Origin: Candidatus Mcinerneyibacteriota bacterium
Lineage (GTDB): Bacteria > Macinerneyibacteriota > Macinerneyibacteria > Macinerneyibacteriales > DSCS01
Direction: 5' to 3'
DNA length: 54,789 nucleotides
NCBI GenBank assembly: GCA_016937175.1
Contig: JAFGWL010000036.1
Coordinates: 1-54,789, forward strand
Positions 1-54,789 of this stretch are shown here, one piece after another. Position 1 is the first letter of the stretch. Every line of letters starts with the position of its first letter. The notes under the pieces were generated by a model that saw nothing but the letters and a program-made list of their open reading frames with translations, was not told the origin of the DNA and ran no database searches. A program made the position numbers and the translations under genes.

Positions 1-891
1 AGCACTGTCAATAGTCAAAGGGCCTAAAACGTAGAAGGGCGCTCCGTGACACCACTCGTTTTGAATCTCCATGTTTCTGCGGATTTCCTGCAGAGGGACA
101 TGCCCCGGCCCCTCTACCATGACCTGGACACCGTTTTGTCTTGCCCGCAGGACCAACTCTCCCAGGACTTTGAGTTCGTGAAGCTGAGCCTCATCTGTGG
201 CGTCAGCGATGGCCCCGGGGCGAAGGCCGTCTCCCAGGCTCAGGGTCATGTCATAGGAACGAGCGATTTCACACAGTTCGTCGAAATGAGTATAGAGGGG
301 GTTTTCCTCATTTTTTTCCTGCATCCACCTGGCCAGAAAAGAACCTCCCCGGCTGACGATGCCCATGACACGTTTTTCAACAAGAGGCAGAGCCTCCTTT
401 TTTAAGCCGCAATGGACAGTGATGAAATCGACTCCCTGTTGTCCCTGTTTTTCAATAGTCTCTAAAATCATTTGTGGCGTTATGGCGGCGACATCTTCAG
501 GGTGTTCTGTGAGAACCTGATAGAGGGGGACCGTTCCCACCATGAGGGATGTTGAATTGATTACTGTTTTGCGTATCTCATCAAGATCACCGGCAATGCT
601 CAGATCCATAAGGGATTCAGCCTTAAGGGATTCGATGAGACGGATCTTTTCAAGTTCAATGCCCATATCCGTATTCTGGGGAGAAGTCCCGATGTTGGCG
701 TTGACTTTTATTCGCAGAGGAGAGCCTATTCCGGCCGGATGTAATCGGTTGTGATAAGGATTGGCCGGGATAACGACTTGCCCTTCTCCGACCAGGCGGC
801 GGATCTCTTCAGGGTTGACCCTTTCGTCTGCGGCTACGGTCTCCATTTCAGGTGTGATGTGTCCCTTCCGGGCTGATTCTAACTGGGTCAT
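1..891 (-). CDS. thiC: Phosphomethylpyrimidine synthase ThiC (3' end beyond window)
   Basis: ThiC is a radical-SAM enzyme that converts aminoimidazole ribotide to the HMP-phosphate precursor of thiamine. The first 297 codons are visible. They include the ThiC signatures [20 protein letters not shown] and [10 protein letters not shown]. The protein starts directly at [10 protein letters not shown], so it is the short form typical of anaerobes, without the N-terminal extension of the E. coli enzyme. The C-terminal Cys cluster for the iron-sulfur centre lies outside the window. The ATG at 889-891 follows a Shine-Dalgarno region AAAGGATGGAG. The gene is controlled by the TPP riboswitch just upstream. 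The family assignment is very secure. Confidence 0.97.
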
Positions 892-937
892 GGTCTCTCC
901 ATCCTTTCTTTTATGCAGAGATGGAGAAGTTTAAAGA

Positions 938-1012
938 AGAGCTCCCTACGACAGTACGAACTGTATCAGGTTCTAAGGGTATGATCTCAGGTATTTCTAC
1001 CACCCCTGCCCG
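938..1012 (-). promoter_or_regulatory. TPP riboswitch (THI element) in the thiC leader
   Basis: Read on the minus strand the leader contains, in order, GGGGTG, CTGAGAT, ACCCTTAGAACCTGAT, a small hairpin ACAGTTCGTACTGT and CGTAGGGA. These are the conserved blocks of the thiamine pyrophosphate aptamer. Between the aptamer and the ATG, TCTCCATC (plus-strand complement 920-927) can pair with GATGGAGA (complement 896-903), which includes the ribosome binding site. No U-rich terminator is present. Control by hiding the ribosome binding site when TPP is bound is therefore the likely mechanism; the switching itself is inferred. Confidence 0.93.
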
Positions 1013-1015
1013 GTT

Positions 1016-1044
1016 ACCATAACAAAAGGAGAGGAGGGTGTCAA
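1016..1044 (-). promoter_or_regulatory. Promoter of the riboswitch-thiC transcript
   Basis: TTGACA (complement of 1039-1044) and TATGGT (complement of 1016-1021) are 17 bp apart, just ahead of the TPP aptamer. The -35 box overlaps the stop codon of the upstream transporter gene. Confidence 0.6.
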
Positions 1045-2291
1045 AGGTTTTCGGAGGGAACAGGTTTCTCCTGATCCGGCCTGCCCACGGAGGAAAAGGA
1101 GCGGAAGAGGATATAGTATGCTGTTGTGGAAAGGATGTAGAGGATAATAGTGACAAAGAAGGAGTACTTGAAGGAGTGGGCCTCGATGATCCGTCCGCCG
1201 ACAAAAGCGCTGACCATCCACGATAGGTTCCAGGCGATCATGGTGATGGAATGGGTCATGGGCTGTTCCTCTTTTCGCATGATCTCCATGGCGAAATTAC
1301 GGTTCAGAGGCTGATTCATGTTCATAAGGGTGGTCCGGATGAAAAAGGCGCCTACAGCCAGGGGGAGATGATCGGTCAGGGCCATGATCAGCATAAAGGG
1401 GAGAGAGAGGAGCTGAGTCAAAACGATCCCGTTGACCATACCGAAATTCCGGGCGAGGAAGGGCGCGCTCATCATTCCGATGAACATGAATACCTGAAGG
1501 ATGGAGAAATAGAGGCCGATAGTATCTGACCCGAGCCCGAAATCGTTCCGGAAATAGAGGTTCATAAAAGGGATAATAAGCCCGGCGCCCATCCCCACAA
1601 GGAACCTGGGGATGACAAGGCGGAGGATACGTTCCCAATTGTAGTGCTTCATTTCAGAAAAGAGGGTCTGCCCGTTTTTGATAATCGGTTTCTCCTTAAT
1701 GCCAAGATAGGGGAGTAGCGAGGCCATGGTCGCACCGATGGAGGCATAGAGGGTGATCTCATAGGCTTTGAGAAGGGTGCCGGCAAGAGAAAGTTTTAAA
1801 AAGATATGGGGGAGGTTCCCTCCGATGATATTTCCGGCGAACTGGGAGACCACGAAGACAGCTGAATGGAGACTGAAGAGATAGATCCTCTCTTTGGGAG
1901 TGCTGTTCTGCATGAAAAAGGGGGCAGACACCAGGCGGTAGATCATAAAAAACATATGGGCAAAAAAGGCAAAAGTCACGATTAAAAAGAGCTTCCCTGT
2001 ATGGACCTGAAGAGCATAAAAGATCGAAGCCATAAAGGTCGCCGTGATAAGGATATATTTGGCGTGGACCTTGCGGAGAAGCAGGGCTACAGGGAAGGCG
2101 ATCAAGGCAGCTCCCAGGGACCTGGCGGACAGGATCGTCCCGATATTCCCTTCGCCCATTCCTCCCTCTTTGAGGTAAAGGTTGAAGAGAAGGCGGAAAA
2201 CGGACATCCCTATTCCGTTGAAGACTCCTCCCAGCAGAAAGAGTTTTGCATTTCTTGAAATCAGTTTATAGGCGCGAAAATATTCTTTCAT
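1041..2291 (-). CDS. Major facilitator superfamily transporter
   Basis: A 416-residue polytopic membrane protein with about 12 hydrophobic segments and the two-half layout of MFS permeases. Charged cytoplasmic loops such as RKVHAK between helices 2 and 3 sit where MFS motif A is expected, but the motif itself is poorly conserved, so the substrate cannot be told. The longest frame would start at a TTG that is in fact the first base of the -35 box. The ATG at 2289-2291 (MKEYFRAYKL) after GAAGGGAAAC is the likely start. Although thiC lies downstream on the same strand, that gene has its own promoter and riboswitch, so a link to thiamine is not supported. Confidence 0.88.
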   Translation of the reverse strand: MKEYFRAYKLISRNAKLFLLGGVFNGIGMSVFRLLFNLYLKEGGMGEGNIGTILSARSLGAALIAFPVALLLRKVHAKYILITATFMASIFYALQVHTGKLFLIVTFAFFAHMFFMIYRLVSAPFFMQNSTPKERIYLFSLHSAVFVVSQFAGNIIGGNLPHIFLKLSLAGTLLKAYEITLYASIGATMASLLPYLGIKEKPIIKNGQTLFSEMKHYNWERILRLVIPRFLVGMGAGLIIPFMNLYFRNDFGLGSDTIGLYFSILQVFMFIGMMSAPFLARNFGMVNGIVLTQLLSLPFMLIMALTDHLPLAVGAFFIRTTLMNMNQPLNRNFAMEIMRKEEQPMTHSITMIAWNLSWMVSAFVGGRIIEAHSFKYSFFVTIILYILSTTAYYILFRSFSSVGRPDQEKPVPSENL

Positions 2292-2297
2292 GTTTCC

Positions 2298-2312
2298 CTT
2301 CGTTAAACGAAG
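2298..2312. promoter_or_regulatory. Palindrome at the MFS transcription start, possible operator
   Basis: CTTCGTT-A-AACGAAG is a perfect 7 bp inverted repeat with a one-base centre. It lies from the edge of the -10 box across the predicted transcription start, where a repressor would block initiation. The regulator is unknown. Confidence 0.4.
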
Positions 2313-2339
2313 TATATCGAAAAAGAATGAAGATGTCAA
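2311..2339 (-). promoter_or_regulatory. Consensus sigma-70 promoter of the MFS gene
   Basis: TTGACA (complement of 2334-2339), a 17 bp spacer and TATACT (complement of 2311-2316) form a near-consensus promoter. Its existence shows that the longer open frame through this region is not translated. Confidence 0.8.
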
Positions 2340-2359
2340 GGTATCCGGCTGAGAGGCTC

Positions 2360-2388
2360 TTGAACCGGAGGGGGAGATGAGTTATTCT
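2360..2388 (+). promoter_or_regulatory. Promoter of the GNAT gene pair
   Basis: TTGAAC, 17 bp and TATTCT stand 20 bp ahead of the ATG at 2409. The promoter is divergent from the MFS promoter. Confidence 0.55.
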
Positions 2389-2408
2389 GGTAAGTGACAG
2401 GAGGAGTA

Positions 2409-3002
2409 ATGCAAGAAACAAACATCCTATCAGGCGGGAAAGAGATTCTAGGCCTTTATGAGACAATTCCCATCTCGTTTACCGTGGATGCTCTGCTTAG
2501 GGTTACCCCGGAGGAAGGCGGCCTGGGGGGGTTGCGCTTTATCGAGGAGAGGCTCCGGAAGCCCTATCAGAAAGATTATGATGAAATGGAGTCTCCAAGT
2601 GACTGGCCACGTCTTTTTGATATCTCCAACTGGGAGGTCGCTCTCCTCTATGCGGGAGAAGAGCTGGCCGGCGGGGTCACCGTGGCATGGAATACAGACG
2701 AAGTCCATCTGCTTGAAAAGAGACATGACCTGGCTCTTGTTTGGGATATCCGGGTGGTCCCGGCCTTTCGGCAGAAGGGGCTGGGAAAGAAGCTTTTTCA
2801 CCATGCAGAGTGTTGGGCCCGGGAAAAGGGATGCTGCCTTTTGAAAGTCGAGACACAAAATACAAATGTGCGGGCCTGCCGCTTTTATGCTGCCATGGGT
2901 TGCCGGCTGGAAGGATTAAATTTTCACGCCTATGACAGGGAAATAAAAGTAAAAGGGGATGTTCAATTTCTCTGGTATAAAGAAATCGGAGCCCGAAGAT
3001 GA
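2409..3002 (+). CDS. GNAT-family N-acetyltransferase
   Basis: A 197-residue acetyl-CoA-dependent transferase of the GCN5 family. The acetyl-CoA pyrophosphate-binding motif RQKGLGKKLF lies near residues 121-130, preceded by the beta-4 strand DIRVVPAFR and followed by the helix and ETQNTNVRACRFYAAMGC of motif B. The start is the ATG at 2409 after AGGAGG; a GTG 15 bases upstream would lie on top of that site. It overlaps the next gene by ATGA, so the two are translationally coupled. The substrate is not known. Confidence 0.85.
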   Translation: MQETNILSGGKEILGLYETIPISFTVDALLRVTPEEGGLGGLRFIEERLRKPYQKDYDEMESPSDWPRLFDISNWEVALLYAGEELAGGVTVAWNTDEVHLLEKRHDLALVWDIRVVPAFRQKGLGKKLFHHAECWAREKGCCLLKVETQNTNVRACRFYAAMGCRLEGLNFHAYDREIKVKGDVQFLWYKEIGARR

Positions 3003-3733
3003 CTGATAAGGAGCGCAGGAGACTCAATATCAACGGATACTCTTTTTTTATGAAGAATACTCCGGCCGGGATTTTCCGCCAGGGAAAAACTGAGGTTTTC
3101 CTGGGGAAAAGCGACTATCTCTGGGCTTATATCTTCTCTTCTTCTGTGGCGGAACTCGATTCGCTTCTGCCGAAGATCGTGGAGAAGACCCTTTATTTTG
3201 CTGCTGTTGAAGAGTGGATGCTCTCTCTTCTCAAAAAGAAGAGTGAAGTGGAATGGGTTTTGAGCACAACCCGGTTTATTTTCCCTGACGAGGGGCATGC
3301 CGCGAAGCCGGATATTCATGTGGAGGTTCTTAAACCTGAGGATGCTGAAACCATCTATGCAGAGAGTGATTATCAGGCCTATGCCGATGTCTCATACATC
3401 AGGGAGCGGATACTTGCCGGCCCTGCTGTCTGTATCCGAAAAGGGGGGCAGTTGGCTGCCTGGGCCATGACTCACGATGACGGGGCGTTGGGAGTCCTCC
3501 ATGTCCGCCCTCCATGGAGGCGGGGACATCTGGCTGAAAACCTTGTCCGGTTTCTAATCAGGGAAAAACAAAAAAGAAGAGAACCGCTTTTTCTCAACAT
3601 CGAACCCGGCAACCGGGCCTCTTATTCCCTTGCACTCAAGTTGGGTTTTGAGGAGGAGAAGCTTATTTATTGGGTAAAGCTTGCAGAGGGGTGTTCTCTG
3701 TCATCTGATCGAAGCGGAGAAGGGAGCGGATAG
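2999..3733 (+). CDS. GNAT-like acetyltransferase
   Basis: A 244-residue protein coupled by a 4 bp overlap to the preceding acetyltransferase. The N-terminal ~100 residues are unrecognised. The C-terminal half looks like a GNAT domain: LHVRPPWRRGHLAENLVRFL corresponds to motif A with a degenerate Q/RxxGxG/A loop, and IEPGNRASYSLALKLGF matches the motif B region. The last 71 bases overlap the 3' end of the convergent phosphoribosyltransferase gene. Domain arrangement resembles two-domain GNAT proteins; the substrate is unknown. Confidence 0.75.
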   Translation: MTDKERRRLNINGYSFFMKNTPAGIFRQGKTEVFLGKSDYLWAYIFSSSVAELDSLLPKIVEKTLYFAAVEEWMLSLLKKKSEVEWVLSTTRFIFPDEGHAAKPDIHVEVLKPEDAETIYAESDYQAYADVSYIRERILAGPAVCIRKGGQLAAWAMTHDDGALGVLHVRPPWRRGHLAENLVRFLIREKQKRREPLFLNIEPGNRASYSLALKLGFEEEKLIYWVKLAEGCSLSSDRSGEGSG

Positions 3734-4370
3734 GGAAAGGGAAAGAGGAGCGAGTCTCCTCCGAGGCTGCATCCAGAAGGTAGAAGGCCCCAGCGAGTGT
3801 AAAACCGAACCCTTTCAAAAGAGCAACCGATGCTTTGAGGGACCGGCCTGTCTCCAGGATATCATCGATAAAAAGGATCCGTTTTCCCGAAGCTTCAGGA
3901 GTGAAGAGATAGAGCGTCTCCGTCTCGCCCTTCCAGTTCACATATTCAGCTTGTTTCCCGGGAAGCTGTGAAAAGATGTGTTTGTATTTTCTTATGGGGA
4001 GGAAGGGTTTTTCCAGAGCCAGACTGAAAAGCCCTCCGAGGATAAATCCCCGCGATTCCAGAGATGCGATAAGGTCGAAGGAGACTCCTTCCCACAAAAT
4101 CTTCATTTCTCTGAGCAGAGACGGGTAGAAAGAGGGATCTTCCCAGAGGACGACGTTTTCCACGCCCTTATCGCTCCAGTGAAAGAGGTTGTAAAATGAG
4201 AAGTGGCGTAAGACAGCTTCTTTTTCTCCCCGGGAGAGCCCTTTTTCCGGAAGTTCGAGAAGAAGGCCGTTCTCCTCTTCTGTGAGAGAGTACCCGTGGA
4301 TACCGTTTTTATTCAAAAGTGTTTCAATATCCTCTTTTGTGCTGTAGCGGGGGATAAGACATCTCATCAT
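3663..4370 (-). CDS. Phosphoribosyltransferase-like protein (APRT type)
   Basis: A 235-residue protein of the type I phosphoribosyltransferase fold. ILFIDDILETGRS (about residues 165-177) is the PRPP-binding motif, and SLESRGFILGG at 104-114 with PIRKYK resembles the adenine phosphoribosyltransferase hood and flexible loop. The first ~90 residues are extra compared with APRT and are unrecognised. AAGGAGG stands just ahead of adjacent ATGs at 4370 and 4367; the second has the better spacing. It follows the ABC-F gene after 21 bp, probably in one transcript. It may be a purine salvage enzyme, but a regulatory role cannot be excluded. Confidence 0.75.
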   Translation of the reverse strand: MMRCLIPRYSTKEDIETLLNKNGIHGYSLTEEENGLLLELPEKGLSRGEKEAVLRHFSFYNLFHWSDKGVENVVLWEDPSFYPSLLREMKILWEGVSFDLIASLESRGFILGGLFSLALEKPFLPIRKYKHIFSQLPGKQAEYVNWKGETETLYLFTPEASGKRILFIDDILETGRSLKASVALLKGFGFTLAGAFYLLDAASEETRSSFPFPIRSLLRFDQMTENTPLQALPNK

Positions 4371-4391
4371 GGCCTCCTTCGGCAAGCCCTC

Positions 4392-5972
4392 TTACTTCAA
4401 AGATAACATACAAGTAGCACATCTATCAATGAAAGTTTTGTCATGTTCGATGAAAATGAGCGTGGGTTGGTAAGCGATAATCGCCTCCTCCAGCTGTTCC
4501 CGGGAGACAAGGTCAAGGTAATTAAGCGGTTCGTCCCAGACAAAGAGAGCAGCTGCTTCGGAAAGGCTTCGGGCCAGTTCAGCTTTCTTGAGTTCGCCCA
4601 GGCTGAATGTCTCCAAGGGGCGGCTGAAGATCTCCCCGGATACGCCTAAAATACCCAACACATTTCTAAAAACAGTCTCATCCAGGCCGGAGGCTTCCAG
4701 GAGGGGGCGGAGAAATCCTTTGTGCCAGCGGGGGAATTGCGAGACCCGGGAAAGGGAGATGTGACGGGGAAGACGGATTGTCCCGGGAAAGGGGATCTCT
4801 TTCAAAACAGCCCTGAGAAGAGTTGTCTTTCCAGATCCATTGGGCCCGGTAACAGCCAGCCGACCTCCCTTTTCCAACGAGAAAGAAAGTCCTGAAAAGA
4901 CCGGTTTTCCCCCGTAAGAAACCGAAAGGCCCGAGACAGTCAGAATCTGGCGTGGCAGGGACGAGGCGATGTTCATTTTCAGGGTATGAGCTGATTCGAT
5001 ATTCTTTAAGAGCTCTTTCTTCTCTTCAATACGGGCAAGAGCCCTCCTCTGTATAGCCAGGGAGCGCTTCATAAGACGGGCAGCCTGGGCTCCCACAGCC
5101 CCTTTGTCCGCGCTTCCGATCTTCTCCTTCTCCTTTTTCCGGCTCCACTCCTCTTTATCACGTGAAGATTCCGTGAGACGTCTTATCTCTTTTTTTAAAC
5201 GACGGTTTTTGTCTATATCCCCGGAGTCGGCGCGTTTTTTCCCCTGGTCATAAACGGAAAAGTTTCCATGAACGATACGCGTGTCGACACGGTTCAGTGC
5301 AATGATATGATCGACGGCATCATCCAGAAAAGAGCGGTCATGGGAGACTAAAAGGAATCCCTCTCTTTTCTGCCGGAGATATGCAGCGACACAGGCCCGT
5401 CCTTCCCGGTCAAGGTGATTGGTCGGTTCGTCGATCAGAGGGAAAGGTGACGGGTGGAGGAAGAGGGCAAGGATCTGGCATTTGGTCTGTTCCCCGCCGC
5501 TGAGGGTTTCATAGGGCCTGTCAAGGAGCTCTTCATCCATATCAAGAAGAGCCCCCTCTCTGAGGATCGCTGCATCGATTTCGTATCCGTTGAATTGTGT
5601 ATATAGGGATTGGGCTTCTCCATAAAGAATCATGTCTTCCGGTTTTCCCCGGAGCAAGGCTTGTCTCATCTCTTCTTCCCAGAGGGAGAAGGGGGCAATG
5701 CTATCTTTTATGATAATATGCGCTTTCAGGCTGGGGGCGGGGACGGGGAAAGGAAAGAGGACCGGTGAAAAAGAAGCTGGAGCAGAGAGAATCCCCTTTT
5801 GAGGTTTCAATGAACCGAGGAGGAGATTCAGAAAAGTCGTTTTTCCCCTTCCGTTCCGGCCCACAAGCCCGGTCTTCCAGTCTGTATCCAGGCTCAGACT
5901 TAACCCGTCGAAAACAGGATGGTAGGGATCTGAATAATAAAATGAGATATCGTGAAACGAGACCATAGCCAT
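4392..5972 (-). CDS. ABC-F ATPase, antibiotic-resistance-like type
   Basis: A 526-residue soluble protein with two ABC ATPase domains and no membrane segment. Walker A motifs are GRNGRGKT (38-45) and GPNGSGKT (376-383). Signatures are LSGGEQTK and a divergent FSLGELKK (456-463). Walker B regions are DEPTNHLD (181-188) and WDEPLNYLD (479-487). The charged linker at about 245-335 is the interdomain arm that reaches the peptidyl-transferase centre in ABC-F proteins. The WDEPLNYLD form occurs in Lsa/Vga-like ribosome-protection factors, so resistance to lincosamides, pleuromutilins or streptogramins is possible but inferred. The start ATG at 5970-5972 follows AAGGAGG. Confidence 0.9.
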   Translation of the reverse strand: MAMVSFHDISFYYSDPYHPVFDGLSLSLDTDWKTGLVGRNGRGKTTFLNLLLGSLKPQKGILSAPASFSPVLFPFPVPAPSLKAHIIIKDSIAPFSLWEEEMRQALLRGKPEDMILYGEAQSLYTQFNGYEIDAAILREGALLDMDEELLDRPYETLSGGEQTKCQILALFLHPSPFPLIDEPTNHLDREGRACVAAYLRQKREGFLLVSHDRSFLDDAVDHIIALNRVDTRIVHGNFSVYDQGKKRADSGDIDKNRRLKKEIRRLTESSRDKEEWSRKKEKEKIGSADKGAVGAQAARLMKRSLAIQRRALARIEEKKELLKNIESAHTLKMNIASSLPRQILTVSGLSVSYGGKPVFSGLSFSLEKGGRLAVTGPNGSGKTTLLRAVLKEIPFPGTIRLPRHISLSRVSQFPRWHKGFLRPLLEASGLDETVFRNVLGILGVSGEIFSRPLETFSLGELKKAELARSLSEAAALFVWDEPLNYLDLVSREQLEEAIIAYQPTLIFIEHDKTFIDRCATCMLSLK

Positions 5973-6088
5973 AGAAAACCTCCTTCTTTGATGATTGCTG
6001 AAGAACAGGTCTATCCGGCTATGATGATCATCGAACACCTCGTTTCACGTTTGATGAAATAAGAGACAAGGAAAGGGTCGGGAAAGTT

Positions 6089-7849
6089 TCACTCTTCAAA
6101 AAGGGTTGCAGGCGTATCCTGAAGAAGTCTCCGGGCTGCACGCAGGGTTTCTCGGGCAAAAGCCTGATCCGGCTGGGGGCCGGGTGTCTGTGTCTCGCAG
6201 ACCCGGCGGGGAAGCGAAAGGTCCTCCCACCGAAACCCCAGTTCTTCCTTGAGGGAGAGTTTGGCACGGTAAAGCTCCAGCCCTTTCTCGAGAAGGGACT
6301 CAGGCAGGCTGAAGCCTGCCGCCCGGGAAAGTTCCGAAATCAAAGAAGGGGAGTAGATGTTTCGGGCGAAAAAACAGACGACAAGGGAGGATAGTATGTG
6401 ACGGAAGGACTCTTCTTTGATAAGAGTCAGAGCGAGATGGTCCGGAGACGAGAAGACTTCTTTGTCCATTTTTTGGTCCAGGGCATACCCGGCATTGTCC
6501 AGATGGCTGTGCCGGATTCCCAGGAGAAACCCGAGATGAGCTCCGATGCCCGTATGATATCCCGGCATCTCATTCTTCCCGAAGACAAGGGCGAAATCTT
6601 TCCCTCCGTAAACTTCTGCCAGGGCAGCGCATCCTTTCCGGGCCGTTTCAAAGAAAGGTGACGGGGCAAAACAGATCTTATCGATCAGATCAAGATAGGC
6701 CTCTGTCTGTCCCCAGGAGGGGGGATTTTTTACGAAGGCTCCAGGAGGAAGGAGCCCCTTTGCCCCGGCCTCCGTTATCCAGGCCAGGATGACTCCCGTA
6801 CTCATGGCATCCATACCGTATTGCTCTACGCGGTCGATCAGGCGGAGGACATCACGGGCCTCAGTGACTCCGATCATGGATCCCAGGGCGTAGAGAAGTT
6901 CATAATCGTAGGAGACATAAGATGTCTGATAAAAATAGGGCTCCGAGGGAGCTTCAAGGCGGAGGGCTGCCAGATGGATACAAGCGACGGGGCAGTGGGC
7001 GCAGGCCAGTCTCCGGCTCAGAAAACGGGCCGCCATTTTTTCTCCGGACAGGGAATCGGCTTCAGGGCCGGTCAGGCTCTTTCTGGTCAGATTGCAGACA
7101 GGAAGAGCTCCCATCTCGTGGAGGGGGAGGATGTTGGCCGGAGTCCCCAGGTCGTGATATTTTTTCATGATATCGGATTCTGTCATCTCTTTATAGAGTT
7201 CCTGATAAAGAGTTTTGTATCGGGCGGGATCTGAGACCCGGATCCCGCGGTTTCCCTTCAGGACGATTCCTTTCAGCTTTTTCATGCCAAAGACAGCTCC
7301 CAGCCCCATCCGCCCGAAATGCCGATAGGTCTCTGTCGTTACAGAAGCGTAAGATACTTTCTTCTCCCCGGCGGGGCCGATCCTTAAAATAGACCGCAGA
7401 CCGGCGCCTCCTTCTTGTTCCCGCATGATACGCGCCGGTGTGGAGCAGTTTTTCATGCCCCAAAGAGAACGGGCGTCTTTAAAACGGGCTCCCTCTTCAT
7501 CCACAACGAGATATTGGGGGAAAGGAGCCTGGCCCAGTACGACGAGAGCTCCGTATCCGGCCATCCGTAAAGATACGGCGCTGCGCCCTCCGGCATGGCT
7601 TTCCCCGTAATTCCCGGTCAGGGGTGAGAGAAAAGAAGCCACTGTCTTGGAAGCCATGGGGTAGAGTGCGGTGAAGGGACCTACGGCAAAGACGATGGGG
7701 CCTTCCGGAGAGCGCCCCCGATATTCTCTCAAAAGAGCCGATGAGACCCCGGAGCCGCCGATAAAATCAGAAAAGAGATCCGGCCGCTCTTCCACAATGA
7801 AGCTTTGTGCGGACATATCGACGATGAGGACCCGGTGCAGAGTCTTCAT
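6089..7849 (-). CDS. Aldehyde ferredoxin oxidoreductase (tungsten enzyme family)
   Basis: A 586-residue protein of the aldehyde:ferredoxin oxidoreductase family, which oxidises aldehydes to acids with a tungsto-bispterin cofactor and ferredoxin as acceptor. The [4Fe-4S] ligands are seen as Cys283, Cys286 and Cys290 (CAHCPVAC) and Cys492. The N-terminal pterin domain shows FIGGSGV and LTGNYGESHAGGR. Length fits the family (about 600). The ATG after GGAGGG overlaps the stop of the upstream polyferredoxin gene by ATGA, so the two are coupled. The aldehyde used is unknown. Confidence 0.92.
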   Translation of the reverse strand: MKTLHRVLIVDMSAQSFIVEERPDLFSDFIGGSGVSSALLREYRGRSPEGPIVFAVGPFTALYPMASKTVASFLSPLTGNYGESHAGGRSAVSLRMAGYGALVVLGQAPFPQYLVVDEEGARFKDARSLWGMKNCSTPARIMREQEGGAGLRSILRIGPAGEKKVSYASVTTETYRHFGRMGLGAVFGMKKLKGIVLKGNRGIRVSDPARYKTLYQELYKEMTESDIMKKYHDLGTPANILPLHEMGALPVCNLTRKSLTGPEADSLSGEKMAARFLSRRLACAHCPVACIHLAALRLEAPSEPYFYQTSYVSYDYELLYALGSMIGVTEARDVLRLIDRVEQYGMDAMSTGVILAWITEAGAKGLLPPGAFVKNPPSWGQTEAYLDLIDKICFAPSPFFETARKGCAALAEVYGGKDFALVFGKNEMPGYHTGIGAHLGFLLGIRHSHLDNAGYALDQKMDKEVFSSPDHLALTLIKEESFRHILSSLVVCFFARNIYSPSLISELSRAAGFSLPESLLEKGLELYRAKLSLKEELGFRWEDLSLPRRVCETQTPGPQPDQAFARETLRAARRLLQDTPATLFEE

Positions 7850-8265
7850 GTCCCTCCTTCGTCGCTTTTCGAGAGGACGAGGACATCATGGGGACAGAAG
7901 AGGGCGCATTGGCCGCATTGGACGCAGATATCGGGCTGGCAGGCGACGGGGTCCCAGAAGACAGCGCCGATGATACAGGCATCACGGCATAGGCCGCAGC
8001 CTGTACACTTGTCCTTCTGTAGGCGGATTCCGCCTGTTTTGACCTGTACCAGGGCGCCTGCGGGGCAGGCTTCTACACAGGGGGGCTCTTCACAGCAGCG
8101 GCAGACGATGATGGTAAACCCTTTGCTCATTCCTCCGGACGAACGGACACTGATGGCCGGCTGTCCCAAACCTCCGCTGCCTGATCGCCTGGAACAGGCG
8201 TACATGCAGAGCTGACATCCGACACACAGCTGGGGGTTCTGGACAGACAGTTTAATTTTCATCAT
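7846..8265 (-). CDS. Four-cluster 4Fe-4S ferredoxin, partner of the AOR
   Basis: A 139-residue protein with four cysteine clusters: CVGCQLCMYAC, CRCCEEPPCVEACP, CTGCGLCRDAC and CVQCGQCALFCP. This is the layout of DMSO-reductase-type electron-transfer subunits, often found next to aldehyde oxidoreductases. It probably carries electrons from the AOR. Tandem ATGs at 8265 and 8262 follow AAGGTG; an ATG at 8280 would sit at the transcription start and lacks a ribosome binding site. It is the first gene of the AOR operon. Confidence 0.9.
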   Translation of the reverse strand: MMKIKLSVQNPQLCVGCQLCMYACSRRSGSGGLGQPAISVRSSGGMSKGFTIIVCRCCEEPPCVEACPAGALVQVKTGGIRLQKDKCTGCGLCRDACIIGAVFWDPVACQPDICVQCGQCALFCPHDVLVLSKSDEGGT

Positions 8266-8282
8266 GATACACCTTATCATTC

Positions 8283-8310
8283 ATTATACAGAAAAAAGCG
8301 GAGAAATCAA
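8283..8310 (-). promoter_or_regulatory. Promoter of the ferredoxin-AOR operon
   Basis: TTGATT (complement of 8305-8310), 16 bp and TATAAT (complement of 8283-8288). The -35 box is formed by the outer end of the upstream gene's terminator stem. The resulting leader is only about 10 nt. Confidence 0.7.
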
Positions 8311-8336
8311 GAGGGGGCGAGGGCCCCCTCTTGATT
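8305..8336 (-). terminator. Intrinsic terminator of the propeller lipoprotein gene
   Basis: AATCAAGAGGGGGC and its exact 14 bp complement flank a 4 nt loop, followed on the minus strand by TCTCCGCTTTTTT. It begins a few bases after the stop of the lipoprotein gene. Confidence 0.85.
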
Positions 8337-8339
8337 GGG

Positions 8340-9377
8340 TTATCGGAGGATGTCCAGAATATAGCCGTTGAATGTCCAGGGAGCCTTCTCATTTTCTATG
8401 TCTGATGTGCCATGATGCATGACAGCGAGGTTCCCCTCAAGAACACCCAAAAGATAAAAGAACCCTTTGGCCGGAGATACAGAATCGAGAGAATAGACGC
8501 GGGGTTTATGGGATTGCCTTTCGAAGGCGATGACCTCGAGAGGATAGGACGGAGCATCGACACTGTTGCCTTTGACCTCATACCGTATAGTGATGTGGGG
8601 GACATAGATGGCTGATTCCGTTGTGATCAGAGAACCGATAAGCATATCGCCCTGGATATTAATATTGGGAAGATAAGTAAGGTCATTGTATTCTTTTTCC
8701 AGCGGATAGGAGAGTTCGTCGATCTTTTCAAGCTGAGGAGACCAGACTTCGATGAGGAAGGGACGGCAGACTCTGCCGATGAGGATGTTACCTGTATAAG
8801 GGTCGATACGAAGAATTCCGCCGGGGACTTTTTCTCCCGGCTCCGGGACTCCCTGAATGGGATGAGGGATACTTTGCAGTAGTTCTCCGGTGGCAAGGTC
8901 GATGACTCCGATATAGGTCTTGTTCAGGCTGTGGAAATAGAGAAGGCCTTCAGCGACGTCAAAAGCTGCCATGAGGCCGGTCTCTTCATCAAAATTGATC
9001 TGGTCGATATATTCTCCGTCGAGGGAGAAGACCGTCAGCCTGCTCAGAGCAAGGTCCACCCAATAGACTTTTCCGTCAATGACCCGGACGCCCATGGTAT
9101 GTCGGGCTTCCCCCGGGCCGTTGCCCCTGGGTACCTGAAAGGAGCGGAGAAGGTTTCCTTCAGGGGAGAGAAAGCAGAGTGCGTAATGATCACCGCTGCT
9201 CTGGACATAATAGATCTCGTCTTTGTAGACTCCTGCAGTCTGATAACTGTTCTGCTGGTTGGCCTTTTCGAAGGAGAAGGTAGAGACGATTTCAGCGTTT
9301 TCCCTTGTGAGTTTTCCGCAACTGATGAAGAGTATCGGGAAGATAAGAAGAAAAATAGTAAAGAGCTTGTTTGTCAT
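8340..9377 (-). CDS. Lipoprotein with 6-bladed beta-propeller domain
   Basis: A 345-residue secreted lipoprotein. The ATG at 9375-9377 (MTNKLFTIFL) follows AAAGGAGG and gives a signal peptide with lipobox FISC; a longer frame with 16 extra residues would break the signal peptide. The mature part has repeated strands of the kind SPEGNLLRSF and SLDGEYIDQI and the phrase PRGNGPGEAR, typical of the bacterial 6-bladed beta-propeller (NHL-like) proteins common in Bacteroidota and Aminicenantes. The ligand is unknown. It stands alone between a divergent gene and its own terminator. Confidence 0.82.
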   Translation of the reverse strand: MTNKLFTIFLLIFPILFISCGKLTRENAEIVSTFSFEKANQQNSYQTAGVYKDEIYYVQSSGDHYALCFLSPEGNLLRSFQVPRGNGPGEARHTMGVRVIDGKVYWVDLALSRLTVFSLDGEYIDQINFDEETGLMAAFDVAEGLLYFHSLNKTYIGVIDLATGELLQSIPHPIQGVPEPGEKVPGGILRIDPYTGNILIGRVCRPFLIEVWSPQLEKIDELSYPLEKEYNDLTYLPNINIQGDMLIGSLITTESAIYVPHITIRYEVKGNSVDAPSYPLEVIAFERQSHKPRVYSLDSVSPAKGFFYLLGVLEGNLAVMHHGTSDIENEKAPWTFNGYILDILR

Positions 9378-9434
9378 ATTCCTCCTTTTTTCAATGGGAC
9401 AGTCCAGGCAGAGGACAAGTTTCATGACAGACCC

Positions 9435-9462
9435 TTGCAGAGAATAAAATCCGGCTTACAAT
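9435..9462 (+). promoter_or_regulatory. Promoter of the YhcH-VOC gene pair
   Basis: TTGCAG, 16 bp and TACAAT are placed 22 bp ahead of the GTG start at 9485. Confidence 0.5.
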
Positions 9463-9484
9463 GGGAATATAAAAGGAGGTCATT

Positions 9485-9961
9485 GTGATCATAGACCACA
9501 TTTCCAGATGGAGAGAGACTTTGGGATTTCTTAAAGAGGGAGAACTTTTGTTTGGTTTTCTCAAAAAAGCGCTCCGTGATTTTCCGAAACAGGAGGTCTC
9601 TTTTTTAGGGGAGGATGGAGCCAAAGCACTGGCCTCCTCCTATGTCGCGGAGAAAAAAGAGACATCGTGGGAGGCGCACAGGAGATTCTATGACCTGCAA
9701 TTCCTGGTTTCGGGAGAGGAGCGCTTCGGCTGGGCTCCCCTGGCGGGGCTCACAGAAGAGATCCCCTATGATGAAGAAAAAGATATTGCTTTCTATCGGG
9801 GGAAGGGAGACATCTTCCTCTTCAGAGAAGAGTTTTTCATCCTTCTTTCTCCACGGGATGCTCACAGCCCGGGGCTATGGACTCCGGAACAGAGCCGTGT
9901 CAAAAAGATCGTCATCAAGATCCCGGTTGGTCTGATCAGCCCTGGAGGAGAGAAGATATGA
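9485..9961 (+). CDS. YhcH/YjgK/YiaL family protein (DUF386)
   Basis: A 158-residue cupin-like protein of the DUF386 family, which includes EbgC and YhcH and is usually tied to sugar metabolism. The family core is visible as SWEAHRRFYDLQFLVSGEE, then GDIFLFREEFFILLSPRDAH and VKKIVIKIPV. It starts with GTG at 9485 after GGAGG. It overlaps the following VOC gene by ATGA. A mutarotase or sugar-isomer role is suggested for relatives but is unproven here. Confidence 0.85.
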   Translation: MIIDHISRWRETLGFLKEGELLFGFLKKALRDFPKQEVSFLGEDGAKALASSYVAEKKETSWEAHRRFYDLQFLVSGEERFGWAPLAGLTEEIPYDEEKDIAFYRGKGDIFLFREEFFILLSPRDAHSPGLWTPEQSRVKKIVIKIPVGLISPGGEKI

Positions 9962-10368
9962 AAAGGGAGTTAAAGGACAAGCGAAAAGATCATGAACTAC
10001 CCCGATGCATCCGTGAATGGGGATGGGCATTTCACCACGTGGGGATCCCTGTTACGGAAAAAAGGGAAGGCGAAGCCTATATTGACGGACTCAGGTTTTA
10101 TGTTTCGGGGTTTTCCGAAAACCCCTTCGGAGCCGAACGGATGCGATTTGAACCTGACTCTCCCGTCCACGAGCTTATCCAAAAAGTCCCTCATATCGCT
10201 TTTGTGGTGGAAGACCTTGAGAGAGAAATCGCTGATAAGGGGTTGACTCTTCTCTCTCCCGTGAGCTCTCCTTCTGAAGGGGTTCGGGTGGCGATGATCG
10301 TGTGGGACGGTGTCCCCGTGGAACTCATGGAGTTCCACGGGAAAGATAAGGAGCTTTCCGAAAAATAA
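9958..10368 (+). CDS. VOC (glyoxalase-like) family protein
   Basis: A 136-residue vicinal-oxygen-chelate protein. Likely metal ligands are the His of AFHHVGIPV, the His of PHIAFVVEDL and the Glu of PVELMEF, as in glyoxalase I and methylmalonyl-CoA epimerase. It is one bab-bab module, so the enzyme would be a dimer. The ATG at 9958 follows GGAGGAG and overlaps the stop of the YhcH gene. Reaction unknown. Confidence 0.8.
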   Translation: MKRELKDKRKDHELPRCIREWGWAFHHVGIPVTEKREGEAYIDGLRFYVSGFSENPFGAERMRFEPDSPVHELIQKVPHIAFVVEDLEREIADKGLTLLSPVSSPSEGVRVAMIVWDGVPVELMEFHGKDKELSEK

Positions 10369-10375
10369 ACGCTGT

Positions 10376-11446
10376 TCAGGGATTAACCGTATAAACCCAG
10401 CCCCGCGGGTCAGGAGTTACTCCGTATTGGATCGCAGTAAGCTCTGTGTAAAGGCCCTGTGTCACGGGTCCGGTCTTTTCGGAGACAGTGAACTCTTTCC
10501 CTTCATAAGCGATGGCCCCGATGGGAGAGATGACCGCTGCTGTCCCGCAGGCGAAGGCCTCTGTGATCTCTTTCCGGGAGATCATCCTCATGACATCATC
10601 GACATCCAGGCGTGTCTCCTGTACCCGAAGGCCTCTGCTTCCTGCCATTTCGATGATAGATTTTCTGGTGATCCCATGGAGGATCGTTCCCGTCAGGGGA
10701 GGGGTCAGAAGGGTTTTGCCCCTGACAAAAAAGATATTCATCCCTCCCATCTCCTCTATGAAGCGTTTGCGTCGACCGTCAAGCCAGATGACCTGGCTGT
10801 AGCCCTCTTTTTTGGCTTCCATGGTGGCCAGCAGGCTTGCAGCGTAGTTGCCGCCGGTCTTGGCTTCACCGGTCCCTCCATCCACCGCGCGGACATAAGC
10901 GGAGCTGATTTTGACTCGGATGGGGGCGAAATCTTTGAAATAGGGCCCCACGGGAGAGCAGATGATGAAAAAGAGGTAGGAGCGTGAGGCCCGGATCCCG
11001 ATGGCAGGTTCAGTGGCGATGACAGCTGCCCTCACATAGAGAGAGGCGCCGCGCTGAGAGGGGACCCATCGGGCCTCTTCCCGGAGAAGGGCGTCCTCTG
11101 CTTCAAGAAAGAGTCCCTCCGGCAGGAGCGGCATACACATACGGGCCAGCGATTTGTTCAAACGCCTGGCATTTTCCCATGGTCGGAATAAAAGGATCTC
11201 TCCTGCAGGGCTTTTATAGGCTTTCTGGCCTTCGAAGACCTCCTGTGCATAGTGAAGGACTACTGCAGCTGGATCAAGGGCCAGATTCCCGTAGGGTAGT
11301 ATCCGGGGATCATGCCACTCTTTTTCCGGCGAGTATTTCATGATGAACATGTGGTCTGTAAACGTTTCGCCGAAGGGTAACGTCATGATGTCATCATAGA
11401 GAGGTTTTCTCTCCTTTTCCGGAACGAGGTTTTTTGTGATGTGCAT
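10376..11446 (-). CDS. ilvE: Branched-chain amino acid aminotransferase (class II type)
   Basis: A 356-residue PLP fold type IV aminotransferase, transferring amino groups between glutamate and the branched-chain 2-oxo acids. The PLP lysine is Lys196 in EAKTGGNYAAS, and EEMGGMNIFF and GTAAVISPIG are family signatures of the eukaryote-like BCAT group. The ATG at 11444-11446 (MHITKN) follows AAGGAG; the longer frame starts on that site. It starts one base after the stop of the MocR regulator gene, forming an operon with it and ending convergently with the VOC gene. Confidence 0.93.
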   Translation of the reverse strand: MHITKNLVPEKERKPLYDDIMTLPFGETFTDHMFIMKYSPEKEWHDPRILPYGNLALDPAAVVLHYAQEVFEGQKAYKSPAGEILLFRPWENARRLNKSLARMCMPLLPEGLFLEAEDALLREEARWVPSQRGASLYVRAAVIATEPAIGIRASRSYLFFIICSPVGPYFKDFAPIRVKISSAYVRAVDGGTGEAKTGGNYAASLLATMEAKKEGYSQVIWLDGRRKRFIEEMGGMNIFFVRGKTLLTPPLTGTILHGITRKSIIEMAGSRGLRVQETRLDVDDVMRMISRKEITEAFACGTAAVISPIGAIAYEGKEFTVSEKTGPVTQGLYTELTAIQYGVTPDPRGWVYTVNP

Positions 11447-11447
11447 G

Positions 11448-12902
11448 TCAGCTCCTTTCATAGAGACATTCTAATCCGTCGATTAGACGGCGGGTTCCTG
11501 TGCGGATCTCCTCTTCATCGAGGAGAGATATGGAGAGCCTGATAAAGGGGGGCTTGGCCGAATGGGGGAAGTAGTCCTCCCCCTCGGCGACCAGGACTCC
11601 ATAATCGAGAAAGTGGCCTGAGAAGCCTGAGGCAGGCGCCTTAAGGCCCGGAAGAGCAAGCCAGACAAGGTATCCGCCGGCGGGGGGATGAAACGATGCA
11701 GGAAGGTTGCGGCATCCTTCCTCAAGGAGAGAGAGAAAGAGTCTCATCCTGCGGCTGTAGATACGGTTAAGGCGTCGAAGATGCTTTTGGAGGTACCCCC
11801 GGCGGATCATCTCACTTAAAAAGAGCTGGGAAAGGGAGTCGGATGAGAAGTCAGCCAATAATTTTGTTTCGGTGAGAGGGGCTGCTGCCTCCGAAGGAGC
11901 GGCGATCCAGCCGATCCGGAATCCCGGGGCCAGAGATTTTGAAAAAGAGCCGACAAAATAGACATGGCCCTTCTTATCCATGGATTTTATGGGAAGGATC
12001 ATGCGATCGAAATACTTCATGTCTTCATCATAGCCGTCTTCGATGACAGGGACTCCATACTCTTCACAAAGCGAGAGGACTTCCTCTCTGTGTTTCTGAG
12101 ATGTGGTGATTCCTGTGGGATTGTGAAGAGAGGGCATGGTGTAAAAGAAGGAAGGGAGGGCTCTGCAGGCTTTTTCCAGGGCGGAGAGAGAACATCCCTT
12201 CCGACCCATGGGGACGGGGACATAAGGGATCTTTTCTTCCTGAAGAAGGGCCAGAAAGCGGTTATAGGTCGGGGATTCCACCAGGGCGTGCCGGCCGGGA
12301 CGGTGAAGGAAGGAAGCCAGGAGTTTCAACCCCTGGGTGCTGCCTGAAGTGACAATGATCTCGTCAGGGGAGACAGCGACTCCGTACTCCTGCATATGGG
12401 CAGCCAGAGAAGCCTTGAGAGGAGGATACCCTGAAGGAGGCATATAGTTGAGCAGCGCAGCCAGATGAGGCTGCAGGACGGCATTGGCGCAACGCCTGAT
12501 GTCGGCTATCGGAAAAAGGCGGGGATCCAGGAAAAAGTTTCGAAAATTTACGGGGCTGCCTGGAGCGGTGAGATGAGACTGGCGGAGGGAGCTTTCCTCC
12601 TGCCGGGAGGTCCCTTCGCTTTCTTTCCCCCGGAAAGAAACCGGAAGCCCGGCGGGCCTCATTCTGCGGCGGACTGTTGTATAGGATCCGGGACGGCTTT
12701 CTGCATATCCCAGGCTCCAGAGCTCCTGATAGGCTTTGAGGACAGTAAGGCGGCTTATCCCGTGAGTATGAGCCAGGGACCTGGTCGAAGGGAGCCGGTC
12801 TCCGGGAAGAAGCTGCCCTGAATCGATCTTCGTCATGATTTCGTCCACAACCTGTTTGTAAAGAGGGCGGGACGAGTCGGGAACAATGTGCAGTAAAAGC
12901 AT
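11448..12902 (-). CDS. MocR/PdxR-type GntR regulator with aminotransferase domain
   Basis: A 484-residue fusion of an N-terminal GntR winged helix (about 1-78, with LPSTRSLAHTHGISRLTVLK) and a class I aminotransferase-like domain. The PLP site is intact: NPTG at 261-264, Asp289 and the Schiff-base Lys322 in SFSKSLAPGFRIGW. Family members sense PLP or amino-group compounds. Its placement directly ahead of ilvE suggests control of branched-chain amino acid metabolism, or autoregulation of the pair. The ATG follows CGGAGG. A candidate operator lies in its promoter. Confidence 0.92.
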   Translation of the reverse strand: MLLLHIVPDSSRPLYKQVVDEIMTKIDSGQLLPGDRLPSTRSLAHTHGISRLTVLKAYQELWSLGYAESRPGSYTTVRRRMRPAGLPVSFRGKESEGTSRQEESSLRQSHLTAPGSPVNFRNFFLDPRLFPIADIRRCANAVLQPHLAALLNYMPPSGYPPLKASLAAHMQEYGVAVSPDEIIVTSGSTQGLKLLASFLHRPGRHALVESPTYNRFLALLQEEKIPYVPVPMGRKGCSLSALEKACRALPSFFYTMPSLHNPTGITTSQKHREEVLSLCEEYGVPVIEDGYDEDMKYFDRMILPIKSMDKKGHVYFVGSFSKSLAPGFRIGWIAAPSEAAAPLTETKLLADFSSDSLSQLFLSEMIRRGYLQKHLRRLNRIYSRRMRLFLSLLEEGCRNLPASFHPPAGGYLVWLALPGLKAPASGFSGHFLDYGVLVAEGEDYFPHSAKPPFIRLSISLLDEEEIRTGTRRLIDGLECLYERS

Positions 12903-12950
12903 CTCAACCTCCGAAGGAGAGTCTAAACCTGAATCGGTATTATTAAAGAG

Positions 12951-12982
12951 CCAATATTATACTTTTTAGTATAGACCAATAT
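12951..12982. promoter_or_regulatory. Candidate MocR operator: direct repeats around a palindrome
   Basis: CCAATAT occurs at 12951-12957 and 12976-12982, a 25 bp period. Between them TATACT-TTTT-AGTATA (12958-12973) is a perfect inverted repeat. One direct repeat overlaps the -10 box, the other lies past the transcription start. MocR regulators such as GabR are known to bind direct repeats. Confidence 0.5.
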
Positions 12983-13005
12983 AATGTTCTTTTCTTCTTT
13001 GTAAA
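12978..13005 (-). promoter_or_regulatory. Promoter of the mocR-ilvE operon
   Basis: TTTACA (complement of 13000-13005), 16 bp and TATATT (complement of 12978-12983). The -35 box overlaps that of the divergent promoter. Confidence 0.5.
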
Positions 13006-13027
13006 GAGCAGGATTTCATGTCATAAT
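12999..13027 (+). promoter_or_regulatory. Promoter of the DUF952 gene
   Basis: TTGTAA, 17 bp and CATAAT, 41 bp ahead of the ATG at 13069. Its -35 shares bases with the divergent mocR promoter, so the MocR protein could affect both. Confidence 0.45.
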
Positions 13028-13068
13028 AGAATGATGGTGCAAGTCCTGACCAAAACGGGGAGAGTTGT

Positions 13069-13401
13069 ATGATCTATCATATCACCATGCCTGATATCTA
13101 CGAACCCATGAAAGCTGAAGGGGAGTATAAAACGCCCACAATGGAGTGGGAAGGGTTTATCCATTGTCTCAAAAAAGATCAGCTTCTCAAAATCGCCAAT
13201 GATAATTACAGGGAAGCGGAAAAGATCATTCTGCTCTGTATCGATGAGAAAAAACTGAATTCGAAGGTGGTGGAGGAGGACCTTTACGGGATGGGGGAAG
13301 CCTTTGTCCATGTCTACGGGCCCATCAGCAAAGAGGCCATTGTCCGTGTTGTGGAGTGGGCGCCGGGAAAAGAGGGGTATGCCCTTCCTGAGGGGCTCTA
13401 G
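13069..13401 (+). CDS. DUF952 family protein
   Basis: A 110-residue protein with the DUF952 layout: MIYHITMPDIYEPM at the start, EGFIHCLKKDQLLKIANDNY, then a strand IILLCIDEKKL, and YGPISKEAIV near the end. Family members are small alpha/beta proteins related to ADP-ribosyltransferase-like folds; their function is unknown. GGGGAG precedes the ATG. The following gene overlaps its 3' end by 23 bp. Confidence 0.8.
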   Translation: MIYHITMPDIYEPMKAEGEYKTPTMEWEGFIHCLKKDQLLKIANDNYREAEKIILLCIDEKKLNSKVVEEDLYGMGEAFVHVYGPISKEAIVRVVEWAPGKEGYALPEGL

Positions 13402-14440
13402 AGAACGCCTCCAGCCGTTCTTTTTTTTACTTATCTTTCTCATATCCCTCCCGGTATGTCTTTATGCCGGGAACCCTGAATTAATAGCAAGAAGCCGGTC
13501 TCAATGGACCGGCGTGGCTGTGACAGGGGAAGGGCGTCTCTTTGTCTCTTTTCCCGCCTGGGGTAAAGGGTTTCTCTTTCCCCTGGGAGAAGTGGTCGAA
13601 GGAGAAGTCCGTCGTTTTGAACCGAGGGATCGAAAGACAGGGGGCAGGATAACCTTGTCCAATGCCCAGAGTCTGAGGGGAGGCGCAGAGGGCCTGATCT
13701 GGATCCTGGACAATGCCAATCCCGATTTCAAAGGAGTCCGTTCCCCGGGGCCGCGGCTGCTGGCTGTGGATGTAGAGAGCGGGGTTCTTGTCTCGGAATA
13801 CCGCTTTTCAAGAGAGTCTTATAAAAAGAACTCCTATTTGAATGATTTCTGCATCTGCACAAAACAGGCAGAGGCCTATGTCTCCGACTCGGGAACAGGA
13901 GGGATCGTCGTCATGGATCTGGAGAGCGGGGAAAGCCGGCGTTATCTGGACGGGACTCCTTCCGTGACCGCTGAAACGTCCACACTGATTATCGGGGGCT
14001 CTCCCTTCAGAATCACAAGCCATGTGAACGGGATCGCCCTGGATAAGAGAAAGGGAGTTCTCTACTATTCAGCCTTATCGGGGCATACTCTCTATCGTAT
14101 CTCTGTTTCGGCTTTTCAGATACCGTTTGTCCATGGAGCGCTTTTCAGCGTCCTTGTAGAACCACAAGGGAGGATTCCCGCTTCTGACGGGATGATTATT
14201 GATCTCCAAGGGCGTCTCTGGATCACCGGAGTCGAGACGGGACGGATCTGGGGTGTGACTCCTCATCAGGGAGCCAAAGACCTTTTCCCGGGGTTTTCTG
14301 TCTCCTGGCCCGACTCTCTGGCGGAAGACAGCCGGTCTCTCTATCTCACCTCTTCGGATATTCAGGGACGCGACGGTTTCTATGAACTGTACAGGCTTCC
14401 TTTATCCCGGGAGAGTCAGCTATCTGAAGAGAGAGAGTGA
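13379..14440 (+). CDS. Secreted major-royal-jelly/Yellow-family-like protein
   Basis: A 353-residue secreted protein. The ATG at 13379 gives a basic N-terminus (MPFLRGSRERLQ), a hydrophobic core and a likely cleavage after CLYA. The mature part matches the major royal jelly protein family: a six-bladed propeller with ITLSNAQSLRG, GLIWILDNANPDF, YVSDSGTGGIVVMDLESG and LYYSALSGHTLYRIS. The family is best known from insects, and bacterial members are of unknown function, perhaps binding small amines or sugars. Its 3' end overlaps the convergent MATE gene by 25 bp. Confidence 0.82.
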   Translation: MPFLRGSRERLQPFFFLLIFLISLPVCLYAGNPELIARSRSQWTGVAVTGEGRLFVSFPAWGKGFLFPLGEVVEGEVRRFEPRDRKTGGRITLSNAQSLRGGAEGLIWILDNANPDFKGVRSPGPRLLAVDVESGVLVSEYRFSRESYKKNSYLNDFCICTKQAEAYVSDSGTGGIVVMDLESGESRRYLDGTPSVTAETSTLIIGGSPFRITSHVNGIALDKRKGVLYYSALSGHTLYRISVSAFQIPFVHGALFSVLVEPQGRIPASDGMIIDLQGRLWITGVETGRIWGVTPHQGAKDLFPGFSVSWPDSLAEDSRSLYLTSSDIQGRDGFYELYRLPLSRESQLSEERE

Positions 14441-15762
14441 ATCCACTTCCCCGACCGAAGCCGGCGGAAGGCGACCCAGGATTTAGCCAGTTCTTCTAGC
14501 CCGGCTCCCATAAACACAACGGGAAGCGGAAGATGCAGAAGAAACGCCGCCAAAGCCGCCATGGGCAGCCCGACGATCCAGAGCGCTGCAAGATCCACAA
14601 AAAGACAATATCTTGTGTCTCCTCCGCCCCTGAATACGCCGACCACATTGGTCACGTTAAACGCCCGGAAGGGAAGGATGACTCCGTAAAGGCGGAGAAG
14701 GAGGACGGCATTGTCTCGGACCTCGGAGGTGATATCAAAAAGAGAGAAGATGAGGGAAGCCGAAAGGGCTAATATCGTCCCCAGGCCTAGTCCCAGGAGG
14801 AAGGAGAAACGGGAGAGCTTAAACCCGAGACCTTTTGTCTCCTCCAGGTCTCCCCGGCCTATGGAATGGCCGATGAGGGTGGCTGTGGCTGCTCCGATCC
14901 CGATGAAAAAGACAAAGGCGAGCCGTTCCACACTGTTTTCAACCTGGATGCTGGCTATAGCCGTAGTCCCCATTCGGGCGTAGATGACATGATAAAGGGT
15001 GACCCCGAGAGACCAGAGGATCTCGTTCAACATGACCGGGAGGGAGATAGCCAGTACACGCGTGATAAAAGGGCGGGTCAGGGAAAAGAGGGCTCGTGCA
15101 GGGGCCAGGACCGGGATCTGTTTCCACCGGATGAAAAGAAGAAGAAGGGCTGATTCGACCATACGTGCAGCCAGGGTGGCCAGGGCCGCTCCCGGAAGCC
15201 CCAGGGCAGGGAATCCAAAGTGGCCGAAGATAAGAACATAATTAAGAAAGATATTGACCAGGAGGCATGCGACACTGGCATAGAGGGACGCGAGGGGTTT
15301 GGCCACCGCCCGGAGAGCCATGGAGAAGGTAAAGGAGAGGGCTGTGACAAAGTAGCTCCAGGAGACGGTCTTTAAATAGGAGGCCCCGGCGGATATTACG
15401 GCAGGGTCGGGGGAATAGAGAGCGATAAGGCGTTCGGGGGCGAAGAAGGCAAAAGCGAAAAAGAGGAGCGCTGCCCCTTGGCTTAAGAGAAGGGCCAGGC
15501 CGATGGTGCGGTAGATGTTCGATTCATCCCGGCGTCCCCAGAACTGGGCGATAAAGATGGCCCCCCCGCTGTTGATACCGAAGAGGGTGAGGACAAAAAG
15601 GAAATAGATCTGGTTGGCGATTCCTGCCCCGGCGATAAAGATATCCCCCAGACGGCTGATCATAAAGACATCCACCAGGTTGATCGAACTCAGGATGAGG
15701 TTCTGAAGGGCGATGGGCGCAGCGATGGCCCAGAGTTGTTTCCAGAGTCGTGAGGCAGACAT
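14416..15762 (-). CDS. MATE family multidrug exporter
   Basis: A 448-residue membrane protein with 12 hydrophobic helices in two homologous halves. It shows MATE-type segments ISRLGDIFIAGAGIANQIYF in the first half and GTTAIASIQVENSVERLAF in the second. MATE proteins export cationic drugs using Na+ or H+ gradients. The ATG at 15760-15762 follows AAAGGAG; a frame with 15 more residues is unlikely. It is divergent from a TetR gene, which may regulate it. Confidence 0.92.
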   Translation of the reverse strand: MSASRLWKQLWAIAAPIALQNLILSSINLVDVFMISRLGDIFIAGAGIANQIYFLFVLTLFGINSGGAIFIAQFWGRRDESNIYRTIGLALLLSQGAALLFFAFAFFAPERLIALYSPDPAVISAGASYLKTVSWSYFVTALSFTFSMALRAVAKPLASLYASVACLLVNIFLNYVLIFGHFGFPALGLPGAALATLAARMVESALLLLFIRWKQIPVLAPARALFSLTRPFITRVLAISLPVMLNEILWSLGVTLYHVIYARMGTTAIASIQVENSVERLAFVFFIGIGAATATLIGHSIGRGDLEETKGLGFKLSRFSFLLGLGLGTILALSASLIFSLFDITSEVRDNAVLLLRLYGVILPFRAFNVTNVVGVFRGGGDTRYCLFVDLAALWIVGLPMAALAAFLLHLPLPVVFMGAGLEELAKSWVAFRRLRSGKWIHSLSSDS

Positions 15763-15778
15763 TATTCTCCTTTGAAGG

Positions 15779-15804
15779 AGTATACCAAAAGAAATGCGGT
15801 ATGC
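15779..15804. promoter_or_regulatory. MATE promoter -10 box within an imperfect inverted repeat
   Basis: TATACT (complement of 15779-15784) serves as the MATE -10 box, with a weak -35 ATGGCA 17 bp upstream. GTATACC at 15780-15786 and GGTATGC at 15798-15804 form an inverted repeat (6 of 7 matches, 11 bp spacer), a possible TetR operator. Confidence 0.35.
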
Positions 15805-15834
15805 CATGTTATTTCAGAGAGAAACAAAAAAAGC

Positions 15835-15862
15835 TTGAAAAAGACGGAAAACCCTTTATACT
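15835..15862 (+). promoter_or_regulatory. Promoter of the TetR gene and possibly the downstream operon
   Basis: TTGAAA, 16 bp and TATACT. Only six bases separate the -10 box from the ATG at 15869, so the message is predicted to be leaderless. Confidence 0.65.
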
Positions 15863-15868
15863 CTCCAA

Positions 15869-16456
15869 ATGCCGACACGCAAGGAAATCGCAGAGATCGC
15901 TCTTGACCTCTTCCTCAGGGAAGGATACGAGGGCGTCTCCATCAAAAATATTACAGATGCTTTGGAGATCACCAAGGGAAGCCTCTATTATCACTACACG
16001 GGGAAAGAGGACCTCTTTCTCAGGACGGTGGACCTTTTTCTCCAGCAGATCTATGCCAGGTATGAGGACCTGATCCCCGATGAAGTCGATAGCGCAGAAG
16101 CTCTTCAGAGACACCTGGTGGAGCTGTTTGCCAAAACCGTCGATTTTCTCAATGAAAAAGATTACGATGCAGGATTCCTGCATATGATCATCCAGGGAAA
16201 GAGAGAGACTCCCCTGGTTTTGAAGACCCTTGAGGCCCGCTATAGGAAGGTTCATGAGCGTATCACGGTTATTTTTAAAAAGGAATATGATGCCGGGCGC
16301 ATCCGTTCCTTCTTTGATCCTGAACAGGAAGCAGGGGAGCTCATCATCCTTTTTGAAGGCTATATGATGTTGTGGATCAAGACCGGCAGCCTTTCTCTCA
16401 AAGAGACGTTCAAAAAAGCCCTGGACTATAAATTCTCCACATTACTCAATACATGA
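15869..16456 (+). CDS. TetR family transcriptional regulator
   Basis: A 195-residue TetR repressor. The N-terminal helix-turn-helix is clear: AEIALDLFLREGYEGVSIKN, then ITKGSLYYHYTGKEDLF. The ligand-binding C-terminal domain is not diagnostic. No Shine-Dalgarno precedes the ATG, in keeping with a leaderless message. It is divergent from the MATE exporter and lies 16 bp ahead of the SDR gene that opens the sphingolipid-type operon, so either could be its target. TetR proteins often respond to lipids or drugs. Confidence 0.9.
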   Translation: MPTRKEIAEIALDLFLREGYEGVSIKNITDALEITKGSLYYHYTGKEDLFLRTVDLFLQQIYARYEDLIPDEVDSAEALQRHLVELFAKTVDFLNEKDYDAGFLHMIIQGKRETPLVLKTLEARYRKVHERITVIFKKEYDAGRIRSFFDPEQEAGELIILFEGYMMLWIKTGSLSLKETFKKALDYKFSTLLNT

Positions 16457-16472
16457 TCTTCGGAGTTCCGGA

Positions 16473-17321
16473 GTGAAAAAGAAAGTCCTTGTCATAACAG
16501 GTGCATCCTCAGGGATCGGGTATGAGACGGCTCTTTTGTTTTTGAGAAGAGGGTGGTCTGTCTATGCCTGTGGAAGGAACAGGGAGAAACTCCGCAGACT
16601 GGAAGCCGAAGGAGCTGTTGTGTCAGCTTTCGACCTGGCCGACCGCTCCTCGTCGGAGGCCTTTGTAGAAAAAGTCCTGGACGAAGAGGGCGCCCTCGAC
16701 CTTCTTGTGAACAATGCAGGCTTCGGCCTCTACGGGTCCGTGGAGGATATTCCCGATGAAGCAGCCAGGCATCAATTTGACATCAATCTTTTTGCTGCAG
16801 CCCGGCTCATCCGGGTTGTCCTTCCCTCCATGCGCCGGCGAAGGCAGGGACGTATTATCAATGTATCTTCCATGGCCGGGATCATCTCTTTTCCCATGGG
16901 GGGGTGGTATCACGCCTCGAAGTTCGCGTTGGAAGGGCTTAGCGACTGCCTCCGCCAGGAGGTGGCTTCTTTCGGGATCCGGGTGGTCCTTGTGGAGCCG
17001 GGAGCGGTAAAGACCCCCTGGCCTGACAAGGCTCTCCGGGAGATGGAAGAACGCTCAGGGGAAGGCCCTTATGGAGAGACAGGCAGGCAGATCGGGTCTC
17101 TTTTCCGTGAGTTTTACAAAAGAGGGGTCACTCCGGAGAAGGTCGCTGCTTTAATCTGGAAAGCTGCCGCGTCACGGTTCCCCAGGCGGCGTTATGCCGT
17201 TCCGGCCCATTCACGGATTTTTATTTTTTCCCGCCGCTTTTTGGGGGCATGTTTCTGGGACAAAAGTGTCGCCCTGGCCCTGAAACTGGCCGGAGAGGGA
17301 AAAAGGAACGGGGAGTCCTGA
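16473..17321 (+). CDS. Short-chain dehydrogenase/reductase (possible 3-ketosphinganine reductase)
   Basis: A 282-residue classical SDR. TGASSGIG (9-16) binds NAD(P), NNAG is at about 83-86 and the catalytic YHASK follows VSSM with its serine. The C-terminal ~60 residues are long and basic, as in membrane-associated retinol or 17-beta-hydroxysteroid dehydrogenase-like SDRs. It starts with GTG at 16473 after GGAG. Bacteroides uses an SDR as 3-ketosphinganine reductase, so a role in the downstream sphingoid pathway is plausible. The operon, however, already has a CerR-type enzyme, so the assignment is open. Confidence 0.87.
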   Translation: MKKKVLVITGASSGIGYETALLFLRRGWSVYACGRNREKLRRLEAEGAVVSAFDLADRSSSEAFVEKVLDEEGALDLLVNNAGFGLYGSVEDIPDEAARHQFDINLFAAARLIRVVLPSMRRRRQGRIINVSSMAGIISFPMGGWYHASKFALEGLSDCLRQEVASFGIRVVLVEPGAVKTPWPDKALREMEERSGEGPYGETGRQIGSLFREFYKRGVTPEKVAALIWKAAASRFPRRRYAVPAHSRIFIFSRRFLGACFWDKSVALALKLAGEGKRNGES

Positions 17322-17322
17322 G

Positions 17323-17388
17323 ATGAAACCTATTCTCGACTTGACGCTTCTCCTCCTCTCCCCTATAATCGGGTTTATCGAATTATGA
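17323..17388 (+). CDS. Possible 21-residue hydrophobic peptide
   Basis: An ATG at 17323 lies one base after the SDR stop and 7 bases after GGGAG. It opens a 21-codon frame, MKPILDLTLLLLSPIIGFIE plus a final Leu, whose stop overlaps the next start as ATGA. The peptide could span the membrane once. The same bases form a strong promoter, so the frame may be accidental. Confidence 0.25.
   Translation: MKPILDLTLLLLSPIIGFIEL
17341..17369 (+). promoter_or_regulatory. Strong promoter within the sphingolipid-type operon
   Basis: TTGACG, 17 bp and TATAAT end 15 bp before the ATG at 17385, predicting a leader of about 9 nt. It would drive the membrane protein and the ceramide genes independently of the TetR and SDR genes. 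Confidence 0.7.
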
Positions 17389-17804
17389 TGAACGAAGGTT
17401 ATTTTCATATAATAAGCGTCCTGGCGCCTTTTTTTATATTCCATTTTATCTTTAATATCTATTTTTATTTTTTCAAAAGCCGGCAAAGCAATATTATCGC
17501 CGTGATCCTTGTCGTCCTGGCTTCTCTCTGCCTCTTCATCTTTTATGATCCCTGGATGGCTATGATGACAGGGCTCTCTTTTGCCGGTCTCATCATTGAG
17601 AAAGTCGTCTTGAAAAGGATCCCCGTCCTCAACAAGATCTTTGCATCTCTTTTGATCTATCTCCTCTTTGTAAGGCGCTATTCCGGGGCTCTCTTCGCGG
17701 TCTTTCTCCTGGATTACTGTGTGGAGTTTTTAACAGTCGGTCTCTATGTATTAAAGGCAAGAAAGGGGACAGTTCATGATCCGAGTACAAAGAGTCGAGA
17801 ATAA
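17385..17804 (+). CDS. Small integral membrane protein, unknown function
   Basis: A 139-residue protein that I do not recognise. It has about five hydrophobic segments (roughly residues 9-30, 38-55, 57-75, 83-95 and 100-122) and a short basic tail. There is no clear Shine-Dalgarno ahead of the tandem ATGs at 17385. Its end overlaps the start of the acyltransferase gene by 29 bp, so it is co-transcribed with the ceramide genes. It may handle lipid transport or anchor the enzymes, but this rests on context only. Confidence 0.7.
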   Translation: MMNEGYFHIISVLAPFFIFHFIFNIYFYFFKSRQSNIIAVILVVLASLCLFIFYDPWMAMMTGLSFAGLIIEKVVLKRIPVLNKIFASLLIYLLFVRRYSGALFAVFLLDYCVEFLTVGLYVLKARKGTVHDPSTKSRE

Positions 17805-18888
17805 AGAAGATTTGAAAACATTTGTCCGACTGCCCTTTGCTCTCTACAGCGGAGACCCCCACTGGGTCCCGCCCCTCCTAAAAGAAGAATACCAGATGTT
17901 CCACCCGGGCCGGAATCCCTTTTACGCCCATGCGGAAGTGGCTCTTTTCCTGGCTTTTCGGAACCAAACCCCCTGCGGCCGTATTGCGGCTGTCATCAAT
18001 CACCGGCATAATGAGTTTCATCAGGAAAAGGCAGCCTTTTTTGGCTTTTATGAAGCGGACTATGAAGAGGAGGCCTCTTTCGCCCTCTTTACGGCTGCCT
18101 GTGATTTTGCACGTGAAAAGGGAATGAAACTCCTCCGCGGCCCTATGAATTTTTCTACCAATGAGACGTGCGGTATGCTTGTGGACGGTTTTGAACGGGA
18201 CCCGGTGGTCATGATGCCCTATAATCCGGCCTATTATCCCCGTCGTGTAGAGAGTTTCGGTATGGAAAAGGCCATGGATCTCTACTCCTATTTGTATGAT
18301 GCAGAGAATCCCCATACAAAAAGGATACTCAGGCTTGCTGATGCTGTCTCGGCCAGACATTCCTACAGCCTCCGGCCCATAACGAAGAAAAACGTCTTCC
18401 GGATCCTGGAGGATTTTAAAAAAGTCTATGACAGGTCCTGGGAAAGGAACTGGGGATTTGTACCTATGACACCTGCGGAAATGGATCACCTGGCAGCACA
18501 GCTGAGGGATGTCCTCGAACCGGGGTTGGCCTTTCTCCTGCTTGATGGAGAGGTTCCCATCGGAGCTTCTGTGAGCTTGCCGGATATCAATCAGGTTTTA
18601 AAAACCCTCAAAGGAAGGGTGACCTTGCGGGGATTGTTCAGGGCCAAAAAGGCGTTCAGGGAGATCGATACAGTCAGGACGCTGATATTGGGCGTTGCTC
18701 CGGAGTTCAGAAAAAGGGGGCTTGAACTTATGCTCATCGCTGAGACTATCCGCCAGGGGATGAAAAAGGGGTATCGGTTTGCCGACCTGGGCTGGATCCT
18801 GGAAAATAACGACCTCATGAACAGGGAGCTGGGAAACATGGGAGCCAAGATCTATAAGAGGTATCGGATCTATGAAATGGGATTATGA
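17776..18888 (+). CDS. YghO/bCerS-type acyltransferase (putative bacterial ceramide synthase)
   Basis: A 370-residue GNAT-fold protein of the YghO family, to which the Caulobacter ceramide synthase bCerS belongs. That enzyme acylates 3-ketosphinganine using acyl-CoA. Family hallmarks are visible: SGDPHWVPPLL near residue 26, NPFYAHAEVALFLAFR, GRIAAVINHRHNEFH, FFGFYEADYEEE, LRGPMNFSTNETCG and, at the end, LGWILENNDLMNRELGNMGA. AAAGGGG precedes the ATG. It is followed at once by a CerR-type dehydrogenase and an SPT-type enzyme. Family identity is strong; the enzymatic role rests on homology and context. Confidence 0.85.
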   Translation: MIRVQRVENKEDLKTFVRLPFALYSGDPHWVPPLLKEEYQMFHPGRNPFYAHAEVALFLAFRNQTPCGRIAAVINHRHNEFHQEKAAFFGFYEADYEEEASFALFTAACDFAREKGMKLLRGPMNFSTNETCGMLVDGFERDPVVMMPYNPAYYPRRVESFGMEKAMDLYSYLYDAENPHTKRILRLADAVSARHSYSLRPITKKNVFRILEDFKKVYDRSWERNWGFVPMTPAEMDHLAAQLRDVLEPGLAFLLLDGEVPIGASVSLPDINQVLKTLKGRVTLRGLFRAKKAFREIDTVRTLILGVAPEFRKRGLELMLIAETIRQGMKKGYRFADLGWILENNDLMNRELGNMGAKIYKRYRIYEMGL

Positions 18889-19861
18889 TTATTGTATAAC
18901 GGGAGCCACAGGCTTTGTGGGCTCCAATATTGTCGATGAGATCCTGGAAACAGAGCCTGAGGCCCGTATCCTCTGCCTGGTGAGAAAGAGCAGCGATATC
19001 ACCTATCTTCATAGCAGGGGGGTGAAAACAGCTGTGGTCGATTTTTCAGACCCCCTGACCATGGAGGGCCCGGTGAGTAAGAGCCGCTATCTTCTTCACC
19101 TTGTAGGACTGACCCAGGCCAGGCGGGACGAGATGTTCAGAAAGGTGAACAGAGACCTTGCAGAGATCATGTTAAGCCTTTATCTGAAGCACAGGAAGAC
19201 CGTCAAAGGATATCTCTTCATGAGTTCCCTGGCTGTGGCGGGACCGCGCCGTGCGTCCCACGCCGATCCCTGTATCCGCAGCGGATGCAGGCCTGTCTCC
19301 CGCTACGGGATCTCGAAGCTCGAAGGAGAGTCTTTGCTTTGGCCCTGGCTGGATGACCCCTCGCTTCATATCGTCATCGTCCGGCCGCCGGCGGTCTACG
19401 GCCCCCGGGACAAGGATATGAAGATTACATTTGAATGGGCCCGCAGGGGGATCGCCCCGGTGATCGGATGGAAGCCGAAAAAGGTGACGCTGATCCATGC
19501 CCGGGACCTGGCCCGTTTCTCCCTGACAGCGTTGAAAAGTCCTCCCCAGAAGGATCCGATCTTTCATGTCCACGGAGGCGAGGCCCTGACGCAAATGGAG
19601 ATCTACCGGGAGGCTGCTGCTGCGTTCGGGCGGAGACGCTTGTTCACAGTCCATGTCCCCTACTGGGCCGCTCTGTTTGTCGCCTGGCTCAATGAGCTGT
19701 GTGGGAAAAACAAGATCTTAAACCGGGAAAAGGTCAGAGAAATAAATGAGGACTGGGGGTATGAGCGGAATGATTTCGAACGGATGGGACTAAAGCCCCG
19801 CTATTCCCTGCGGGAAGGGGTATCGGATACCTACAGGATAAATAATCCTTGCAGGGGATAA
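18872..19861 (+). CDS. NAD-dependent epimerase/dehydratase, CerR-like (ceramide reductase)
   Basis: A 329-residue extended SDR. GATGFVGSN near residues 11-19 is the NAD(P) site, and the active-site SRYGISKLEGE carries the YxxxK pair. VRPPAVYGPRDKDM and TLIHARDLARF are typical of the CerR-like group. In Caulobacter CerR reduces the 3-keto group of oxidised ceramide after acylation. The start at 18872 is forced because the Rossmann strand begins a few residues later; it overlaps the acyltransferase gene by 17 bp. The order acyltransferase, reductase, SPT supports the assignment. Confidence 0.82.
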   Translation: MKWDYDYCITGATGFVGSNIVDEILETEPEARILCLVRKSSDITYLHSRGVKTAVVDFSDPLTMEGPVSKSRYLLHLVGLTQARRDEMFRKVNRDLAEIMLSLYLKHRKTVKGYLFMSSLAVAGPRRASHADPCIRSGCRPVSRYGISKLEGESLLWPWLDDPSLHIVIVRPPAVYGPRDKDMKITFEWARRGIAPVIGWKPKKVTLIHARDLARFSLTALKSPPQKDPIFHVHGGEALTQMEIYREAAAAFGRRRLFTVHVPYWAALFVAWLNELCGKNKILNREKVREINEDWGYERNDFERMGLKPRYSLREGVSDTYRINNPCRG

Positions 19862-19876
19862 AAATTAACTTAAAAT
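19849..19876 (+). promoter_or_regulatory. Possible internal promoter ahead of spt
   Basis: TTGCAG, 16 bp and TAAAAT lie 28 bp before the spt ATG, across the only gap (43 bp) in the ceramide gene set. Confidence 0.4.
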
Positions 19877-19904
19877 AGACCCGTAGAAGGGTGGAAGGAG
19901 CATT

Positions 19905-21086
19905 ATGGACATCTTTGAAAAAGCCTATCTGTATGATTTGGCGGATAAAGCCCGGGAGGCGGGGATCTACCCCTATTTCCGTGTCATTCAGTCGGACCAG
20001 GATACGAAAGTGATCATGAACGGGCAAAAGGTCCTGATGTTGGGGTCCAACAGCTATCTGGGCCTTACAAATCATCCCCATGTCAAGAAAAGAGCTGTCA
20101 AGGCCATTGAAAAATACGGGACAGGCTGTGCCGGTTCCCGGTTTCTCAACGGGACCCTCGATATTCATTTGGAGCTGGAAGACCGCCTGGCCGCGCTGGT
20201 CGGGAAAGAGGCTTCCCTTGTCTTTGCCACAGGTTACCAGGCTAACCTGGGAGCTATTTCAGCTGTAGCCAGCGGGAAAAACGACATTATCGTAACAGAT
20301 AAATTGGACCACGCCAGCATTTTAGACGGGATCAGACTCTCCTTCGGGAAGATGGTCCGATATAATCATGCCGATATGAACCATCTGGAAAAGGTCCTGA
20401 AACTGCATAAGAACCATCCCAAAGTCATTGTCACAGACGGGATCTTTTCCATGGACGGGGACATTGCCAACCTTCCTGCCATCACTTTCCTGGCTGAAAA
20501 GTACGGAGCCCGTGTCATTGTGGACGATGCCCACGCCGTGGGGGTCCTTTCTGCAGACGGAGGGGGAACGGCCAAACATTTCGGACTCACCGAAAAGGCT
20601 GATCTGGTCGTGGGGACTTTCTCCAAATCTCTGGCATCTGTAGGGGGATTCGTAGCGGGAGAGAAAAAGGTGATTGATTTCATCAAGCATAATGCCCGGT
20701 CGCTTATCTTCAGTGCCTCTCTTCCTCCGGGTTCGGCCGGATCTGTCATGGGCGCTCTGGATATTATGGAAAGAGAGCCGGAACGGATCGAGAGGCTCTG
20801 GGAGAACACAACCTTTATGCTGGACGGATTCAAGAAGCTTGGATTTAACACCGGCCATGCGGAGACCCCCATCATCCCTGTCATCGTGGGAGATGATTAT
20901 CAGTGTTTCCGTATGTGGAAGATGCTTGAGGAAGCCAACATCTTTGTCAACCCCACTGTCTCCCCTGCTGTTCCCAAGGGTCAGGCCCTTATCCGGACCA
21001 GTTTCATGGCGACACATAAAAAAGATGAACTGCAGTACGCTCTGGATAAGTTTGAAGAGACAGGAAAACAGTTGGGTATTATCTGA
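19905..21086 (+). CDS. spt: Serine palmitoyltransferase (alpha-oxoamine synthase family)
   Basis: A 393-residue PLP enzyme of the alpha-oxoamine synthase family. SPT condenses serine with palmitoyl-CoA to 3-ketosphinganine, the first step of sphingolipid synthesis. PLP-binding residues are His136 (DHASI), Asp207/His210 (VDDAHAVG) and Lys241 (GTFSKSLASVGGF). The N-terminal IYPYFR and CAGSRFLNGTLDIH resemble Bacteroides-type SPT more than KBL or BioF, and neither a threonine dehydrogenase nor biotin genes are nearby. GGAAGGAG precedes the ATG. It starts the run spt, lipid kinase, nucleotidyltransferase. A glycine C-acetyltransferase activity is the main alternative. Confidence 0.85.
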   Translation: MDIFEKAYLYDLADKAREAGIYPYFRVIQSDQDTKVIMNGQKVLMLGSNSYLGLTNHPHVKKRAVKAIEKYGTGCAGSRFLNGTLDIHLELEDRLAALVGKEASLVFATGYQANLGAISAVASGKNDIIVTDKLDHASILDGIRLSFGKMVRYNHADMNHLEKVLKLHKNHPKVIVTDGIFSMDGDIANLPAITFLAEKYGARVIVDDAHAVGVLSADGGGTAKHFGLTEKADLVVGTFSKSLASVGGFVAGEKKVIDFIKHNARSLIFSASLPPGSAGSVMGALDIMEREPERIERLWENTTFMLDGFKKLGFNTGHAETPIIPVIVGDDYQCFRMWKMLEEANIFVNPTVSPAVPKGQALIRTSFMATHKKDELQYALDKFEETGKQLGII

Positions 21087-21088
21087 GG

Positions 21089-21967
21089 ATGAAAAAACGG
21101 ATCAAGCTGATCGTCAATCCCGATTCGGGCCAGAGACATATGGAGGAGTATCTTCCCAAGGTGATGTATATCCTGGGAAGCAACGGGTATGCCGTGGATG
21201 TGGATATTGCCCGGGAGAAAGAAGAGATTGTCAGGGCCTTGAAGGACGCTTCCGGAGAAGTGGATTATGTCTACATCTGCGGAGGGGACGGGACGGTCAA
21301 CCTGGCTATCAACGAATTCGCCGGGCAGGATATGCCTTTGGGGATCATTCCTGTGGGAACGACCAATGTCCTGGCCATGGAGCTCAGCATTCCCATCAAC
21401 CCGTTTGAAGCCGCCTACTATCTGGCCAATTTCGCCGAGCCCAAAGCTTATGATGTGGGGCGGATCGGAGAGAACTACTTCGGGCTTATGGTAAGTTACG
21501 GCTTTGACGCCCACACGATCAGTAAAGTCGACTTCAACCTGAAAAAGATCATCGGGCGATACGCCTATGTACTGGCCGGTTTTTCCACTCTCTTCACCTA
21601 TAAGCCCGAACCCGTCTATGTGGACCTGATGGACGGGTCGGAGCCCAAGAGAGGGTATTTCGTCGTGGTGGGGAATGCCTCTTTTTACGGAGGGGCCTAC
21701 AGCATGACGCCTCTGGCCAAAATGGATGACGGGCTCCTTGATGTCTGTATTTTCAAAGAAAAAGGGGTCTTGAAGTCCATATCTTTTGCCATTGATGTGT
21801 TACGCGGGACCCATATCAACGCCCAGGATGTGGAATATCATCAGGTGCCCCGTGTCAGGCTTTCCACAAAAAGAGCGCCGGCCCAGGTAGACGGGGACTT
21901 TTCTTCGGGTGAAATGGAATCGGTTGAAATCGCGATCTGTCCCAAAGCAGTCAAAATATTAGTCTAG
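21089..21967 (+). CDS. Diacylglycerol/sphingosine/ceramide kinase-like lipid kinase
   Basis: A 292-residue protein of the DAGK catalytic family (YegS/DgkB). IVNPDSG near residue 8 and GGDGTVN (65-71) form the ATP site, with PVGTTNVLA following. The C-terminal domain has GYFVVVGNASFYGGAYSMTP and VDGDF. It starts 2 bp after the spt stop, so it is coupled to it. The Caulobacter ceramide kinase CpgB belongs to the same broad family, so phosphorylation of ceramide or a sphingoid base is the favoured role; diacylglycerol is the alternative. Confidence 0.87.
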   Translation: MKKRIKLIVNPDSGQRHMEEYLPKVMYILGSNGYAVDVDIAREKEEIVRALKDASGEVDYVYICGGDGTVNLAINEFAGQDMPLGIIPVGTTNVLAMELSIPINPFEAAYYLANFAEPKAYDVGRIGENYFGLMVSYGFDAHTISKVDFNLKKIIGRYAYVLAGFSTLFTYKPEPVYVDLMDGSEPKRGYFVVVGNASFYGGAYSMTPLAKMDDGLLDVCIFKEKGVLKSISFAIDVLRGTHINAQDVEYHQVPRVRLSTKRAPAQVDGDFSSGEMESVEIAICPKAVKILV

Positions 21968-21980
21968 ACAAGGAGGAGAG

Positions 21981-22967
21981 ATGAAGATCATCATACCTGC
22001 CGCCGGGGCCGGGACACGTCTCCGCCCTCACACTCACCTCCTGCCCAAGGCCATGCTTCAAGTGGCAGGACGCCCCATCATCGGCCATATCATCGATACG
22101 GTGACCCGGGACCTGGAGGCCAGTGAAATCATCATCATCGTAGGTTACAAAAAGGAACCCCTGATGGATTGGGTGCATCGGTCCTATCCGGATCTACCCG
22201 TCCGGTTTGTGGAGCAGAAAGAGATGCTGGGATTGGGGCATGCGGTTTTCACTGCGGCTCCCTACGTAAACGACGATGACGAGCTCTTTATTATCCTGGG
22301 AGATACCATCGTCGATATGGACTTGCCCGCCATGGTGAGCCAGGGATGTTCCACCCTGGGGACACGGGAAGTCGAGGATCCAAGACGCTTCGGGGTGGCC
22401 GAAGTCCGTGAAGGAGTGATCTCCCGGCTTGTGGAAAAACCAGATATCCCACCCAGCCGGCTGGCTCTTATGGGTGTCTATTATATCCGGGAAGCAAAGG
22501 TTCTCTTTGATTCCATCAAAGTTATCATGGACCGGGGGATCAAGACAAAGAACGAATATCAGATCACAGATGCTTTGAATCATATGATTTCAGGCGGGGT
22601 CACGATGCGGACCTTTAACGTTGACAATTGGTTTGACTGCGGTACCATAGAAACGCTCCTCGAGACGAACCGCTTTCTGCTCAAAAAACAAAAACTTCCG
22701 GAGAAGGAAGCCGGCACAGGATCCGTCCTCATCCCCCCTTTCTTTATCGGAGAAGGGGCTGTTGTGGAAGATTCCGTCATCGGGCCTGACGTCTCAGTGG
22801 GAGCCCATGTGACCATAAAGGATTCCATCATAAGGGATTCCATCATCTATGACGGGGCCGATATCCGCAGCGTGGTTGCAGAGAAGAGTTTATTCGGAAC
22901 GAACTGTAAAGTCCGGGGGGTATTCAGCCGGATGAATACGGGGCCCGATACGCAGCTGGGAGAATGA
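21981..22967 (+). CDS. Sugar-phosphate nucleotidyltransferase with hexapeptide tail
   Basis: A 328-residue NTP-transferase. [20 protein letters not shown] at the N-terminus is the nucleotide-binding signature of glucose-1-phosphate uridylyl/thymidylyltransferases. GDTIVDMD is the metal-binding region. The last ~70 residues carry left-handed beta-helix repeats ([20 protein letters not shown]). AAGGAGGAGAG precedes the ATG, 13 bp after the kinase gene. It probably makes an NDP-sugar or other activated headgroup; linkage to a sphingolipid headgroup is inferred from position alone. Confidence 0.85.
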
Positions 22968-22989
22968 ACAAAATAAAGGAGGCTGGAAG

Positions 22990-24171
22990 ATGAAAAAACC
23001 AAAAGGGCAATATCTTTTTACTTCAGAATCAGTAACAGAGGGGCATCCCGATAAAGTGGCCGATCAGGTCTCCGATGCCATCCTTGATGAATTTCTGGCC
23101 CAGGACCCCGAAGCTCATGTAGCCTGCGAGACCCTTGTCACCACCGGACTGACCATGATATCCGGAGAGATCAGTAGCCGGAACGCTTATGTGGATATCC
23201 CGGGTATCGTCCGGAACACTATCAAGGAGATCGGTTATATCAGTGCAGATTACGGATTTGATTATAATACCTGTGCAATCCTTACCTCCATCGATGAACA
23301 GTCAGGGGATATCGCCCGCGGGGTAAACCGGGAGAAACATATGGAGCAGGGGGCCGGGGACCAGGGGTTGATGTTCGGTTATGCCGATGACGAGACCCCG
23401 GCTTTGATGCCTCTTCCCATCTATTATGCCCATAAGCTGTCACGCCGCCTGGCTGAAGTACGAAAAAAAGGGATCCTGGACTTTCTCCGGCCTGATGGAA
23501 AGACCCAGGTGACCATAGAATATGACGGCTACACGGCAAAAAAGGTCAATACCATCGTCCTGTCGACGCAACATGACCCTGATATCGAACAACGGGAGCT
23601 GAGAGAAGCTGTTAAAAAATATGTCATCAATCCCATCCTCCAGGAAGAGTGGGAGGAGAAACAGGTGGAATATGATGATGTGGTCGTCCACATCAACCCC
23701 ACAGGCCTTTTCGTCGAAGGAGGCCCCAAGGCTGATACAGGACTGACCGGGCGAAAGATCATTGTAGATACATACGGAGGGATGGCTGCACACGGAGGCG
23801 GAGCCTTTTCAGGCAAGGATCCCTCAAAAGTTGACCGGTCTGCAGCTTATGCGGCCCGTTATGTAGCCAAGAATATCGTGGCTGCGGGGCTGGCCAAAAT
23901 GGTCGAGGTACAGCTCGCGTATGCCATCGGAGTAGCTGAGCCTGTCTCTGTCATGGTCTATCAGTTCGGAACGGGGAAGGTCGATGATGCCAGGATGGCA
24001 GCTGCGCTGCGGAAGGTCTTCGATTTCCGCCCGGCGGCGATCATCGACCGGCTGGACCTTAAACGCCCCATCTATAAGAAAACAGCTTCTTACGGGCATT
24101 TCGGAAGAAATCTTCCGGAGTTTACCTGGGAGCAGACAGACATGGCCGAGGACCTGTTGAAAAACTTATGA
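22990..24171 (+). CDS. metK: S-adenosylmethionine synthetase
   Basis: A 393-residue methionine adenosyltransferase making S-adenosylmethionine from methionine and ATP. Signatures are [20 protein letters not shown] at the N-terminus, [12 protein letters not shown], and the P-loop-like [19 protein letters not shown]. Length is normal for the family. AAGGAGG precedes the ATG, and the gene ends in an ATGA overlap with the TPR lipoprotein. No SAM riboswitch is seen, since the gap upstream is only 22 bp. Confidence 0.98.
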
Positions 24172-26372
24172 GAACGAAAAGATCCCTCCTCCTCTTCACG
24201 CTTCTTGTTCTTTTCCTCCTTACCGGATGCGGCTACTACAATACGTTCTATAATGCTAAAAAATATTATGAAAAGAATGATTATAAGACTTCGCTGGAAA
24301 AATGTGACAAGATCCTTTCCGGAGAGAAGTATAAAGCACTCCACGACGATGCCCTTTTTCTAAAAGCCCGGATCTATCATAAAACGGGAGACAGGGAAAA
24401 GGCCGTTAAGTATTATTCCATGCTTCTGGAGAAGCCGGCAGAATCCAAATATCAGGAGAAGGCCCGTGGAGCTTTGTTTACCCTCTATAGTTCCGGGGGG
24501 GATTATCAGAATGCCTATACCCTCTATTCCCAGGTCGATAAGGAGAACAGGACTCCGGAAATGGATGTGGCCTTTGCCAAACTCCTCTATCTTCGGAAGT
24601 ATGCCGGAGAACTGGAGTCTCTGTCCCGTGACTACGGGACCTCAACGGACATCGGCCGGGAGATCGCCCTTTATGCTTCGCTCCTGAGGGGAGACCGGCG
24701 GAGAGCGGGTGAACTTCTGAAGGCTTTCGAGGCCCCTGAAAAAAGTCAGTATCTCGCGCGCATCTTTTTTTTGCTGACATGCGATTCGTTTTTTGTCCCC
24801 TTTATGAGTTCCGGGATTCAGGAGCGGTATAAGGCACCCGTCGAAGTCCTGACCCCCGGAGGAGATACAGCCTCTTTTCAGGCGGTTTTGGACGAGATCG
24901 ACAGGTTGGGACAGAAAGAGCAGCGTTTTCTTCTCAGGGGGCTGTTTCGCCTTTTTGTGGAACAGGGACGTTTCTATGAAGCCAAAATGGCTCTCCTTAA
25001 GATGGAATCTCTCTCAGGTTCGCAGGGTTCCTCTGTCCCCACCATGGCGCTCATCGTAAATACCAATAAGCCCGTGGCCTATTCGGACCTTCCGACAGAC
25101 TGGAAGGGGTATCTCACAGACGGCCGGGGCCATTACCTCTATACAGAGGAGTATGAGGTCTATCAGCTGGTCAAGGGCCGATGGGAGAAGATCAATGCCG
25201 CCCTCCCCCCTGATGGGATCGAAGAGTATTCTATAACTGTCTGGGACGCTCTGAACAAGAGGTGGCTCTTTATCGCCGAGGGGAAAGAAGAATGGTTTGC
25301 CCTGAACATCAATGATTTTTCATGGGATACGATTTTTCTGGAAGGAGACGAACTTCCCAGGCTTCTCCCTGAAAGGCTCTATTACCATAACAGAAAGCTA
25401 TACTATTTTGATAGCATCGGATCCTTCTTTGTGGGAGATATCCGAGGGCGGGACAAGGTCACTGTAGAAAAGATCGAGGTCAAAGGGTGGCTTCCCCAGG
25501 TGAGCGGCTATACGGTCCTGGATTTCACACGCCTGGGATGGCTGATCCTCGTGGGAGGGAAAGAGGGGGATATTAACAACACCATGGCTTATACCCTGGA
25601 TATCAATGACCCGGATCCTTCCTGGAAAGAGCAGTATGCGGCAGCTCCTGTGGTTCTGGCCGACTACGTCCTCACTTCTTTCGATGCCGGGCGGTACAAG
25701 ATACTTCTCCTCTGGGATCCCCTTCAGGAGTATGAAAAGCCGGCGAAAGCCCTTCTGGCTGATTTCCAATCCTCAACGGAACGTCTGAGCCTTATCGACG
25801 TCCCCAAGACTCCCGAAGTCGTGGAGGATTTCTTCGAGTACGAGACTGCCGGGGATTATGGGAGTGACACCATTATCACTTACCGTGATCCTGACACGAC
25901 CTTTAACTCACTTCTTATCACGGTCATGTCGACAAATGTCCGCCAGCAGACCCTGGCTGATGATTTTCGGATGGGGAACGAGCCCCGGTCAGAAGTGAAG
26001 GAACAGGATCTTCAGGATATCCTTTTACAAGACCCTGAAAAGGAGGTCTTCCCCGAAGAGATGCTTCCTGTGATCAATGCACTGGACCAGCTCGATTCAG
26101 GCGGGGTGAACAACCCCCGTAAAGCGGGAGACCTCTATCTGGATGCGGGGTTTTATGAGAAGGCGGCCCTCTCCTATACCGAAGCCCTCGAAGAAGAACC
26201 CGGGGATAACCGGCTTCTTTACGCTTTGGCTTATGTTCATTTTCGTTATCTGAAGGAACCGGAGAAAAGCAGAGAGTATTTAAACCGTATCGATCTCCCG
26301 TCTGTTGAGGAGGAGTTTCTCCGTGAGCATATCATAAAGCTGAAGAGTGTCCTGGACTCCGGGGAAAAATGA
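24168..26372 (+). CDS. Large TPR-containing lipoprotein
   Basis: A 734-residue lipoprotein. A basic start, hydrophobic core and lipobox LLTGC predict lipidation at about Cys21. The mature protein begins [20 protein letters not shown], a phrase seen in FCB-group lipoproteins, and continues with two TPR-like helices pairs (about 30-130). The middle (about 280-560) is beta-rich and unrecognised, with a propeller-like rhythm. The C-terminus (about 650-715) has further TPRs ([20 protein letters not shown]). It overlaps metK by 4 bp and ends 2 bp from the convergent plsX. Probably an envelope scaffold; function unknown. Confidence 0.8.
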
Positions 26373-26374
26373 AC

Positions 26375-27382
26375 TCAGATCCCTTTTAGTTTATCGATCT
26401 CTGCGCTGAGGGTCTTGTTGAAATCCTTCTGGAGATAGCGGTAGGTAAAAAGTACAGCGTTTTTGATAGCTTTTTGGTTGGAGCTGCCGTGACAGACCAT
26501 GATGGGTTTCCGGATCCCCAGAAGTGGAGCTGTGCCATATTCTGTATAATCCATTTTTTTCATGAGTTTTTTCAAAGAGGGGATAAGGAAAAGGATTCCG
26601 ATTTTCGCCAAAAAATGTTTTGAGATCTCATGTTTAAAGACACGATAGAGGAATTTAAAAAGACTTTCAACGGTCTTCAGGACGATGTTACCTGTGAACC
26701 CGTCACAGACAACCACATCGACATCACCCGACAGAATGTCCCGTCCCTCAACATTTCCCACAAAATTGAGGAAAGCAGCTTTTTTTATGAGGAGATGAGC
26801 CTTTTTCGTGAGTTCGTTCCCCTTTTCTGGTTCTTCTCCATTGCTGAGAAGGCCGATCTTGGGTTCTTTTCTCCCCAGGACCAGTTTGGCATAAATATCA
26901 CCCATCACAGCGAATTGAGCCAGTTGGGAGGCCTTGCAGTCGGCGTTGGCCCCGGCGTCGACCAGAAGAGTCTCTCCGTAGAGGGTGGGGATGGTCGTGG
27001 CGATGGTGGGCCGCTGAATACCGGGGATCCTCCCGATCTGCATGAGGGAATGGGCCATGACGGCCCCTGTATTTCCTGCACTGATGAAGGCATCACCCTT
27101 CCCTGCCTTGAGAAGGTCCAGCCCCACGGCCATGGAGGAGTCTTTTTTCTCTTTCATGGCTTTCACGGGAGACTCGGACATCTCCACTTCCTGAGCCGTA
27201 TGGACCAGGCGAAGCCGCTTTCGGTCGAAGGGAAAACCCTGCAACTTGGGGCGGATCTTTTTTTCATCGCCCACAAGGACGATGGTAATATCATCTATCT
27301 CTTTCAGCGCGGCAATAGCGCCCAGGATCTCGGAATTCGGGCGGGAATCGCTTCCCATGGCATCCAGAATGATTGTTTTCAT
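26375..27382 (-). CDS. plsX: Phosphate acyltransferase PlsX
   Basis: A 335-residue PlsX, which converts acyl-ACP to acyl-phosphate for phosphatidic acid synthesis. ILDAMGSDSRPN at the N-terminus, SAGNTGAVMAHSLMQIGR, DAGANADCKASQLAQFA and LLSNGEEPEKGNEL are family signatures. The usual neighbours rpmF, fabH and acpP are absent; it has its own promoter. GAGGTGG stands before the ATG. Confidence 0.97.
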   Translation of the reverse strand: MKTIILDAMGSDSRPNSEILGAIAALKEIDDITIVLVGDEKKIRPKLQGFPFDRKRLRLVHTAQEVEMSESPVKAMKEKKDSSMAVGLDLLKAGKGDAFISAGNTGAVMAHSLMQIGRIPGIQRPTIATTIPTLYGETLLVDAGANADCKASQLAQFAVMGDIYAKLVLGRKEPKIGLLSNGEEPEKGNELTKKAHLLIKKAAFLNFVGNVEGRDILSGDVDVVVCDGFTGNIVLKTVESLFKFLYRVFKHEISKHFLAKIGILFLIPSLKKLMKKMDYTEYGTAPLLGIRKPIMVCHGSSNQKAIKNAVLFTYRYLQKDFNKTLSAEIDKLKGI

Positions 27383-27399
27383 AAAACCACCTCGCTTTC

Positions 27400-27428
27400 A
27401 TTATAGGGATAAGGGGGCAACGGGTCAA
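27400..27428 (-). promoter_or_regulatory. Promoter of plsX
   Basis: TTGACC (complement of 27423-27428), 17 bp and TATAAT (complement of 27400-27405). Confidence 0.75.
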
Positions 27429-27504
27429 CGGGAAAGAAAAGGGAACTCTTTTCTTACGGGAACAGAAATAGTATGTTAATGTTTAAAGAGAAAAGGAGGC
27501 CTTT

Positions 27505-28746
27505 ATGAAAAAGATTATATTCATTATTCTGATCATGCTGATCCCGGGAGTTTCCGGATGGGCTTCACAAGAAGCTCCCGGAGCAGCCGATGAGATGGGT
27601 CGGGTGAAGGAGATCTATGAAACCGAAGATGATGCCATCCGGCTTGAGCGGATCAGGGATTTTCTGGCCGGAGATGAACAGAGCGGAGCGGCTCTCGTGT
27701 ATGTCTACCGTATCTACCTGGCTACCCTGCATCAGATGGAAGAGTATGATGAAATATGGGCCATGCTGCCCGATTATTTCCTCCTTATGGAGGAGCGGGA
27801 TCCCGTGGAGAAGGCTCAGTTGTGCAATCAGGCGGCCTTTATCCTTGCTGAGAGTTTGAAATATACGGATGAAGCCTCTGCGTTGGGGAAAAAAGCACTG
27901 GACTATCTGGCCTCTGTGAAGGATGTCCCCCGGGGGATCCCCCGGGATCAATGGCCGGAGATCAAAAAGGCCCTGGAAGCCAGTTACAAAGATACAGTCG
28001 GATGGGCAGCTTACAGGGGGCTTGAGTATGATGAGGCTGTCCGGTGGCTTGGAGAGGCAGCGGCCCTTCGGCCCGGGGATGAAAATATCCGTTATCACTA
28101 CGGGCTTGCGTTAGAAAAGAAGGAGCGGTTTAAAGAAGCCTGGGAAGAGCTCCTTTATGCCCGAGGGTATGCCTTTTTTGAAAGCCCTGATATTGAAGAG
28201 GCTCTTAAGCGTATCGAGGCGAAGATCCCTGCAGACTGGAGTGCGACAGCATTGAAGAACAAGATCAAAGCCCAGGTGGATCAAGAGATGGAAGCAGAAG
28301 CGCTGAAAGAAGAGGTCACAGCCAGGCCGGCGCCCGCTTTTACCCTTCCCGGAGTAGACGGCAGCGAGTATAGCCTTAAAGAGAGCGGGTATAAGGTACT
28401 GCTGATAGATTTCTGGGCCACTTGGTGCGGCCCGTGTAACCGGGAGATGCCAGTTCTGGAAAAATTCTATAAAGAGTTCGCGCCCAGAGGGGCGGGTATC
28501 TTCGGTATAGCCGTGGACGGGCCCGATACACGCGGGGATGTCCCCGGATTTGTACAAGAAAAGGGGATCTCTTTTCCGGTGATGTTTGATCGGGATTCTG
28601 TGGCAGGGAAGTATGGGGTCCGCACGATACCTGCCCTCTTTATCGTGGACAAGAAAGGGATGATCCGTTTTGTCCATAGTGGTTATTTTCCTGACCTGTA
28701 TAAAAAACTCTATTATCAGGTCCGTTATCTGTTAAACGAAAAGTGA
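27505..28746 (+). CDS. Secreted TPR protein with C-terminal TlpA-like thioredoxin domain
   Basis: A 413-residue exported protein. The signal peptide (MKKIIFIILIMLIPGVSGWA) is followed by alpha-helical TPR-type repeats to about residue 270, with EALRPGDENIRYHYGL-like segments, and a TlpA/ResA thioredoxin domain starting at APAFTLPGVDG. The redox motif WCGPC is at 307-311 and the cis-proline is in VRTIPALFIVD. It probably reduces disulfides or matures cytochromes in the periplasm. AAAAGGAGG precedes the ATG. It is 16 bp ahead of the S9 peptidase gene. Confidence 0.88.
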   Translation: MKKIIFIILIMLIPGVSGWASQEAPGAADEMGRVKEIYETEDDAIRLERIRDFLAGDEQSGAALVYVYRIYLATLHQMEEYDEIWAMLPDYFLLMEERDPVEKAQLCNQAAFILAESLKYTDEASALGKKALDYLASVKDVPRGIPRDQWPEIKKALEASYKDTVGWAAYRGLEYDEAVRWLGEAAALRPGDENIRYHYGLALEKKERFKEAWEELLYARGYAFFESPDIEEALKRIEAKIPADWSATALKNKIKAQVDQEMEAEALKEEVTARPAPAFTLPGVDGSEYSLKESGYKVLLIDFWATWCGPCNREMPVLEKFYKEFAPRGAGIFGIAVDGPDTRGDVPGFVQEKGISFPVMFDRDSVAGKYGVRTIPALFIVDKKGMIRFVHSGYFPDLYKKLYYQVRYLLNEK

Positions 28747-28762
28747 CCCGGAGGTGAGTCCT

Positions 28763-31135
28763 GTGATGAAAAGATGTTTGTTGATTCCGACTGTTCTTCT
28801 TTTGGCTGGGCTGGTATGGGGAGACTCATATAAAAAACCCGATGAAAGTATCGAAAGGGCCTTTGAGGCGTATCCGGCAGATTATATTGTCTTTCAGCAA
28901 AACGGCGATATCGGGGTCTCCACCAGAATCGACCCCTATCCCTCTCTGAAGGATATGATGGAGCCGTCTTTGGCTCTGGCCGGCGAGCGGATATCGAAAA
29001 GACTCTCCGGGGAAAGAGACCTGACTCCCATCATTGCTTATTCCTTCTTTTATCCTGAAGAGGGGAAGAGGGTTACCCCGAAGTTTCCGGAAGGCGGGAC
29101 AGTCCAGGCTGTCAAGTTGAATCCGGCCGGGACCTGGGCAGCTGTCGTCATCCAGGGAGAAGAGGGCATCCGGCTGGAGCTGGCGGACACCTCATCCGGC
29201 AGAGTCTACCCTTTAAAAGGCCTTCGTGTCGGGACTGCCTTCGGTGATGATGCCGTTCAGTGGACAGGGAGCGGGCTTCTCCTTGTCCGGAGCCTTTTCT
29301 CTCAGCAGAAGGAAGCCCCCGAACCTCCGGTTATCCCGGACGGGCCTGTGGTACGGGAGACAGCAGGCGAAAAGAGTATGGTGAGGACATATCAGAACCT
29401 TCTTCAGAACAGTTATGACGAATCTCTTTTCGAACACTATTTTACTACAGAACTCGTCCTGGTAGACCCCGGGAAGCGTTACGTCAGAAAGACCGGGGTC
29501 AGTGGCCTTATCGATGACGCGGCCCTTTCCCCGGATGGGCGTTATCTTTTTTATTCTCGGATCGTACGTCCCTATTCCTATCATGTCCCCTGGTATTTTT
29601 TCCCTAAACATTTTATTGTGAAAGACCTTAAAAAAGGAGACGAGCGGATCCTCCATAAAAGGCCGCTTCAGGAGAATCTCCCCATAGGCGGGACCTTTAC
29701 CGGACCGCGAAGTTATCAGTGGGAACCTGCCTGCCCCCACAGCCTGGTCTGGGTAGAAGCTCTGGATGAAGGAGACCCGCGTAAAGATGTCCCTTTCCGG
29801 GACCGCGTCATGCGCCTTCGGGAGCCTCTGGAGGGAGCTGCTTCTCCGGTCACCCAGACAGTCGAGAGATTTTCAGGGATAACCTGGTCGTCTGAACCCG
29901 GTGAGTTCATTGTTTTTGATTTTGATCGGGAAAGACTCTGGTATACGGCCCGCTATATCGATAAAGAGGCCGGGGTCGACAAGACCATCATCGACCAGAG
30001 CATCCGTGATATCTATAACAGGGCTGGTGAACTGGTGACCCGCCGGACAGATGACGGAACCGTTTTTGTCAAGGAAGAAGGCAAGATCTTTTTTATTGAT
30101 GACAAGGGAGCTACCCCCGGGGGGAACAAGCCCTATATCGCCAGTTTTGACCTGGGGACAGGAAAGCGAGAGGTCCTTTATCGGTCCCGGGAAGGATTTC
30201 ACGAGACCCCGTTGGGATTTTCCGGAGAGGGGACTGAGAAGATACTTCTGGCCTCTGAATCATCTGAACAGGTAAGAAATTACTATCTTTATGACAGGGG
30301 AAAAGATTCTCTGAAAGCTCTGACCGACTATCCCGATCCGTATGAAGGGATTTTGGATGTGAAGAAGGAGACTGTCCGTTATACAAGAGAAGACGGAATC
30401 CCTCTTTCAGGGACTCTCTATCTGCCCGGAGGATACGACGGTAAAGAGCCGCTCCCTCTGTTCATTTGGGCCTATCCCGAAGAGTATCGGGATCCCTCCA
30501 CAGCCGGGCAGGCCGATGTTTCTCCCAACAGGTTCACCAAGATCTGGGGAGATTCTCCGATCTTCCTGGCCATGGCCGGGTTTGCCGTCCTCTATGATGC
30601 CTCTATCCCCATTGTGGGAGATGCTCAGACGGTGAATGATACCTTCATCGAACAGACGGTGGACAGTGTCCGGGCCGCTGTGGATTATCTGGCCGGAAGA
30701 GGGATCGCCGATCCCGGACGGGTGGCCATCGGAGGGCATAGTTACGGCGCATTTATGACGGCGAACGTCCTGGCTCACAGTGATGTATGCCGGGCCGGGA
30801 TAGCCCGGAGCGGAGCCTATAACAGGACTCTTACCCCCTTTGGTTTTCAGAGTGAAGAACGGACCCTCTGGGAAGCAACGGACTTCTATATACGGGTCTC
30901 TCCGTTTATGGCTGCCGACAGGATCAAAGAACCTCTCCTGCTGATCCACGGAGAGCTGGACCCCAACTCAGGAACCTATCCGCTGCAGTCTGAACGTATG
31001 TTCGATGCCATCAAAGGCAACGGGGGGACAGCAAGGTTTGTCCTTCTCCCGGGGGAACGGCACGGATACTATGCGCGGGAATCTCAGCTCCATGTCCTGG
31101 CGGAGATGGTCCAATGGCTGAAAGCTCATCTGTAG
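28763..31135 (+). CDS. Secreted S9 peptidase, glutamyl-endopeptidase-like (S9D)
   Basis: A 790-residue prolyl-oligopeptidase-family enzyme with a signal peptide (cleavage near GLVWG). The N-terminal ~530 residues form the propeller; the C-terminal alpha/beta hydrolase has Ser660 in GGHSYGAF, Asp733 in HGELDPN and His767 in ERHGYYARES. IARSGAYNRTLTPFGFQSE is nearly identical to plant chloroplast glutamyl endopeptidase (CGEP), so cleavage after Glu is likely. The GTG at 28763 is 8 bases from GGAGG; the adjacent ATG at 28766 is an alternative. It is co-transcribed with the thioredoxin protein. Confidence 0.9.
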   Translation: MMKRCLLIPTVLLLAGLVWGDSYKKPDESIERAFEAYPADYIVFQQNGDIGVSTRIDPYPSLKDMMEPSLALAGERISKRLSGERDLTPIIAYSFFYPEEGKRVTPKFPEGGTVQAVKLNPAGTWAAVVIQGEEGIRLELADTSSGRVYPLKGLRVGTAFGDDAVQWTGSGLLLVRSLFSQQKEAPEPPVIPDGPVVRETAGEKSMVRTYQNLLQNSYDESLFEHYFTTELVLVDPGKRYVRKTGVSGLIDDAALSPDGRYLFYSRIVRPYSYHVPWYFFPKHFIVKDLKKGDERILHKRPLQENLPIGGTFTGPRSYQWEPACPHSLVWVEALDEGDPRKDVPFRDRVMRLREPLEGAASPVTQTVERFSGITWSSEPGEFIVFDFDRERLWYTARYIDKEAGVDKTIIDQSIRDIYNRAGELVTRRTDDGTVFVKEEGKIFFIDDKGATPGGNKPYIASFDLGTGKREVLYRSREGFHETPLGFSGEGTEKILLASESSEQVRNYYLYDRGKDSLKALTDYPDPYEGILDVKKETVRYTREDGIPLSGTLYLPGGYDGKEPLPLFIWAYPEEYRDPSTAGQADVSPNRFTKIWGDSPIFLAMAGFAVLYDASIPIVGDAQTVNDTFIEQTVDSVRAAVDYLAGRGIADPGRVAIGGHSYGAFMTANVLAHSDVCRAGIARSGAYNRTLTPFGFQSEERTLWEATDFYIRVSPFMAADRIKEPLLLIHGELDPNSGTYPLQSERMFDAIKGNGGTARFVLLPGERHGYYARESQLHVLAEMVQWLKAHL

Positions 31136-31139
31136 GGAA

Positions 31140-31180
31140 GGGAAGAGGGAGATAAATCCCGCTTCCCTTTATTCTTTTTG
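31140..31180 (+). terminator. Terminator after the S9 peptidase gene
   Basis: GGGAAG-A-GGGA, a 6 nt loop and TCCC-G-CTTCCC are followed by TTTATTCTTTTT. The stem has one A/G mismatch. It overlaps the 3' end of the convergent aldolase gene. Confidence 0.75.
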
Positions 31181-31819
31181 CCGGTAATGGAAGTAGGATT
31201 CTCTTAAGAACGCCGCATCCTCGCTGCTTAATCCCTTGACTTCTTTTCCGGCGGAAAGGAGAGAGAGGTAGATCGACGCGCTCTTTTCTGCGACGGAGCA
31301 ATTAAAGAGAGCTTCCTGCAGAGACCGTCCCCCGCCGATATAACCGTGATGAGACAGGATACAGCCCCAGGACTTTTTGAAAAACGGTGCAGCCTGACAG
31401 GCGAGCTCTGTTGTGCCCGGAAGGGCATAGGGGGAGACGGGGATCGTTTCCCCTATGATCATGGCCTGGTCTTCGGTGAGAGGGGGAATCGGGGTTCCGA
31501 TAAGAGAGACAGCCGAAAGGGCCTGAGAATGGGTATGGATCAGGGCCTTCAGATCACCTGCTGTAAGATAGATCTCTTTATGAAGCTTGTATTCCGAAGA
31601 AGGTTTCATCCCTTTGATGCATTTGTCCGATTCCATATTTACAAGACTGATGTCCCCGGGGCGAAGAGAAGTATATTCGACCCCGGAGGGAGTGATAAGA
31701 AGAAGGTCTTCACCTACCCGAAGACTGATATTTCCCCAGGTCCCCTGGACCAGTCCCCTTTCCCATAACTGAAGAGCCGTACGGACAAGACACCGCCGCT
31801 CTTTTCTGTAGTTTATCAA
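31169..31819 (-). CDS. Class II aldolase/adducin family protein (fuculose-phosphate aldolase type)
   Basis: A 216-residue zinc-dependent sugar-phosphate aldolase of the FucA/AraD family. The metal ligands are visible as His95, His97 (IHTHSQ) and His157 (SHHGY), and the catalytic Glu as Glu76 (SSEYKLH). GNISLR and ITPSG bind the phosphate. It overlaps the upstream gene by 4 bp and is last in the purN operon. Fuculose-1-phosphate, methylthioribulose or a related substrate is possible. Confidence 0.88.
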   Translation of the reverse strand: MINYRKERRCLVRTALQLWERGLVQGTWGNISLRVGEDLLLITPSGVEYTSLRPGDISLVNMESDKCIKGMKPSSEYKLHKEIYLTAGDLKALIHTHSQALSAVSLIGTPIPPLTEDQAMIIGETIPVSPYALPGTTELACQAAPFFKKSWGCILSHHGYIGGGRSLQEALFNCSVAEKSASIYLSLLSAGKEVKGLSSEDAAFLRESYFHYRQKE

Positions 31820-32484
31820 AAGAGGTCCTCCCTGAAATCGTCTGTGATGGTGAAAGACTCATCCGAGGGGTCATAGTGTCCCAGCCACAGCATTTTCTCT
31901 TCTTCGGGGGCCCACTCGTAGGAGATCTTTGTGTCCAGGGTCAGAGGGCTCAGCGGGGTCTCGCCAAGGCGGAATTCGACCTGGGTCTCCGGGATCCAAG
32001 CTCCCTCTGAAGAGACATGGTCACGGCGGATGAGAAGGCGCAAAGTGAGAGGCCCTAAGGGAAGCTCTTTGTCCAGCAGAACTCCCGAGAGATTGTCTCC
32101 GATTCTGAATCCGTCCACATACGTCTCTTTGACGGTCCCTTTCCGTGAAGTATATTTGACCTGGATCTCTAAGAGTTCCTGGTAGAAACTGTAGTCTGTA
32201 AAATCCTGAAGAGAGTGGACATACAGATAGAGGCGCCCTTTGTGGCCGTCACGGGCTGTCAGGTTGATCCTGACATGTCCCGTTCCTCCGTTGAACCCCT
32301 TGGCCCAGCGGGGATGGGAGAAAGTAAAGAGGTCCAAAGTCTGGCCGCTGAAGACCAGGCGGTCTTCCCGCTTCTGAACTCTTTGAAAACGGGTCTCGGG
32401 CCGGGGAAGGGAAAGAAGAAAGGCGAAAAAGAGGAAAGCCGCCAGTCCCGAAAAAGTAAGGGCATGTTTTTTGAACTTATCCAT
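31816..32484 (-). CDS. Membrane-anchored protein of unknown function
   Basis: A 222-residue protein that I do not recognise. One N-terminal hydrophobic stretch (about 8-27, LTFSGLAAFLFFAFLLSLP) anchors or exports a beta-rich domain. That domain has alternating strands such as GHVRINLTARDGHKGRLYLYVHS. GGCGAGG precedes the ATG. It lies between purN (9 bp gap) and the aldolase gene (4 bp overlap), so it is co-expressed with them, but neither explains its role. Confidence 0.7.
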   Translation of the reverse strand: MDKFKKHALTFSGLAAFLFFAFLLSLPRPETRFQRVQKREDRLVFSGQTLDLFTFSHPRWAKGFNGGTGHVRINLTARDGHKGRLYLYVHSLQDFTDYSFYQELLEIQVKYTSRKGTVKETYVDGFRIGDNLSGVLLDKELPLGPLTLRLLIRRDHVSSEGAWIPETQVEFRLGETPLSPLTLDTKISYEWAPEEEKMLWLGHYDPSDESFTITDDFREDLF

Positions 32485-32493
32485 GGCCTCGCC

Positions 32494-33102
32494 TTAATCA
32501 GAGGTCAGAACCCGCTGCCCGCGAACGATGAGCCGGTTTTCGAAATACAGACGGATCGCCCTGGGATAGGCTTCACACTCCAGAGCAAAGACTTTCCGGG
32601 CGATACTCTCGGGGGTATCGGAATCTTCTACCGGACAGGCCCGTTGAAGGATAATGGGCCCCTGGTCATAGTGACGGTCGACAAAATGGACGGTACATCC
32701 TGTGATCTTGACGCCCTTCTCATAGACAGCCTCATGGACGCGCATCCCGTAATAGCCCTTACCGCAAAAGGAGGGGATCAGGGCCGGGTGGATGTTCATG
32801 ACTCTTCCTTCGTAGGTATCGGGATAATGATAATAGGAGAGAAAACCGGCGAGAATGATCAACCCTGGGCCAAAAGGAGCCAGGATGTCATTGATGGCTT
32901 GTGAGAAGCTTTCGCTGGAAGAGTAGTCCGTGCGGGGGACTACGAAGGCCGGAAGGCCGTGCTCTTTTGCGATGCCTATTCCGCCGGCATCTTCCCGGGA
33001 TGAGACGACCGGGCCGATCGTTATGGACGGATCAAGCCGTCTGATGAGGTTGTCGAGTGTCCTTCCGCTTCCGGATAGCAAGACAGCGATAGATTTCTCC
33101 AT
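32494..33102 (-). CDS. purN: Phosphoribosylglycinamide formyltransferase PurN
   Basis: A 202-residue GAR transformylase of purine synthesis that uses 10-formyl-tetrahydrofolate. VLLSGSGRTLDNLI is the phosphate-binding start. The catalytic Asn and His are in MNIHPALIPSFCGKGYYG and the Asp in HFVDRHYDQGPI. No other purine genes are near. It is the first gene of a three-gene transcript. Confidence 0.96.
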   Translation of the reverse strand: MEKSIAVLLSGSGRTLDNLIRRLDPSITIGPVVSSREDAGGIGIAKEHGLPAFVVPRTDYSSSESFSQAINDILAPFGPGLIILAGFLSYYHYPDTYEGRVMNIHPALIPSFCGKGYYGMRVHEAVYEKGVKITGCTVHFVDRHYDQGPIILQRACPVEDSDTPESIARKVFALECEAYPRAIRLYFENRLIVRGQRVLTSD

Positions 33103-33117
33103 AATACCCCCGGTGAG

Positions 33118-33145
33118 ATTATAGCATGAGACGGAAGGTGCGCAA
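33118..33145 (-). promoter_or_regulatory. Promoter of the purN operon
   Basis: TTGCGC (complement of 33140-33145), 16 bp and TATAAT (complement of 33118-33123). Confidence 0.6.
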
Positions 33146-33149
33146 ACAT

Positions 33150-33181
33150 TTTTCCCGGAGGAGCGGACTCCTCCGGGAAAA
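33150..33181 (-). terminator. Long hairpin after the HU gene
   Basis: A perfect 14 bp inverted repeat (TTTTCCCGGAGGAG) with a 4 nt loop starts 8 bp after the HU stop. It lacks a U-run outside the stem, so it may terminate weakly or protect the short HU message. Confidence 0.6.
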
Positions 33182-33189
33182 GAGCGTGA

Positions 33190-33462
33190 TTAATTCAACT
33201 TGTCTTTAAGGGATTTTCCGGCTTTGAAAGTGGGGACTTTGCGGGCCGGGACTTTGATCGTGGCTTTGGTCTGAGGGTTGCGTGCTGTGCGGGCAGCCCT
33301 GTGGGAGACTTTAAATGTCCCGAAATTCAGGAAACTGATCTTGTCTTCTTTTTTGAGGACATCAGAGATCTCATCGAAGACACCATTGACAATTTCGCCG
33401 GCTTTCTTTTTGGACAGACCGTGCTTTTCAGCTACCCGTGTGATAAACTCATCCTTTTTCAT
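33190..33462 (-). CDS. HU-family DNA-binding protein
   Basis: A 90-residue histone-like protein of the HU/IHF family. The C-terminal arm core FLNFGTFKVSHRAARTARNP and the helix VFDEISDVLKKEDK match HU. The ATG at 33460-33462 follows AAGGAG and gives exactly the normal length; the frame could begin two residues earlier at TTG. It is monocistronic with its own promoter and hairpin. Confidence 0.95.
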   Translation of the reverse strand: MKKDEFITRVAEKHGLSKKKAGEIVNGVFDEISDVLKKEDKISFLNFGTFKVSHRAARTARNPQTKATIKVPARKVPTFKAGKSLKDKLN

Positions 33463-33499
33463 ACCCAAACTCCTTTCATTAAATAAGAACTTAAATCAT

Positions 33500-33528
33500 A
33501 TGATAGCAAGAGTTGAATCCTTTTTCAA
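33500..33528 (-). promoter_or_regulatory. Promoter of the HU gene
   Basis: TTGAAA (complement of 33523-33528), 17 bp and TATCAT (complement of 33500-33505). Confidence 0.65.
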
Positions 33529-33576
33529 GGGGAATTAATGATAATCCCTTAAAGAAGGGCTTCCGGGGGAAAAAAT

Positions 33577-33605
33577 TTGCATTTTCCCCTCCCTTCCAGT
33601 ATCAT
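33577..33605 (+). promoter_or_regulatory. Promoter of the glycosylglycerate-type operon
   Basis: TTGCAT, 17 bp and TATCAT. Transcription would begin almost at the ribosome binding site of the M20-like gene (start 33625). Confidence 0.6.
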
Positions 33606-33624
33606 ATGGGGTGGAGGTGATGTC

Positions 33625-34806
33625 ATGCATGATACATTCGAGGGGCTCTACTCACGCCTTGGGGGGATCCGGGACTCTATTCTGAGTGATGCGATCATGT
33701 TTAACCAGTTTACGTCTGAGACGCGGGCGAAACAGCCTGAACAGGAGTTCATTACCCGGAAACTGGAAGAACTGAACATCGATGATTATGAGGTCGATGA
33801 AGCTGGAAATGTCTCTGTCCATCTCAATACGACCCGGGACCTCATTGATAAAAGCCTGCTTCTCTTTGTCCAGATCCACCGCAACAAATTCTCCATCGCA
33901 GACAGGTTCATCGAACTTTCGGCAGAACGCGCCTATGGCGCAGGGATCGCGGAAAGCGCTCTGGCGGCCTCTGTTTTGATCAATCTCCTCCATCTTCTGA
34001 GAAGCGCCGCGCCTCCTTTGGGGGCCGATGTCATCTTTCTCTTTTCCCCCGCCCCGGAATATGAAGGGCGCTTTTCTGCCCTGGAAAGCTTTGTGGAGAG
34101 ACACCAGCATCATCTTGCCGCGGCGGTGGAGGTGAACGGGATCGCTCTGGGAGAGATCGGTTATCGGTCTGTGGGAGAGTATACCCTGGACATCAGGTCG
34201 AGGACTCCGCTGATGGAATGGAGCGATACCATCAAACAGATCGACGCCGTGTCAGCCATGGATGTGCTGACTGAGCTGGCTTCCCGTCTCAAAAGTATCG
34301 GGTGGCCCGGGAAATCGGGAGTCTTCATCAATATAGCCAACCTGACCAGTAATATGAAACTTCATAAGATCCCCAGTAAAGCTATGATGCGCCTGGATAT
34401 TATGGCCCATGACAACAGCTACCTCGATTTTGCGAAAAATGTCGTAGATGCCACTGTGGCCAAGCTGTCCAAAGAGCTGAAGACGGTCATAGAGATGAAA
34501 GAGGTGATGCATATCCCTTCCAACACCATGATGGAAAACCACCCCTTCCTTCAAAAGGCCATTGAGACATTCAAGGTAAACAATGTCCGGACAAAGTTGG
34601 GGTTGATCAACGATGAGGCCACAGTCCTGCTCTCCCGCGGGATCCCCTGCATCTCCACGGGAGTCACACGGGGAGAAGTAGCCCTTGAAGAAGAGTATAT
34701 CGAGATCCAACCACTGGAGACGGGGCTCAAAGTCATTGCCTCACTGATTGCCGTCACGCAGCTCTATATGAACGAACGGAAGGATGGTGACCCTGATGAG
34801 GGATAA
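33625..34806 (+). CDS. M20 peptidase-like protein lacking the usual metal ligands
   Basis: A 393-residue protein with the fold pattern of M20 metallopeptidases: QEFITRKLEELN at the start, a lid domain in the middle and RGIPCISTGVTRG with EEEYIEI near the end. The positions of the zinc ligands look changed: FVQIHRNKF stands where HxD is expected, PAPEYEG where EE is expected, and no His precedes EEYIEI. It may be an inactive or repurposed homologue. The ATG at 33625 follows GGAGG with 7 bp spacing. It opens a glycosyltransferase operon, so a regulatory or solute-binding role is possible. Confidence 0.7.
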   Translation: MHDTFEGLYSRLGGIRDSILSDAIMFNQFTSETRAKQPEQEFITRKLEELNIDDYEVDEAGNVSVHLNTTRDLIDKSLLLFVQIHRNKFSIADRFIELSAERAYGAGIAESALAASVLINLLHLLRSAAPPLGADVIFLFSPAPEYEGRFSALESFVERHQHHLAAAVEVNGIALGEIGYRSVGEYTLDIRSRTPLMEWSDTIKQIDAVSAMDVLTELASRLKSIGWPGKSGVFINIANLTSNMKLHKIPSKAMMRLDIMAHDNSYLDFAKNVVDATVAKLSKELKTVIEMKEVMHIPSNTMMENHPFLQKAIETFKVNNVRTKLGLINDEATVLLSRGIPCISTGVTRGEVALEEEYIEIQPLETGLKVIASLIAVTQLYMNERKDGDPDEG

Positions 34807-35770
34807 TATCCTTAAAAACACTTTTCACCATTCAGATTTCGGTGACATCAAAAAGCTGGTGGCTTTAAAAGAAAAGCAGAACTTGAAGATCTCCCTGGCT
34901 TTTCCCACCCTGAATGAAGAGAAGACCATCGGCAAGGAGATTTTGATCATCAAGAACGAGTTAGTGGACCGCCATCCCCTGCTGGATGAGATCGCCGTGA
35001 TCGATTCCGATTCCACAGATGCGACCCGGGAGATCGCTGCGGAGTTCGGAGCTAATGTCTTTGTCTCTTCAGAGATCCTGCCGCAGTACGGTTCTTATCG
35101 GGGGAAAGGCGAAAATCTCTGGAAAAGCCTCTATGTCCTGGAGGGAGATATTATCGTATGGATCGATGCCGACATAAACAATATCCATCCCAAATTCGTT
35201 TACGGGCTTTTGGGAGCATTGCTGAATCATGAAAAACTGGAGTATGTCAAAGCCTTTTATGAAAGGCCGATCACGGGAGAACACGGGATCCGGCGCTCCG
35301 GCGGAGGACGGGTCACGGAGATCCTCACCCGGCCTGTTTTTTCGACATTTTTTCCCGAACTGGCTTCTCTGATCCAGCCCCTCAGCGGGGAATATGCCGG
35401 CAGGAGAAGACTTCTGGAAAAACTCTCTTTTTCTGTAGGGTACGGCGTGGAGATCGGACACCTCCTGGATATCTTCAAGACCCGTGGGACCGAAGTCCTG
35501 GGACAGGTGGACCTGGACATGAGGATACACCGTAATCAGGATATCCGGTCACTCAGCAGAATGTCTTTTGCTTTATTGAATACGGTCTTAAAAAGGTTGG
35601 AAGCTTACGGAAAGATCACTCTGAACGAGAAAGTCAATACAGAGCATATCGCTATTAATGTGGAAGAGGAAAGGCATATCCTTGAAAAGACCTCCATGGT
35701 CCCTCTGGAGCGTCCTCCCATGATGACGCTGGAGGAGTACCGTAAAAAATTCAAGGGGGGCCGGGATTAG
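34796..35770 (+). CDS. gpgS: Glucosyl-3-phosphoglycerate synthase
   Basis: A GT-A glycosyltransferase (324 residues from this start). GpgS joins NDP-glucose and 3-phosphoglycerate into glucosyl-3-phosphoglycerate, the precursor of glucosylglycerate. Signatures are FPTLNEEKTIG, IDSDSTDATREIA, the metal site WIDADINNIHPKFVYGLLGA, IQPLSGEYAGRR, GYGVEIGHLLDI and RIHRNQD. The ATG at 34796 overlaps the upstream gene; an ATG at 34784 is an alternative but sits on GGAAGG. It is followed by two more glycosyltransferases and a phosphatase. Confidence 0.9.
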   Translation: MRDNILKNTFHHSDFGDIKKLVALKEKQNLKISLAFPTLNEEKTIGKEILIIKNELVDRHPLLDEIAVIDSDSTDATREIAAEFGANVFVSSEILPQYGSYRGKGENLWKSLYVLEGDIIVWIDADINNIHPKFVYGLLGALLNHEKLEYVKAFYERPITGEHGIRRSGGGRVTEILTRPVFSTFFPELASLIQPLSGEYAGRRRLLEKLSFSVGYGVEIGHLLDIFKTRGTEVLGQVDLDMRIHRNQDIRSLSRMSFALLNTVLKRLEAYGKITLNEKVNTEHIAINVEEERHILEKTSMVPLERPPMMTLEEYRKKFKGGRD

Positions 35771-35771
35771 G

Positions 35772-37274
35772 ATGAAGAGGCTGGTTCTCTTTCATTACCA
35801 CTTTTTGCCCGGAGGGGTGACCACGGTAGTAAGAAATATCCTTTGGGCAGCCGGAGGGATCGAAGAGGCCCTCCTCTGTTGTGATACCCGGATGGGGACA
35901 TCAGGCCTGGCTTCTGCTCCCGGGATGCCTCCGTTTCACTTTTACCACCTCCCTGAGATGGGATACAGAAGACGCGGAGCCTATGACCGGGCAAGCTTTC
36001 AGCGGGAGAAAAAGGAGATCCTGAAGGCCCTCAGGAAGATGGAGGGACCGGAGACCCTCTTCTGGGCCCACAACCATCATCTGGGTAAGAACCCCGCCTT
36101 TACGGCGGCCCTTTCCGAGTATGCCCGAAACGGAGAGTCTCCCCTTCTTCTCCAGATCCATGATTTCCCCGAATGCGGAAGGTGGGAGAATTATGCCTTT
36201 CTGGAGGAGTATACACAGGAGTGGTATCCCCGTGGAGATAAAGTCTGGTATGCTGTCATCAACCGGAGAGATCAACGTATCCTTATGGAAAGCGGCATTC
36301 CACGGGAGCGCCTTTTCTACCTCCCCAACACGGTTTTCCCTGATGAGGAGTCGGAAGAGAGGCCTGTTTCGCGTCCGGAGGCCCGAAAGGCGGTCCGGGA
36401 CTATTGCCTGAAGAGCGGGTTCCCCTTTGACGATAAGGCTCCTCTTCTGGCCTATCCGGTTCGGACCATCCGAAGAAAAAATATTATTGAGGCCTTTCTT
36501 ATCGCTTTTATGGCCCGATGCAATATTGTTGTGACCCTTCCGGCTAACTCCGCTCCCGAACGGCCGTACGAAAAAGTAGTGGAAGGACTCTCCCGGGAAC
36601 CGTTTTTCCGCGGGGCCTGGGCGCTTTCGCGGGATTTTCCCGATTCCTTTCCGATGGTCTTGAAAGCTGCTGACCTTGTCCTCTCCTCCTCGGTCATGGA
36701 AGGGTTCGGGCTCTTCTTTCTGGAGGCCAAGATGCGGGGCGCCAATTTCGTAGCCCGGGCGCTTGATGTCCTGGATGACTTTCCGGGGCTTGACCGCGAA
36801 GGAGTCTATGATACCCTTGATGTCCCTGCGGCTTTTGTGGAAAGACAGGCCCTGACGGCACAATATCTGAGACAGATCGAGCGCCTTCCTCTTCCGGAAG
36901 AATATTCCAGGGGCTTAAAAGAGAAGACTGTCCTGGGGCTTTCAAGCGGGATGATAGATTTTGCCAGCCTTGATGTTCCCCGGCAGGCTGCTATCCTTAA
37001 AGAGAGCGCGGCGAGGGAAGGTGTCCGGGAGGCCGGGCAAAGCCTTGTCCGAAAGATTTTCACGCTGGCCGGAGCTTACCAGGGCCAGGGAATGGAGCTT
37101 ACCCCCTTCTCTTTCCGTGCCCATAAAGAGAGAGTGGCAGCCCTTCTGGAGAAGGTCTCCGGGGGGGGAGGGGGTGGAAACCATTGGGATATTGACCGCG
37201 GGGATGTATTAAGCCGTTTTTTAAGCCCGGACAGGATAAGGCTCCTGCTGGATTACAAAGGAGAAGAGAGATGA
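35772..37274 (+). CDS. GT-B glycosyltransferase (family 4-like)
   Basis: A 500-residue protein with a GT-B layout. The N-terminal domain starts LVLFHYHFLPGGVTTVVRNI, the typical open loop for the acceptor. The C-terminal nucleotide-sugar domain has YPVRTIRRKNIIEAFL and SSSVMEGFGLFFLEAKMRG, matching the E(x7)E region of GT4 enzymes. The last ~130 residues are an unrecognised extension with a run of six glycines encoded by G8-A-G5 at 37161-37174. It begins one base after gpgS and overlaps the next gene by ATGA. Substrate unknown, probably the gpgS product or a related glycoside. Confidence 0.8.
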   Translation: MKRLVLFHYHFLPGGVTTVVRNILWAAGGIEEALLCCDTRMGTSGLASAPGMPPFHFYHLPEMGYRRRGAYDRASFQREKKEILKALRKMEGPETLFWAHNHHLGKNPAFTAALSEYARNGESPLLLQIHDFPECGRWENYAFLEEYTQEWYPRGDKVWYAVINRRDQRILMESGIPRERLFYLPNTVFPDEESEERPVSRPEARKAVRDYCLKSGFPFDDKAPLLAYPVRTIRRKNIIEAFLIAFMARCNIVVTLPANSAPERPYEKVVEGLSREPFFRGAWALSRDFPDSFPMVLKAADLVLSSSVMEGFGLFFLEAKMRGANFVARALDVLDDFPGLDREGVYDTLDVPAAFVERQALTAQYLRQIERLPLPEEYSRGLKEKTVLGLSSGMIDFASLDVPRQAAILKESAAREGVREAGQSLVRKIFTLAGAYQGQGMELTPFSFRAHKERVAALLEKVSGGGGGGNHWDIDRGDVLSRFLSPDRIRLLLDYKGEER

Positions 37275-38536
37275 AGAAGCGTATCGGATTTGTTGGGACG
37301 CGGTTTTCCGGACTGGACGGAGTCTCCCTGGAAGCGGCCAAATGGAGCCGTGTTCTGGAGGAGATGGGACATGAGATCTTCTGGTTCGGGGGAGAACTGG
37401 ATAAAGAGGAGGCAAAAAGCTATCTCTGTCCGGAAGCCCATTTTCAGTCACTGGATATCGATGATATCAACGGTTCCATTTCCAATACCTATCAGAGAAG
37501 CCCCCATACGACCGAAAAGATCCATGAGATGAAAAAAGTCATTAAAAAGCATCTGTATGCTTTTTTAGACCGGTTTGACCCGGAGCTGATCATTGCAGAA
37601 AACTGCATCAGCATCCCCATGAACATCCCCCTGGGAATGGCTCTCACCGAGATGATCGCCGAGACGGCCCTGCCAGTGATAGGCCATCACCACGATTTTT
37701 TCTGGGAAAGGAACCGTTATCTTCATAATGCCGCAGGAGATTTTCTGGCCATGGCCTTTCCCCCGGATCTCCCGTCGGTCAAACATGTGGTCATCAACAG
37801 CATCGCCCAGAAGGAACTGGCGGCCCGAAAAGGGATCTCCTCGCTGGTCATTCCCAATGTCCTCGATTTTTCCAAGGAGATGCCCCTGAACGGGGGAGGG
37901 AGGGAAGCCTTCCGTAAGGATTTCGGGTTCGGTGAAGACGATATAATCTTTTTGCAACCGACACGGATCGTAGCCCGGAAGGGGATCGAGCATGCGGTGG
38001 AACTGGTCAGGCGTTTGAAAGACCCCCGCATTAAGCTTGTCATCACCCACTCCTCTTCAGACGAGGGGCTCGATTATTATAACCGGATCATCGATTTTGC
38101 CAAGAACCAGGGGATCGACATCTACTTCATCAACAATAAGCTCCATGACCCTAACCAGTACCGACAGGGTTGGGAAAGGATCTATACCATCTGGGATGTC
38201 TACCCCTATGCTGATTTTATCACCTACCCTTCTTCTTTCGAAGGTTTCGGCAATGCCTTTCTGGAGGCCATCTATTTTAAAAAACCCATTCTGGTCAACC
38301 GGTATTCCATCTTTATCGCCGATATAGAGCCCAAAGGGTTCCGGACGGTTTCCATGGACGGGTTCATCTCCGATGAGGTGGTAAACCACGTGAGAAAGGT
38401 CATGGAGGAGACAGAGTACCGGGAGATGATGGCGGATGTGAACTTCCGCCTGGGGAAAGCCCATTTTTCCTTTGATATTTTAAGACGCGACCTGAAATCC
38501 ATTCTTGCGTCCTTTTTCGGAGTCAACGGTGTTTAA
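37271..38536 (+). CDS. Family 4 glycosyltransferase, mannosylglucosylglycerate-synthase-like
   Basis: A 421-residue GT-B enzyme. GFVGTRFSGLDGVSLEAAKW forms the first glycine loop. IGHHHDFFWERNRY is a histidine-rich acceptor region seen in GTs found beside gpgS. PTRIVARKGIEHAVEL and YPSSFEGFGNAFLEAIYF form the donor site. In Petrotoga a glycosyltransferase next to gpgS adds mannose to the glucosylglycerate core, and this gene may do the same. That specific activity is inferred from context. Confidence 0.82.
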   Translation: MKKRIGFVGTRFSGLDGVSLEAAKWSRVLEEMGHEIFWFGGELDKEEAKSYLCPEAHFQSLDIDDINGSISNTYQRSPHTTEKIHEMKKVIKKHLYAFLDRFDPELIIAENCISIPMNIPLGMALTEMIAETALPVIGHHHDFFWERNRYLHNAAGDFLAMAFPPDLPSVKHVVINSIAQKELAARKGISSLVIPNVLDFSKEMPLNGGGREAFRKDFGFGEDDIIFLQPTRIVARKGIEHAVELVRRLKDPRIKLVITHSSSDEGLDYYNRIIDFAKNQGIDIYFINNKLHDPNQYRQGWERIYTIWDVYPYADFITYPSSFEGFGNAFLEAIYFKKPILVNRYSIFIADIEPKGFRTVSMDGFISDEVVNHVRKVMEETEYREMMADVNFRLGKAHFSFDILRRDLKSILASFFGVNGV

Positions 38537-39260
38537 AGCGCTGATCTGGGACATTTACGGGACACTCCTCCTGACCCCGGGAGGGGGGATCCCTCCTGAA
38601 GCGGACAAGAATACGTATCTGAGACGGGGTTTCGAGGTATTGGGAAAGTTTATCGGATTTTCCCCGAAAGAAGATAACATCTCATCCTATTTCAGCCTCA
38701 TATCAGAACAGCATGAAGCCCGGCGAAGGGCGCACGGGATCACATATCCCGAGATCGATATCATCCTTCTCTGGCAGGAATTCTTCCAGCGTCACTATGG
38801 TCTCCAGGTCCCCCTTCAAGCCGTCAGGGAGGGGGCTCTCATTTTCGAGGAGACGGTCAACCCCGTTGTCCCGGTGGAAGGGATGGCCTCTCTTCTGAGG
38901 GGCCTTCATAAAAAGAAGATAAAGATGGGCTTGGGATCCAACTCCCAGTTTTATACTCTCCATTTTTTGACAAAAGCCTATCCCGGGATCTTTCCCTCTC
39001 TCTTTGATCCCGGGTTATGGGCCCTCTCCTATGAGATCGGCGCAGGGAAACCCGATCCCCTCTTTTACGAGACTTTGAAGCAAAAGATCCAAAGCGAGGG
39101 ACTTGCACCCGGAGAGTGTCTTTTCGTAGGGAACGACGAAGAGAACGATGTCCGCTTTCCGGATGAGTACGGGTTGAAATCTCTTCTTTTTACTCCCGGG
39201 GGGAGAGGGAAAGGCGTCAGGACGGCCCGGGAACTGGCCGAACTCCTTGACGTGACCTGA
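38529..39260 (+). CDS. HAD-superfamily phosphatase
   Basis: A 243-residue haloacid-dehalogenase-fold hydrolase. Motif I is WDIYGTLL (Asp nucleophile, Tyr in place of the second Asp), motif II GSNSQ, motif III Lys in GAGKPDP and motif IV FVGNDEENDV. The cap is helical (C1). It starts at a GTG overlapping the glycosyltransferase stop by 8 bp, after CGGAG. As last gene of the operon it is the best candidate to remove the phosphate from glucosyl- or mannosylglucosyl-3-phosphoglycerate; a separate role is possible. Confidence 0.8.
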   Translation: MFKALIWDIYGTLLLTPGGGIPPEADKNTYLRRGFEVLGKFIGFSPKEDNISSYFSLISEQHEARRRAHGITYPEIDIILLWQEFFQRHYGLQVPLQAVREGALIFEETVNPVVPVEGMASLLRGLHKKKIKMGLGSNSQFYTLHFLTKAYPGIFPSLFDPGLWALSYEIGAGKPDPLFYETLKQKIQSEGLAPGECLFVGNDEENDVRFPDEYGLKSLLFTPGGRGKGVRTARELAELLDVT

Positions 39261-39281
39261 ACTTATTTGTTATTTTTTTTC

Positions 39282-39309
39282 TTGAATTCTCATCGGGTTT
39301 GATTATACT
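39282..39309 (+). promoter_or_regulatory. Promoter of tRNA-Leu
   Basis: TTGAAT, 16 bp and TATACT end 15 bp before the tRNA. Confidence 0.7.
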
Positions 39310-39324
39310 CTGTCTGGTCCCGTA

Positions 39325-39409
39325 GCCCGGGTGGCGGAATTGGTAGACGCGCTAGATTCAGGATCTAGTGGGCAATACGCCTGTAGGGGTTCGAATCCCC
39401 TCCCGGGCA
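39325..39409 (+). tRNA. tRNA-Leu (anticodon CAG)
   Basis: Acceptor stem GCCCGGG/CCCGGGC with discriminator A, a D-arm, anticodon stem CTAGA/TCTAG with loop TTCAGGA (anticodon CAG), a long class II variable arm (TGGGCAATACGCC) and T-arm GGGGTTCGAATCCCC. It is 85 nt. The CCA end is not encoded. A run of eight T after the gene at 39410-39418 can end transcription. Confidence 0.97.
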
Positions 39410-39442
39410 TTTTTTTTATCTTCGACAAAGGGAGGACCGTTC

Positions 39443-40666
39443 ATGTTTGCATCTCAATCAAAACGGGGTCTGACATTCAACGACATCATTTTTATCAATA
39501 ATGCCCAGGCCAGGGCCAGAAGCCGCTCAGCCGGGGCGGGGGCTGTCGTAAACGGCACTATCGGAGCCCTATTGGACGACAGCGGAGAACTTGTCACCTT
39601 TGAGTCCGTAGACCGAGCCCATGGGGCTCTGGATGTCCGGGCCCAGTCACCTTATGCTCCCATGGGCGGATATCCCGCTTTCGTCGAGGCGGCAGAAGCC
39701 TACTGTTTCGGGGAGAACCGCCCCTCGCTGCCCCTGAGGGGAGTCGCTGTCTCAGGCGGGTTGGCTGGGATCCACCATGCCATCCTCAACTATACAGAAC
39801 CAGGCGATTTTATCCTGACCACCGATTGGCACTGGGGTCCCTATCAGTCCATCACCGACGAAACCGGACGGAAACTGAAGACATTCCCCCTTCTGGCTTC
39901 GGGAGGGCCCGATTGGGCCCGATTCGAAGAGACTATGAAAGAGCTGGCGTGTGAGCAGCATAATATCTTTCTTCTGATGAATACTCCCGCCCATAATCCT
40001 ACCGGCTACTCCTTCACGGACGGGGAGTTTATTCAGATGCTTTCTCTTTGCAACAAGCTGGAGCATCCCGTGGTCCTTTTCCTCGATGTGGCTTATATCG
40101 AGTATGCCTCCCCTGAAAGAAAGAATATCTTCCGTTTGCTGGACCGCTTATCCGGGAATACCCTGACATTGGTGGATTACAGTATATCCAAGGGATTCGC
40201 CAAATACGGATTAAGGACAGCGGCTCTCTTCGCCCTTCACCGGGACGAAGAGGTCCTGGAGGAGTTTGTGCAGATCATGCTCCTTTCCAACCGGGGGACT
40301 TACGGGAGTGTCTCTTCGACAGGCCAGCTTCTTCTGGAAGCCCTGTATAAGAAGAAGCCTCTTTCGGACAGCTACACAGAGGAGCTTCAGCAATGGAGGC
40401 ATCTTCTCGCCGGGAGAGCCAGGATCTTTTTCGAGACGCTCCACCCGGGCCTGGCCATGCCCTATCGCGACGGGTTCTTCGCGGCCGTTGCCAGCAGCGA
40501 TCCCTTCGGGGTGTGCGAAAAGCTCAAAGAGGAGGATATCTTTCTCGTTCCTCTGAACAAAGGGATACGGGTCGCTCTCTGTTCCCTCTCCGGCAAACAG
40601 AGCCGCCGGGTGGCGGAAGCTCTCAACAGGCTGGCGGAAAAAGAGAATCTGTCTGATGATATCTGA
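39443..40666 (+). CDS. PLP-dependent class I/II aminotransferase
   Basis: A 407-residue fold type I aminotransferase. The PLP site is visible as GLAGIHHAI, the Asn of NTPAHNPTGYS, the Asp of LFLDVAYIEY and the Schiff-base Lys in YSISKGFAKYGLR, with the expected Arg near the end. It resembles aromatic-type aminotransferases; the substrate cannot be told. The ATG at 39443 follows GGGAGG; the longest frame would begin inside the tRNA. It overlaps uvrC by 11 bp. Confidence 0.88.
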   Translation: MFASQSKRGLTFNDIIFINNAQARARSRSAGAGAVVNGTIGALLDDSGELVTFESVDRAHGALDVRAQSPYAPMGGYPAFVEAAEAYCFGENRPSLPLRGVAVSGGLAGIHHAILNYTEPGDFILTTDWHWGPYQSITDETGRKLKTFPLLASGGPDWARFEETMKELACEQHNIFLLMNTPAHNPTGYSFTDGEFIQMLSLCNKLEHPVVLFLDVAYIEYASPERKNIFRLLDRLSGNTLTLVDYSISKGFAKYGLRTAALFALHRDEEVLEEFVQIMLLSNRGTYGSVSSTGQLLLEALYKKKPLSDSYTEELQQWRHLLAGRARIFFETLHPGLAMPYRDGFFAAVASSDPFGVCEKLKEEDIFLVPLNKGIRVALCSLSGKQSRRVAEALNRLAEKENLSDDI

Positions 40667-42404
40667 AAAAGTATGCCGTATCATAAGGCAGGCTCCCCGT
40701 CTTCCGGGAGTCTATCTGTTTAAAGACGCAAAAGGCGGTATCCTCTACGTGGGGAAGGCCAAAAACCTCAATAACCGGCTTCGTTCCTATTTAAATGAAA
40801 AGGGGCTGGATTACCGGAAACGGGTGATGATGCATCATGTGGATGATGTGGAATATATCGTCGTGGCATCGGAGTCAGATGCCTTTATCCTGGAGAATAA
40901 CCTTATTAAAGAGAATCAGCCCCACTACAATGTGGACCTGAAAGACGGAAAGACCTATCCCTATATCAAAGTGACCCGGGAGACTTTTCCCCTTATCACC
41001 GTCACGCGGACAATCCGTAAAGACCGAGCCCGATATTTCGGTCCCTTTACCTCCATCTCATCCGTGAAGTCTCTCCTTTCCCGTTTGAGAGCTGTCTTCC
41101 CCTACCGCCATTGCAGGACGATGCCTCGGCATGTCTGCCTTCAGTATCATCTGGGCCGTTGCGGCGGGCCCTGTGAAGAGAAGGTCTCACCGGAAGAATA
41201 CGGGAAGAACATCGCAGCCATCGTGGATATTCTCAAAGGGAAGGGGAAAGAGCTTTTCAGCCGTATTGAGCGGGAGATGAAGAGCTTTGCATCGGGCCTT
41301 GAGTTTGAAAAGGCGGCTCAATGCCGGGAACAGCTAACCGGGCTTAAACAGCTCCTCCTGATGCCTGATATGGAGACAGCCGGCGGAAAAAACTGCGACG
41401 CCATGGCTCTGTCTGCAGTGGGTTCTCTTTACGGTCTCTATCTCTTGTCCATGAGAGAGGGCAAAGTGGTGGAGCAGACAGGGGATATTTTCGAGAGTCA
41501 GGAGAAACCCGCTCATGTCTTTGAAGCCTTCATCCGCCTTCACTACGGAGCTCAGCCCTCTGTGCCTCCCCTGATCATTGTCAATGATATTTCCCCCGGA
41601 ATCCCTCTTCTGGAAGAAGAGTTCGAGGAACGGGAGGGAAGAGTCGTCCGCATCAGAAGGCCGGCCGGCGAAGAGGAGTCCCGCCTTCTGGCCCGGTGTG
41701 AAGAGAATGCCCATTTTCTGTTAAGGAAACATTTCCTCATGGATCCCGGAGCCTATTTCGATGACCTTGAAGAGCTTCTGGGCATAAGCCCCATAGACCC
41801 CCTTGACGCCTTTGATATATCCAACTACGGAGGAGAACAGTTCACTGGCGGATGTATCCGGCTGACAAGAAAGGGGTTTGACAAGAGCCTCTACAGGTCC
41901 TTTGCCCTGCAGGGGGAACACCCTGATGACTTCCGTATGATCGGAGAGATCGTGGAACGCCGTTATAAAAAAAACAGCCTTCCCCACATGGTCCTCATTG
42001 ACGGGGGGGCTCTTCAGGTCAGGTTTGCAGCAGACGCCCTCGCCCGGGCAGGAGTTTCCCTCCCTGTCATAGGGCTGGCTAAGGCCGAAGAGCGTGTCAT
42101 CAGTGAGGAGGGAATCCATCTTCCGGCAGAAGAACACGAAAAAGCCCGCCTTCTGCTGATGAGGGCCCGGGATGAAGTCCACCGCTTTACCATCGGTTAT
42201 AACCGGAGAAAAAAACGCAAGAAGGCTCTGAACAACCCACTGACAGAAGTCCCTGGCCTGGGAAAGAGCAAAGCCGGGCTGGTCATGGATTTCTTCGGAA
42301 ATCTGGACGGGGTGCGCCGGGCGGAGATCTCAGACCTTGTTAAAGTCCCCGGGATCGGCCCTGCCCTGGCGGAAAAAATAAAAAAACATCTAAAAAACAT
42401 TTGA
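40656..42404 (+). CDS. uvrC: Excinuclease ABC subunit C
   Basis: A 582-residue UvrC, the nuclease that cuts on both sides of a lesion in nucleotide excision repair. It has the GIY-YIG domain (PGVYLFKDAKGGILYVGKAK), a Cys-containing CLQYHLGRCGGPC, a UVR motif (FEKAAQCREQLTGLK), an RNase-H-like C-terminal nuclease and two HhH motifs at the end (VPGLGKSKAGLV, VPGIGPALAEKI). It is slightly shorter than E. coli UvrC. Its start lies inside the aminotransferase gene. Confidence 0.97.
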   Translation: MISEKVCRIIRQAPRLPGVYLFKDAKGGILYVGKAKNLNNRLRSYLNEKGLDYRKRVMMHHVDDVEYIVVASESDAFILENNLIKENQPHYNVDLKDGKTYPYIKVTRETFPLITVTRTIRKDRARYFGPFTSISSVKSLLSRLRAVFPYRHCRTMPRHVCLQYHLGRCGGPCEEKVSPEEYGKNIAAIVDILKGKGKELFSRIEREMKSFASGLEFEKAAQCREQLTGLKQLLLMPDMETAGGKNCDAMALSAVGSLYGLYLLSMREGKVVEQTGDIFESQEKPAHVFEAFIRLHYGAQPSVPPLIIVNDISPGIPLLEEEFEEREGRVVRIRRPAGEEESRLLARCEENAHFLLRKHFLMDPGAYFDDLEELLGISPIDPLDAFDISNYGGEQFTGGCIRLTRKGFDKSLYRSFALQGEHPDDFRMIGEIVERRYKKNSLPHMVLIDGGALQVRFAADALARAGVSLPVIGLAKAEERVISEEGIHLPAEEHEKARLLLMRARDEVHRFTIGYNRRKKRKKALNNPLTEVPGLGKSKAGLVMDFFGNLDGVRRAEISDLVKVPGIGPALAEKIKKHLKNI

Positions 42405-42428
42405 AACTCTTCTGATATCCGTTATAAT
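42401..42428 (+). promoter_or_regulatory. Promoter of rex
   Basis: TTGAAA, 16 bp and TATAAT. The -35 box overlaps the uvrC stop. Confidence 0.75.
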
Positions 42429-42461
42429 ACTATCGTGAAGGGAAGCACGAAAGGAGATGCC

Positions 42462-43130
42462 TTGGAAAAGCAGATTCCCAGGCCGACATTGGAACGGTTC
42501 CCCAAATACTATCAGGTGGCGAGTTCTTTTCTGAACAAAAGCCGTGAACCCTATATCTCTTCGGTTTATCTGGCTGAATGTCTCAGTATGGACGATTCCC
42601 AGGTCAGGCGGGATATGATGTATCTGGATATCGGCGGAAAACCAAGAGTAGGCTATAACGCCGAAGAGCTCCGCAACACACTGGCTCACTATCTCGGTTA
42701 TTTCAACCTTAATGTCGCCCTGCTGGTCGGCGCAGGACATCTGGGGACAGCAATTGCTGAATACAGGGGTTTTGAAGCTTACGGGCTTAGGATCATCGGG
42801 CTTTTCGACATTGATGACTCCAAGATCGGAGAAAAGATAGGAACGGTTCAGATCCAGCCGTTATCAAACCTCGATTCCTTTGTCCCGAAACACAATATAA
42901 GGATAGGGATAATTACGACGCCGGCTGAGGCTGCCCAGTCTGTGGCGGAAAGGCTGGTGGCTGCAGGGATCAAGGCTATCTGGAATTTTGCCCCTGCACG
43001 CCTTCAGGTCCCCGAGGATGTTTTTGTCCAGGATGAGAACCTGGCCGAGAGTTTTTCCTTTATTTCCCATTTTATGAAGCAGTTCGAACGGAAAAAGACG
43101 TCCAAAGTCATCGTGAAAAAGATTCAATAA
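42462..43130 (+). CDS. rex: Redox-sensing transcriptional repressor Rex
   Basis: A 222-residue Rex, which senses the NADH/NAD+ ratio and represses fermentation and electron-transfer genes. The N-terminal winged helix (IPRPTLERFPKYY to about residue 80) includes SSVYLAECLSMDDSQVRRDM; the Rossmann domain has VGAGHLGTA at 89-97. A GTG at 42435 sits at the predicted transcription start without a ribosome binding site, so the TTG at 42462, five bases after AAGGAG, is preferred. It overlaps truA convergently by 7 bp. Confidence 0.95.
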   Translation: MEKQIPRPTLERFPKYYQVASSFLNKSREPYISSVYLAECLSMDDSQVRRDMMYLDIGGKPRVGYNAEELRNTLAHYLGYFNLNVALLVGAGHLGTAIAEYRGFEAYGLRIIGLFDIDDSKIGEKIGTVQIQPLSNLDSFVPKHNIRIGIITTPAEAAQSVAERLVAAGIKAIWNFAPARLQVPEDVFVQDENLAESFSFISHFMKQFERKKTSKVIVKKIQ

Positions 43131-43879
43131 TCATCCCTATAATAGACTTCTTCCAGGATCAGTCCATCGGGAGCCAGTGTCTTTCCTATGGAGTGGCGGT
43201 CCCCTGTTTCAAAGGCCCTGATGATCTCCTCTTCGCGGAGTTTGCCCAGGCCCAGATAGAGAAGTGTTCCCATGATGATCCGTATCATATTATAGAGGAA
43301 CCGGTTGCCTTTGATATGAAAAGTATACACCCCCTGAGCCTTCTCCAGAGAAAAGGAGCGGATGATACAGACCGGTGATTTTTCCGGATCACGGCTGGCC
43401 ATATTACGAAAAGCGGAAAAGTCCTTCTCGCCGGTAAAGAGGGGGAGGGCCTTTTCCATGCGGAGAAAATCGACAGGAGAGGGAAGACGATAGGCATAGC
43501 GGTTTCTCAGGGGGTCGTCAGGGTAGATAAAGGTGTATGAGTAGTGTTTTCCACAGGCGGAGAAGATCGGGTGAAACGACTTGTCGGAATAATCCAGCTC
43601 CAGGATGCGGATATCCCTGGGAAGAGAGGTGTTGGCGCCGCGAAGGACATTCAGGGGCGGGATATCCTTGTGGGCCCTGAAATGGATGACCTGTCCGCGG
43701 GCGTGAACACCTGAGTCGGTCCTGCTGGCTCCCTGGACTTTGATGCGCTCTGTATCGAAGATCCCGCTGAAGGCTGTTTCCACCATGCCCTGAACCGTGG
43801 GGATCCCTTTGCGTTGGAGCTGCCAGCCTTTATAGTCCGTTCCGTCATAGGCGACTTTTCCTCTGTAATAGGTAAACAT
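43124..43879 (-). CDS. truA: tRNA pseudouridine synthase A
   Basis: A 251-residue TruA, which makes pseudouridine at positions 38-40 of tRNAs. The catalytic Asp55 lies in ASRTDSGVHA. YDGTDYKGWQLQ at the start and RFLYNMIRIIMGTLLYLGLG near the end are family signatures. GGAGGG precedes the ATG. No clear promoter is seen. Confidence 0.97.
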   Translation of the reverse strand: MFTYYRGKVAYDGTDYKGWQLQRKGIPTVQGMVETAFSGIFDTERIKVQGASRTDSGVHARGQVIHFRAHKDIPPLNVLRGANTSLPRDIRILELDYSDKSFHPIFSACGKHYSYTFIYPDDPLRNRYAYRLPSPVDFLRMEKALPLFTGEKDFSAFRNMASRDPEKSPVCIIRSFSLEKAQGVYTFHIKGNRFLYNMIRIIMGTLLYLGLGKLREEEIIRAFETGDRHSIGKTLAPDGLILEEVYYRDDY

Positions 43880-43936
43880 CTTTCCCTCCTGTCCTATGGT
43901 ACTGCAACTTCCTTTTTTTGAGAAGTGAAATCATCC

Positions 43937-43965
43937 TTTACACCGGAGAGCTGTTTCAGTAAAAT
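43937..43965 (+). promoter_or_regulatory. Promoter of the TM1266-like gene
   Basis: TTTACA, 17 bp and TAAAAT, 32 bp ahead of the ATG. Confidence 0.6.
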
Positions 43966-43997
43966 ATGAATAATTGAAGAAGTAAAAAGGAGGTTTT

Positions 43998-44255
43998 ATG
44001 AAGGAAATGATGATCATGGGATTGTTGCTTACAGACCGTGTGAAAGAAGCGACAAGAGTCCAGGAGATCCTGACCAGATATGGCTGCTCCATTAAAACCC
44101 GTTTGGGGATGCATGAAGTCTCTAAGGATTATTGCGACAAAAAGGGCTTTGTCGTCCTGGAACTTGTGGGAGACAAAAAGGATTGGGAAGCCCTGGAAAA
44201 AGAGTTGTGTGAAGTCCAGGGAGTCCAGGTCAAGACCATGTTCTTCGAGTATTGA
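43998..44255 (+). CDS. TM1266-family small protein (iron-only hydrogenase system regulator type)
   Basis: An 85-residue ACT-like protein. RVKEATRVQEILTRYGCSIKTRLGMHE with the later Cys and VVLELVGDKKDW match the TM1266 family, named for its co-occurrence with [FeFe]-hydrogenase maturation genes. The role is unproven; it may bind a ligand and regulate. AAAAGGAGG precedes the ATG. It is a single-gene unit with its own promoter and terminator, and no hydrogenase gene lies in the window. Confidence 0.8.
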   Translation: MKEMMIMGLLLTDRVKEATRVQEILTRYGCSIKTRLGMHEVSKDYCDKKGFVVLELVGDKKDWEALEKELCEVQGVQVKTMFFEY

Positions 44256-44280
44256 AAAAAGGGGGCTTTGCCCCCTTTTT
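44256..44280. terminator. Bidirectional terminator between the TM1266-like and yugP-like genes
   Basis: AAAAAGGGGGC-TTT-GCCCCCTTTTT is an 11 bp perfect stem with A/T ends that supply a U-run in both directions. Confidence 0.85.
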
Positions 44281-44299
44281 CACTCTCTTTTTTCGTTCT

Positions 44300-44977
44300 T
44301 TAACGTCTCCGGGACAGGAGAATCAGACGCAGCAGATTCATCAGTGCGGCCAGGGCGGCGGCGAGATAGGTCAGGGCTGCAGCTTTCAGGACTTTCTGGG
44401 CTCCTGTCAATTCCTCCGGGGTAAGATATGACCTTTTTTTCAACACGCGTAAGGCCATGTAGGAGGCATCGAACTCCACAGGGAGGGTGATGACTGTGAA
44501 AAAGACGGCTGCAGCGTAGAGGATGATCCCGATATTGACCAGGGGCGGGAATTGAAAGATAAAGCCGAACAAGACCAGGGGGATGGCCAGATTGGACCCA
44601 AAGGTGCTCACGGGAACCAGCGCGTTTCGGATCTTGAGGGGAAAATAATCACGGGCATCCTGGACCGCATGGCCACATTCATGGGCTGCTACGGCGATGG
44701 CCGCGATACTTGTCTGTCCATAGACGGCCTCAGAAAGACGGAGTACTTTATGTCGCGGGTCATAGTGGTCGGTCAGATGTCCCGAGACACGCTCGACGGG
44801 GACATCCACTTCAGTTCTGAGCAGAATATCCCGGGCGACGGCATCGGCCGTCATATTCTGAGAAGAGCGGATCCCCGAGTACCGGGAAAATGTGGATTTG
44901 ACTTTGAACTGGGCATAGAGAGAGAGAAGGATGGCCGGGACCAGAAGGATCATGGTCCAGTCATAGAAATAGTACAT
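44300..44977 (-). CDS. Membrane zinc metallopeptidase, YugP family
   Basis: A 225-residue integral membrane protein. HECGH at 99-103 (AAHECGHAVQD) is the zinc-binding motif, with the third ligand expected in LPVEFDASYMAL. Hydrophobic helices are at about 8-24, 115-135, 140-165 and 200-220. Members are of unknown physiological role. The ATG at 44975-44977 follows AAGGAG; 33 further residues in frame upstream are out-of-frame MutS-like coding sequence. It starts 4 bp after the stop of the MutS-like gene. Confidence 0.88.
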   Translation of the reverse strand: MYYFYDWTMILLVPAILLSLYAQFKVKSTFSRYSGIRSSQNMTADAVARDILLRTEVDVPVERVSGHLTDHYDPRHKVLRLSEAVYGQTSIAAIAVAAHECGHAVQDARDYFPLKIRNALVPVSTFGSNLAIPLVLFGFIFQFPPLVNIGIILYAAAVFFTVITLPVEFDASYMALRVLKKRSYLTPEELTGAQKVLKAAALTYLAAALAALMNLLRLILLSRRR

Positions 44978-44981
44978 AGTA

Positions 44982-46325
44982 TCACTCCTTTGAAGGGGAT
45001 GGCGGTTCCAGGAGATCCGGGATCCCTTCATTTTGCAAGATGAGGAGTCCGAGACGTTCCCGGGAAATCCCCTCATTTATTTTATAGGTGAAAAGCGGCC
45101 GCCCGTCAACAACCGAAGATTCAAAAGAGTAAAAAGCGATGGAGGGGTTGTCCCGTACCTCTTCGGCCAGTTCAATGAGATGAGACGAAAGTATAAAGAG
45201 GTTGCCGGGCCAGAGAGTGAATTTCCGGATCACAAGGCGGGAGGCGTCATAGGCGTCTTTGACATTGGTCCCTTTGAAAAGTTCATCGAAGATGAAAAGA
45301 AGGTGGCTTGACTGATGAAGGAGCCGGCCGGCTTCTTTGACACGCCTGACTTCGCTGAAAAAATAACTGTATCCTTTGCGTATGTTGTCTTCCGTATTTA
45401 TGCTGGTAAACAAGCCCTGAAAGAGATCCATACGACATTCCCGGGCGAAGACGGGAAGGCCGGCGCGGCCTAGAAGCACGGTTATTCCAAGAGCTTTCAG
45501 GAAAGTCGTTTTCCCGGCCATATTGGGGCCGGTCAGAAAAAGGAAGGAACAGGGTGTCTGGAAATCCTGTGTCACAGGGTGGGGGAGAAACGGGTGATAG
45601 AGGCCCCGGGCTGAAAAAAAAGGCTTCTCGGATTCCATGACCCGGGGGAAACACATGAGGTGGCTTTTCATAGCGGCCCCCACGGAAAAGAAGGCGTCAA
45701 GAAGGGCGAAGGACTCGGTCAGAGAATCGATATAAAATTGGCCTCTTGTCCTGAGCCAGCGGTCAGCGTCCAGAAGGCGGAACGGATGGCGGCCGGGAGA
45801 GGAGAGTCCTGAAATATGGGCCAGGACAGGGCCCAGAGACTCTTCGATACGATGGGTGAGCGCCCTGACCTCACCGGGGAGGGGAGCCTGTCCGATCCTA
45901 TCCAGAAATCCTTCCAAAGCATGGGCAAAAGCGGCGATGAGGGTCACTCCTTCGGAAATAAACTCCATGTTGCTGAAGAGGCCTGTCCCTTTGTGCCTTA
46001 AAGAAAGGCGAAGCCACATTCCTGCCAGATGAAGTGGGCTCCTGTTTCGGATCATGGGAAGTTTCGAACGCAAATATTGGGTGATGAAGAGAAACTGATT
46101 TTTGTGGACCGGCGGCGCCTCTTCTTCCAGCTCATGGAAAAAACGGAAGGAGTCCTGCCTCTCCTCTACCTGTTTCAGGGTCTGAAAGTCTTCCATAAAA
46201 AAGGAGCGAAGCTGTTCCCTTCCCTTTTCCGTCCTGGTGTAGTCGAAAAGCGCAAAGACCCCCGGTGTCCCGTCATAGGACTCGAACAACTCGAGGTCTC
46301 GCATGGTCTGGACATCGGCAGTCAT
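44982..46325 (-). CDS. MutS-like ATPase without mismatch-recognition domain
   Basis: A 447-residue protein with the MutS core and ATPase domains but no N-terminal mismatch-binding domain. Walker A is TGPNMAGKTTFLKALG, Walker B LLFIFDELFKGT, followed by the ILSSHLIELAE switch region. MutS itself is about 850 residues. Similar short forms occur in Bacteroidota and relatives; they are unlikely to do normal mismatch repair. The ATG at 46325 follows AAAGGAG. It is co-transcribed with the YugP-family gene. Confidence 0.87.
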   Translation of the reverse strand: MTADVQTMRDLELFESYDGTPGVFALFDYTRTEKGREQLRSFFMEDFQTLKQVEERQDSFRFFHELEEEAPPVHKNQFLFITQYLRSKLPMIRNRSPLHLAGMWLRLSLRHKGTGLFSNMEFISEGVTLIAAFAHALEGFLDRIGQAPLPGEVRALTHRIEESLGPVLAHISGLSSPGRHPFRLLDADRWLRTRGQFYIDSLTESFALLDAFFSVGAAMKSHLMCFPRVMESEKPFFSARGLYHPFLPHPVTQDFQTPCSFLFLTGPNMAGKTTFLKALGITVLLGRAGLPVFARECRMDLFQGLFTSINTEDNIRKGYSYFFSEVRRVKEAGRLLHQSSHLLFIFDELFKGTNVKDAYDASRLVIRKFTLWPGNLFILSSHLIELAEEVRDNPSIAFYSFESSVVDGRPLFTYKINEGISRERLGLLILQNEGIPDLLEPPSPSKE

Positions 46326-46373
46326 CAAACAGTCTCCTTTGCGGGGTGAGCCCCCAAAACAGGTGCTTTTTTA

Positions 46374-46401
46374 ATTATACAGAGGGAAGGTGGGATAACA
46401 A
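46374..46401 (-). promoter_or_regulatory. Promoter of the MutS-like/YugP transcript
   Basis: TTGTTA (complement of 46396-46401), 16 bp and TATAAT (complement of 46374-46379). Confidence 0.6.
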
Positions 46402-46444
46402 GGGAAAAGGAACATCCCCTCATTTAAGGTTGTTTAGTTAATAC

Positions 46445-46472
46445 TTGTTTATTTCATAGTGGTCCGTATAAT
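46445..46472 (+). promoter_or_regulatory. Promoter of the processing-protease/tsaD transcript
   Basis: TTGTTT, 16 bp and TATAAT, 18 bp before the ATG at 46491. Confidence 0.65.
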
Positions 46473-46490
46473 AGAGCGGGAGGAGTTAAG

Positions 46491-47942
46491 ATGTATAAAA
46501 AAGCATTACTGGCTGTCACAATCTTGTTGTTTTTGTTTTTTTCAGTAAACCTTGTCTTTTCTGCAGGAGATTTTTTTAAGGGACTGGCCATGATCAACGA
46601 TGTCCATACCATGGTCAAGGAACATTATGTGGAACCCGGCGATGTCCGGGACCAGGATATGGCCTATCGGGCCATCAAAGGAATGTTGGAAGGGCTGGAT
46701 CCTCACACGGCCTTTTTCAACCCGGAAGAGAGCCGGGACATGATCACCGACATTGAAGGCTCATTCGGAGGACTGGGGATACGGATCGATAAAAAAGGAG
46801 ACTTTGTCGTCGTAGTCTCGCCTATCGAAGGGACACCGGCCTATCGTATGGGAATACAGGCCGGGGATAGGATCGTGGAAGTCGACGGGGAATCCGCCGT
46901 CGGGCTCTCCCTTGAAAAAGTGATCAGCATGCTGCGTGGAGACATCGGGACAAAGGTCCGGGTCAGTATCCAGAGGGACGGGGTCGCTGACCTGATTACC
47001 TTTGAGATCGTCCGGGAAAAGATCGAGCTGCCCAGTTTGGCGGGGACTTTTATGATCGATGAGACCACCGGCTATATCCGTTTTATCCACTTCCAGGAGA
47101 ACTCCCTTGAAGAGATGAAAAAAGCCCTGGCCGGCCTGAAAGCCGGGGGAATGGAAAAGCTTATCCTGGATCTACGTTATAATCCCGGAGGGATCCTGGA
47201 GATCGCCCACGGGATTGCCGATCTCTTTATACCCCGGGGTGAAGTCATCGTCTCTACCCGTGGCCGTGACGGGGTCTTGCTTGAGGAGTACAGGTCTACC
47301 GACCCCACGCCGTATGCCGATATCTCCCTGGCTCTGCTCGTCGACCGGGGGTCAGCCTCGGCTTCGGAGATCCTGGCCGGAGCAGTCAAGGACCTGAAGC
47401 GGGGACTCATTATCGGAGAGAAGACATACGGGAAGGGGTCTGTCCAGCGGATCTATTCGCTCAGAGACGGGTCGGCCCTGAAGATGACCATCGCCTATTA
47501 CTACACACCGGGAGGGACCTGTGTGGACGGAACAGGCATCGAGCCGGATATCACCGTGGAAAGCCGGCCTCTCCCTGTCCAGCTTGTCGACCTTCTCCGG
47601 GGAAACCATATTGAAGATTTTACTGCCAGGCGGACAGATATCACCGCAGAGGACGGAGACAAGACCATTCTCAGCTCCTTTCGGGAAAATCTGGAGAAAG
47701 AAGGATATGACTTTAAAGAGCATTTTATCGGGGATGGAGTCAACGCGGCTCTGATCACAGAATATGTCCCGGACTGGAAGGGAAAGATCTTTGATGCCAT
47801 CGCAGAAGAGTTGATCCGCCAGATCCGGTACCGTCTGATCTACAGGGACAGCGGAGAAGAGGCAGCGCGTCTCTTTCTGGCCGGGGATGACCCGGTGATT
47901 GAAAAAGCCAGGGAGGCTCTGTCGGAAAAGGGAGGACGATGA
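46491..47942 (+). CDS. C-terminal processing peptidase (S41)
   Basis: A 483-residue exported protease of the CtpA/Prc family. An N-terminal signal or anchor (ALLAVTILLFLFFSVNLVFS) is followed by a PDZ domain (GSFGGLGIRIDKKGDFVVV to about residue 175) and the S41 domain. The catalytic serine lies in RGSASASEILAGA and the lysine in GEKTYGKGSVQ. The ~100 residues after the catalytic core are a family-typical tail. GGGAGGAG precedes the ATG. It overlaps tsaD by ATGA. Confidence 0.95.
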   Translation: MYKKALLAVTILLFLFFSVNLVFSAGDFFKGLAMINDVHTMVKEHYVEPGDVRDQDMAYRAIKGMLEGLDPHTAFFNPEESRDMITDIEGSFGGLGIRIDKKGDFVVVVSPIEGTPAYRMGIQAGDRIVEVDGESAVGLSLEKVISMLRGDIGTKVRVSIQRDGVADLITFEIVREKIELPSLAGTFMIDETTGYIRFIHFQENSLEEMKKALAGLKAGGMEKLILDLRYNPGGILEIAHGIADLFIPRGEVIVSTRGRDGVLLEEYRSTDPTPYADISLALLVDRGSASASEILAGAVKDLKRGLIIGEKTYGKGSVQRIYSLRDGSALKMTIAYYYTPGGTCVDGTGIEPDITVESRPLPVQLVDLLRGNHIEDFTARRTDITAEDGDKTILSSFRENLEKEGYDFKEHFIGDGVNAALITEYVPDWKGKIFDAIAEELIRQIRYRLIYRDSGEEAARLFLAGDDPVIEKAREALSEKGGR

Positions 47943-48940
47943 TCATTCTCGGGATCGAGACATCCTGCGATGAGACCTCAGCGGCTCTTGTCCGTGACGG
48001 CAGGGTCATCCTCTCCAATGTGATCCACACACAGGAGGTCCACCATAAATTCGGCGGGGTCGTCCCGGAAGTAGCATCGAGGAATCATGTGATCAAGATC
48101 TTCGAAGTGCTTGATGCTGTGGAAAAAGAGGCAGGGATGTCGCTTCGTGAGGCTGATGCTATTGCTGTGACCCGGGGGCCGGGGCTGGTGGGGGCTCTGC
48201 TCATCGGGGTAAACACAGCCAAGGGATTGGCCTATAGTTGGCAGAAACCCCTGATCCCCGTCCATCATGTGGAAGCGCATCTATATGCCAATATGCTCCA
48301 TTTCGGAGAGATCCCCTTTCCCTTTCTCGGCCTCATCGTCTCCGGGGGGCATACTCACCTGGTCCTGGTAGAGAGCCCCAGGTCATACCGTCTGATCGGC
48401 CAGACCCGGGATGATGCCGTGGGAGAAGCCTTTGATAAGGTCGCCAAGATGCTGGGACTGGGATATCCGGGGGGGCCTGCCGTGGACCGCATCGCTGCAC
48501 AGGGGGATGAAGACGCTATGGAACTTCCCATCCCGGTCCTCCGTGACAACCCGATGGATTTTAGTTTCAGCGGCCTCAAGACAGCAGTGAGAAATCTGAT
48601 CGCCCGCTCACCCGGTGTCAAAAAGGAGGATGTCTGCGCTTCGTTTCAGAAGACAGCTGTCCGGGCTCTGACCCAGCGGGTGGAACTCTTTTTCACCGGG
48701 GAAAAGCCCTATCCCCTGGTCGTTGCCGGTGGCGTGGCCGCCAACAGCCGTCTTAGGGCTGAGTTTTCTTCCCTGTCCGCCCGGTACAACGTTCCCCTGT
48801 TTATCCCTCCCGTAGGCCTGTGCACGGATAATGCCGCTATGGTGGCTGCTCTGGGAAATGATCTCTTCCGGGAAGGAGCCTTCCTGGAGGGGGAAAAACT
48901 CCTCTCACTCAATGCCACCAGTTCTCTATCCTTTGTCTGA
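47939..48940 (+). CDS. tsaD: tRNA N6-threonylcarbamoyladenosine synthase subunit TsaD
   Basis: A 333-residue TsaD, which transfers threonylcarbamoyl to A37 of ANN-decoding tRNAs. GIETSCDETSAAL at the start, the iron-binding HHVEAHLYA, SGGHTHLVL and VAGGVAANSRLR are diagnostic. No tsaB, tsaE or tsaC is in the window. Its stop abuts the stop of the convergent PAS gene. Confidence 0.98.
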   Translation: MIILGIETSCDETSAALVRDGRVILSNVIHTQEVHHKFGGVVPEVASRNHVIKIFEVLDAVEKEAGMSLREADAIAVTRGPGLVGALLIGVNTAKGLAYSWQKPLIPVHHVEAHLYANMLHFGEIPFPFLGLIVSGGHTHLVLVESPRSYRLIGQTRDDAVGEAFDKVAKMLGLGYPGGPAVDRIAAQGDEDAMELPIPVLRDNPMDFSFSGLKTAVRNLIARSPGVKKEDVCASFQKTAVRALTQRVELFFTGEKPYPLVVAGGVAANSRLRAEFSSLSARYNVPLFIPPVGLCTDNAAMVAALGNDLFREGAFLEGEKLLSLNATSSLSFV

Positions 48941-49597
48941 TTATTCTTTTGAACGATGATCAGAAGCAGGGTCTCCGGCAGCCCTTAAGAGGAGGTTCAG
49001 ATCTGTCATCACGCCGATGACATGGACTAACCGGCCCGACTCATCCCTCTGGATCCGCCAGCGTGAAAGGGCGTAAAGAGTCTGTTGATTGCCCGTGGTC
49101 AGTGTGAGAAAAAGAGGCGGCGGAGGGCTTCCTTCCTTCAGGTCTTTCAGATACCCCCATAAGTGATCCTCATAGACATCAGAAATACAGATATCCGAAA
49201 GAGGCCGGCCCGAAAGAGTCTCATCCGAATAATGCAGAAGCTGCTTGAAGGAGGAATTCGCGTATTCGATCCTCCCCCGTTCGTCCAGGACCAGCAGAGG
49301 GTCGGGAAGTATCTCCAAAAGGGAGCGGTAATGAGCCTCTGCCCGGCGGATCTGCTGATGAAGGAGGTCGCGTTTCCTCAGATGGGATGCTGAAAGAAGA
49401 AATAGGAGAAGGGACGTTCCCAGGACAAAGAGCCACCCTTTGTACAGCTGCCCCTTGACGTAGAGAGCCGGGGCAGGAAGGAGAAGATTCAAAAGATAAT
49501 CGGAAAAGAGTATCCAGAGAAAGCCCGTGAAGAGAAAAATAAGGGCTATCTTCAGTGCATCTTTCTTCCATGAGAACCGCGGCGGGAAAAGTGTCAT
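48941..49597 (-). CDS. Membrane protein with a single PAS domain
   Basis: A 218-residue protein with two N-terminal membrane helices (about 15-35 and 53-70), a short coiled stretch (LRKRDLLHQQIRRAEAHYRS) and one PAS domain (LLEILPDPLLVLDERGRIEY onward to GVMTDLNLLLR). It ends there; no kinase, GGDEF or HTH output domain follows. It could be a stand-alone sensor or a truncated one. The message is predicted leaderless. It is adjacent and convergent to tsaD with no gap. Confidence 0.82.
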   Translation of the reverse strand: MTLFPPRFSWKKDALKIALIFLFTGFLWILFSDYLLNLLLPAPALYVKGQLYKGWLFVLGTSLLLFLLSASHLRKRDLLHQQIRRAEAHYRSLLEILPDPLLVLDERGRIEYANSSFKQLLHYSDETLSGRPLSDICISDVYEDHLWGYLKDLKEGSPPPPLFLTLTTGNQQTLYALSRWRIQRDESGRLVHVIGVMTDLNLLLRAAGDPASDHRSKE

Positions 49598-49602
49598 ACT
49601 CT

Positions 49603-49631
49603 ATTATAGAAAAGGAAATCCCTTTTCACAA
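49603..49631 (-). promoter_or_regulatory. Promoter of the PAS gene with inverted repeat in its spacer
   Basis: TTGTGA (complement of 49626-49631), 17 bp and TATAAT (complement of 49603-49608), only 5 bp before the ATG. GAAAAGG-AAATC-CCTTTTC (49609-49627) fills the spacer as a perfect inverted repeat, a possible operator. Confidence 0.65.
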
Positions 49632-49644
49632 GGGAAAAGAGTGC

Positions 49645-49673
49645 TTGACGATTGATGAGGGGCTCTCTATTCT
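49645..49673 (+). promoter_or_regulatory. Promoter of the pyroglutamyl peptidase gene
   Basis: TTGACG, 17 bp and TATTCT, 17 bp before the ATG at 49691. Confidence 0.65.
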
Positions 49674-49690
49674 CTCAGAAAGGAGAGAGC

Positions 49691-50302
49691 ATGAGAATAC
49701 TCGTAACAGGATTCGAGCCCTTCGGCGGAGACAAGGTCAATCCGTCGGAGGAGGTAATCAAAAGTCTTCCTCCTCTCGTCGGAGACATCACTGTCATCCC
49801 CGGGCTCTTGCCTGTGGCCTATGGAGAAGCGGAAGAGGAGCTCTTCTCCCTTATCCGCTTGCATGAGCCCGACGGAATCCTCTCCCTGGGCTTTGCTTCG
49901 GGCCGGTGCGCTCCTGAGCTGGAAAGGATTGCCGTCAACCTGGATGATGCTCCTCTGGCTGATAACCGGGGACTGATAAGAAGGGCGGCTCTCATTACCC
50001 CGGGTGGCCCTGACGCCTACTTTTCCACATTACCTTTAGATAAGATCCGTCAGGCCCTGCGGGTTAAGGGGATCCCCTCTTTCATCTCTCTGTCCGCCGG
50101 TGCTTTTCTCTGCAATCATCTCTTCTATCTTCTCATGGAATATGCCCACAAATCACGCCCCCTGATCCCGGCAGGGTTTATGCATCTGCCTGCTCTTCCT
50201 TCACAGGGGCTGGATCAACGGAACAGGCCCACCATGCCCCTCTCCCTTCAGGTGGAGGCTGTCACTCTCACGGTGAAGACCATGGGGGCCGGGGACGTAT
50301 GA
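49691..50302 (+). CDS. pcp: Pyroglutamyl-peptidase I (pyrrolidone carboxyl peptidase)
   Basis: A 203-residue C15 cysteine peptidase that removes N-terminal pyroglutamate. The start VTGFEPFGGDKVNPSEEV is diagnostic. The triad is Glu78 (LERIAVN), Cys141 (SAGAFLCNHLFY) and His165 (GFMHLP). The ATG at 49691 follows AAAGGAGAG; 13 upstream codons in frame cover the promoter and are not used. It overlaps the next gene by ATGA. Confidence 0.95.
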   Translation: MRILVTGFEPFGGDKVNPSEEVIKSLPPLVGDITVIPGLLPVAYGEAEEELFSLIRLHEPDGILSLGFASGRCAPELERIAVNLDDAPLADNRGLIRRAALITPGGPDAYFSTLPLDKIRQALRVKGIPSFISLSAGAFLCNHLFYLLMEYAHKSRPLIPAGFMHLPALPSQGLDQRNRPTMPLSLQVEAVTLTVKTMGAGDV

Positions 50303-51147
50303 TCCCGGCCTGGAGGAGCGCCCGGGGGGAAGTCGCCCTCTTTTTATCGGCTTTTTTTTTCAGCCTGACGGCATTGGCCGTTAAGGCAGCCTCTTCCTTT
50401 TTCACAGGATCCTTCATAGCCTTTTTCCGTTTCGGGGTGGAGATCGCCCTCTGTTTTTCTCTCCTTATTCTCATGAAAAAAAAGTTCCGGGTGAAAGATC
50501 TCAGGACCTGGCTTTTAAGGGGGTTTTTCGGGGCGGGCTCCATGGCCCTCTACTTTATCGCCATCAGCCTCTCTTCCAGCGGCCGGGCGACGCTTCTCTT
50601 CAATACATATCCTCTCTTTGTCGCTCTCACCGGGGCTCTCTTTTTCGGGAAAAAGATGAACCGGGGCCATATGGCCAGCCTTATCCTCTGTGGAGCAGGG
50701 GTCTGGTTCGTCTTCCATGATAAGAGTGATTTCGGGCCTGCCGGAGATGCCGCCGGGCTGTTTTCGGCTCTTTTTGCCGGGGTCTCCATCCATTTTCTCC
50801 AAAGGTCAAGGGAGTCCGACCATACGGTCATCGTCTATATGGCGGCGGCCTTTTTCGGGTTGGCTTTTACAGCTCCATCAGCGGGAAGCGCTGTAACCCT
50901 GTCATGGCCCCTTGTCCCTCTGCTTATCGGGGTGGGCCTTGTCTCTCTGGCAGGGCAGCTTCTCATGTCTTACGGCTTTAAATATATTCACCCCACACGG
51001 GGGAGTATTATCGCCTACTCCTCTCTGCCGCTGACCATGGGGGCCAGTTTTTTTCTTTTTGACGAGAAGTACCATCCTCTCTTCTTTCTGGGAACCTTAT
51101 TCATCGTGGCGGGGCTTTTGGTCAATCTTTTGAACAAAAGAAGATGA
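50299..51147 (+). CDS. EamA/DMT-family permease
   Basis: A 282-residue membrane protein with ten hydrophobic helices in two EamA repeats; the repeat ends show YFIAISLSSSGRATLLFNTY and SYGFKYIHPTRGSIIAYSSL. Members export amino acids or other small metabolites. It is coupled to pcp, so export or uptake of an amino acid derivative is a thin guess. Confidence 0.88.
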   Translation: MIPAWRSARGEVALFLSAFFFSLTALAVKAASSFFTGSFIAFFRFGVEIALCFSLLILMKKKFRVKDLRTWLLRGFFGAGSMALYFIAISLSSSGRATLLFNTYPLFVALTGALFFGKKMNRGHMASLILCGAGVWFVFHDKSDFGPAGDAAGLFSALFAGVSIHFLQRSRESDHTVIVYMAAAFFGLAFTAPSAGSAVTLSWPLVPLLIGVGLVSLAGQLLMSYGFKYIHPTRGSIIAYSSLPLTMGASFFLFDEKYHPLFFLGTLFIVAGLLVNLLNKRR

Positions 51148-51218
51148 AACTTTTCTGATTGTTCAGGTGTCTCATGGAAACCAGGTTGCTGAATGACTTG
51201 TTTTCGCAAAGGAGAACA

Positions 51219-51248
51219 ATGACCACCTTTTCACGATTGATAATTTGA
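51219..51248 (+). CDS. Possible 9-residue leader peptide ahead of the ABC exporter
   Basis: AAAGGAG four bases before an ATG opens the frame MTTFSRLII-stop, 49 bp ahead of the exporter. The surrounding 51148-51297 gap has no other clear content and no strong promoter. Short leader frames ahead of drug exporters can act in attenuation, but chance is a fair explanation. Confidence 0.2.
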   Translation: MTTFSRLII

Positions 51249-51297
51249 TTTCCCCCTTTTTTCGAATCCATTACAGACGGAAACATAAGGAGATAAG

Positions 51298-53145
51298 ATG
51301 AAGAACACCTTTTCCTCCCTTTATCTATTTATGAAGGGACGACGATTGCTGTATGCCGGAGCAGTCCTGGCCATCGGGGCTGCCACTCTTTTCGGCCTTC
51401 TGACCCCCTTGGTCATCCGATATGCCATCGATACGGTCATCGGAGGGCAGGAGGTCACAGCCCCTCCCCTTTTTGACGGGATACTCAGTCTCTTTACCGC
51501 GATGTTCGGCGGAACGCTTACTCTGCCCCAGGCCGGGCTCCTCTTTGTCGCCCTCTCGTTGGCAGGGGGTTTTTTCCTCTATCTTAAAGGGAGATGGGCG
51601 GCTATGGCGGCAGAATCCATGGCCCGGGGGATACGGGAAAAGCTCTATGACCATATCCAGAGACTTCCTTATGCCTATCATACACGGGCGGAGACCGGGG
51701 ACCTGGTCCAGCGCTCCACATCCGACGTGGAGACGATCCGGAAGTTTCTGGCTTCGCAATTCGTGGAGATCGGCCGGGCCCTCTTTATGGTGGGCCTCAC
51801 ACTCTCGTTTATGATACAGCTCCATAAGGGGATGACGCTCTACGCCATGGCTGTGGTTCCTTTGATATTTCTCTTCTCCTTCGTCTTTTTTATGAAAGTG
51901 AAGGGGGCTTTTAAGAAATCGGATGAGGCGGAAGGGAGGCTCTCCACGACTCTTCAGGAAAACTTGACAGGGGTCCGTGTGGTCCGGGCTTTCGGCCGCC
52001 AGAGTTATGAAGTGGAACGGTTTGATGTGAGAAACAGGGAATATCAGTCGCTGACTTACCGGCTGATCTCTCTTCTGGCCCTTTACTGGGGGGTCTCAGA
52101 CTTCCTCTGCTTGCTCCAGATCGGGTTTGTCCTCTTCATGGGAGGGGCTCTGGCCCTGCAGGGAGGGATGACTGTAGGGACACTGGCTGTCTTTGTCCTT
52201 TACGAAGGACGGCTTCTCTGGCCTGTCAGGCAGATGGGACGGATTTTAACCGATATGGGGAAGACTTTTGTCTCGGTGAAAAGGATCATGGAGATCCTGG
52301 AAGAACCCGCCGAAGAAGACCTTCCCGGTGCCGGGACTCCGCCCATCGAAGGAGAGATCCTCTTTGAACAGGTCTCTCTTTCCTATGAAGAGGGCAATAA
52401 GGTCCTTAATGAAGTCTCCGTCCGGATCCCGAAGGGGACGACAGTGGCGGTTCTGGGCCCCACAGGTTGCGGGAAATCGACCTTTGTCCACCTTATCGCC
52501 GGCCTCTATCCCTGCGATTCGGGACGGATCCTCATCGACGGGACCCCGGTAGAGAAGATCCGCCGGGCGTGGCTTCGCAGCCATGTGGGACTTGTCCTTC
52601 AGGAGCCGTTCCTCTATTCGAAGTCGCTTAAGGAGAATATCGGTATCAAAGAGGAGACTCCCCGGGACGAGGATGTTCATGCGGCTGCCAGAGACGCTGC
52701 TATCCACGAGGTGATCATGGAGATGGAGAAAGGTTATGAGACAGCGGTGGGTGAACGAGGAGTGACATTATCAGGCGGCCAGAAACAGAGAGTCGCCATG
52801 GCCAGGACATTGATGTCCCCCTATCCCATCCTCATCTTTGACGACTCGCTGAGTGCGGTGGATACGGAGACAGATGCAGCCATACGCAAAGCCCTCGCAA
52901 GGCGGAAAAAGCGTGCCACGACGATCATAATCTCTCACAGGATCACCACTCTGGCTGAAGCGGATATAATCCTGGTCATGGAGAAGGGGCGGATCGTCCA
53001 GTCCGGGACCCACGCGGAGCTTTTGGCGGCTGAAGGACTCTACAAGAGGATCGCCGCCTTGCAGAGTGACCTGGCCGAAGAGCTCTCCCATGTCATGGCG
53101 GGAGAGAATGAAAAAGAGAGGAGAGGCCATGAGTACACAATTTAA
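51298..53145 (+). CDS. Heterodimeric ABC exporter, subunit with degenerate ATPase site
   Basis: A 615-residue type IV ABC exporter half: six membrane helices to about residue 330, then an ATPase domain with Walker A GPTGCGKST and signature LSGGQKQR. Walker B is FDDSLSAVD, with Asp where the catalytic Glu should be. This is typical of one partner of heterodimers such as TM287/288, LmrCD and BmrCD. AAGGAG precedes the ATG. It overlaps the second subunit by 17 bp. Drug or lipid export is likely. Confidence 0.93.
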   Translation: MKNTFSSLYLFMKGRRLLYAGAVLAIGAATLFGLLTPLVIRYAIDTVIGGQEVTAPPLFDGILSLFTAMFGGTLTLPQAGLLFVALSLAGGFFLYLKGRWAAMAAESMARGIREKLYDHIQRLPYAYHTRAETGDLVQRSTSDVETIRKFLASQFVEIGRALFMVGLTLSFMIQLHKGMTLYAMAVVPLIFLFSFVFFMKVKGAFKKSDEAEGRLSTTLQENLTGVRVVRAFGRQSYEVERFDVRNREYQSLTYRLISLLALYWGVSDFLCLLQIGFVLFMGGALALQGGMTVGTLAVFVLYEGRLLWPVRQMGRILTDMGKTFVSVKRIMEILEEPAEEDLPGAGTPPIEGEILFEQVSLSYEEGNKVLNEVSVRIPKGTTVAVLGPTGCGKSTFVHLIAGLYPCDSGRILIDGTPVEKIRRAWLRSHVGLVLQEPFLYSKSLKENIGIKEETPRDEDVHAAARDAAIHEVIMEMEKGYETAVGERGVTLSGGQKQRVAMARTLMSPYPILIFDDSLSAVDTETDAAIRKALARRKKRATTIIISHRITTLAEADIILVMEKGRIVQSGTHAELLAAEGLYKRIAALQSDLAEELSHVMAGENEKERRGHEYTI

Positions 53146-54789
53146 AGAGACGACTTATTCCCGGCAGCTGGATATCGCCTTGTGGAAGAAGCTTCTGATA
53201 TACCTTAAGCCTTATAAAAAACAGTGCCTTCTTCTGGGCTTCTTCATGATCCTCTGTGCCGGGGCGGATGCTCTGTACCCTCAGTTCAACCGTGTGGTCA
53301 TCGACCGTTTCGTCGCCCGCGGGACCTTTGAGGGGCTCGGATGGGTGGCTGTAACCTATGCTGCCATTGTCTCTCTTCAGGCTCTGGCTGTATGGGCCTT
53401 TATCAGGACAGCAGGCCGTATAGAGATGGGCCTCAGTTATGATATCCGGAAACGGGCTTTTCGGCGCCTGCAGGAACTCTCCTACGATTATTATGACACG
53501 ACTCCCGTGGGATGGGTCATGGCGCGGATGACATCGGATGTGACCCGGCTGGGAGAGATCATCTCCTGGGGGATGGTGGATGTAGCCTGGGCGGTGACCA
53601 TCATGGCCGCCATGCTTGCCTTCATGGCTGTGCTGAACATCAAGCTCACTCTCATGGCTCTCTCTGTGGTTCCTCTGCTGGGGATCATAAGCTATTATTT
53701 CCAGCGCAGGATCCTGAACAGCTACCGTGAAGTACGCAAGACAAACTCCCGTATTACAGGGGCGTTCAATGAGGGGATCACCGGGGCGAAGACCACAAAG
53801 ACACTCGTTCTGGAGGAGAAAAACCTCAAGGAGTTCACGCACCTTACAGGAAAGATGTATCGTTCCTCTGTGCGGGCTGCCGTCGTATCTTCGCTCTTTC
53901 TCCCTGTCGTGATGACCCTGGGAAGCTTCGGGACGGCTCTTGCCCTCTACTACGGAGGAGCCAGAGTCCTGGAGGGAGTCCTTAGCTACGGGACTCTCTT
54001 TATGTTTATTTCCTATACGGTCCAGTTTTTCGACCCTGTCATGGCTCTGGCCGGGATATTTGCAGAGATGCAGAACGCCCAGGCTGCCGCTGAACGTGTC
54101 CTCGGACTCATTGATACAGAGCCCTCGTTAAAGGATGACCCTGAAGTCGCTGCCCTTTACGGAGATAACTTTGATCCCCGGAAGGAGAACTGGGCTCCGG
54201 TCAGGGGAGCTATCGAGTTCAGGAATGTGGATTTCAAGTATAAAGAAGGAGAGTATGTCCTGAAGGGTTTCAACCTCAAGGTGTCCGCCGGTGAATCGGT
54301 AGCCCTGGTCGGAGAGACGGGGTCCGGGAAGAGTACCATCGTGAACCTGGCCTGCCGCTTTTACGAACCGACTTCGGGCTCCGTCCTCATCGACGGGACG
54401 GATTACCGGGAGAGATCACTCCTGTGGCTCCATTCGAACCTCGGCTATGTCCTTCAGACGCCCCATCTCTTCAGCGGGACCATCGCTGAAAACATCCGTT
54501 ATGGAAGGCTGGACGCTACAGATGACGAGGTGAGGCAGGCCGCGCGCCTGGTCAACGCCCATGATTTCATCATGCGTTTTGAAAAAGGGTATGAAACCGA
54601 AGTGGGGGAAGGCGGAGGGAGGCTCTCCACCGGAGAGAAGCAGTTGATCTCCTTTGCCCGGGCCATCCTGGCTGACCCGGCTATCTTTGTTTTGGATGAA
54701 GCGACGTCGTCTGTAGACACGGAAACCGAGTCCCTGATCCAAAAGGCCATCACGACGGTCCTGAAAGGGAGGACCAGCTTTATCATCGC
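53129..54789 (+). CDS. Heterodimeric ABC exporter, catalytic subunit (3' end beyond window)
   Basis: The first 553 codons of the partner exporter subunit. It has the same layout: six membrane helices, Walker A GETGSGKST and a canonical Walker B VLDEATSSVD with the catalytic Glu. Its signature is altered to LSTGEKQL. The intact Glu here and the intact signature in the partner complete one working ATP site, as in known heterodimers. The ATG at 53129 is set by GAGGAGAGG upstream. The gene continues past the right edge, where the switch His is just being reached. Confidence 0.93.
   Translation, partial: MSTQFKETTYSRQLDIALWKKLLIYLKPYKKQCLLLGFFMILCAGADALYPQFNRVVIDRFVARGTFEGLGWVAVTYAAIVSLQALAVWAFIRTAGRIEMGLSYDIRKRAFRRLQELSYDYYDTTPVGWVMARMTSDVTRLGEIISWGMVDVAWAVTIMAAMLAFMAVLNIKLTLMALSVVPLLGIISYYFQRRILNSYREVRKTNSRITGAFNEGITGAKTTKTLVLEEKNLKEFTHLTGKMYRSSVRAAVVSSLFLPVVMTLGSFGTALALYYGGARVLEGVLSYGTLFMFISYTVQFFDPVMALAGIFAEMQNAQAAAERVLGLIDTEPSLKDDPEVAALYGDNFDPRKENWAPVRGAIEFRNVDFKYKEGEYVLKGFNLKVSAGESVALVGETGSGKSTIVNLACRFYEPTSGSVLIDGTDYRERSLLWLHSNLGYVLQTPHLFSGTIAENIRYGRLDATDDEVRQAARLVNAHDFIMRFEKGYETEVGEGGGRLSTGEKQLISFARAILADPAIFVLDEATSSVDTETESLIQKAITTVLKGRTSFII

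Follow-up and report, generated by a model that had tools for sequence, protein, structure and literature searches.

Gene content and layout of the locus

The window, a stretch of 54,789 nucleotides of Candidatus Mcinerneyibacteriota DNA, carries a run of seven open reading frames, all on the plus strand, from a classical SDR to a nucleotidyltransferase (Table 1; genes are named here by their first coordinate). A recheck of the coordinates confirmed the positions and strand given in the initial annotation. Gene identities, order, conservation, selection and a conserved promoter-like site were computed. From the SDR onward, the junctions are a 63-bp gap, overlaps of 29 and 17 bp, and gaps of 43, 2 and 13 bp, followed by 22 bp to the gene of a SAM synthetase that is probably housekeeping. 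The earlier description of the junctions as overlapping or 2-43 bp is right for the core genes but not for the step from the SDR to the membrane protein.

Table 1. Predicted features in and around the operon (coordinates of the window)
Feature	Position	Strand	Basis
TetR-family regulator	15869..16456	+	PF00440 45 bits; 16 bp upstream of SDR
SDR, classical, upstream	16473-17321	+	PRK06182 302 bits (cut-off 305); KdsR model 189.5 (cut-off 400)
Promoter-like site, sigma-70-like	17341..17369	+	TTGACG-17-TATAAT; 11/12 consensus positions
Membrane protein TM5, 139 aa	17385-17804	+	orphan; orthologues in same place in L005, L085
Predicted bCerS/YghO-type N-acyltransferase, tandem GNAT fold	17776-18888	+	homology to SPT-linked genes; model pLDDT 92
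Predicted CerR-type extended SDR (3-oxo-ceramide / 3-ketosphinganine reductase)	18872-19861	+	PF01370 80 bits
Predicted serine palmitoyltransferase (SPT)	19905-21086	+	SerpalmtaseCFB 570.5 bits; 3a2b; tree; motifs
YegS/DAGK-family lipid kinase	21089-21967	+	PF00781 + PF19279
RmlA/GlmU-like sugar-1-phosphate nucleotidylyltransferase	21981-22967	+	PF00483 104 bits; TIGR01208 200 bits, under cut-off 320
SAM synthetase, co-directional	22990-24171	+	PF00438/PF02772/PF02773; same place in L005, L085

A congeneric genome (locus L005) repeats the neighbourhood, with 10 of 10 query proteins matched, and a second family of the phylum (locus L085) has the genes from membrane protein to nucleotidyltransferase in unchanged order. 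This recurrence, in L085 from the membrane protein onward, argues that the arrangement is not due to chance. The three putative ceramide genes are contiguous and tightly packed in one operon, as originally proposed.

The promoter-like site is one of 10 of its type found against 6.9 expected, and its counterpart in L005 (5438-5466) has both hexamers and the 17-nt spacing identical. The -10 hexamer ends 15 nt upstream of the membrane-protein ATG, which would make for a very short leader. With a promoter at this place, the main transcription unit probably starts just upstream of 17385, at about 17376, and leaves out the SDR. The SDR, which is present within the genus, had been read as an upstream extension of the operon; it does adjoin it, but probably forms a separate, less conserved unit.

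The three core enzymes

The product of 19905 is 52.9% identical to the solved SPT 3a2b of Sphingobacterium multivorum, compared with 36.4% for E. coli Kbl and 30.7% for BioF. In a PDB search 3a2b was matched with 453.7 bits (E 3.7e-135) and the best chain not named SPT with 333.8 bits. A tree placed 19905 with 3a2b in a starred clade (97) of 85 rows and left Kbl, BioF and the paralogue from the same genome outside it; the tree was built by a quick method, has long branches (tool warning), contains no typical rhodobacterial SPT and omits duplicates among the phylum's gene records (L001, L003, L004, L086, L095-L097). In an alignment, 19905 and 3a2b have in common the motifs KYGTGCAGSRFLNGT, GTFSKSLAS and NPxVSPAVP, where E. 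coli Kbl reads HGFGMASVRFICGT and GTLGKALGG. On bit scores, tree and motif alignment, an identity as Kbl or BioF is rejected, and a grouping with glycine C-acetyltransferases, which the initial annotation had set against its own proposal, appeared in neither tree nor motifs. The closest model is that of the CFB group (Bacteroidetes), NCBIfam SerpalmtaseCFB, with 570.5 bits under a cut-off of 640, a shortfall that weighs against the pathway proposed below. The 3a2b match, tree and motifs point to an SPT, and 19905 appears to be a member of the SPT clade rather than a strict CFB equivalog.

The 17776 product is 25-41% identical to the SPT-neighbouring gene of 34 other loci (36-41% in 26 of these) and 29.8% identical to a protein annotated YghO. 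A structure-based search with its model (pLDDT 92) returned tandem GNATs as the best PDB matches, with Z 24.2 to 7q3a, in lists that include GNATs of many other functions. Fold and homology to SPT-linked genes agree with the assignment of 17776 as a bCerS/YghO-type acyltransferase, predicted to carry out N-acylation.

The 18872 product shares 28-33% identity with CerR-like genes at 23 other loci, a low figure that counts against the pathway; GxxGFxG and YGxSK are invariant across 18 aligned sequences. Together with PF01370 and the homology to triad reductases, these motifs uphold its CerR-type identity, that of a predicted extended SDR which is related by homology to the reductases of the triads and occupies their position. 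By eye, its nucleotide-binding motif begins at about residue 11 and no signal peptide is evident. Caulobacter CerR is periplasmic according to extracts of PMC11087976, and if CerR were periplasmic here too, reduction would take place across the membrane from the kinase, which uses ATP.

The frequency of such triads was taken from the best 80 of 326 loci with SPT relatives. Co-occurrence was called by phmmer (E 1e-3) with proteins of the 17385-operon region as queries, and absences are soft at this threshold on stretches cut by contig ends. SPT was accompanied by both bCerS and CerR in 21 loci, by bCerS only in 14 (including two fusions), by CerR only in 3 and by neither in 42. All 21 triads lie on one strand, 20 have gaps of at most 76 bp, and the order SPT-bCerS-CerR is seen in 16; the order bCerS-CerR-SPT occurs only in this phylum among these best 80 loci. 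Spt-like genes have already been published from 38 phyla (extracts of PMC11334938). The initial annotation had singled out a complete triad in a non-classical lineage, which such numbers make unremarkable: the three core enzymes, spread over many phyla, are already known, and it is the added genes that merit testing.

SPT and bCerS form a single reading frame in L072 and in L039 (of which L139 is a second record), which fits direct action of bCerS on the SPT product. These are the only true fusions among those examined; of four sequences that matched the fusion protein over its full length, three (in G036, G037 and G044) are separate adjacent ORFs. One of the two fusions comes from genome G026, where SPT-like and bCerS-like genes are present separately as well; this observation runs against the proposed pathway. 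No published SPT-bCerS fusion appears in the titles or abstract openings among the matches listed; some Spt matches are parts of longer proteins (extracts of PMC11334938).

Genes added to the triad

The 21089 product shares the two-domain architecture and GGDG motif of YegS/BmrU-type lipid kinases and scores over the cut-off of TIGR00147. Its identity is 25-27% whether it is compared with YegS or with the second DAGK copies. Where the operon kinases read GTTNV, YegS and the second DAGK copies of these genomes have GTAND or GTGND. The presence of GGDG and absence of CxxxCxxC agree with the features listed for CpgB (extracts of PMC10331486), but GGDG is found in other lipid kinases as well. A Caulobacter-like cluster in Roseomonas holds a kinase that only its position marks as CpgB-like; 21089 matched it at E 0.001 over 104 residues, as opposed to E 4.6e-20 against YegS. 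We infer a ceramide (or sphingoid base) kinase; the enzyme could act on diacylglycerol or another lipid, a point against the proposed pathway.

It is rather unlikely that the kinase and the nucleotidyltransferase are bystanders, that is, a lipid kinase of general function and an enzyme of sugar-nucleotide metabolism that share a transcript with the SAM synthetase and have no part in sphingolipid synthesis. The gene run does go on into the SAM synthetase, and among the 79 other loci of the best 80 of 326 a kinase profile matched only in L050, on the opposite strand. However, in both families the kinase begins right where SPT ends (2-bp gap here, 1-bp overlap in L085), the conservation of the kinase is near that of SPT (65% against 70% identity with L085; dN/dS 0.030), and each genome has a separate DAGK gene. 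The operon kinase adjoins SPT in 3/3 phylum genomes, all three of which carry the second copy elsewhere, so that the tie between lipid kinase and operon in the original description can be retained.

The bystander case is stronger for the nucleotidyltransferase, which occupies the same place in L005 and L085. It has no significant match (E 0.64) to the Roseomonas protein beside bCerS, CpgD-like by place only; that protein matches NTP_transf_3, and 21981 matches NTP_transferase (104 bits) and NTP_transf_3 (41 bits). Compared with this proxy, 21981 is not supported as CpgD, which leaves a phosphoglycerate head group without support. Nor is 21981 the only GlmU-like enzyme, as genome G000 has four PF00483 genes, one of them of GlmU length. 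Of the phosphorylated or glycosylated ceramide first predicted, ceramide-1-phosphate is favoured; a glycosylated product is possible, yet no glycosyltransferase is adjacent.

The membrane protein TM5 has no Pfam or NCBIfam match, and its best match among PDB profiles is E 0.34. Orthologues in the same place are 86% identical in L005 and 37% in L085, and a dN/dS of 0.057 (at dS 1.69) shows purifying selection on this orphan; for the SDR and CerR, synonymous sites are saturated, hence no dN/dS is given there. The five helices claimed for TM5 are found by simple hydropathy in the 17385 copy and in an AlphaFold model of low confidence (pLDDT 52, built from two sequences), but each of the two orthologues has three. 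Loop orientation was read by the positive-inside rule. Of 33 genomes that carry 33 of the other 79 SPT loci, 31 had no match and two had short, weak ones (E 0.0025 and 0.0086), one with two internal stops; homologues were confirmed in no viral contig and found in no plasmid. TM5 directly follows the promoter, its gene overlaps that of bCerS, and it is kept across two families; it is a candidate flippase or membrane partner of bCerS/CerR. That it is the missing membrane component, either an (oxo-)ceramide flippase or an anchor of bCerS and CerR that passes reducing power to CerR, is a speculative proposal. In extracts of PMC11087976, no flippase is identified for Caulobacter and partners of CerR are still to be found; TM5 offers a concrete candidate for both.

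A predicted ceramide pathway and its relation to known systems

The locus is very probably an operon for ceramide synthesis of the familiar Spt-bCerS-CerR type, with a promoter just upstream of 17385 and a kinase that would then phosphorylate the product. We infer every reaction, along with the transcript start, the kinase substrate and the roles of the membrane protein and nucleotidyltransferase. SPT would form 3-ketosphinganine from serine and fatty acyl-CoA, the tandem-GNAT bCerS would N-acylate it, most likely directly, to 3-oxo-ceramide, and CerR would reduce this to dihydroceramide. The kinase would phosphorylate the ceramide (or the free base) to an anionic sphingolipid, the most likely product being ceramide and then ceramide-1-phosphate. 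TM5 may serve a membrane step, by flipping or by holding bCerS/CerR at the membrane, and the nucleotidyltransferase may provide the activated sugar of a head group whose synthesis takes place elsewhere. Acyl-CoA is suggested as donor by the likeness of the SPT to Bacteroidetes SPTs. As first noted, no dedicated ACP or acyl-ACP synthetase is seen in the operon; this accords with an SPT for which the CFB model is the nearest, because Bacteroidetes Spts use acyl-CoA (extracts of PMC11324152). The statement is valid for the operon only, since two AMP-binding genes resembling acyl-CoA ligases lie elsewhere in the genome.

A eukaryote-like order, with 3-ketosphinganine reduced first (by SDR 16473 or CerR) and sphinganine acylated next, seems improbable. 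In 7 of the best 80 of 326 loci an SDR lies directly 3´ of SPT, and each of the seven carries a title of Bacteroidota or one of its subgroups. The 4 that were scanned all score highest with the KdsR model (297-339 bits, under the cut-off of 400), and BT_0972 reduces 3-ketosphinganine in vitro (extracts of PMC9278070). SDR 16473, however, is better matched by PRK06182 than by KdsR and is not clearly a KdsR; it is possibly a second ketoreductase. Furthermore, no orthologue was found in the second-family genome G002 despite the rest of the operon (the genome is 88% complete and its contig ends before the expected place), and the SPT-bCerS fusions favour direct acylation. It is very unlikely that 19905 is another alpha-oxoamine synthase (glycine C-acetyltransferase/BioF-like) or uses another amino acid, the cluster then making a different aminoketone lipid, e.g. 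a 1-deoxy- or sulfono-type base: the missed CFB cut-off, a cysteate acyltransferase (28eh) among its solved relatives and 1-deoxysphingolipids reported from euxinic Black Sea water (extracts of PMC11334938) are set against its placement with SPT by tree and motifs and against bCerS and CerR as neighbours.

The proposed ceramide operon is compact (five or six genes, no dedicated ACP) and suited to transfer into E. coli K-12. Such a transfer would allow joint tests of whether acylation or reduction comes first, which is disputed, of which acyl donor is used and of what the kinase acts on. A sphingolipid gene cluster has been reported in E. coli BL21(DE3) (PMC9386255). Caulobacter crescentus (Spt, bCerS, CerR, AasR, AcpR, CpgA-D) likewise has the three core enzyme types and a DAGK-family kinase (extracts of PMC11324152, PMC10331486, PMC12275187). 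In contrast to it, the genes here form one operon, which holds no AcpR/AasR or LptF/G and has an extra orphan membrane protein, and the kinase is no more than a candidate CpgB, the nucleotidyltransferase being unsupported as CpgD against the Roseomonas proxy. Replacement of LPS by sphingolipid, as said of Sphingomonas (extracts of PMC11087976), is not supported, as lpxC, the LPS gene searched, is present in 3/3 phylum genomes examined (LpxC over cut-off). Bacteroides thetaiotaomicron resembles this locus in having a classical SDR, KdsR (BT_0972), beside it, whereas SDR 16473 is better matched by a generic SDR model. Triads in Bacteroidota, for instance those of Pedobacter and Chitinophaga (L030, L037), are also tight, on one strand and built around an SPT of the same larger clade; their order is SPT-bCerS-CerR, whereas here it is bCerS-CerR-SPT, with a kinase and a membrane protein added.

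Core enzymes

The initial annotation had read the three central genes of the cluster as serine palmitoyltransferase (SPT), a ceramide synthase of the bCerS/YghO type and a ceramide reductase of the CerR type, and all three assignments stand. The best NCBIfam model for SPT is SerpalmtaseCFB at 570.5 bits, below its cut-off of 640, followed by BioF/Kbl-type (433), glycine C-acetyltransferase (409), BioF (392), SerpalmtaseBetaP (364) and SerpalmtaseAlphaP (301). In the PDB it scores 453.7 bits against the SPT structure 3a2b, compared with 333.8 for the best chain without an SPT name, and its aligned motifs match those of 3a2b. In a tree of 91 rows (quick method, SH-aLRT support only, long-branch warning, no typical rhodobacterial SPT included), it groups with two relatives from its phylum (100) inside a clade (97) that holds 3a2b, beside but not within the Bacteroidota rows. 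Outside this clade fall E. coli Kbl and BioF, Phaeobacter Kbl, a second gene of locus L050, a Methylocystis gene and the genome's own paralogue. According to PMC11324152, Bacteroidetes SPTs use acyl-CoA and rhodobacterial ones prefer a dedicated acyl-AcpR; the missing acpR and aasR are therefore unsurprising here. Elsewhere the genome encodes two AMP-binding proteins similar to long-chain acyl-CoA ligases, with scores below curated cut-offs.

bCerS has a weak GNAT match as its only Pfam hit (24.8 bits, cut-off 22) and no NCBIfam match. Of the 79 other loci, 34 carry a relative close to SPT, with identities of 25-41% overall and 36-41% for 26 of these loci; bCerS is 45% identical to the gene of a Rubrobacter plasmid triad and 29.8% to a plasmid protein annotated YghO. 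Its model, built from a 26-row alignment (mean pLDDT 92), finds tandem GNATs as its best solved matches (7q3a, Z 24.2, 303 residues, rmsd 3.4) and N-myristoyltransferases at Z about 16, a likeness of predicted fold that does not by itself establish function. bCerS/YghO-like genes also occur in six gut phage records (H46-H50, about 24-28% identical, and one more), which lack annotation and could represent host DNA. CerR is an extended SDR (PF01370) with CerR-like counterparts in 23 of 79 other loci, to which it is 28-33% identical; GxxGFxG and YGxSK are invariant in 18/18 aligned sequences. Caulobacter CerR is described as periplasmic with an unknown reductant (PMC11087976). The window protein, read by eye, has no evident signal peptide.

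On the order of steps, PMC11087976 argues that bCerS acylates 3-ketosphinganine directly. SPT and bCerS form one reading frame in Syntrophaceae UBA1163 (L039, 786 aa) and in candidate division FCPU426 (L072, 796 aa); because their SPT parts are sisters in the tree (100), the two fusions may be a single event. A search of 23 genomes of the L039 class matched 17, and among four long candidates checked the fusion was found only in L039's own genome, where SPT-like and bCerS-like genes are present separately as well. Such a fusion would be consistent, as indirect evidence, with direct action of bCerS on 3-ketosphinganine, although fusion partners need not be consecutive.

Coordinates of features in the window and in other loci
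Feature	Position	Strand	Remark
Aldehyde ferredoxin oxidoreductase	6092-7849	-	
MATE gene	14416-15807		divergent, precedes TetR gene
TetR gene	15869-16456		precedes SDR
SDR	16473-17321	+	
Promoter-like site	17341-17369		TTGACG-17-TATAAT
Membrane protein	17385-17804	+	139 residues
bCerS	17776-18888	+	
CerR	18872-19861	+	
SPT	19905-21086	+	
Lipid kinase	21089-21967	+	
Nucleotidyltransferase	21981-22967	+	
SAM synthetase	22990-24171	+	followed by 734-aa protein with weak TPR-type matches
Glycosyltransferases	34784, 37271		
SPT-bCerS fusion	L039:7959-10319		
SPT-bCerS fusion	L072:8001-10391		
pgsA/PgpA-like frame	L100:988-1992		334 aa
Rubrobacter radiotolerans plasmid triad	L108:5908-9275		
Roseomonas plasmid cluster	L159:2934-15910		
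Streptomyces sp. NBC_01001 plasmid triad	L160:4763-8045		

Operon layout and host lineage

An ORF check confirmed all seven reading frames of the initial annotation, SDR to nucleotidyltransferase, at their coordinates and on the forward strand. The tight operon proposed there holds for the six genes that begin with the membrane protein and end with the nucleotidyltransferase, joined by a 29-bp and a 17-bp overlap and then by gaps of 43, 2 and 13 bp, but not for the SDR, which lies 63 bp away. Promoter-like sites within 15500-24400 number 10 against 6.9 expected, a count meaningless by itself; the top-scoring one matches the consensus at 11 of 12 positions. The congeneric locus L005 has the same two hexamers at the same 17-nt spacing. 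Counted by eye, 36 of 44 bases agree from the -35 to the start codon and 12 of 17 in the spacer; the gap upstream of the -35 looks diverged, and synonymous sites of flanking genes differ at about 0.7. Since the site directly precedes the membrane protein gene, the main transcript probably starts there and leaves out SDR and TetR, with read-through possible. The leader would be very short, at 15 nt from the -10 to the ATG. L085, from another family of the order, keeps the gene order from membrane protein to SAM synthetase, at 37, 48, 41, 70, 65, 48 and 68% identity, respectively.

Sequence and profile searches found no family for the membrane protein. By simple hydropathy the window copy has five helices and each orthologue three; a low-confidence model has five. 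Loops were read by the positive-inside rule, which with five helices would place the N-terminus outside and the C-terminus inside. H20, N24, E72, K73, K77, N83, K84, D110, Y111 and E114 are identical in all three proteins, and dN/dS against L005 is 0.057 (dS 1.69).

The source genome (1.88 Mb, 98.66% complete) is one of three sampled from the phylum, the others being of the same genus and the same order. LpxC exceeds its cut-off in all three, which makes lipid A synthesis probable for the lineage. The public record of L005 is titled Bacillota bacterium SpSt-1200, which looks wrong for a phylum of three genomes that all have lpxC. The aldehyde ferredoxin oxidoreductase suggests an anaerobe, and one frame of the same genome joins pgsA (TIGR00560, above cut-off) to a PgpA-like part (below cut-off).

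Accessory genes

The lipid kinase, a two-domain YegS-type protein, had been tied to the ceramide operon. In both families its start codon directly adjoins the SPT stop codon. Context, rather than membership with the Caulobacter kinase CpgB, makes it a likely ceramide kinase. Searched with a nine-kinase profile, the 80 loci gave two genes, that of L005 and one on the opposite strand in L050. All three phylum genomes have a second DAGK gene. After GGDG, the operon kinases read GTTNV, in contrast to GTGND or GTAND in the second copies and YegS, which may hint at a different substrate; L050 reads GSGNG, and the kinase of a Caulobacter-like Roseomonas sphingolipid cluster, CpgB-like by place only, reads GKTNL. 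That plasmid cluster holds ACP, an SPT-like gene, DAGK, a CDP-alcohol transferase, two LptF/G permeases, bCerS and a nucleotidyltransferase.

The operon nucleotidyltransferase is RmlA/GlmU-like, one of four PF00483 genes in the genome, and has no significant similarity to the protein beside bCerS in Roseomonas, which is CpgD-like by place only. Caulobacter CpgD is reported to make CDP-glycerate (PMC12275187); we see no basis for this role here. The two glycosyltransferase genes, about 12 and 14 kb downstream, are too distant to tie to the operon.

The SDR best matches a generic SDR model (302 bits, cut-off 305), with the 3-ketosphinganine reductase KdsR at 189.5 (cut-off 400); the L005 SDR scores likewise. 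In contrast, four scanned SDRs of the seven directly following SPT among 80 loci (L012, L013, L018, L020, L022, L023 and L024, all Bacteroidota) match KdsR best, at 297-339 bits, also below cut-off. SPT-KdsR-like pairs thus exist in Bacteroidota, but the window SDR is not clearly KdsR. KdsR itself (BT_0972) is not clustered with SPT (PMC9278070). For L085, whose contig ends short of the SDR position, the best SDR match in the genome, which is 88% complete, has 27% identity and two internal stops; the gene has thus either been lost or lies in unsequenced DNA.

Triads in other lineages

The initial annotation was sound as observation; its core reading was right but not novel, and its accessory reading was partly unsupported. 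The core is of a known kind, since 21 of the best 80 SPT loci, from 326 relatives in GTDB genomes, also hold bCerS and CerR, and Spt-like genes are reported from MAGs of 38 phyla (PMC11334938). All 21 triads lie on one strand, with gaps of at most 76 bp in 20 and 979 bp in the other. The rest have bCerS without CerR (14), CerR without bCerS (3) or neither within the available stretch (42). SPT-bCerS-CerR-like triads also occur on actinobacterial plasmids, one in Rubrobacter radiotolerans and one in Streptomyces sp. NBC_01001, where a condensation-domain gene follows it.

What is useful here is the compact operon, which opens with an orphan membrane protein and keeps its kinase within translational reach of SPT. 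Most triads among the best 80 loci run SPT-bCerS-CerR (16) and four run CerR-SPT-bCerS, whereas the window has bCerS-CerR-SPT, an order shared with L085 and, among those 80, with L005 only.
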